From Oscillospiraceae bacterium (GTDB lineage: Bacteria > Bacillota > Clostridia > Oscillospirales > Acutalibacteraceae): a DNA stretch of 32,407 bases. The DNA is taken from the NCBI GenBank assembly GCA_015066465.1, contig SVOI01000029.1, positions 1-32,407 of the forward strand. Direction: 5' to 3'. Position numbers and translations under genes: made by a program. The notes under the pieces were generated by a model that did no database searches, had not been told where the DNA came from, and saw nothing but the letters and a program-made list of their open reading frames with translations. Below, piece by piece: positions 1 to 32,407 of this stretch. How positions within the stretch are numbered: position 1 is the first letter of the stretch; each line of letters starts with the position of its first letter.

Positions 1-221
1 CGTTAAAATACTCGCAAATCCGTAAAGGATTCGCTCCGTTTTTGCCTTGATTGACCATAAATCCGTTCTATAAAAAATCTTCGACCTATAAAGCGAAAGA
101 TTTTTATTGGATTTTTGGTGTTGAGGGTGAAGGAAGGCTGACGCCTTGCAAGACCGAAACGCCGAAAAGACTTGAAAATATTCGCTTTTAGGCAGATTCG
201 GATGACTCATTTCACCCTAAA
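1..221. other. T-box downstream leader; no supported gene
   Basis: This stretch lies between the T-box terminator and the left edge, so it should be the 5' leader or early part of the T-box-controlled minus-strand gene. A minus-strand frame opens with ATG at 210 and stays open for 70 codons to the edge. Its translation does not resemble the N-terminus of an aminoacyl-tRNA synthetase or amino-acid transporter, and its AGGGTG box sits only about two bases before the ATG. A small hairpin, AAGGC-TGAC-GCCTT, lies near 133-146. I call no gene here; it may be a repeat inserted between leader and gene. Confidence 0.35.
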
Positions 222-507
222 CAAAAAAACCTGAGTCAAAGCATAATAACTTTAACTCAGGGACGAATTTTAAATAATCCGCGGTACCACCCCGCTTACT
301 GCCAAAAAAGACAGTCACTCATTAAGACTCAATAAAGTCCGTAGCCATGGTAACGGGGCAACCGGAATCTCTTACACACAAACGCTTCTGAGATTCTGCT
401 CTGGAACGAGACCACATCTTTAAAACCTATCGGCTCACACCAACCGCCGACTCTCTGAAAAGGTTACTCAAAAAATGCGTAATTCCTTCAATGCATTTAT
501 CAATATG
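222..507 (-). promoter_or_regulatory. T-box riboswitch leader with terminator
   Basis: Read on the minus strand, positions 296-279 hold the T-box core AGCGGGGTGGTACCGCGG, which pairs with the uncharged tRNA acceptor end and forms the antiterminator. Upstream, around 455-430, the Stem I signature is visible: AGAGAG, then GGTTGGTG and TGAGCCG. The competing terminator is a 12-bp stem, 261-250 with 241-230, with one G-T wobble and followed by seven T (229-223). The specifier lies in or near GATGTGGTCTCGTTCC. GUC (Val) and CUC (Leu) are the C-ending candidates, but I cannot decide between them. The element should control an aminoacyl-tRNA synthetase or amino-acid gene to the left of the window, with readthrough when the cognate tRNA is uncharged. 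Confidence 0.93.
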
Positions 508-513
508 GACAGT

Positions 514-542
514 ATATTATCACTATATAATCCAAATGTCAA
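514..542 (-). promoter_or_regulatory. Sigma-A promoter of the T-box transcript
   Basis: On the minus strand, TTGACA (542-537), a 17-nt spacer and TAATAT (519-514) form a near-consensus promoter. It places the start of the T-box RNA near 507. Confidence 0.85.
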
Positions 543-562
543 GAGTTTTTTTGCTTTTTCCC

Positions 563-591
563 TTGACTTTGTGTTAATTTTCTAATACTAT
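563..591 (+). promoter_or_regulatory. Promoter of the ene-reductase gene
   Basis: TTGACT (563-568), 17 nt and TACTAT (586-591). It lies about 30 bp before the start codon at 625 and is back to back with the T-box promoter. Confidence 0.8.
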
Positions 592-624
592 ATATACATA
601 AAATTTTTAAGGATGTGTGTTTTG

Positions 625-2706
625 ATGAATCAACAATATGATGCATTGTTTACCCCTTGGAAAATAGGCGACGTTGAGATTAAAAACAGAATTGTAATGT
701 GCCCAATGGGTGGTACATCACTTTTCGGTTGGTTTGAAATCGGCGGTTGCCATTTCGATAAGGAAGCGGCAAAACTCTTTATTGAAAGAGCAAATAACAA
801 TGTTGGTCTTATTATCCCTGGTATCGCACCTCTTCGTGATACTATAAGAGGTAAATGGCTCTGGCAAAACCCAAAAATGTTTGAAGAATTAAAAGAATTT
901 ATGGATGAAATCCATAAAACAGGTGCAAAGTTATTCATTCAGCTTACTGCTGGTATGGGTCGTTCTTGGGCTATTACAGACCTTATTGCACCACTTCATA
1001 AAAATAAATTTACTCGTGCTATTGTAAAACCAATTATTGATACTTCTCACGAATTGGCTTCTCCTTCTCCACAGCCATCTCGTTGGGCTCATGATATCAT
1101 CTGCCCTGAAATGACAGTTGAGCAAATTCACGAAATTATTGAAGCTTATGCAAAAACTGCAAAGCTTTGTATGGATGCTGGTGTTGACGGTGTTGAAGTT
1201 CACGCTGTTCACGAAGGTTATCTTTTAGACCAGTTTGCTATAGAATTCTTTAACAAACGTACTGACGAATACGGCGGAAGCTTTGAAAACCGTTTCCGTT
1301 TCGCAACAGAAGTTGTTAAAGCTATTAAAGGTGCTTGCGGTGAAAAATTCCCAGTTTCACTCCGTTACTCAGTTGAGTCAAAAATGAAAGGCTTCTGCGA
1401 AGGTGCAATGCCTGACGAAGTTGAAGGTAAGGATTATAAAGAAGCAGGTCGTAATATGGCTGAATCTGAAAAGGCTGTAAAGTATCTTCAGGATGCTGGT
1501 TACGATATGCTTAACGCTGATAATGGTACATATGACTCTTGGTACTGGGCACATCCACCAATGTATATGCCTGAAAACTGTAACCTTGAGGATGTTGCTC
1601 ACATCAAAAAGTTTGTAGACATTCCTGTTGTTTGTGCTGGTAGAATGGACCCTGCTGTTGCTGCAGAGGCTATTAAAGATGGCAAAATCGATGGTCTTGG
1701 TGTTGCTCGTCAATTCCTTGTTGACCCAGAATGGATTACAAAGATTATCGAAGACAGAATTGAAGACATTAAACCTTGTATCTGCTGTCACAGCGGTTGC
1801 TTCAACTTCTCATCTTCAAAAGGTCACGCTAATACACAGGACCTTTTCGATACAATGGGTCTTTCTCGTTGTGCTCTTAACCCAAAAACAATGCAGTCTA
1901 AGAAATATAAGATTGAACCTGCAAAGAAGGCAAAGAAGGTTGCTATTATCGGTGGCGGTATCGGTGGTATGGAAGCTGCTATCGTTCTTGCACAGCGTGG
2001 TCACAAGGTTGATCTTTACGAAAAAACTGACAAATTAGGTGGCGTATTTATTGCAGCGGCAGCTACAACATTTAAAGAAAAAGACCGTGACCTTATTGCT
2101 TGGTATAACCGTGAAGTTAAGAGATATGATGCAATTACAATTCATATGAACACAGAAGTTAAAGATGTTGCTTCTCTTAATGCTGATGAAGTTATCGTTG
2201 CAACTGGTGCTACTGCAAAGAGAATTCCTATTCCTGGTGCAGAAAGAGCAGTTGAAGCAGTTGACTTCCTCTTAGGCGATATGTCACAGGCTCCACAAAA
2301 CGTTGTTGTTATCGGTGGTGGTCTTACAGGTTGCGAAATCGCACTCGAACTCCACAGAACATACGGCAAAAACGTTGCTATTGTTGAAATGCAGGATGAC
2401 CTCATTACAACTCCTGGTATTGCTCTTGCTAATACAAGTTATCTTCGTGATTACTTCAAGGCAAAGAAAGTTCCTGTTTATCTTGAGTCAAAAACAACTT
2501 CTATCAATGAAGATAGCGTAACAATTATGACAAAAGACGGCAAAACAGAAACCATTCCAGCTGGTAAAGTTGTTCTTTCAGTTGGTTACAACTCAGCTCC
2601 TGTTGCAGAAAAGAGCAAGCACGTTCACGTTATTGGTGATGCATTCAAGGTTGGTAGCCTCAGAACTGTTATTTGGCAGGCTTGGGATGTTGCAATGAAA
2701 ATATAA
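625..2706 (+). CDS. FMN/FAD/4Fe-4S NADH:flavin oxidoreductase (enoate reductase/BaiCD type)
   Basis: This 693-aa protein has the layout of 2,4-dienoyl-CoA reductase, 2-enoate reductase and BaiCD/BaiH. An N-terminal old-yellow-enzyme TIM barrel (about 1-375) carries the HEGYLLDQF and RTDEYGGSFENR motifs. A 4Fe-4S motif follows with C385, C388, C392 and C416. Then come an FAD fold (GGGIGG at 443-448) and a second NADH-binding fold (VVVIGGGLTGCE). The family uses NAD(P)H to reduce activated C=C bonds in the cytoplasm; the substrate cannot be read from sequence. I chose ATG 625 because AAGGA (609-613) lies 11 nt upstream, whereas the in-frame ATG at 613 overlaps that box. Heavy use of GCT, GGT and GTT codons suggests high expression. 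It appears monocistronic, between its own promoter and terminator. Naming it a bile-acid enzyme would be over-reach. Confidence 0.92.
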   Translation: MNQQYDALFTPWKIGDVEIKNRIVMCPMGGTSLFGWFEIGGCHFDKEAAKLFIERANNNVGLIIPGIAPLRDTIRGKWLWQNPKMFEELKEFMDEIHKTGAKLFIQLTAGMGRSWAITDLIAPLHKNKFTRAIVKPIIDTSHELASPSPQPSRWAHDIICPEMTVEQIHEIIEAYAKTAKLCMDAGVDGVEVHAVHEGYLLDQFAIEFFNKRTDEYGGSFENRFRFATEVVKAIKGACGEKFPVSLRYSVESKMKGFCEGAMPDEVEGKDYKEAGRNMAESEKAVKYLQDAGYDMLNADNGTYDSWYWAHPPMYMPENCNLEDVAHIKKFVDIPVVCAGRMDPAVAAEAIKDGKIDGLGVARQFLVDPEWITKIIEDRIEDIKPCICCHSGCFNFSSSKGHANTQDLFDTMGLSRCALNPKTMQSKKYKIEPAKKAKKVAIIGGGIGGMEAAIVLAQRGHKVDLYEKTDKLGGVFIAAAATTFKEKDRDLIAWYNREVKRYDAITIHMNTEVKDVASLNADEVIVATGATAKRIPIPGAERAVEAVDFLLGDMSQAPQNVVVIGGGLTGCEIALELHRTYGKNVAIVEMQDDLITTPGIALANTSYLRDYFKAKKVPVYLESKTTSINEDSVTIMTKDGKTETIPAGKVVLSVGYNSAPVAEKSKHVHVIGDAFKVGSLRTVIWQAWDVAMKI

Positions 2707-2851
2707 TAAATCGCTGATTTTGGCGCAGAACAAAAAGCACTATTGGTTCTCAATAGTGCTTTTTTAGTCATTTTTTCACCCGCTCGCAGTATCTGTATAC
2801 AGCTTCGGAGATGAAGAAAATGACTTCTGCATCCAAACTTAGCGATTTATT
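2705..2851. repeat. Imperfect long palindrome spanning the terminator
   Basis: Nested inverted repeats are visible: AATAAATCGCT (2705-2715) with AGCGATTTATT (2841-2851), GCAGAA (2725-2730) with TTCTGC (2825-2830), and AGTCATTTT (2766-2774) with AAAATGACT (2817-2825). The palindrome CTGTATACAG is near the centre. The terminator hairpin sits in the left arm only. It looks like a small palindromic intergenic element, but no second copy is in the window. Confidence 0.55.
2732..2766 (+). terminator. Rho-independent terminator of the ene-reductase gene
   Basis: A 14-bp perfect stem (2732-2745 with 2751-2764) with loop GTTCT ends in a T run. It begins 25 nt after the stop codon. Confidence 0.93.
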
Positions 2852-2860
2852 GCATTTTCA

Positions 2861-3097
2861 AATTCGGAATTCGTAATGCGTAATTCGGAATTATAATAAA
2901 TCAAAAATTTATCCTATCATTTTTAGTTTAATGTAACTTTAAATGATAGGATAAACTATTTTTTATTCACTTATTTTTACAATCAAATGCGGAGCATTTC
3001 CGAAATTTTCAACTTTCAATTTTCAACTTTCAATTCTTTACAATCAAGCCTTCCGAAATTCTGCATTCTGAATTTTGCAATTAAGCATTCCGAATTA
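2861..3097. repeat. Mosaic palindromic intergenic element, copy 1
   Basis: This element fills the 388-bp gap before the aminotransferase 3' end. From left to right: a 34-nt module made of AATTCGGA-type arms around GTAATGCGTAATT (2861-2894), a hairpin (2908-2955), TTACAATCAA (2977-2986) followed by AAATGCGGAGCATTT, a 14-nt unit ATTTTCAACTTTCA in tandem twice (about 3006-3033), a second TTACAATCAA (3038-3047), and an inverted degenerate copy of the left module ending in GCATTCCGAATT. The right end touches the aminotransferase stop codon. The 34-nt module recurs at 14995-15028 with one mismatch. No transposase or ORF is present. Confidence 0.75.
2908..2955. terminator. Bidirectional terminator-like hairpin
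   Basis: A 15-bp perfect stem, TTTATCCTATCATTT (2908-2922) with its complement (2941-2955), is T-rich on both exits. On the minus strand it would end the lrp-aminotransferase transcript. It is embedded in the mosaic repeat. Confidence 0.75.
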
Positions 3098-4270
3098 ATT
3101 ATTCAATTCGTTAACAAACTCTTCAATCCTCTTAAGTGCCTTAATAATATGCTCAACAGAGTAGCAGTAAGAGGCTCTTATGAAGCCTTCACCACCCTGA
3201 CCGAATGCGGTACCGGGTACTACAGCAACTTTCTTTTCTCTTAAGAGTCTTTCACAGAATTCGTCGCTCGAGAGCCCTGTGCTCTCAATACAAGGGAATG
3301 AGTAAAAAGCACCTTTTGGCTCACGGCAGGTAAGACCAATTTTATTAAAGCCATTAACAATAAGTCGTCTTCTTCTGTCGTATTCTTCGTGCATTCTTTC
3401 AACATCCTCGTCGCAGTTTCTCAACGCTTCAATTGCCGCATACTGTGAAGTTGTCGGAGCACACATAATATTAAACTGGTGAATTTTTGTAATCTGGTCT
3501 AAAATTTCTTTAGGACCACAACAGTAACCAAGACGCCAGCCCGTCATAGAGAATGCTTTTGAAAAACCGTTTATAGTAATAGTTCTTTCATATAAGCAGT
3601 CTAAAGATGCAACTGGTGTGTGTGGATTTTCACCATAAGTGAGTTCAGAGTAAATTTCATCAGAAATAATAATTATATTTGTATCTTTAATTACATCATA
3701 AAGTGCTTCTAAATCTTTTTTCTCCATAACCGCACCAGTAGGGTTGCAAGGGTAGGGGAGAATTAAAGCCTTTGTTTTAGGTGTAATTGCATTTTTTAAT
3801 TCTTCTGGTGTAACTTTAAAGTCGTTTTCTGCCTTTGTTTCAATTATAACAGGCACACCACCAGCAAGGCGGGTAATTGGTTCGTAGCACACGTAACTTG
3901 GCTGAGGAATGATAACCTCATCACCAAAATTTACAATAGCTCTTATAGCGCCGTCTATTGCTTCGCTACCACCGACAGTAACAAGAATTTCTGTCTGAGG
4001 GTTATATTTAAGATTGTATTTTCTATCTAAATAACGTGAAATCTCAGCACGGAGAACATTTAAACCTTTATTGGCACTGTATTTTGTTTTGCCACGTTCA
4101 AGTGAGTTTATACCAGCTTTTCTTATTCTCCACGGAGTCTGAAAGTCTGGCTCACCAACACCTAAAGATATAACATCTTCCATAGTTTCGGCAATATCAA
4201 AAAACTTTCTTATGCCAGAAGGCTTAATTTCTGTTACGGTGGTGTTTAAAATTTTACCGTAATCTATCAT
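3095..4270 (-). CDS. Class I/II PLP-dependent aminotransferase
   Basis: A 391-aa fold-type I aminotransferase of the AspC/PatA/AraT group, of normal family length. Visible PLP-site residues are N176 in PCNPTG, D204 and Y207 in SDEIYSE, the Schiff-base lysine K238 in GFSKAFSMTGWRLGY, and an arginine in GEGFIRASY near the C-terminus for the substrate carboxylate. It moves an amino group between an amino acid and a 2-oxo acid in the cytoplasm; sequence alone does not fix the amino acid (Asp, aromatic and Ala are all possible). Its start overlaps the lrp stop by four bases (ATGA), with AGGGGG upstream, so translation is probably coupled to the regulator. That pairing suggests amino-acid-responsive control. 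Transcription ends at the hairpin at 2908-2955. Confidence 0.92.
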   Translation of the reverse strand: MIDYGKILNTTVTEIKPSGIRKFFDIAETMEDVISLGVGEPDFQTPWRIRKAGINSLERGKTKYSANKGLNVLRAEISRYLDRKYNLKYNPQTEILVTVGGSEAIDGAIRAIVNFGDEVIIPQPSYVCYEPITRLAGGVPVIIETKAENDFKVTPEELKNAITPKTKALILPYPCNPTGAVMEKKDLEALYDVIKDTNIIIISDEIYSELTYGENPHTPVASLDCLYERTITINGFSKAFSMTGWRLGYCCGPKEILDQITKIHQFNIMCAPTTSQYAAIEALRNCDEDVERMHEEYDRRRRLIVNGFNKIGLTCREPKGAFYSFPCIESTGLSSDEFCERLLREKKVAVVPGTAFGQGGEGFIRASYCYSVEHIIKALKRIEEFVNELNN

Positions 4271-4749
4271 AATAAAAATTGCCCCCTGTCATCGTGCTCC
4301 ATATCGCACAAATGAACGTCCATTTCTTTATATCTTCTCATAACAAAGTGAGTTGTTGTAGATGTAACAGAGTCAATAGTAGCAAGCTCTCTTGCAACAA
4401 AACGAGCAACATCCTGAAGAGTTTTGCCTTTAACAACAACGTTAAGGTCATAAGAACCAGACATTAAATAAACAGATTCAACCTCGTGGTAAGACATAAC
4501 CTTTTCTGCAACCTCTTCAAAGCCTAAATCTGCTTTAGGCACAACGTTTAATTCAACAATAGCAGAAACGTAAGCATCGTCAAGGCTATCCCAGTCAATA
4601 ACTGCCTTGTAGCCTCTTATAATGCCTTCTTTTTCTAATTCTTCAATTGTACTCGCAACAGTTTTTTCATCACTGCCAAGCATTACCGCTAATTCTTCAT
4701 TAGTATATCTTGCATTTCGGCATAAAAGCTTTAAAAGTTCTGTTTTCAT
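4267..4749 (-). CDS. Lrp/AsnC-family transcriptional regulator
   Basis: 160 aa, standard length for the family. Residues 1-50 form the winged helix-turn-helix (RNARYTNEELAVMLGSDEKT then IEELEKEGIIRGY). Residues about 65-145 form the RAM ligand-binding and oligomerisation domain, including the VYLMSGSYDLNVVV strand. The ribosome site AGGAGG lies six bases before the ATG. It is the first gene of a two-gene unit with the aminotransferase and is divergent from the beta-galactosidase. Lrp/AsnC proteins bind amino acids and often regulate their own and neighbouring promoters; the likely targets here are the aminotransferase unit and perhaps the shared intergenic region. The effector is not known. 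Confidence 0.93.
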   Translation of the reverse strand: MKTELLKLLCRNARYTNEELAVMLGSDEKTVASTIEELEKEGIIRGYKAVIDWDSLDDAYVSAIVELNVVPKADLGFEEVAEKVMSYHEVESVYLMSGSYDLNVVVKGKTLQDVARFVARELATIDSVTSTTTHFVMRRYKEMDVHLCDMEHDDRGQFLL

Positions 4750-4785
4750 ATTTAGCCTCCTGTGAAAAATGTAAAACTGCCATAT

Positions 4786-4814
4786 ATAATACTAAATTAT
4801 GTATTATTTGTCAA
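4786..4814 (-). promoter_or_regulatory. Promoter of lrp-aminotransferase
   Basis: On the minus strand, TTGACA (4814-4809), 17 nt and TATTAT (4791-4786). The start point is near 4779, about 30 nt before the lrp ATG. Confidence 0.87.
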
Positions 4815-4822
4815 TTATCGTC

Positions 4823-4851
4823 TTTACAAAGAATGGTGTAAATGGTAAAAT
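4823..4851 (+). promoter_or_regulatory. Promoter of the beta-galactosidase gene
   Basis: TTTACA (4823-4828), 17 nt and TAAAAT (4846-4851). Its -35 box lies nine bases from the divergent lrp -35, so both promoters can be reached by one regulator. Confidence 0.75.
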
Positions 4852-4853
4852 AG

Positions 4854-7898
<3,045 letters not shown>

Positions 7899-7906
7899 AT
7901 ATGACA

Positions 7907-7950
7907 AAAACACGTGTCAAGGTGAAAGCCTTGACACGTGTTTTGCTTTT
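7907..7950. terminator. Bidirectional terminator between lacZ and the ABC operon
   Basis: A 16-bp perfect stem (7907-7922 with 7929-7944), loop TGAAAG, is followed by GCTTTTTT on the plus strand and by TTTTTG on the minus strand. It serves the converging lacZ and six-gene operon transcripts. Confidence 0.93.
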
Positions 7951-7956
7951 TTCTAA

Positions 7957-8364
7957 TTAATTTTCATTAACTTCTTTTGTTAGGATAAAATCAAAAACTA
8001 ATTCTTTGTTGTAGTCAATTTCAGTATTTGTAGCTTTTTCGGTAGCCTTACCACTATATGTAACTATAGTTTTTCCATCCTCGAACGCTACTTCTACTTC
8101 AATATGTGTTGGAGCAACAAGTTCAGTACTGATTTCTATCTGGGCTTCCTCTATTTTATTCGCCATTTCGGTAAGCTGTTGTTCTCGTTTATCAGATAGT
8201 TCTTTACCAAAGCTCAATATTATTTGCTCTGTATACATTTGTGTTGATAAATCAACCGGTTTTGCAATACCAATGACTACATCTGATTTTGTTGCAAAAT
8301 ATATTGCTACTGATGACACTAAAACTACTGCTACTAATACTGCTATAATAATTCTCTTTTTCAT
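7957..8364 (-). CDS. Small membrane-anchored extracytoplasmic protein, paralogue B
   Basis: 135 aa, unrecognised. It opens MKKR followed by a hydrophobic segment (about 5-25), read as an uncleaved signal anchor; there is no lipobox cysteine. The rest is a charged extracytoplasmic domain with a predicted helix (KELSDKREQQLTEMANK) followed by beta-type strands ending in TIVTYSGKATEKATN. It resembles the gene just upstream in its opening residues (MKKRIIIA) and in the VTYxGxAT segment, so the two are tandem duplicates. Last gene of the GntR-ABC operon, 12 nt after its paralogue. The AAGGAGG site overlaps the preceding stop codon, giving coupled translation. Probably an accessory subunit of the transporter or an envelope sensor; its function cannot be derived. 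Confidence 0.8.
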   Translation of the reverse strand: MKKRIIIAVLVAVVLVSSVAIYFATKSDVVIGIAKPVDLSTQMYTEQIILSFGKELSDKREQQLTEMANKIEEAQIEISTELVAPTHIEVEVAFEDGKTIVTYSGKATEKATNTEIDYNKELVFDFILTKEVNEN

Positions 8365-8376
8365 AATTACTCCTCC

Positions 8377-8793
8377 TTATTTTGTTGGTAAATCTGTTGA
8401 GCCATAGATTTCTGTAGCAAAATCTATATCATAAGTTTTTTGCTCAAGATATTCAACTTCTCTACCATTTTTTGTAGCTGTTCCAAAATAAGTAACAACT
8501 ATTTTGTCATTTTCTTCAATTACATTAGCTTTTATATTGTAAGGCTTTTCATAATTGTCAAGGAATGCAAGGTAATCAGCTTCAACAGCTTCATTGAATT
8601 GGTGAGCTTCGTTTTCAATAGTTTTGTTTTTTATAAATCTGTTTTGTGTTAATGTTACAAATAGTGGCGTTTGATAATCACCTGATTGCATTATATCGAT
8701 TTCTGCAACTGGGTTGTTATAATCCCATATTAAAACGCCACCTGTAACTAAAATCATTACTGTTAATAATGCTATAATAATTCTCTTTTTCAT
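8377..8793 (-). CDS. Small membrane-anchored extracytoplasmic protein, paralogue A
   Basis: 138 aa, unrecognised. MKKR plus a hydrophobic stretch (about 5-24) gives an N-in membrane anchor, followed by an extracytoplasmic domain with a helical part (ENEAHQFNEAVEADYLAF) and a strand-rich C-terminal half containing VVTYFGTATKNGREVEYLE. The same strand pattern occurs in the next gene. AAAGGAG lies eight nt before the ATG. It sits 61 nt downstream of the second permease and shares the operon, which suggests that it works at the outer face of the membrane with the two permease ectodomains. Other readings, such as an immunity or stress protein, cannot be excluded. Confidence 0.8.
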   Translation of the reverse strand: MKKRIIIALLTVMILVTGGVLIWDYNNPVAEIDIMQSGDYQTPLFVTLTQNRFIKNKTIENEAHQFNEAVEADYLAFLDNYEKPYNIKANVIEENDKIVVTYFGTATKNGREVEYLEQKTYDIDFATEIYGSTDLPTK

Positions 8794-8854
8794 AATAAAT
8801 TCTCCTTTTTATAAAGTTTTATTGGCGAACTTGCAACTTGTCGCTTATTACTAA

Positions 8855-11224
8855 TCACGGCAAAATGTAAGTTTGCGACGTTCCACGTTCTGGGTAATAA
8901 ACTAAAAGAAGATTACCACCAGTGCCTGAGTAATATTTGAAGTGCGATTTTTCAAAATATTCTTGTGCCGTTGTTTCAGAAAGTTTTGTAGCGTAGCCTA
9001 AATCAATTGCTTCTTGTATGTTATTCTTGAAGTTTTCATCTTCTTCTTTTGTAATTACGCCGTATTCAGAACTGTAAACTGAATATTCTGAAGTGAAAAG
9101 TGTAGAGTGGGTGAGTGGGACTTTCTTATTAATAATATCTGTAAGGCTATATAGTGCAATAGTAAAAAAGTCAGTTGTAATATCTTGGTAAGGGTTGTAG
9201 TTTTCCATTGTACTTATTCCGAAACTACGGTATCCATCTTTCCAATATTCAGAAGCATTGACGTCGTAAAGGTACGCTTCAAAATTTGTTTCATAATTTT
9301 CTAAATATTTAAACAAATTGTTTTGCTTCAAAAACTCTACTGTATTAGTCATTTCACTTGTTACTGGTATGAAAATATGGTTATGAAATACAAGCATTGG
9401 TTTAGAAAGTGACTCTTCAGGATATTCATTGTCTTCAAATGTAAGAGCACCATAGGTTGTTTCTGGTTTAAACCATTGCTCTGCTGTAATTGAAGTAATG
9501 TCTTTATAAATTGCATTTTTGAGCTTTTTGAAATTATCAGGAGAAAGTTCACTTTTAATGTCAGTTCTTGTACCGTCTTTAGCAACAATATACGGGAAAT
9601 ACTTGTTATTAAAATAAGTTTCGTAATTACTATGGAATCTATCGTAAGAAGCCGCTTTTTCATCACCTTTGTTAAGAAGCATTAATTTATAATTGCTTTT
9701 TACTTCTTTGGTTTCCCACAACTTTAATACTTCTTCTGAAGTTTCTTCGCTCAAATAAAAGTAATTTCTTCTTATTGTAGAGCCGTCTTTCAAATGATAT
9801 TCAATTTTTAAACCGTCATTCGTTTCTCTTTTGTCGTTTTCTATTGCGCTTAACTGCAATTTTTGTAAAAGTTCAATATCTTCTTTTTCTGTTAATGTTA
9901 TTTCAGAGCGTACGCAGTTCAATCGGTCTTCTCCGTAAAAGTTTATACCTATAAATTCATTGTCATTTGATATAATTGCAAATGGGGTACATACGTCAAC
10001 ATATTTAATTTCGTTTATTTCGGGCATTCTTTTACTGTAACCGAAGCAACCAGTAGTAGTGATAATCAAAGTTGATATAAATACCATAGAAATTAAAGCC
10101 GGAACAATTAATTTTGATTTAACGTTCTTGAGTTTTCTGGTTAATATTAAATTAACAATAACAGAAGCAAGCAAAGATATTATCCAGAATGCAACAATTA
10201 ATATGCTTGTGTTATAGGTTGCAAAAGAATCCCAACTGTCAACAGCACTTTCTATAAATGGTATCAGTATTTCAAAATACCCAGCAATTCCTTCTGTGGT
10301 AAATAATATAGCGTAATAACCAATAAATACAGATGCACTGAAGCAAATGATTGTTGTTAAAAGTTTATTTGCATTTATAAAACCAATTTTTTCAAACTTG
10401 TAATTTTTACTGAAGAACTTCTTTAAGAAGAAAAGAATTACAAAAGAAACAAGTAACCACACAACAGAATGGATTATTGAAATTGTTGGTGTTGTTGCAG
10501 TGCTTTTATAAATTATAGAGTAGTCAGACGTTCTTTCTAAAATCTGTCTTGTAGGGTCAATAAACGTCGCTGTTTCATCGCAAGTGCCGTAGAATGAAGC
10601 GTAGCCGTGTAAAAATCTTGAAGCAGTTACGTCTGCGATTTTTAAAATCGCTTTTGGTAACAAAATAATTCCTAAAGCACCTGTGAGCGCTTCTACAATA
10701 GTGCCACTGAGAATAGTAGCAGTAGCACCAACAGTAAAACCGAAAATAGCGTGAACAATAATAATTAAAATGTGTGCTATAAAGTTAGAAATGAGTAAAG
10801 AAGATACACCAAAAACCTTTATATTCTCCACAAGTGCAATGCTTTTAATAAATAAACTAATTAAAACAAGAGCAATAATTGGTAAAATTACTTTTTCTTT
10901 AAAAATCTTTTTTCGTTTTTCACCCTTTACCAAAAGTGCTCTTGCGTAGTCTTTGTTATGTAAAAATAAGAACTGATAAATACCAATTATGAAGCCCATT
11001 GCAAGCATTACGTAATGGTCGTTACCGCTATAAGATAAACAGTAGTGGTTGCAACTTGGGTCGCCGATATAGTGTCTTATATAATCCTGACCATCAGGCA
11101 TTAAAAATGCCCCTAAACAACTTATTGCTAAAACTACTGCTGTTAAAACGAGTAGTGCATAAAGCGGTACGTTTGAAACGCTTAAATTTGAAAAATCAAA
11201 TTCTTTTTTTGATTTGTTTTTCAT
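8855..11224 (-). CDS. ABC-2 type permease with large C-terminal extracytoplasmic domain (second permease)
   Basis: 789 aa. About nine membrane segments lie in residues 1-395 (near 20-42, 70-89, 112-132, 143-167, 170-193, 251-272, 289-309, 343-363, 373-394). A roughly 395-residue soluble domain follows, placed outside if the N-terminus is inside and the count is odd. It is paralogous to the gene upstream along its whole length: shared KVILP, LPK, IDPTRQ/FDPVRD, GxFGYxxRxP at the end of the last membrane segment, LKDGST, EEWFKPE-type and VTSEMTNTV. The ectodomain resembles what I recall as the DUF6449 type in Clostridia permeases (not checked). With the ATPase it should form an exporter or envelope-stress transporter like B. 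subtilis Ytr. AAAGGGGG precedes the ATG; the 20-nt gap to the upstream gene indicates co-transcription. Confidence 0.83.
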   Translation of the reverse strand: MKNKSKKEFDFSNLSVSNVPLYALLVLTAVVLAISCLGAFLMPDGQDYIRHYIGDPSCNHYCLSYSGNDHYVMLAMGFIIGIYQFLFLHNKDYARALLVKGEKRKKIFKEKVILPIIALVLISLFIKSIALVENIKVFGVSSLLISNFIAHILIIIVHAIFGFTVGATATILSGTIVEALTGALGIILLPKAILKIADVTASRFLHGYASFYGTCDETATFIDPTRQILERTSDYSIIYKSTATTPTISIIHSVVWLLVSFVILFFLKKFFSKNYKFEKIGFINANKLLTTIICFSASVFIGYYAILFTTEGIAGYFEILIPFIESAVDSWDSFATYNTSILIVAFWIISLLASVIVNLILTRKLKNVKSKLIVPALISMVFISTLIITTTGCFGYSKRMPEINEIKYVDVCTPFAIISNDNEFIGINFYGEDRLNCVRSEITLTEKEDIELLQKLQLSAIENDKRETNDGLKIEYHLKDGSTIRRNYFYLSEETSEEVLKLWETKEVKSNYKLMLLNKGDEKAASYDRFHSNYETYFNNKYFPYIVAKDGTRTDIKSELSPDNFKKLKNAIYKDITSITAEQWFKPETTYGALTFEDNEYPEESLSKPMLVFHNHIFIPVTSEMTNTVEFLKQNNLFKYLENYETNFEAYLYDVNASEYWKDGYRSFGISTMENYNPYQDITTDFFTIALYSLTDIINKKVPLTHSTLFTSEYSVYSSEYGVITKEEDENFKNNIQEAIDLGYATKLSETTAQEYFEKSHFKYYSGTGGNLLLVYYPERGTSQTYILP

Positions 11225-11244
11225 AAAAATCCCCCTTTTATGAA

Positions 11245-13554
11245 TTATTTTGAAATAACGTAAGTATCGCTTGTTAAATCGTAAGTCCAGATGAATAATA
11301 AATTGCTGTCTGTACCACAGTAATATTTTGTGTTTGCCTTTTCTAACAATGCTTCTAATTCTTCGCCATTTACTTCTTTTACCATTGAAGAGTATTGCTC
11401 GTCGAAAAATGGAAGTGCAAAGGTGTTTGAAGTAATAGGAATAGTTTTTGAAGTACGATCAAAGAGAACTGAATGATAAAATGAAGCTTTATTTTCAACC
11501 GAGTCTTTATTTGAATATGTAGAAAACCATGCTTCTGCACACTCTTCTGTGTCGATTAAATACCCTTTTGCAATAGAGCGTGTTCTTTGGAATTTATCCA
11601 TTAAACCTAATTTTTCTAAACACTTGACTGTGTTAGTCATTTCTGACGTAACAGTAATATTAAGCTCGTAGCCGACTTCTTTTTCATAGCGATGATAAAA
11701 TTCATAATCGTCGTAATACTCATCTGACTCAATATCAAAATCAGTTTCTCTTAATGGTTTAAAAACATAAGTGTTATAGAATGATATATTTCCATATGTT
11801 TTTTCAGGTTTAAACCATTCTTCCCAGGTGAGTGACTGAACGTCATTATAAATAGCGGTTTTAAGTGTCAAGAATTCTTCATCTGTTAAATTTTCTAATA
11901 TCGTAGGAACAGAATCAATAGAATTAATAGTTACCTGAGCACCCTTTGAAAGTGGGATTTTATTGTAAACCATATCAAAATCGTGTGCCGATTTTTGAGT
12001 TTCACGAATATCATCTGCATTTAAAAGCCAGTCTTTATAGGCATTTTTAACAGTTTCTGTTTCCCAGAGTTCTAAGAACTGTTCAACTGTTTCTGTGCTT
12101 AAATAGGTGTACCTTCTTGAGAGTGTACTACCGTCTTTTAATTCGTACGTAATAAGAAATTGCTCGGCTGTATCAGCGTTTTTATTATTTATAGCTGAAT
12201 TATGAAGTGCTAAGAGTCTTTCAAAATCCATTTTGTTTGTGAATTCAAGTTGCTTTATGTAAGCACCTGGCTCACTTTCAGCTCTCAAAAACTCGTCATA
12301 ATGATTATAACTACTTGCAATAGCAGTGTCAGTGTAAGGCGTTTCTTCGTGAAGTGCTATTTCTGTAACGCTTAAAGATGGCTGAATTGTAATTTTTTCG
12401 ATTTTTTCTGCATCTGGAATCCTTGTTTCATAGCCAAAGCCACCGGTAGCAAGAATTAAAGTAACAATTGAAGGTATAGCAATTATAATCGAAATAATAA
12501 TTGCTTTTTCTTTTTTGAAAAGAAGTGTTTTAGTAATAATTGAATTTATAATATAACCAAAAACTAATGCAAGAATTGTGACAATAACAAATATTTCTTT
12601 CTTTTTTGCTACTGTTGCAATATAGCCTGCAGTATTTCCGTAATAAGCGAAAGTAGCAATTGCTAAAGGTAAACCAGCAGAAGTAATAGTTGTAATAAAC
12701 GGAATTTTGTTATTAATACCTGTATTTTCGTGTTTTGTATTTTTTATAAAATATTTTTTCAATACGAATAAAGCAATAACAGATGCAACAATCCAGAATG
12801 CCGAATAAATAATATTACCATAAGAAACAGGCTCTGTAATTGGTATTTCTAAATGGTATCCATAGCCATAAATGTAATCTCTTACAGGGTCAAAGAAGTA
12901 AGCGTAATCGTTGTTGTAAAAACCTTCGTGACCATATAAGAATAACGGCGCTAAAGCACCAATTAAAACGTAAATTGTTTTTGGTATGAATAAGAATCCT
13001 ATAGAAGCTAAAATGCCTTCAAAAGTTCTTGCGGTAACTACTCTGCCGAAAATACCAAGGGCAGTACCAACTAAAATATATTGTATTAATATGAGAACGT
13101 TAATTAAGTATGCACCTATAAGTTCGTTACTGAAACCATAAAAACTAAAGTTCCAATAAAGTGCAATAGTTTTTGCAATTAAACCACTGCTAATGAGTAG
13201 AGCAACTGGTAAAATTACTTTGCTGTTAAAAATTTGGGCTCTTGTTTTAGGAAAGGATAAGGTAGTAAGTCCAAGACTTTTCTTATGAAGAAATTTGAAA
13301 TTTAAAAAGCTTATAAAAAAAGCTAAAAACCCAAAAACTATTTCATTGTGAATTCTTAATCCCAAAATATCAGATTCTAAAGTATGTGAACCAAAAAGGA
13401 AAAAATTAAAGTTACCATATTCGATTAGTTCGAATGGAATTAAGTCTCCCCAATACGTTAAAGTGTAGTAAAAAATAACGTAAACTGTAAAAATAGTTAA
13501 AAGAGTAACAGAATTTAAAGTTTTATTTTTTAAATAATGACTTAATCTTTTCAT
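11245..13554 (-). CDS. ABC-2 type permease with large C-terminal extracytoplasmic domain (first permease)
   Basis: 769 aa from ATG 13554, chosen because GGAG lies seven nt upstream; an in-frame upstream ATG at 13581 lacks such a site. Nine membrane segments occupy about the first 400 residues, the last ending in ILATGGFGYETRIP, followed by an ectodomain of about 370 residues rich in Glu and Tyr. Motifs shared with the downstream permease include LKDGSTLSRRYTYLS, EEWFKPEKTYG and VTSEMTNTV, so the pair probably arose by duplication and forms a heterodimer. The start overlaps the end of the ATPase gene by 32 nt, so translation is coupled and the stoichiometry linked. Substrate unknown; families of this layout are tied to antibiotic or cell-envelope stress rather than nutrient uptake. 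Confidence 0.85.
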   Translation of the reverse strand: MKRLSHYLKNKTLNSVTLLTIFTVYVIFYYTLTYWGDLIPFELIEYGNFNFFLFGSHTLESDILGLRIHNEIVFGFLAFFISFLNFKFLHKKSLGLTTLSFPKTRAQIFNSKVILPVALLISSGLIAKTIALYWNFSFYGFSNELIGAYLINVLILIQYILVGTALGIFGRVVTARTFEGILASIGFLFIPKTIYVLIGALAPLFLYGHEGFYNNDYAYFFDPVRDYIYGYGYHLEIPITEPVSYGNIIYSAFWIVASVIALFVLKKYFIKNTKHENTGINNKIPFITTITSAGLPLAIATFAYYGNTAGYIATVAKKKEIFVIVTILALVFGYIINSIITKTLLFKKEKAIIISIIIAIPSIVTLILATGGFGYETRIPDAEKIEKITIQPSLSVTEIALHEETPYTDTAIASSYNHYDEFLRAESEPGAYIKQLEFTNKMDFERLLALHNSAINNKNADTAEQFLITYELKDGSTLSRRYTYLSTETVEQFLELWETETVKNAYKDWLLNADDIRETQKSAHDFDMVYNKIPLSKGAQVTINSIDSVPTILENLTDEEFLTLKTAIYNDVQSLTWEEWFKPEKTYGNISFYNTYVFKPLRETDFDIESDEYYDDYEFYHRYEKEVGYELNITVTSEMTNTVKCLEKLGLMDKFQRTRSIAKGYLIDTEECAEAWFSTYSNKDSVENKASFYHSVLFDRTSKTIPITSNTFALPFFDEQYSSMVKEVNGEELEALLEKANTKYYCGTDSNLLFIWTYDLTSDTYVISK

Positions 13555-14431
13555 TTTTATTCTCCGCCTCCGTTTCTTCAATAAATACTTCTTCTAAAGT
13601 AAGGCGTTCGCTCTCAAGTGAATCAATTTCCATATTATTTAATTTGTTAATTTCGCTTTCAACGTCTCCACAAACAATAATCTGTGCAGTTTTGCCGCTT
13701 AACTTAATTCTGTGGTAATTAACGCTTTCTAAATCTTTTTCAGTAACAGCGTTTTTAAACGTAACTAAAACTTTTCTGAAGTTTTCACTAACATCTTCAA
13801 TAGCGCTATTAAGCACAACGCTTTTGCCGTTTATAATTGCAACGTGGTCGCAAATATCCGACACTTCTGTGAGGTTGTGAGAAGCGATAATTATTGAAGC
13901 ATTTGTCTCATTTATGTACTCTAAAATGAGTTTTTTGAGTAATTCCTTCTTCTGTGGGTCGAGTCCGTCAAAAGTTTCGTCAATTAAAAGATATTTTGGT
14001 TTAGCCGCAAAACCTATTGCCAACTGAACTTGCTTTTTCATACCTTTAGAAAGACTCCTTATCGGTTTTTTACTATTTATCTCGAAAATTTCTAATATCG
14101 AATTGAAAATATCAAAACTGAAATTTGGGTAATTCTGCGCGTAAAACTTAGCACCACTCTTAACTGTTGCTGTTGGTGGGAAAAACATACTCTCTGAAAC
14201 GTAGAAAAGATTTTTTCTTTCTTTATCGTTGTCAAAGGCATCGTTTCCATCTAATAAAACAGCACCACTGTCTGCTTTAACAACGCCAGCACAAATGTTA
14301 AGAAGTGTAGTTTTACCGCTACCGTTAAAGCCTGTAAGAGCAAAAACAGAAGTATCCGCTACTTCAATATTAATATTTTCTATTGCAGTAAAATCACCAT
14401 ATTTTTTAGTAACAGAATTTATTTTAATCAT
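13523..14431 (-). CDS. ABC transporter ATP-binding protein
   Basis: 302 aa. A full nucleotide-binding domain is visible: Walker A GFNGSGKT (34-41), signature LSKGMKKQ (127-134), Walker B YLLIDE with catalytic E152, D-loop GLDP, and switch H185 in IIASHN. The Q-loop position reads FYVSES, with no glutamine, as in several YtrB/EcsA-like proteins. Residues about 215-302 form an extra C-terminal domain ending in a Lys/Glu-rich tail that overlaps the permease start. It powers the two permeases from the cytoplasmic face. It begins two bases after the GntR stop with only a weak AGAGAG site, which implies translational coupling with the regulator. Confidence 0.93.
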   Translation of the reverse strand: MIKINSVTKKYGDFTAIENINIEVADTSVFALTGFNGSGKTTLLNICAGVVKADSGAVLLDGNDAFDNDKERKNLFYVSESMFFPPTATVKSGAKFYAQNYPNFSFDIFNSILEIFEINSKKPIRSLSKGMKKQVQLAIGFAAKPKYLLIDETFDGLDPQKKELLKKLILEYINETNASIIIASHNLTEVSDICDHVAIINGKSVVLNSAIEDVSENFRKVLVTFKNAVTEKDLESVNYHRIKLSGKTAQIIVCGDVESEINKLNNMEIDSLESERLTLEEVFIEETEAENKNEKIKSLFKK

Positions 14432-14433
14432 TT

Positions 14434-14802
14434 TTAATCTCTCTTTTCATAAATATTTTTTGCCAAAGTAATTACATTCTCCAAAGGAACTCCCCGAGCC
14501 TTAGACGAAAGTAAAACACGTTTTAATTCAATTTCTGCATTTTCAATAACAAGCTCGTTTTTTATAGCTTTTTCACTTACAAAAACGCCTTTACCCGCAA
14601 CAGAGTAGGTAACACGTTCTGTTTCAAGCTCCTGAAATGCTCGTTTAACTGTGTTTACATTTAGGTCTAAGTCTGACGCTAATTGCCTTATAGATGGTAA
14701 CTTGTCATCAGGCTTTAATTCCCCGAGATTAATTTTATTTATTATTTGCTCCTTTATTTGTTCAAATATAGGAGTTCTGCTTCTCGGGTTAATGATAATC
14801 AT
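14434..14802 (-). CDS. GntR-family regulator, YtrA type
   Basis: 122 aa. The N-terminal winged helix (about 1-70) has PIFEQIKEQIINKI, LPSIRQLASDLDLNVNTVKRAFQ and GKGVFVS, typical of GntR. The short C-terminal part (about 50 aa) is helical and lacks an effector domain, which defines the YtrA subfamily. I chose ATG 14802 with GGGGGTG six to seven nt upstream; an earlier TTG at 14817 falls inside that site. It is first in the operon and lies just downstream of an inverted-repeat operator that covers the predicted start point, so autorepression is expected, as described for YtrA of B. subtilis. The inducing signal is unknown. Confidence 0.93.
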   Translation of the reverse strand: MIIINPRSRTPIFEQIKEQIINKINLGELKPDDKLPSIRQLASDLDLNVNTVKRAFQELETERVTYSVAGKGVFVSEKAIKNELVIENAEIELKRVLLSSKARGVPLENVITLAKNIYEKRD

Positions 14803-14832
14803 ATTAAACACCCCCAAAAATAAATTGAGTTA

Positions 14833-14869
14833 CTGTGATATTAACTGTGCTATCACACCTATCACAGTT
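14833..14869. promoter_or_regulatory. Probable GntR/YtrA operator
   Basis: CTGTGATA (14833-14840), TATCACA (14851-14857) and TATCACAG (14860-14867) form overlapping inverted repeats. A second reading is AACTGTG (14843-14849) with CACAGTT (14863-14869). The block starts at the predicted transcription start of the operon and lies 30-67 nt before the regulator ATG, a classic repressor position. Direct binding is inferred. Confidence 0.75.
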
Positions 14870-14871
14870 TT

Positions 14872-14900
14872 ATATTAGCACGGGTATTCGTATATGTCAA
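14872..14900 (-). promoter_or_regulatory. Promoter of the GntR-ABC operon
   Basis: On the minus strand, TTGACA (14900-14895), 17 nt and TAATAT (14877-14872), near-perfect consensus. Transcription should begin near 14865, inside the operator. Confidence 0.88.
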
Positions 14901-14942
14901 TACTAATTTTCGAAAATTATTTGATTTGTTCCTTTAAATTTA

Positions 14943-15250
14943 GTGCTGAATGCTGAGTGATGAGTGCTGAGTTTCGGGTCTGCGACGCTATTTTAATTCG
15001 GAGTTCGTAATGCGTAATTCGGAATTATCGGAACTGCATTGGTAATTATAATAATTAGTTGTAATGGGTGGTTTGTATTTTTACTAATTATAAATAGTAC
15101 GAATAAATATTTAATATGTAAATAAAAAATTCTATCATTTAAAGTTTGTTATAAACTAAAAATGATAGAATTTTGTTGTCTTGTAGACTATTAATTACAA
15201 TCAAGCCCGTAGGGCTTCCTGAACTCAGCACTTTGCACTCAGCACTCAGA
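14943..15250. repeat. Mosaic palindromic intergenic element, copy 2
   Basis: The gap between the GntR promoter and the GH3 stop holds no gene. Short degenerate repeats GTGCTGAATGCTGAG at the left end (14943-14971) and CTCAGCACTTTGCACTCAG at the right end (about 15223-15248) are mutually inverted. Inside are the 34-nt module at 14995-15028 (33 of 34 bases equal to 2861-2894), a terminator-like hairpin (15129-15171), and TTACAATCAA (15195-15204) followed by the small palindrome AGCCCGTAGGGCT and TTCCTGAA. Element order matches copy 1, but the terminal repeats differ, so the element is modular. Confidence 0.75.
15129..15171. terminator. Terminator-like hairpin downstream of the GH3 gene
   Basis: ATTCTATCATTT (15129-15140) pairs with AAATGATAGAAT (15160-15171), with an inner AGTTT/AAACT helix. 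T-rich flanks occur on both sides, with TTTTTTATT on the minus strand. It would end the symporter-HAD-GH3 transcript. Confidence 0.72.
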
Positions 15251-15261
15251 ACTTACAAAAA

Positions 15262-17028
15262 TCAGATTTTTGCATCCCACATTCCACAGAAGCTATCGAT
15301 TGGGTCCTGACCTTTAAATGCATCTGGTCCAGTAAGAAGATTATCAACTAAAGCATCAAGTGTAGAAGGCTTTGAGTCGTAAGCATTAATATAAGTTCTT
15401 ACCTGTGGAATATCAGCAAGCATTGTTGGTGCATTTACACTAATTGCAACAACTGGTGTTTCAAATACATACCACGGAATTTCACCGCCACCTTTAGACA
15501 TACCGAAAGAAGGTCTACCAGTCATAACGTCACAAAGTGTAATAATTAAATCCTGACCAGAAACAAAATCTTTAATTGCATTTTTACCAGCAAAATAAAG
15601 GTTAAGACTTGGTTTTTCACCAGCAGCAATTTGTGCATTCATTTTGTCAAGAGGACTTTCATAAATAAATGCATCAAAGCCTTTTTCAATAAGTCTGTCT
15701 TTTAATTCTTCAGCAGGGTTCTTTTTGCCGCCACCCATCATCATCTTCATAAGTGCATCCATAGGGCCAGCCGCACCTTTAATATAAACAATCATAACTC
15801 GTTTATATTTTGAAGGGGAGAGAGGTAAAACGTCTTTATCTTTATATTTAACAAGTGTAATAGCATCTTTACTTATAGCTTCACTTGCTTTTTTGTATTC
15901 TTCCTTACCCATAACTTCATTAGCTGGAGTTTTTGGAACAAGCTCATCTTTAGCCTTTTTATTAAGTCCCATTTTTGCTTTAAGACCTAAAATTCTTGTG
16001 AGAGCTTCAACGATTCTATCTTCACTGATAATACCAGTTTTATATGCATTAAGCATTGTTTCAAAATCTTCGTCAGGGTCGTTGAAGAATAAGAACATAT
16101 CACAACCAGCGTTAATTGCGGCTGGGAGCATATCTTTTCTTGTCATTCTGTCTGTCATAGCAACCATGTGACTTGCATCTGTAACAACCATACCATTAAA
16201 GCCTAATTTTTCTCTTAAAAGACCTGTCATAATCTCAGGGCAGAGAGTTGCAGGGAGCATTTCGTCATCTGTAATACCAGGCTTAACCTCTCGCATATAT
16301 GTTGGCATCATAATATGACCGCCCATAATAGCATCAAGGTCGTTGTCAATTAATTCTTTATAAACGTAGCCGTATGTTTCCATCCATTTCTGTTCGCCAA
16401 AATCGTTGATGTTATTAGCAATATGAGCATCTCTGAAGTCAATACCATTACCAGGGAAGTGTTTTGCGGCACAAGCGAAGCCCTCTACTGTATGAGCACC
16501 TTTTAAGTATTCAACACTCATTTCGGCAACACGTTTTGGGTCGTTACCAAATGCACGGGAAACAATTTCTGTGTTTTGCCAGTTATAATGAATATCGCAA
16601 ACAGGAGCGAAAGCCATATTGCAACCCATAGCAGCAGCTTCTTCGTTTGCATATTTACCTAAGTTATAAGCGTGTTCATTTTTTCTTGTTGCACCGATTT
16701 TAATTCCATTACCAATAAAAGTACCGTCAGAGCAACCGCCATCGCCACCAGCTTCTGTATTACAAGCAATAATAAGTGGAATTTTAGCGTATTTCTGTAA
16801 AATAGCATTTTGATTTTGAACAGCGACTGCCGGCATATTATTATAACGGCAACCACCAAGGTGATATTTTTCCATAAGATTTTTTAAGTATTCTTCATCA
16901 ACTCCTGCTGTGAGCTGGAAGAATAACTGACCAACCTTTTCTTCATCAGTCATAGAAGCGATTGTGTCATTTACCCATTTTATATCTTCATCTGAAAGAT
17001 AAAAAGGTTTTGCTTTTAAATTAACCAT
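15262..17028 (-). CDS. GH3 glycoside hydrolase, NagZ-like (cytoplasmic)
   Basis: 588 aa with a GH3 TIM barrel (about 10-345) and a second alpha/beta domain (about 360-588). The catalytic aspartate is D284 in VVTDASHM. The NagZ-type Asp-His pair is present as D200-A-H202, after KHFPGNG (189-195) where most NagZ proteins read KHFPGHG. This pair marks the beta-N-acetylglucosaminidase or phosphorylase branch of GH3 rather than the beta-glucosidase branch. No signal peptide is seen, so it acts on sugars imported by the symporter two genes upstream. A methionine-rich loop (PMDALMKMMMGGGKK) interrupts the C-terminal domain. Last gene of a three-gene unit, 36 nt after the HAD gene. Likely substrates are N-acetylated disaccharides or muropeptide fragments, but a beta-glucoside remains possible. 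Confidence 0.87.
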   Translation of the reverse strand: MVNLKAKPFYLSDEDIKWVNDTIASMTDEEKVGQLFFQLTAGVDEEYLKNLMEKYHLGGCRYNNMPAVAVQNQNAILQKYAKIPLIIACNTEAGGDGGCSDGTFIGNGIKIGATRKNEHAYNLGKYANEEAAAMGCNMAFAPVCDIHYNWQNTEIVSRAFGNDPKRVAEMSVEYLKGAHTVEGFACAAKHFPGNGIDFRDAHIANNINDFGEQKWMETYGYVYKELIDNDLDAIMGGHIMMPTYMREVKPGITDDEMLPATLCPEIMTGLLREKLGFNGMVVTDASHMVAMTDRMTRKDMLPAAINAGCDMFLFFNDPDEDFETMLNAYKTGIISEDRIVEALTRILGLKAKMGLNKKAKDELVPKTPANEVMGKEEYKKASEAISKDAITLVKYKDKDVLPLSPSKYKRVMIVYIKGAAGPMDALMKMMMGGGKKNPAEELKDRLIEKGFDAFIYESPLDKMNAQIAAGEKPSLNLYFAGKNAIKDFVSGQDLIITLCDVMTGRPSFGMSKGGGEIPWYVFETPVVAISVNAPTMLADIPQVRTYINAYDSKPSTLDALVDNLLTGPDAFKGQDPIDSFCGMWDAKI

Positions 17029-17064
17029 ATTAAAATACCTGCCTTTTTTATTATTTTTAAAAAT

Positions 17065-17910
17065 TCATTCTGCACCGAGATTTTTATAAAAATCTCGTTT
17101 TTTTATTGTTTCATATCCTTCGTAAGAACCATCTAAAAGATGTGAAAAGCCTTGATTTATAAAGTCTTGCCACGATTTTTCTTCGTTCTTTACTAAAATA
17201 GGAAAGTAGTAAACATTGTTGCTTTCTGCTGCCTTTAAATCACCTGGCGCATCGCCACACATTACGACATTTTTATTATTATATCCCTTTTTTAAAAGCT
17301 CAGAAATACAAAAAGCTTTGCTTCCAGCGTTTTGTGCTAATACAATATCAGTGTGCTCTAAAAGTCCGTGTTTTTCCCATTCATCTAAAACTGCCCCAAG
17401 GTTTGCACTTGAAACAATAGCAACGTCTGCTTTTTCGTGAGCAAATTTTAAAGCTTCTTTTACAAGTGGGAATGGTTTAATTTCGCTTTCAGGGAGTTCT
17501 TTTATAGATGAATTTACGTTTTCACTCCATTTTAAAGCAAGAGAAAAAATCTTTTTTTGAGGAACTTTTTCAATCTCTTTTTTTAAAGCGTTGTTTGAGA
17601 GTTCGTCGGCATTTTTCGACCAATCAACTAAATCATCAATGCCCTCAATCGCTTGATATTGCTCGTTTATTTCGCTTAAAGCCAAACTTAAGCCTTTAAA
17701 ACGGTTTATTCCACGTGTCAATGTGTAAAGATTAATTTCGTTCCATCTTTTTAAGATTTCTGCTTCCCAGTTTTGTAGTTGCCAGACTTCTACCATACAC
17801 GGACCAAAACAACGTATGTGTTTAATATCCATTGTATCCATTGCACAGCCATCACTATCTACACAAACGAGAAAATCCTTATTTTTTTTGAAGTCTGAGA
17901 GTGTAATCAT
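17065..17910 (-). CDS. HAD-superfamily hydrolase
   Basis: 281 aa. HAD motif I is VDSDGC, with nucleophile D18 and general acid D20. Motif II is the serine of AIVSSAN. Motif IV is CGDAPGD, which binds Mg2+. A large helical cap (about 25-150) lies between motifs I and II, as in C1-cap phosphatases of the phosphoglycolate phosphatase/beta-phosphoglucomutase type. It starts 11 nt after the symporter gene with GGTGAT as ribosome site. Between a sugar symporter and a glycosidase it probably dephosphorylates a sugar phosphate or a by-product of the pathway; sequence does not show which. Confidence 0.82.
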   Translation of the reverse strand: MITLSDFKKNKDFLVCVDSDGCAMDTMDIKHIRCFGPCMVEVWQLQNWEAEILKRWNEINLYTLTRGINRFKGLSLALSEINEQYQAIEGIDDLVDWSKNADELSNNALKKEIEKVPQKKIFSLALKWSENVNSSIKELPESEIKPFPLVKEALKFAHEKADVAIVSSANLGAVLDEWEKHGLLEHTDIVLAQNAGSKAFCISELLKKGYNNKNVVMCGDAPGDLKAAESNNVYYFPILVKNEEKSWQDFINQGFSHLLDGSYEGYETIKKRDFYKNLGAE

Positions 17911-17921
17911 ATTATCACCGT

Positions 17922-19457
17922 TTATTTGTTAATTAAATCTAAGCTTTTTTGTCTCTGCTCCTCGAGTGCTTTGGTTATTTCTTTGTGCTTTTTACCGTTT
18001 AAATTGTAAAAAATCATTGGAATTACCGCTAAAAGTGAGAAAATAGCGGGCAAAATTGCGAAAAGATACATAAGACTCGATTTTGCTTCAATGGGCATAA
18101 ACTCGGGAGTTTCGGCAAAAGCCTTGTAACCTACGAAAATCAAAAATAAATTTGTAACGTAGGTTGTGCAGTTACCGAGAATTCTTGAAAGCGTGCTCTT
18201 TAAAGCGCTTACTGTAGCTTCGTTTCTTTCACCGTGCTTATATTCACCGTAATCATAAACAGACATCTGAATAAGTCCGGGTATAGTATTGTAGAAGCCT
18301 GTTGTAAGACCGTGGATTGCGTACCATAAAACAACGCTTATAAATATCTGTTGCGGGGTATGTGCTTCGTAAGGATAAATGCTAAAAAACATTGCGAAAT
18401 AGCAAAAAGCCGTTCCGAGCTTCATACCTATATATAAATATTTATCATCAATCCATTTACGCACAATCGGTGCTAAAAATAAAGAAATTCCGGTAGTTAC
18501 AAGCGAAGCAAGTGCAGCGAATGAAAGAAGTGCCGCGTAATTTCCGTCGTTGTAAACGTAGTTGAATTCAAACGGCGTACCTGAAAACAACGTAAGTGTA
18601 AAAGCTTCTGCTCTGAAACAGGCAATAAACGCATAAGTCATAAGACCGTATCCGACAGACATACCGTGGCCTAAAATTTCAGAAATCATATATAGTATGA
18701 GCGGTTTGTTTTTAATTATATGTCCGTAAACTTCACGAAGCTTCGGGGTTTCTTGTTTCGGTGGTTCTGCAATACGCTCTTTTGTTGCAACAATGTTCCA
18801 TATCGCAAGGGGGATAGCCGCAAGAGTTACTACCGTGTAGCTGTAAAAATATCTTTCAGCTTCTGAGCAATTCGGCAAAAGGAATGGAAGAAGTGCGGCA
18901 ATATACGTTCCGCAGGCACCAACCGATGAACCTAAAATACTTTCAATTGCGGCTATGTAGCCACGTTCTAAATTGTTTGTTGTTCTTCTTGCGTTAAGTG
19001 CAGTGAGTGCCGCATTATAAAATGTTGAAAATGCATCGTTTAAAAAGTAAAGAGCTACAAGAAAAAATACTTTGAACGTGTCGGTAGCTTCGGGAAAAAA
19101 CGCTTTAATAGGTAATGTTTGCAAAATTAAAACCAAGTTGCAGGGGAGAATCATCAAAAGCAACCACGGTTTAAATCTGCCCCATTTTCCGAAGGTTTTC
19201 CTCGATTTATCAAGAAAGCTTGAAACAATAACGTCGTTAGCGATATCCCAGAATCCGAGAATAAAAATAATTGTACTGTACGTAGCAAATGCCTGTTCTG
19301 AAAGTCCTAAAAACGTTGAAGCAACAAGACCGCCAAAGAATCCGCTCATTGCAGTTGAAACCTTAGAAATTGCGGTACTTGAACCAAATGCAATATATTC
19401 TTTTTTAGTCAATTTTTCGTTGACGTCGGTTGCGAGTGTGTTTTTGAATTTTTTCAT
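17922..19457 (-). CDS. GPH-family sugar:cation symporter (MelB-like)
   Basis: 511 aa with about 12 membrane segments. Family marks are FGKWGRFKPW in the loop after the second membrane segment and VYDYGEYKHGERNEA in the later cytoplasmic loop, matching the DYGEWKTGxR pattern of glycoside-pentoside-hexuronide:cation symporters. An inserted polar segment (SGTPFEFNYVYNDGNY) lies mid-protein. It imports an oligosaccharide or glycoside with Na+ or H+. First gene of the operon: AAAGGGGG precedes the ATG, and the HAD and GH3 genes follow closely. The cytosolic GH3 enzyme downstream implies that the imported molecule is a small beta-linked saccharide. Confidence 0.9.
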   Translation of the reverse strand: MKKFKNTLATDVNEKLTKKEYIAFGSSTAISKVSTAMSGFFGGLVASTFLGLSEQAFATYSTIIFILGFWDIANDVIVSSFLDKSRKTFGKWGRFKPWLLLMILPCNLVLILQTLPIKAFFPEATDTFKVFFLVALYFLNDAFSTFYNAALTALNARRTTNNLERGYIAAIESILGSSVGACGTYIAALLPFLLPNCSEAERYFYSYTVVTLAAIPLAIWNIVATKERIAEPPKQETPKLREVYGHIIKNKPLILYMISEILGHGMSVGYGLMTYAFIACFRAEAFTLTLFSGTPFEFNYVYNDGNYAALLSFAALASLVTTGISLFLAPIVRKWIDDKYLYIGMKLGTAFCYFAMFFSIYPYEAHTPQQIFISVVLWYAIHGLTTGFYNTIPGLIQMSVYDYGEYKHGERNEATVSALKSTLSRILGNCTTYVTNLFLIFVGYKAFAETPEFMPIEAKSSLMYLFAILPAIFSLLAVIPMIFYNLNGKKHKEITKALEEQRQKSLDLINK

Positions 19458-19493
19458 ATTTTCCCCCTTTATAACGATGGATTTATCACTTTA

Positions 19494-19523
19494 ATTATAT
19501 AATATTTATTATATATAATTCAA
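19494..19523 (-). promoter_or_regulatory. Probable promoter of symporter-HAD-GH3
   Basis: On the minus strand, TTGAAT (19523-19518), an 18-nt spacer and TATAAT (19499-19494), about 37 nt before the symporter ATG. The surrounding sequence is very AT-rich, so other hexamers could be chosen. Confidence 0.6.
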
Positions 19524-19548
19524 TAAGACAAATTAGATAAATTAGTAC

Positions 19549-19577
19549 TTGATTTTTTGTGATAAGTTTTGTATAAT
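19549..19577 (+). promoter_or_regulatory. Promoter of tRNA-Ser
   Basis: TTGATT (19549-19554), 17 nt and consensus TATAAT (19572-19577), 21 bp before the tRNA 5' end. Confidence 0.85.
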
Positions 19578-19598
19578 GGCAGGGCGAATTAAATATAT

Positions 19599-19691
19599 GG
19601 AGAGTTGTCCGAGCTGGTCGAAGGAGCACGACTGGAAATCGTGTAAACGCCTAAAAGCGTTTCGAGGGTTCGAATCCCTTGCTCTCCGCCA
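19599..19691 (+). tRNA. tRNA-Ser(GGA)
   Basis: The acceptor GGAGAGT pairs with GCTCTCC, discriminator G19688, and CCA is encoded (19689-19691). The anticodon arm CACGA-CTGGAAA-TCGTG gives anticodon GGA. A long variable arm (AACGCCTAAAAGCGTT) is present, as expected for serine tRNA, and the T-arm is GAGGGTTCGAATCCCTT. Its 3' end is duplicated at 19864-19882. Confidence 0.97.
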
Positions 19692-19888
19692 AAAAGAGAA
19701 AAGCACCTTTTAGGTGCTTTTTTCTTTTTAGTTAAGTTCAAAAGCAAGGGATTCGAACCAGAAATGGGAGCGAACTCGGAGCAAAGCGACGAAAGGAGCG
19801 ACAGAGAAACAGTCCAGTGGACTGTTTCGACATTTCTCCAACTGAACGAAGTGAAGGCGAAAAAATCCCTTGCTCTCCGCCAAAAAGA
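19673..19888 (+). repeat. tRNA-derived repeat at tRNA-Ser
   Basis: The last part of the tRNA plus the following bases (19673-19697, 25 nt) is repeated exactly at 19864-19888. Between the two copies are the first terminator, an inverted copy of the tRNA T-arm (19744-19759, exact complement of 19667-19682), and a core (19760-19863) containing the palindrome AAACAGTCC-AGT-GGACTGTTT. The core recurs downstream of tRNA-Arg at about 92 percent identity by eye. No ORF on the plus strand explains it. Confidence 0.92.
19699..19723 (+). terminator. Terminator of tRNA-Ser
   Basis: AAAAGCACCT (19699-19708) pairs with AGGTGCTTTT (19712-19721), followed by T. It begins eight nt after the CCA. Confidence 0.88.
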
Positions 19889-19915
19889 AGTGGTACTTTT
19901 GTACCACTTCTTTTT
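19882..19915 (+). terminator. Second terminator after the duplicated tRNA-Ser end
   Basis: A perfect 15-bp stem (19882-19896 with 19901-19915), loop TTTT, ends in five T. It follows the duplicated CCA directly, as the first terminator follows the genuine one, but its stem sequence differs. Confidence 0.9.
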
Positions 19916-19929
19916 AGTTAGGCACAAGA

Positions 19930-19958
19930 TTGAAATTATATATTTTATGTGATATACT
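19930..19958 (+). promoter_or_regulatory. Promoter of the two small unknown genes
   Basis: TTGAAA (19930-19935), 17 nt and TATACT (19953-19958), 36 nt before the TTG start at 19994. Confidence 0.78.
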
Positions 19959-19993
19959 CAAATAAAAGATGGATATTTGTAGGAGTGATATCG

Positions 19994-20410
19994 TTGAATA
20001 AGGTTATTCGAAATAATATTAATTCACCATATACTTTGCATGATATGAATGTGTTTTCGTTTGAGGTTATTGATAATGATATTATTATGAGAACGCAATC
20101 TGGATTAATTAAAACTGACGGTGTTTCTAGTCAAGTTGATGGTTATGTTGAATTTCATAATGTGCAGTGGGACTTTAGTTTCGTTTATTTGCTTGGTGTC
20201 ACAGGAAATGTTGGCACATTTATGGGAGAGAAAATGTTTTTGAAAGAATTTATCGAGAGGTATAAACAGTTTGGTTTTTCTGTAATGGATGAAACTTATG
20301 GTTATAACATGACAAAATATAGTGGCTATCTTTTGTCGAACCGACAGCATTGTGAGTGTGTTGTTGAAATATACCATGAGGGCGATATGGTATTTGTAGC
20401 GGAAGATTAA
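19994..20410 (+). CDS. Hypothetical protein, 138 aa
   Basis: Not recognised. The start is TTG 19994, with AGGAG eight nt upstream; an upstream in-frame ATG at 19949 lies within the promoter -10 region. The protein is acidic and strand-rich, with no signal peptide or membrane segment: two beta-hairpin-like stretches (VFSFEVIDNDIIMRT, VDGYVEFHNVQWDFSFVYLL), a helix (KMFLKEFIERYKQFG), and a short C-terminal strand (CVVEIYHEGDMVFV). Size, acidity and its small single-domain look resemble immunity or accessory proteins, but no toxin is visible nearby. It is 20 nt upstream of the next TTG-start gene and should share its transcript. Confidence 0.72.
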   Translation: MNKVIRNNINSPYTLHDMNVFSFEVIDNDIIMRTQSGLIKTDGVSSQVDGYVEFHNVQWDFSFVYLLGVTGNVGTFMGEKMFLKEFIERYKQFGFSVMDETYGYNMTKYSGYLLSNRQHCECVVEIYHEGDMVFVAED

Positions 20411-20430
20411 GCTGATAAGGAGAATCAATT

Positions 20431-20901
20431 TTGAAGAAAAAATTACAGAACGCTAAAGCTATCGCTATAATAGGCGGAGCAGATGGTCCCACAGGGATTT
20501 TTACTATTAATCCGAAAAAATTAAAGGTCAGAATAAAGAATTATTTATACAAAAACAAACGAAAGAAAATTGAAAAGAAAATTGTTGCCAATACACATAC
20601 ACTTGAAGAAGTGTTACAATATGCCGAAAATACATATAGTGCAAAAATGTCAGATTACAAAGTGAATGCTATGCCCAATATCTCACGTGTTTACGAGATA
20701 AAAGAGAGCAATGATTTTCTTTATATTGAAATTGATGATACTTCTGCAACTTTTGGAATATCTTTTTCAGGAAGTAAAAAAACAACTAAAGTTTTTCAAA
20801 AGATAACAAAAGATTTATATACTTATTATGGTGTGAGCGAAAAAGATATTGACGAAAAAACTGAAAGATATTTATCTCTTTTATGTGTTTTAAGTTCGTG
20901 A
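20431..20901 (+). CDS. Small soluble protein with free-standing IGGADGPT motif
   Basis: 156 aa from TTG 20431, with AAGGAG eight nt upstream. Residues 9-24 read KAIAIIGGADGPTGIF. The IGGADGPT block is a hallmark of the beta subunits of Na+-pumping decarboxylases (OadB/GcdB/MmdB), where its aspartate lies in the ion path. Here the rest of that membrane protein is absent. A basic segment (about 29-50; KVRIKNYLYKNKRKK) and a mixed alpha/beta domain (about 52-156; VYEIKESNDFLYIEIDD, TATFGISFSG-like) follow instead. Automatic naming as a decarboxylase subunit would be wrong. It is co-transcribed with the unknown gene before it. Function unknown. Confidence 0.75.
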   Translation: MKKKLQNAKAIAIIGGADGPTGIFTINPKKLKVRIKNYLYKNKRKKIEKKIVANTHTLEEVLQYAENTYSAKMSDYKVNAMPNISRVYEIKESNDFLYIEIDDTSATFGISFSGSKKTTKVFQKITKDLYTYYGVSEKDIDEKTERYLSLLCVLSS

Positions 20902-20944
20902 TTTTGTAATATACAATTAAAATAAATTAAAAAGGGTGACTATT

Positions 20945-21862
20945 ATGTTCCAAAAATTTTTAGAAGAAGTTTTAAAATTAGCACCAAGGCAGATGTGGGC
21001 AGTAGAGCAGATACCCGTTTACTTTTCACAGATGTTCGAATCGTTTTCTTTCAAAAAAATGGGTGCTATGATTCTTGCAATAGGTGAGATGTTTGGTCTT
21101 ATTATATTTGACACACCGGTTACACCAAGGGGCGAAGCGCTTGACCTTACAGGTTATAACCTTGTTTTTGTTGATGAATTTAATGGCAACTCGCTTGATA
21201 CAGACGTGTGGGAGTACAGAGCGAGTGGCGAAAGACGTGGCGGTTTTAACGCTGAAAGTCAGGTCGAAGTGCATGACGGCAATATGATTATGACTGGTGA
21301 GTACTTAACCGACGGTGAATACGGTGAAGGCTGGTATACCGCTATGATTAAGTTAAAAGAGCGCTATAAAAAAGGCTATTTCGAAATTCGTTGTATTGTA
21401 AACGATGAACCTGAATTCTGGTCTGCTTTCTGGATTCAGGCAGATTCACCTTACGATTCTGCAGTTTCAAAAGGTGGCGTTGGTGGTGCTGAAATAGATA
21501 TTTTTGAATCATCAAATACTGCAAATAAAAAAGACAGAAATTCAGTAACTCACGCAATTCACTGTGCTGGTGTTGATGGTGTAGTAGAAGATTTTCAATC
21601 TATGAGACTCGGTGCATTTTATGGTAACGATATTTATAATGAATATAACACTTACGGTCTTGAGTGGACAGATACAGAATACATATTCTACGTTAATGGT
21701 GTAGAAACACGCCGTTCATCATTTGGTAATGGGGTGTCAGACGTAGCAGAAGACGTAATTGTTTCACTCGAAATACCTGACGAAGAAAGACTTGCAAGTC
21801 TTGATAAAAAAAGTTATAAAGCAGAATTTATTGTAGATTACGTGAAAATTTATCAGAAATAA
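20945..21862 (+). CDS. GH16 family glycoside hydrolase (laminarinase-like)
   Basis: 305 aa from ATG 20945 (AAAGGG eight nt upstream; a GTG at 20936 overlaps that site). The GH16 jelly roll spans about 70-305. The catalytic signature EIDIFE (E183 nucleophile, D185, E188 acid/base) is the ExDxxE beta-bulge form found in laminarinases and related enzymes rather than the ExDxE lichenase form. Supporting motifs are FVDEFNG, ERYKKGYFEIRC, FWSAFWIQ and YGLEWT. A typical signal peptide is missing. A hydrophobic stretch (about 39-55, MGAMILAIGEMFGLIIF) could act as an N-terminal anchor or internal signal; otherwise the enzyme is cytosolic, which is unusual for GH16. It lies 43 nt after the preceding gene and is followed by a terminator. 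Confidence 0.87.
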   Translation: MFQKFLEEVLKLAPRQMWAVEQIPVYFSQMFESFSFKKMGAMILAIGEMFGLIIFDTPVTPRGEALDLTGYNLVFVDEFNGNSLDTDVWEYRASGERRGGFNAESQVEVHDGNMIMTGEYLTDGEYGEGWYTAMIKLKERYKKGYFEIRCIVNDEPEFWSAFWIQADSPYDSAVSKGGVGGAEIDIFESSNTANKKDRNSVTHAIHCAGVDGVVEDFQSMRLGAFYGNDIYNEYNTYGLEWTDTEYIFYVNGVETRRSSFGNGVSDVAEDVIVSLEIPDEERLASLDKKSYKAEFIVDYVKIYQK

Positions 21863-21873
21863 TTAGTAAAATT

Positions 21874-21905
21874 TGAGTCACACTAATATGTGTGACTCAC
21901 TTTTA
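21874..21905 (+). terminator. Terminator after the GH16 gene
   Basis: TGAGTCACAC (21874-21883) pairs with GTGTGACTCA (21890-21899), loop TAATAT, followed by CTTTTATTTT. Confidence 0.88.
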
Positions 21906-21968
21906 TTTTGAAAAAGTTACAACAATTCTAAAAAAGGTTACTTTTTTATTACAATATGCTGTCTTTAT

Positions 21969-21997
21969 TTGACAGTTTTCTATATTTATAGTATTAT
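21969..21997 (+). promoter_or_regulatory. Promoter of the tmk-mltG operon
   Basis: TTGACA (21969-21974), 17 nt and TATTAT (21992-21997). It is the only strong promoter I see before the six-gene run that ends at the 27337 hairpin. Confidence 0.88.
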
Positions 21998-22045
21998 ATA
22001 CAATAGGTTTCAATGCGATATTATGTCGGAAAGGAATTTTATTCG

Positions 22046-22711
22046 ATGGGTTTATTTATTGACCTCGAGGGGTTAGATGGCTGTGGTAAAACTACACAGA
22101 CCGAGCTTCTTTGCAAAAGATTTGAAAAAGAGAATATTAAATATAAAAAAATCAAGTTGCCAGATTACGATAGCGACTCAAGTATTTTAGTTCGTAAATA
22201 CTTGAATGGTGATTTTGGTAAAAATGCAAATGACGTTAATGCATTCGCTGCTTCAGTTCTTTTTGCTGCAGATAGGTTTGCTTCATACACAGAAAATTGG
22301 AAAAATGATTACCAGAATGGAACGTTGATTTTTTCTGATAGATATACTCCTGCCAATGCTCTTTATCAGATGACTAAATTAGAGCCAGAGGAGTGGGATT
22401 CATATTTAGAATGGCTTTTTGATTTTGAATATAACAAAATTGGAATTCCAGAACCTACTATGGTAGTGTTTTTAGATATGCCTGTTGAGGTTTCACAAAA
22501 GCTTATGACAAGTCGTTATAATGGCGATGAATCTAAAAAAGACGTTCACGAATGTAACGTTGAGTTTTTACATAAGTGTCGTGAATCAGCACTTTATGCG
22601 TGTAAAAAATATGGTTGGAAGGTAATTTCGTGTGCTGAAAATGGCGAATTGCTTTCTATTGAAACCATAAATGATAAAATTTACGAGGCTATTAAACCAA
22701 TTTTAAAATAA
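22046..22711 (+). CDS. tmk: Thymidylate kinase-family protein
   Basis: 221 aa from ATG 22046, preceded by AAAGGAA at nine to ten nt. The P-loop is GLDGCGKTT (9-17), the DRY block is FSDRYTPANALYQ (98-100 DRY), and a lid region is RYNGDESKKDVHE. The family phosphorylates dTMP to dTDP with ATP for DNA synthesis. The sequence after DRY (TPANALYQ) departs from the common SSxAYQ, as in a divergent Clostridia form, so a second, more typical tmk elsewhere in the genome would raise the question of specificity. First gene of the operon; the stop is nine nt before the next start. Confidence 0.88.
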   Translation: MGLFIDLEGLDGCGKTTQTELLCKRFEKENIKYKKIKLPDYDSDSSILVRKYLNGDFGKNANDVNAFAASVLFAADRFASYTENWKNDYQNGTLIFSDRYTPANALYQMTKLEPEEWDSYLEWLFDFEYNKIGIPEPTMVVFLDMPVEVSQKLMTSRYNGDESKKDVHECNVEFLHKCRESALYACKKYGWKVISCAENGELLSIETINDKIYEAIKPILK

Positions 22712-22720
22712 GGCGTGTTT

Positions 22721-23608
22721 ATGTTAGATTTTAAACCAATTTCACTTGACGACAGAAATAATATTGAAAAATATTTTAATTTTTTAGAAGAACCATTTTG
22801 TGATTTTTCTTTCGGAAATTTATTTTTTTGGTCAGTAGTTGAAAATACAAATATTGCATTTTATGGTGATTTTTTATTTATAAGATTTTCTGATGAAGAA
22901 TATTTTTATTATGCTTTTCCAATAGGAAGTGGCGAAATAAAAAATGCAATTAATTTGATTTTAGAGGATGCAAAATTAAATAATAAAAAAATAAAATTTG
23001 TTTGTTTAAATAAAAATCAAACAAAAATATTAAAAGAAAATTCAGAAGAAAAAATAATAATAAATAAAAATCGCGATGCGTTTGACTATATTTATTCGCT
23101 CGAAAAATTAGCGAGCTTAAGTGGTAGAAAATATCACTCAAAGAAAAATCATTTTAATTCATTTAAAAATAAATATAATTTTAAATTTGAATTAATTAAC
23201 GAAGAAAATATTTTTCAGTGTATTTCATTTGCGCGTGAGTGGTATAGTGAAAACGAAGCAACATCAACGCTTATAAGGGAACAAAAGGCGTTGGAGTGTG
23301 CATTTGAAAATTATTTTAAATTAAATTTAATTGGTGCAATAATTAAAGTGGAAAATAAAATAATTGCTTTTTGTGTTGGTGAAGAAATGTATAACAAAAA
23401 TATTTTTTGTACACATTTTGAAAAAGCTGATTATAATTTTCAAGGTGCTTACACGGCGATTAATAAATTATTTTCTGAATTTTTAATTAATAATTTTAAA
23501 TTAGTTAATAGAGAAGATGATGCTGGGGTTGAAGGATTAAGAAAAGCAAAATTATCTTATCACCCAGAAATTCTTTTAGAAAAATATTATGCAGAATTTG
23601 AAAATTGA
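22721..23608 (+). CDS. DUF2156 protein (phosphatidylglycerol lysyltransferase C-terminal-like)
   Basis: 295 aa from ATG 22721, with AAGG seven nt upstream. It matches the DUF2156/LPG-synthase C-terminal family: FSFGNLFFW near the N-terminus, GRKYHSKKNHFNSF near 135-150, and REDDAGVEGLRKAKLSYHP near the end. These proteins have two GNAT-like folds and transfer aminoacyl groups from tRNA in MprF. This one lacks the membrane flippase part, so it is a soluble stand-alone form of uncertain acceptor. The gene is markedly more AT-rich than tmk before it, with long AAA/TTT runs. Its end overlaps the GNAT gene by 20 nt. Confidence 0.88.
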   Translation: MLDFKPISLDDRNNIEKYFNFLEEPFCDFSFGNLFFWSVVENTNIAFYGDFLFIRFSDEEYFYYAFPIGSGEIKNAINLILEDAKLNNKKIKFVCLNKNQTKILKENSEEKIIINKNRDAFDYIYSLEKLASLSGRKYHSKKNHFNSFKNKYNFKFELINEENIFQCISFAREWYSENEATSTLIREQKALECAFENYFKLNLIGAIIKVENKIIAFCVGEEMYNKNIFCTHFEKADYNFQGAYTAINKLFSEFLINNFKLVNREDDAGVEGLRKAKLSYHPEILLEKYYAEFEN

Positions 23609-24422
23609 AAATAGATTTTTAATTAATGAAAATAAAAAACAAATCAAGAAAATATGGTTGAATAATTTTCTCGATGACGATGAAAATACAGTTGATTTAT
23701 TTTTGAAAAATGTTTTTAAAAATAAAAAAGGTGTCGGTGCATTTTTAAATAATGAATTAATTGCAATGATATTATTTTTAAATTCAAAAGTAATTTTTAA
23801 AAATATAAAAATAAATTCAATTTACTTTTATGCTGTTTGTACAGAGCAAAATTATAGAAATCAGGGTGTAATGAGGAGCCTTTTTGAATTTGCTAAAGAA
23901 AAAGCAAAAGAACAGGGGGCTGAAATCTGTTTTTTAGTTCCTGAAAACGAGTCGCTTTTTAAAATGTATGAGAAGTTTTCTTTTGAGAGGAATATCAATT
24001 TCACAAAAGAGTGTGTTTTGAGAAATGAATCTGATATTAAAAATACGATGTCTCACATAACGGATTTTTGTTATAATGATTATTTGAAATTCAGATTACA
24101 GGAAAGCGAAAAAACTCCTGTTGTTATTTTAAATGAAAAAGAATTTAATTTTGTTTTTGATAAAACAAGAGAAGATGTTTCTTTTTTATTTTTGAAAACA
24201 GGTTATGCTGTTTTTGAAAAGGTAGGAATAAAAATTACTGTTTCAGAAATTTGTGGAAACAAAAACGATCTTCTAAGTTGGTTGTTTAGTTTTTATTCTG
24301 ATGTAAGTGAAATAGAAATTTTTAAATATAGTGAAAAAGAAAAAAACGATTTTGGTATGACTTGCTCACTTGTTGGAAATTTCAATTTAACTAATATTTA
24401 TTTTGGTATGCCATATAGATAA
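23589..24422 (+). CDS. GNAT-family N-acetyltransferase
   Basis: 277 aa. The acetyl-CoA binding core is in the first half: IYFYAVCTEQNYRNQGVMRSL with the R-x-x-G-x-type loop RNQGVM near residues 87-92, then KEKAKEQGAEICFLVPEN and LFKMYEKFSFER. A C-terminal part of about 130 residues carries an Eis-like or sterol-carrier-like fold, judged only by size. The substrate is unknown. It starts inside the end of the DUF2156 gene with a weak ribosome site, so it is probably translated by coupling and works with that protein. Equally AT-rich. Confidence 0.85.
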   Translation: MQNLKIENRFLINENKKQIKKIWLNNFLDDDENTVDLFLKNVFKNKKGVGAFLNNELIAMILFLNSKVIFKNIKINSIYFYAVCTEQNYRNQGVMRSLFEFAKEKAKEQGAEICFLVPENESLFKMYEKFSFERNINFTKECVLRNESDIKNTMSHITDFCYNDYLKFRLQESEKTPVVILNEKEFNFVFDKTREDVSFLFLKTGYAVFEKVGIKITVSEICGNKNDLLSWLFSFYSDVSEIEIFKYSEKEKNDFGMTCSLVGNFNLTNIYFGMPYR

Positions 24423-24450
24423 AAGAACCAACCCTGAAAGGAGAATAACA

Positions 24451-24996
24451 ATGGTTTATGTATTTTTAGCAGATGGTTTTGAAGAAATTGAAGCTTTAGC
24501 ACCAGTCGACTTTTTGCGACGTGCTGGAGTTGATGTTAAAACCGTAGCAATAAAGGATAAAACTGCTGTTGGCGCTCATAACATTACAGTAAATGCAGAC
24601 GTTAATATAAATAATATTGCGTTGAATGATGATGTTGAAGCAGTTATTCTTCCTGGTGGAATGCCTGGTTCTCAGAATCTTTATGATAACACTAAGGTTC
24701 ATGAAGCAATAGATTTTGCAAATGATAATAATAAATTAGTTTGTGCTATATGCGCGGCACCTTTTATATTAGGTAGAAAAGGTCTTTTAAATGGTAGAGA
24801 AGCTACGTGCTTCCCTGGGTTTGAAAATGAGCTTAGTGGTGCAATAGTAAAAAATGAAGGCGTTGTAAAATCAGAAAATATAATTACTGCGCAAGGTGCA
24901 GGTGTTGCGTGGGAATTTGGCGAAAGAATTGCACGTGAATTAGTAGGGCACGAAAAATCACAAAAAATACTTTTGGGGTTACAATGGAAAAAGTAA
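24451..24996 (+). CDS. DJ-1/PfpI/YajL-family protein
   Basis: 181 aa from ATG 24451 with AAAGGAG seven nt upstream; an earlier in-frame ATG at 24403 overlaps the previous gene without a site. The DJ-1 fold shows GFEEIEA (E14 equivalent to human E18), VILPGGMPG, and the nucleophile-elbow cysteine C101 in AICAAP. Members are cysteine-dependent protectants, proposed deglycases or hydratases acting on glyoxals, and may respond to oxidation. The length is typical of bacterial DJ-1. The stop overlaps the next gene by 13 nt. Base composition returns to the local average. Confidence 0.92.
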   Translation: MVYVFLADGFEEIEALAPVDFLRRAGVDVKTVAIKDKTAVGAHNITVNADVNINNIALNDDVEAVILPGGMPGSQNLYDNTKVHEAIDFANDNNKLVCAICAAPFILGRKGLLNGREATCFPGFENELSGAIVKNEGVVKSENIITAQGAGVAWEFGERIARELVGHEKSQKILLGLQWKK

Positions 24997-25571
24997 TTGA
25001 TATACGCCCCATAAAAAAGCAAATGCGTTCTTCCTGCAAAGAAGCAAGACGCTCTATGGATAAAGTGATTAAAGCTAATTTTGATAAAAAAATACAGAAT
25101 AAATTACTTAATTTATTTTTAATTCGTGAAGCAGACGTTGTGTTAACTTACGTTTCAACAGAAATAGAGGTTAAAACGCTTGATTTTATTGAAGCACTTT
25201 TAAAGCAAGGTAAAAAAGTCGGCGTTCCTAAGTGTCTTAATGATAAAGGCGATATGGACTTTTTTCTGATTGAGTCGTTAAGCGATTTAGAAAGTGGATT
25301 TTTTGGCGTTCAGGAGCCTGACCCACAAAAATCTAAAATTGCAGAAACAACTGAAAAATCTGTTTGTGTTGTTCCGGCGTTTTTATTTGATGAAGCTGGC
25401 TTCCGTTTAGGTTATGGTAAAGGCTATTACGATAGATTTTTATCTAAATTCCAAGGCAAAACAGTTGGTATTTGTTATGATGAAAATATTTGTGATTCTT
25501 TAATGCACGGTAAATATGACAGACCAGTGGGGCTTATAGTTACCGAAAAAAGAATTATAGATTTATTATAA
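24984..25571 (+). CDS. 5-formyltetrahydrofolate cyclo-ligase
   Basis: 195 aa, normal family length. The C-terminal signature FRLGYGKGYYDRFL (140-153) is diagnostic. N-terminal basic residues (KKQMRSSCKEARR) bind ATP and the polyglutamate tail, and VVPAFLFD precedes the signature. It converts 5-formyl-THF to 5,10-methenyl-THF with ATP, salvaging folate in the cytoplasm, consistent with tmk in the same operon since both serve thymidylate supply. It starts within the end of the DJ-1 gene and is probably translated by coupling. Confidence 0.94.
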   Translation: MEKVIDIRPIKKQMRSSCKEARRSMDKVIKANFDKKIQNKLLNLFLIREADVVLTYVSTEIEVKTLDFIEALLKQGKKVGVPKCLNDKGDMDFFLIESLSDLESGFFGVQEPDPQKSKIAETTEKSVCVVPAFLFDEAGFRLGYGKGYYDRFLSKFQGKTVGICYDENICDSLMHGKYDRPVGLIVTEKRIIDLL

Positions 25572-25608
25572 ATTAGAAGTAATTTTCAAATAATAAAGGA
25601 GTTAAGTT

Positions 25609-27327
25609 ATGGCTCGAGATTTTAACGATTATGATGAACTTTTGAAGAACTACGATAATTCTTCAAGAGACATCAGCAGTAACAGTAGCGGTAATGTTAA
25701 CAGAGATTTAAGACCTGATTTAGAGCGTAAAGAATTTGCGATGAAGGACTTAAAACCTGAACCAGTTCGTTCAAGCGCTAATAAAAACGATATGTATTTC
25801 TCTAAACAAGAACCGCCTACACCAAAAAGAAAGCAAAATCCAAACAGTCCTTTTTACAGAGACCCTGAGAAAGATTTACCTACACCAAGAAGTAGTAACA
25901 GGGGTAATGATGCATTTAAGGCTGCAAAAGGTATTTTCCCAAAATCAAAGGCTGACGCCTACTTAGATGAACTCGATAAAGAAGAGACAAGAAAGCGTAG
26001 CAGATTTGAAAGAGAAAATAAAAAATATAATGGCGAGGTTTATTTTTCAAATCCACCTCAAGAAATTAAAGAAGAAGCAGAGCGTCAGAAGAGAGCTAAT
26101 GCTAAATCACCTTATGGCAAATATGCAAGAAATGCACGTGGTGATAAAATGGTATCAGCTCCACCTGTAACTGCTACACAAAGGCGTGAATTGGCAATGA
26201 AAAAACGTCAGAAGGAGCGTAAAGCTCAGGGTATTTTAACTATTAAAGAAAAGCTTATAAGATTAGCAGTTTATTTCTTGATAGTTGCCGTTGCAAGTAC
26301 AATTCTTTGCATTTACGGAATTGGTTGTATAAACGATGTTCTTGCAATTGATAAACGTGATATCAGTTGTGAAGTTACTGTTTCGGCTGGTGCAACAGAT
26401 GCTGACGTAATTGATATACTTAAAGAAAATAAGTTAATTAAAAATAAAGGCTTCTGCAAATTGTTTATAAAGATTTTCCACGATGATGATAAATACGTTT
26501 CTGGCTCATATACCCTCAATAGCGACTGGGGTATTGAAAAAATGCTTTCAACAATGCAGGGTGGTACTAATACTTATGAAACAATTACCCTCACATTCCC
26601 AGAAGGTTACACTATAGACCAGATTGCAGAAAAACTTGAAGCAAACAAGGTTTGTACTGCATCAAGTTTTATTAAGACAATGCAGTCGGTTGACTTCTCA
26701 ACTGAGTATGCTTTCCTTAAAAATCAGGCAGATAAAGACTTGAGATTCCGTGCACTTGAAGGTTATATTTATCCTGATACTTACGAGTTCTATATAGGCG
26801 AAAATGCTTCAAGTGTAGTAAGAAGATTTTTAGATAACTTTGAATCTAAATGGACTTCGGATTATTCAAAACAAGCAAAAGAGTTGGGTATGACAGTTGA
26901 CGAGGTTGTAACCCTTGCTTCTATTATTCAGGCAGAGGCTGCAAACTCAGGTCAGATGAAAGATATTTCTTCAGTTCTTCACAACCGTCTTGATAAACCT
27001 GGCACGTTCCCACGTTTAGAGTGTGACTCTACTGAAAAATATCTTATAGAAACAATTAAAGTAACACTCACATCATCAACAACAGATACTCAGAAATATA
27101 TCGCTTACCGTGATTTGTATGATACCTATAGCACAGATTGTAAAGGTCTTCCTGTTGGTGCTATCTGTAACCCAGGTGGTGCGGCAATTTCTGCAGCGCT
27201 TTATCCGTCAGATACAAATTACAACTACTTCAGACATGATGTAAAAGGTAATGTTTACTATGCAAATACATTCAGCGAGCATAACCAGAATGGTTACAAA
27301 GCAGCTGCAATTTCTGATGATGATTAA
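25609..27327 (+). CDS. mltG: Endolytic murein transglycosylase MltG
   Basis: 572 aa. A long, charged, low-complexity cytoplasmic region (about 1-210) with many Asn, Ser, Lys and Arg is followed by one membrane segment (about 216-238) and the MltG/YceG domain (about 255-560). Diagnostic blocks are LEGYIYPDTYEF, LASIIQAEA (E443 probable catalytic acid), SSVLHNRL and GLPVGAICNPG. MltG cuts nascent glycan strands at the outer membrane face and sets strand length. The large cytoplasmic tail is longer than in E. coli and may bind division or elongation partners, as is known in Gram-positives. AAAGGAG lies seven nt before the ATG. Last gene of the operon, closed by a bidirectional terminator. Confidence 0.94.
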   Translation: MARDFNDYDELLKNYDNSSRDISSNSSGNVNRDLRPDLERKEFAMKDLKPEPVRSSANKNDMYFSKQEPPTPKRKQNPNSPFYRDPEKDLPTPRSSNRGNDAFKAAKGIFPKSKADAYLDELDKEETRKRSRFERENKKYNGEVYFSNPPQEIKEEAERQKRANAKSPYGKYARNARGDKMVSAPPVTATQRRELAMKKRQKERKAQGILTIKEKLIRLAVYFLIVAVASTILCIYGIGCINDVLAIDKRDISCEVTVSAGATDADVIDILKENKLIKNKGFCKLFIKIFHDDDKYVSGSYTLNSDWGIEKMLSTMQGGTNTYETITLTFPEGYTIDQIAEKLEANKVCTASSFIKTMQSVDFSTEYAFLKNQADKDLRFRALEGYIYPDTYEFYIGENASSVVRRFLDNFESKWTSDYSKQAKELGMTVDEVVTLASIIQAEAANSGQMKDISSVLHNRLDKPGTFPRLECDSTEKYLIETIKVTLTSSTTDTQKYIAYRDLYDTYSTDCKGLPVGAICNPGGAAISAALYPSDTNYNYFRHDVKGNVYYANTFSEHNQNGYKAAAISDDD

Positions 27328-27331
27328 TATA

Positions 27332-27364
27332 AAAAACCTCTGTGGATTTTCCACAGAGGTTTTT
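27332..27364. terminator. Bidirectional terminator between mltG and hemW
   Basis: CCTCTGTGGA (27337-27346) and TCCACAGAGG (27350-27359), flanked by A and T runs on both sides, serve the converging transcripts. Confidence 0.93.
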
Positions 27365-28475
27365 ATATTAACTCCGAAATAATACTGTTAGAAAGTAAAA
27401 AGCCTTTTTCAGTAAGGGAAATAATATTGTTTTCAAAATTTATTAAGCCTTGTTTCTTTAAGAGTGGGGCTTTTTTTATTATATTCTTTGTAGCGTTTTC
27501 GCCATAAAGTGTGGTTAAATTGTTTAAATTCAAGCCTTCTTTAAGCCTTAAGTGAAGCATTATATATTCTTCCTTGTCACCACCATCGCAATCAAAAATA
27601 GGTGGGGCGCCGTCAATGAATGCATTTATGTCATTTGGAAAATAATAACGTTTGCCGTTTAAAAATGAGTGTGCAGATGGCCCTAAGCCTAAATAATCTT
27701 CTAAAAGCCAGTATTTTGTATTGTGTCTGCTTTCATATCCGTTTTTAGCAAAGTTTGAAATCTCGTAATGGTTAAAACCAATATTTTTTAAGTAGTGTGA
27801 AGTAAATTCATAAAATTCACAAACAGTATTTTCGTCTGGTAAATTTAATTTATTTTGTAATTTAAAAAATGGTGTGTTTTCTTCTAAGTTTAAAATGTAT
27901 GCGCTGACGTGTGTAACGTCGCATTCTTTAACAAAATCAAGCGTATCCCTTAGAGAATCAAGGGTTTGCTCTGGTATTCCAAGCATAATATCCAATGAAA
28001 TATTTGAAATATAATTTTCTTTTAAAACGTTAATAATATCAAAAATCCGTTTTTTGTCTGCGCTACGACCAAGTTTTTTTCGTTCAATATCAACAGATGA
28101 TTGCATTCCTAAAGAAATTCTGTTTACACCACATTTTTTGAAATATGGTATAAGTGATTCTATATCAGAATTCGGATTACATTCAACTGTAATTTCTGCA
28201 TTCTCTGTTATATTATAATTTTCTTTTAAACTGGTTATAATATTATAAATAGCTTCGCCACTTAAAACAGATGGTGTTCCACCACCTAAATAAATTGTAT
28301 CAAAAACTTTGGTTTTTGCATCGTATGTGTTTTTAAATCTACTATTAGTTTTTATTTCGTCAATAAGAGAACTAACATAAACCCCTTGTAATTCAACGGG
28401 TTTCGTCAACGAATAAAAATTGCAGTAGGGACATTTCGACCTGCAAAATGGAATATGAATATAAATACCACTCAA
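27363..28475 (-). CDS. hemW: HemW-like radical SAM protein
   Basis: 370 aa, normal length. The radical SAM cluster cysteines are C11, C15 and C18 in FCRSKCPYC; the GGGTPS motif binds SAM. HemW-specific C-terminal features are HYEISNFAKNGYESRHNTKYW, LGLGPSAHS and a winged C-terminal domain. HemW proteins resemble coproporphyrinogen oxidase HemN but act as heme chaperones; the extra HemN cysteine of CxxxCxxCxC is missing after C18 (the next residues are NF). The start is TTG 28475 with GGTGAT just upstream. A strong promoter lies directly before it, so it can be expressed apart from the small gene upstream. Confidence 0.93.
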   Translation of the reverse strand: MSGIYIHIPFCRSKCPYCNFYSLTKPVELQGVYVSSLIDEIKTNSRFKNTYDAKTKVFDTIYLGGGTPSVLSGEAIYNIITSLKENYNITENAEITVECNPNSDIESLIPYFKKCGVNRISLGMQSSVDIERKKLGRSADKKRIFDIINVLKENYISNISLDIMLGIPEQTLDSLRDTLDFVKECDVTHVSAYILNLEENTPFFKLQNKLNLPDENTVCEFYEFTSHYLKNIGFNHYEISNFAKNGYESRHNTKYWLLEDYLGLGPSAHSFLNGKRYYFPNDINAFIDGAPPIFDCDGGDKEEYIMLHLRLKEGLNLNNLTTLYGENATKNIIKKAPLLKKQGLINFENNIISLTEKGFLLSNSIISELI

Positions 28476-28492
28476 TTAAATCACCAAAAAAT

Positions 28493-28521
28493 ATTATACA
28501 GGGAGTTTCAGTTTTTTTCAA
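28493..28521 (-). promoter_or_regulatory. Promoter of hemW inside the end of the upstream small gene
   Basis: On the minus strand, TTGAAA (28521-28516), 17 nt and TATAAT (28498-28493). The -35 box lies within the last codons of the 67-aa gene. Confidence 0.82.
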
Positions 28522-28711
28522 TAGTATTCATAGCCTTTTCTTGTTTTGCTAAGATAAATCTATTTTTACATCCACCAAACTCTTTTTTGCATTTATAAAG
28601 ATTAAGACATTTGATTTTCTTTTTACCATCAAAGTAAGAGTTTTCTAAAATTATTATATTTTTATTTACAACAGAGCAATATTGCTCGTAAGAATATGAA
28701 TGTTTGTCCAT
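28508..28711 (-). CDS. Small cysteine-containing protein, 67 aa
   Basis: Not recognised. The start is ATG 28711, with AAAGGTG six nt upstream. It has four cysteines; three lie in CLNLYKCKKEFGGC, spaced 6 and 6 residues apart, which could bind metal or form disulfides if exported. It is rich in Lys and Asn, with no signal peptide or membrane segment. It is upstream of hemW on the same strand and may be co-transcribed, though hemW also has its own promoter. A translational signal this clear supports a real gene despite its length. Confidence 0.65.
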   Translation of the reverse strand: MDKHSYSYEQYCSVVNKNIIILENSYFDGKKKIKCLNLYKCKKEFGGCKNRFILAKQEKAMNTIEKN

Positions 28712-28817
28712 TAAAATCACCTTTCAAATATACTCTATAATAAGTTTATGAAGATGATAACAAAAATATAATAGTAATAATTCTGGTTAGTATAACATAT
28801 TTTTTATTGGTGATTTT

Positions 28818-29069
28818 ATGACAAGCATTTATATATTTATTGGTGTTTTAATTTTAATTTCTTTATTAATTTTTAAATGTAGTAAAAGCTTCTTCAAGGC
28901 TTTATTTACAAGCGTTTTAGGTGGTGTGGGAGCAATTTGTGCAGTGAGTGCGCTATCAACCTTTGTGCCGATTTCTATTTGTGTTAATTGGCTTACTTTA
29001 ACTATTTCAGCACTATTTTCTGTTCCTGGAGTAATAATGTTATTACTAATAAATACATTTTGTCTATAA
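28818..29069 (+). CDS. bofA: BofA-family pro-sigma-K processing inhibitor
   Basis: 83 aa with two hydrophobic segments (about 4-20 and 30-52) and the BofA C-terminal signature VPISICVNWLTLTISALF then SVPGVIMLLLIN. In B. subtilis, BofA sits in the forespore outer membrane and holds the SpoIVFB protease inactive until engulfment signals arrive; many Clostridia keep BofA even where sigma-K control differs. GGTGA lies five nt before the ATG. It is a single-gene unit with its own terminator and no clear sigma-A promoter, which fits sporulation-specific transcription, though this was not tested. It marks the host as of spore-forming ancestry. Confidence 0.85.
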   Translation: MTSIYIFIGVLILISLLIFKCSKSFFKALFTSVLGGVGAICAVSALSTFVPISICVNWLTLTISALFSVPGVIMLLLINTFCL

Positions 29070-29071
29070 TA

Positions 29072-29102
29072 AAAATCCGTTGTCAAAAGCAACGGATTTT
29101 TA
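29072..29102. terminator. Bidirectional terminator between bofA and pit
   Basis: A 12-bp stem (29072-29083 with 29091-29102) containing ATCCGTTG/CAACGGAT, with T or A runs on both sides. Confidence 0.92.
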
Positions 29103-29121
29103 TTATTAAATAATATTTATT

Positions 29122-30198
29122 TTATTCTCCAAAATAATTTTGTGTTGCAAAAGCTATTATATAAGCCAAAAGCCCTGCAACTGTAGGGGAGCTGACCCAG
29201 GCGATTGCAATATTTTTAAATACACCAAAATTAACTGTATGAATTCCACGGGTAAGCCCGGCACCAACAACTGCACCAACAACTGCTTGAGAAGTGGAGA
29301 CGGGTATTCCCATCCATTTACCCATAATAACAACGGTTAAAGCCATTGCTATAATTACTAAGAAACCATCCATCTGGCTTATATCTGCAATACTACCACC
29401 AACAGTCATCATTACACGCTTTGAATAAGTGAGAACGCCAATAGCAATGGCAATACCGCCTATAGTAGCAGCAACTCGGGCATCTGTAAGAAGGTTTGCA
29501 GCAACACCAGTTTTAGAAAAAGCTGCATCGTAATAAAGAGCAGTAACGTTTGCGGATGAGTTGACACCAATACTATATGAAGCAAATGCGCCTGCAAATA
29601 AATAACCAATTTTTACAATTTTATCGTAGTGACTTAATGAGGAAAATTTATCCTCTACGAATTTATGAAATAAAAATACTAAAATAAAAGAAATAATACC
29701 AGCACCTAATGGATTTAAAATCCAGGTAGAAGCAAATTTACCTATCTGAGGTAAATTAATTGCTAAAATTTCTGGGTCTTTATAGTCTGCGTAAAAAAGT
29801 CCCCAGCCAATTATAGCACCTGTTATAGATTGGTTTGCTGAAACAGGAAATTTAAGGTAACTCATAACAAAAACGGTGAGAGCTGCACAGGTGAAAATTA
29901 TAGCTGCTTTTATAGCTGATTTAAGTCGCAAAGTTTCGACTGTGTTGTTTTTAATAGCCGCTAAAACCTGCGATTCTGAAGCGATTACTTCATTGCTTGT
30001 AGAAAGCTCTGCAACTTTATCTATATTATTTGCACCACCAATAAATGCACCGATAATCACAAGAAGTGCAATTATTATAACTGCAGTTCTGTATTTTACA
30101 ACACGTGTAGCAACTGCCGTGCCAAAAGCATTAGCAGCATCGTTAGTGCCAAGCGACCAGCCCATAAATAACCCTGCGAAAAGCAAAAGGTATATCAT
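29122..30198 (-). CDS. pit: Inorganic phosphate transporter, PiT family
   Basis: 358 aa with about ten membrane segments. Family signatures occur at both ends: GTNDAANAFGTAVA near residues 17-30 and IPVSTSQAVVGAVVGAGL near 300, plus PVSANQSITGAIIGWGL mid-protein. It is a low-affinity phosphate symporter driven by H+ or Na+ in the plasma membrane. It follows the DUF47 gene with a 7-nt gap; the two form the usual Pit accessory pair. Confidence 0.95.
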   Translation of the reverse strand: MIYLLLFAGLFMGWSLGTNDAANAFGTAVATRVVKYRTAVIIIALLVIIGAFIGGANNIDKVAELSTSNEVIASESQVLAAIKNNTVETLRLKSAIKAAIIFTCAALTVFVMSYLKFPVSANQSITGAIIGWGLFYADYKDPEILAINLPQIGKFASTWILNPLGAGIISFILVFLFHKFVEDKFSSLSHYDKIVKIGYLFAGAFASYSIGVNSSANVTALYYDAAFSKTGVAANLLTDARVAATIGGIAIAIGVLTYSKRVMMTVGGSIADISQMDGFLVIIAMALTVVIMGKWMGIPVSTSQAVVGAVVGAGLTRGIHTVNFGVFKNIAIAWVSSPTVAGLLAYIIAFATQNYFGE

Positions 30199-30205
30199 AA
30201 ATTAA

Positions 30206-30865
30206 TCAAGCCTTTCTTGTTACTAACATAATTTGAATTTTATCTGCTAAGTTTTCAATAATATCAGAAATATTTGCAATATTATCTGCAAATTCTCTCA
30301 TTTGCATTTTTTCAGCAAGTGAAATATCCATTTTAAATATTCTTTCATAAAGGCTTTCTTCAATAGCATCAACGCTTGACTCGTGTTTTCTTATTTCGTC
30401 AAGTATTGAGTGGTCTTTTAAAAGTGAACCAAAATCAGAGAAAAGAAGGCTTATACTCTTTCTTAAAACATCAAATTGCTCACGGCTGATTGAAATTATA
30501 TTAAGCAAATCTTCGCTATATTCAGCTGGGAAAATAAATTGTTGGAATACCGACATTTTAGCATAATTCTCGCATTTGTTTGCGATAGCATCACAACCAG
30601 TAGCTATTGAAATTAAGTCTTGTCTTGTAGCAGTTAAGAAAGAACTACCACTTAAAGAATCTATCATTTTTCTTAAAGAAACGTCTGCAACAGCCTCGGC
30701 ATCGATTATGCCTTTTGCTAATGTGCCTAAAGTATCAAAAGACACGTTAGGTGCGGATGAAGCACGAATGAAGCTTTCAAATTGAATAAGGCAGTTTTCA
30801 ACGTCGTTAATCTGGTCCATAATAAGCATATGAACAGGGTTGTTTTTCGTTTTGTGAGGAAACAT
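30206..30865 (-). CDS. DUF47/PhoU-like Pit accessory protein
   Basis: 219 aa, almost all helical, with the DUF47 (TIGR00153-type) layout: an N-terminal helix pair, acidic metal-binding-type stretches (AKGIIDAEAVADV, RKHESSVDAIEESLYERIF) and a final FADNIANISDIIENLADKI helix. These PhoU-like proteins sit next to Pit and control its activity or stability from the cytoplasm. GGAGTG lies five nt before the ATG, and a consensus promoter stands right upstream. The order, accessory protein first and pit second, is common in Clostridia. Confidence 0.93.
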   Translation of the reverse strand: MFPHKTKNNPVHMLIMDQINDVENCLIQFESFIRASSAPNVSFDTLGTLAKGIIDAEAVADVSLRKMIDSLSGSSFLTATRQDLISIATGCDAIANKCENYAKMSVFQQFIFPAEYSEDLLNIISISREQFDVLRKSISLLFSDFGSLLKDHSILDEIRKHESSVDAIEESLYERIFKMDISLAEKMQMREFADNIANISDIIENLADKIQIMLVTRKA

Positions 30866-30894
30866 AAAATCACTCCAATATTCAAGTTTATTTT

Positions 30895-30923
30895 ATTATA
30901 AAATAATTTTAATTTAATATCAA
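30895..30923 (-). promoter_or_regulatory. Promoter of the DUF47-pit operon
   Basis: On the minus strand, TTGATA (30923-30918), 17 nt and TATAAT (30900-30895). No PHO-box-like repeat is evident. Confidence 0.85.
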
Positions 30924-30929
30924 TAAAAA

Positions 30930-31406
30930 TTATGCTTCTTTTACCATTTTGCCACAAATGTGAAGCGGTGTTAATTCTAATAAAATGGTTTCGCTTAAAT
31001 AATTTTTAATTTCATTATTAATATATTCTTCATCTTCTGTAAATTTATAAGATAATTTTGTTACAATGTTTTTAATTGTTTCTCTATTCTCTATTATTTT
31101 AATTTCACCAAAAACAATTACACTTTCTACGTTAAAAGCCCAGTCATTATTTTCTTGATAGCCTTTAGTGTAAATACAAAACGAAGCTTTATTGTTTTCT
31201 TTTAGACAGTCAATTCTGTGACCTGTTTTACCACAATGAAAATATATTTTATTGTTTTCTTCACAGTAATAATGATTCATTGGCATACAGTAGGGGTAGC
31301 CGTTTTCACTGTTTACAGAAAGAACACCACGTGCTTCAGTCTTTAAAATTTCTATGCATCTGTCATTTGAAATCTGCTTATTTTTTCTTGTTAATTCTCT
31401 GAACAT
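30930..31406 (-). CDS. PNPOx-like flavin-binding protein (NimA type)
   Basis: 158 aa. The split beta-barrel of the pyridoxamine 5'-phosphate oxidase superfamily is seen in ARGVLSVNSENGYPYCMPMNHYY, KIYFHCGKTGHRID and the NKASFCIYTK strand. The start MFRELTRKNKQIS and the length are typical of the NimA/COG3467 group. Relatives bind FMN, and some reduce nitroimidazoles; most have unknown natural substrates. GGTGAT lies just before the ATG. Its stop lies seven nt from the DUF47 promoter with no terminator between, so readthrough into the phosphate operon is possible. Confidence 0.88.
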   Translation of the reverse strand: MFRELTRKNKQISNDRCIEILKTEARGVLSVNSENGYPYCMPMNHYYCEENNKIYFHCGKTGHRIDCLKENNKASFCIYTKGYQENNDWAFNVESVIVFGEIKIIENRETIKNIVTKLSYKFTEDEEYINNEIKNYLSETILLELTPLHICGKMVKEA

Positions 31407-31421
31407 AGTATCACCGAGTAA

Positions 31422-31450
31422 ATTATATCATATTTAAAATATTATAACAA
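31422..31450 (-). promoter_or_regulatory. Promoter of the NimA-like gene
   Basis: On the minus strand, TTGTTA (31450-31445), 17 nt and TATAAT (31427-31422), about 16 nt before the ATG. Confidence 0.78.
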
Positions 31451-31453
31451 TAA

Positions 31454-31479
31454 AAAAGATGCTCGAGAGAGCATCTTTT
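31454..31479 (-). terminator. Terminator of the anchored unknown gene
   Basis: On the minus strand, AAAAGATGCTC pairs with GAGCATCTTTT around a four-base loop, followed by TTATT. The stem begins at the stop codon at 31478. Confidence 0.85.
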
Positions 31480-31960
31480 AATAAACTTTAAATATTACCT
31501 CAAAATTAGTGCTTTCACCAGCAATTACCAAGCTGATATCACCTTGTAGATTGTTTAAAGATAATTCTTGGTTGGATTCATTTGGGATGAAATCATGAAC
31601 TATTGTATTGTCTGCTAAAATCAAAAGCCTTGCATTACCTTTTGTAACAGAGAATTTTTGAATATTTATGGTATTGTTTTCAGTTAAAGGTGTACCAGTG
31701 TCAAGTGAAGTTGAACCATTGAAATATTTTCCTAAATACCAGTACTCATTTTGTTCTTCATCAAATGTAACAATATTTAAAGTAGAACTATCCATACCTT
31801 TAATTATATCTTCATCTGTTATTTTACAAAGTGAAAAATCATTTTCGCCATTAATATCTTTGTATTCTTTAACATTACTACCAATCGTTGGGAAAAATGC
31901 GATAGCAGCAACAACTAATACAGCGAAGATAATAATACTTGTTTTGGAATTTTTGAACAT
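31478..31960 (-). CDS. Membrane-anchored extracytoplasmic protein, unknown function
   Basis: 160 aa, unrecognised. MFKNSKTS followed by a hydrophobic segment (about 8-24) gives a signal anchor; there is no lipobox cysteine. The acidic outer domain (about 30-160) looks all-beta, with a final set of strands (ARLLILADNTIVHDF, GDISLVIAGESTNFEVIFKV). The pattern resembles small carbohydrate- or envelope-associated sandwich domains, but no motif confirms it. GGGAG lies eight nt upstream of the ATG. It is a single gene with its own promoter and terminator. It resembles the two small anchored proteins at 7957-8793 in layout only, not visibly in sequence. Confidence 0.78.
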   Translation of the reverse strand: MFKNSKTSIIIFAVLVVAAIAFFPTIGSNVKEYKDINGENDFSLCKITDEDIIKGMDSSTLNIVTFDEEQNEYWYLGKYFNGSTSLDTGTPLTENNTINIQKFSVTKGNARLLILADNTIVHDFIPNESNQELSLNNLQGDISLVIAGESTNFEVIFKVY

Positions 31961-31981
31961 AAAACCATCTCCCTCTAATTA

Positions 31982-32010
31982 AGTATAGCATAGTTTTAAG
32001 CGAAAGTCAT
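31982..32010 (-). promoter_or_regulatory. Probable promoter of the anchored unknown gene
   Basis: On the minus strand, ATGACT (32010-32005), 17 nt and TATACT (31987-31982), 22 nt before the ATG. Confidence 0.6.
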
Positions 32011-32106
32011 CTTAAGATTTTGTAAGAATGGCAAGTTTCAAAAGAAAAACGTAAAGTTTCATTACGCTCTCCCATTTCTGGTTCAAATCCCTCTTGGTGT
32101 AAAAAT

Positions 32107-32142
32107 AAAAAAGATACCACACAAAAGTGTGCTATCTTTTTT
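32107..32142 (-). terminator. Duplicated terminator after the copied tRNA-Arg end
   Basis: Identical to the one at 32292-32327: a 16-bp stem with one G-G mismatch, loop TTTT on the minus strand, T-rich tail. Confidence 0.85.
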
Positions 32143-32291
32143 GGCCTGCCCAGAGGGATTCTTTCGCCTTCGCTTTGCTCAGTTAGAGAAATGTCAAAAC
32201 AGTCCACTGGACTGTTTCTCTGTCGCTCCTTTCCTCGCTTTGCTCGGAGTTCGCTCCCATTTCTGGTTCAAATCCCTCTTGGTGTAAAAAT

Positions 32292-32327
32292 AAAAAAGAT
32301 ACCACACAAAAGTGTGCTATCTTTTTT
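32292..32327 (-). terminator. Terminator of tRNA-Arg
   Basis: On the minus strand, AAAAAAGATAGCACAC and GTGTGGTATCTTTTTT form a 16-bp stem with one G-G mismatch, directly after the CCA, followed by ATTTTTAC. Confidence 0.88.
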
Positions 32328-32403
32328 GGCCTGCCCAGAGGGATTTGAACCCCCGTTCTTCAGAATCGGAATCTGCTGCGTTATCCAACTGCGCCATGGG
32401 CAG
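32327..32403 (-). tRNA. tRNA-Arg(CCG)
   Basis: On the minus strand the acceptor CTGCCCA (32403-32397) pairs with TGGGCAG, discriminator G32330, encoded CCA (32329-32327). The anticodon loop TTCCGAT within CAGA/TCTG gives CCG, decoding CGG. The D-arm has GCGC with one mismatch, and the T-arm is GGGGGTTCAAATCCC with a mild mismatch to the usual TTCGA. Its promoter lies beyond the right edge. Confidence 0.94.
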
Positions 32404-32407
32404 AAGT

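Follow-up and report, generated by a model that had tools for sequence, protein, structure and literature searches.

Two units behind tRNA genes

The window, that is, the whole 32,407-nucleotide stretch of DNA analysed here, contains two tRNA genes behind which lies the same succession of elements: a terminator, an inverted T-arm, a core, a 19-nt direct copy of the tRNA 3′ end and a second terminator. On the plus strand, tRNA-Ser(gga), called by ARAGORN and by the Rfam tRNA model at 19599..19691 and the putative template of the first copy, is followed by an intrinsic terminator made of a hairpin and a T run (19692..19729, paired in the predicted fold), an inverted copy of the Ser T-arm together with part of the acceptor strand (19743..19759, AGCAAGGGATTCGAACC, an exact 17-nt inverted match to the tRNA), the core (19760..19863, also present in genomes G015 and G001 and partly in G018), an exact direct copy of the last 19 nt of the tRNA through CCA (19864..19882, AATCCCTTGCTCTCCGCCA), and a second terminator, recognized from sequence and fold, that is unlike the first in sequence (19883..19916). 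The RNA of this unit folds much more strongly than shuffled sequence (z -6.1). On the minus strand, tRNA-Arg(ccg) (32327..32403, ARAGORN), which would have templated the second copy, precedes an inverted copy of its own T-arm (32265..32279, AGAGGGATTTGAACC, an exact 15-nt inverted match), a core (32162..32264) and an exact direct copy of the last 19 nt of the tRNA through CCA (32142..32160). Beyond the second terminator of the Arg locus, the sequence continues on the same strand with another inverted arm (32080..32094; BLAST match at 32069-32092) and the first 11 nt of a core (32069..32079, AGAAATGGGAG), indicating a tandem unit of which the last copy is truncated.

A first-pass annotation of this DNA had noted that the two cores are nearly identical, at about 96 of 104 positions, while the inverted flanks differ and match the local tRNA. 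Alignment gave 96 identical columns out of 104, one gap counted in, and the 17-nt and 15-nt complements described above are exact, in agreement with both statements. The layout that it proposed was likewise found, except that the Ser inverted arm begins at 19743, one base before the 19744 given there; the truncated further unit at the Arg locus had escaped it.

A 112-aa open reading frame runs antisense across the Ser tRNA and its element (19589-19927, minus strand), where spurious genes may be annotated. The window also carries a T-box leader at 256-500 on the minus strand.

The layout recurs around different cores

Searching by the core sequence yielded matches in seven of 60 genomes, the window's own among them. 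The copies stood behind tRNA-Ser, -Arg, -Tyr and tmRNA with local arms, save in two instances: in G018 the arm carried mismatches and the core was shortened, and one of the three matches in G059 (locus L015) had no adjoining tRNA and resembled the relic of a tmRNA copy. Of 22 genomes of the genus searched for the Ser(gga) gene, 21 contained it, and inspection of 19 Ser(gga) loci by reading revealed the full layout in 12, a truncated one in two and none in five. Since the 12 full layouts harbored at least three different cores, the search was extended by layout alone, with a pattern (T-arm, 48-78 bases, inverted T-arm) that ignored the sequence of the core.

This pattern matched 163 of 394 genomes of the order, whereas its reversed form matched 13 (hand count from the table). 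It also matched 114 of 391 genomes of the class (some belonging to that order) and 31 of 299 genomes of the phylum (some belonging to that class), all three counts being upper bounds because the signature may fall inside a neighbouring tRNA. Among the phylum loci drawn, 17 tRNAs had the signature, which in eight of them lay inside another tRNA; six of the remaining nine had local arms, each of the six with a distal copy. The class loci drawn comprised 26 tRNAs with the signature, 18 of them with local arms and 11 of these 18 with a distal copy. Of the 92 loci in which the inverted run was 11 nt or longer, 77 also had a direct run of 10 nt or more, and the 82 cores listed were 34-231 nt long. 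The design is general and independent of the core sequence; its tie to tRNAs is partly built into the layout search, which was restricted to T-arm sites. In viral contigs, the first pattern produced no matches; the negative control drawn from them rests on the layout pattern with one extra 3′ base and comprises at least 120 loci.

An exact-sequence scan of genome contigs proved too narrow, returning two loci that were both already-known relatives. The central palindrome was also tried as a marker (64 of 394 genomes) and abandoned: it marks a second, larger MITE-like family as well and is therefore not diagnostic, and the combination of T-arm and palindrome had no match in the palindrome-rich genomes G067, G371 and G184. 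This second repeat, of about 300-450 bp, has ends near TCAG(T/C)(C/G)TGT as judged by eye and shares the palindrome AACAGTCC. It was seen at L018, L023, L025-L031 and L078-L092 (G301, for instance, holds 74 copies of the palindrome), and in several loci it sits between two direct copies of the terminator hairpin of a protein gene. Two further observations concern single loci. A tRNA-Ser(gct) on a G+C-rich viral contig (L283), perhaps from another phylum, is followed by a local inverted signature and a distal copy, and Rfam Gut-1 RNA lies directly past the element behind a tRNA-Arg at L010 (1330-1403).

The arms follow the resident tRNA

The test set consisted of 156 distinct tRNA or tmRNA 3′ ends from non-viral loci, 106 of which, covering 15 tRNA amino-acid types and tmRNA, had the signature 15-110 nt downstream. 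The nine-base arm, two positions of which are free, equalled the local T-arm in 102 of these 106 loci, compared to a mean of 28.7 and a maximum of 44 matches in 10,000 shuffles of the arms among the loci; because the loci were partly found by pattern and some are orthologous, the shuffles overstate independence. The match also extended outside the universal T-loop bases: the next one, two, three and four bases past the signature agreed in 94, 76, 51 and 35 of the 106 loci, for shuffled expectations of 51.5, 22.0, 9.6 and 2.8. The four misfit arms were those of L107, L111, L140 (Gln) and L057. In viral contigs searched with a pattern that differed by one additional base, seven of 50 tRNAs agreed with the arm, among the matches listed. 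The match between arm and tRNA is beyond chance. Fixed flanks in other copies, the outcome that the first-pass annotation had named as speaking against its reading, were not what these loci displayed, and the flanks of the RtT repeats of E. coli, Salmonella and Providencia described below track the neighbouring tRNA as well.

Closely similar cores occur at different tRNAs within one genome, not only in the window (Ser and Arg) but also in G079 and G352. A search of G352 by core alone returned seven matches in six tRNA loci (Ser, Arg twice, Met, Gly and Tyr), at all of which the first arm was local, with one mismatch at Ser. In G079, the same kind of search returned nine matches, seven of them behind Arg (twice), Leu, Val, Gly, Ser and tmRNA, the other two being a contig that starts in tRNA-Val 3′ sequence and a fragment 275 nt past the Leu copy. 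The tRNA-Val of this genome has an unusual T-stem, which its arm follows.

Where the tRNA and its distal copy differ (105 positions in 39 loci), the arm agreed with the tRNA at 97 positions, with the distal copy at one and with neither at seven. Arm and tRNA are both fixed by the search pattern at 68 of the 105; at the 37 pattern-free positions, the arm agreed with the tRNA 29 times, with the distal copy once and with neither seven times. Departures of the arm at positions where tRNA and distal copy agree were not enriched in G-T wobbles (18 of 119, hand sum). Four of the arms at eight orthologous Ser loci of the genus, all with one core, match their own tRNA at the base immediately after TCCC, which suggests that copying is neither perfect nor continuous.

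The core forms covarying hairpins and lies on the strand of the tRNA

The hairpins of the core covary in the two subfamilies tested. In a subfamily alignment of 22 cores, 10 of 15 predicted pairs displayed double changes and 316 of 328 cells were paired. A controlled count was performed on 16 of these cores, after removal of L119, L135, L150, L153, L162 and L189, the majority of which carry more gaps in the alignment. It yielded 94.0% of paired cells against 78.1% in shuffles and a covariation score of 0.452 against 0.163 (0 of 500 shuffles), and the central helix was 100% paired with both sides changed in six of its 10 pairs; the measure of further pair types revealed no excess over shuffles in the same 16 cores (138 of 500). 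The second subfamily (nine sequences) had double changes in eight of 19 pairs. G-U pairs were rarer in the best core hairpins (53 of 1043 pairs, from 96 of the 106 loci) than in the terminators (145 of 1580, from 104 of the 106 loci), with a p value of 8e-5 computed over rows that are not independent. Model R1, built on the first subfamily, also matched cores of other subfamilies, other orders and genomes outside the class, including L406 (62.8 bits) and L402 (47 bits). On the two cores of the window it matched the central hairpin only, with 20.7 bits (E 0.002) at the Ser locus (19807..19827, plus strand, AAACAGTCCAGTGGACTGTTT) and 20.2 bits at the Arg locus.

Strand was scored over 56 matches taken from two model-search lists (37 of 40 and 19 of 46). 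Three second views of one place were dropped from the former, and one L349 repeat and the matches with E above 0.001, many of which are the palindrome read on the other strand, from the latter. All 47 matches with a tRNA within 700 nt upstream share the strand of that tRNA. The remaining nine have no upstream tRNA, partly where the piece ends or where ARAGORN made no call. Two of the nine belong to L039 (G203 contig 102, 600-1700), where tandem units lie at the 3′ end of a putative rpsI, identified by eye from the encoded C-terminus; here the core is opposite in strand to the gene, and the arms resemble the 3′ end of the gene. The unit is non-coding. A repeat, GGTAGCGTTGCGACCGCC..., was seen in or beside the cores of L329, L168 and L328 (G352), once within the central hairpin.

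Relation to the RtT RNA of E. coli

Repeats at tyrT of E. coli were described decades ago, and we know of no account of their origin. These 178-bp repeats, or RtT RNA (RF00391, rttR), have the same design as the units described here; the first-pass annotation knew of no named element built in this way, but RtT is one. At tyrT/tyrV, E. coli K-12 carries four units of the same layout, one of them annotated as RttR; the Rfam RtT model matches all four, and its outer stem is formed by the inverted arm and the direct copy. A single complete unit follows K-12 proK, and then a second that stops within the core, a situation also seen at the window's Arg locus. In Salmonella Infantis, proK is trailed by three units, the last of them broken, with arms and direct copies that fit Pro, and Providencia alcalifaciens has one unit behind a tRNA-Lys, with arms and direct copy fitting Lys. 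A 79-base piece of the RtT core was matched in 4692 of 5426 complete E. coli genomes, with zero to four RtT features under the match in 60 rows spread over these matches; rows with and without RtT were both seen at proK. The number of units at tyrT/tyrV was none in strain DFL.5, one in CM2 and four in K-12. DFL.5 and CM2 differ by exactly one unit between identical flanks, which may equally reflect an insertion or a deletion.

A passage of PMC4986893 describes RtT as an RNA released from the transcripts of tyrT and other tRNAs, and places it beside Asn and Lys tRNAs in Actinobacillus. Elsewhere, some RtT-like repeats are grouped with BIMEs (in a part of PMC2965389), Salmonella rtT is treated as a 175-bp VNTR (in a part of PMC2658671), and one section of PMC12584984 mentions a laboratory mutant that lost one Tyr tRNA gene together with RtT.

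The clostridial units resemble RtT in their place behind a tRNA, the linker, the inverted arm, the hairpin core, the 19-nt direct copy, the tandem arrangement and the variable number of units. As in RtT, the inverted arm pairs with the direct copy around the core, except that in the G352 subfamily the direct copy begins too late for full pairing. They differ, as judged by eye, in the T-loop complement (TGAGAA in RtT, TTCGAA in the clostridial units) and in that E. coli tyrT has no obvious terminator hairpin between the tRNA and the arm. Applied to the window at gathering score, to 10 clostridial loci with E as high as 0.5, and to genomes G000, G388 and G352 with E as high as 10, the Rfam RtT model returned no match, and no Rfam family was found for the clostridial cores of the window and of the 10 loci. 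Conversely, model R1 scored at best 12.8 bits on the RtT loci, on the wrong strand, and homology by this route was rejected. The clostridial units thus share the design of RtT, membership in the Rfam family being unsupported by the model; their cores are either unrelated to RtT or too distant for Rfam's model.

Origin of the units

We consider the units to be RtT-type tRNA 3′-end repeats with arms copied, at the DNA level, from the resident tRNA, a reading that we judge about evenly balanced between right and wrong. The unit is usually about 120-250 bp long, stands nearly always behind a tRNA or tmRNA, and may occur in tandem. Let X stand for the 3′-terminal part of the tRNA that begins at the T-loop and ends with CCA, and X′ for its inverse; with C as the core and T as a terminator or linker, the locus reads X-T-X′-C-X-T(-X′-C-X-T...), a chain of palindromes. 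The mechanism is constrained by the presence of one core at many tRNAs, by the local character of both ends and by the use of a single strand; a transposase acting on fixed ends would not be expected to produce local ones. Templated copying, whether at insertion or later by template switching, would fit best. Both X′ and X would then be DNA copies of the local tRNA, arising either through templated synthesis as the core settles at a new tRNA or through template-switch repair between the strong palindromes X-T-X′ and X′-C-X. The unit would probably be a hitch-hiker on tRNA transcription, and its cost to the host should be low because the direct copy leaves the 3′ end of the tRNA intact; recombination between copies of X may expand or contract the number of units. 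Identity between the 36-base stretches behind the two X copies reached 90% or more in 26 of 81 loci and stayed below 60% in 42 (random pairs: median 53%, one of 300 at 90%); it therefore seems that in some cases a unit duplicates the local terminator and in others it brings in or evolves a different one. The first-pass description of the element as tRNA-templated is supported in part, by flanks that are local in 102 of 106 loci; the act of copying itself we infer. This analysis found no intermediate or circle of the copying process, and no strain pair with an insertion of certain direction, the E. coli cases being equally readable as deletions between 19-bp repeats.

We tentatively raise the broader possibility, which we hold with limited confidence, that the units form a gene-less mobile class that on arrival copies the tRNA 3′ end both ways, thereby rewriting its own ends for any tRNA, tmRNA or even the 3′ end of another gene, RtT and the clostridial elements being separate branches.

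It is unlikely that the arms are instead maintained by a selected RNA function, the trailer having to pair with the T-arm or with its own 3′ copy and the arms adapting by compensatory mutation. The strong covariation of the core is in line with such a function, as is the description of E. coli RtT as a processed RNA (in a passage of PMC4986893). Selection for pairing, however, would predict the use of G-U pairs, which are rarer in the core hairpins than in the terminators, and a distal copy kept in step, whereas the arms agree with the tRNA rather than with the distal copy (29 versus 1 of the 37 positions); at least one E. coli strain, DFL.5, moreover does without the unit at tyrT/tyrV.

Quite unlikely, in our estimation, is an origin as integron-like cassettes, small circles whose folded strand would be recombined at the T-loop by a tyrosine recombinase and which would bring the tRNA a cassette-borne 3′ end and terminator. 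The array layout, the precise whole-unit difference between E. coli strains, the low similarity, in 42 of 81 loci, between what lies behind the proximal copy and what lies behind the distal one, the folded outer stem formed by X′ and X and the single orientation would all be accounted for. Yet a cassette from a foreign tRNA would break the recipient tRNA, and a single core occurs, with ends that are local, at many tRNAs.

We regard as very unlikely the insertion of a transposase-driven MITE beside terminators with a long target duplication, for which one could invoke the 26 of 81 loci where the sequence following the tRNA is duplicated, as well as the separate MITE-like family, with the same palindrome and between duplicated terminators in several loci. 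Standard IS elements and MITEs were said in the first-pass annotation to behave otherwise, and we concur: in place of terminal inverted repeats of their own, the units have flanks that follow the tRNA (102 of 106 loci), no common ends other than the tRNA-like arms could be discerned by eye in the 82 cores listed, a transposase gene would not fit, and all 47 matches with a tRNA upstream lie on its strand instead of in either orientation. Such an insertion also leaves the inverted arm unexplained. IS1182-type palindromic targets found no support in a literature search. Finally, ordinary tandem duplication of the tRNA 3′ end with chance inverted repeats is hardly credible, for although truncated last copies and copy-number variation look tandem-repeat-like, it explains neither the inverted arms nor a core common to different tRNAs with local arms, nor the local matches in 102 of 106 loci against seven of 50 in viral contigs (among the matches listed).

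Significance and comparison with known systems

Within the literature searched, which was confined to open-licence papers and in which we found nothing on arms following the tRNA, the rewriting of the ends to the resident tRNA as a rule, and the wide spread of the design, appear to be new. The design is no oddity of one operon, the pattern being found in about two in five of the sampled genomes of the order (upper bound). This suggests that DNA is copied at tRNA genes by a process whose mechanism we found nowhere described; the copying mechanism is now testable, and E. coli K-12 offers a direct test system.

Integrative elements that target tRNA genes have attL and attR at tRNA 3′ ends, as set out in a part of PMC9897764. 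Like the units described here, which in 77 of 92 loci are bounded on both sides by directly repeated tRNA 3′ sequence, they duplicate the tRNA 3′ end directly and keep the tRNA intact. The units differ in lacking genes, in having an extra inverted copy and in placing one core at many tRNAs, and their 34-231 nt cores are too short to encode an integrase of the kind such elements carry. Integron gene cassettes form attC arrays of head-to-tail units whose ends fold as hairpins. The present units are likewise head-to-tail with hairpin-folding ends, but their site is the tRNA T-loop, their ends follow the host tRNA, and GTTCRA, as found here, does not by eye fit the integron R′ consensus GTTRRRY. 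REP/BIME, ERIC and MITE repeats, finally, are short non-coding palindromic repeats of fixed sequence; the tRNA-linked units are equally short, non-coding and palindromic, but, unlike these repeats, they appear to be rewritten by their neighbour.
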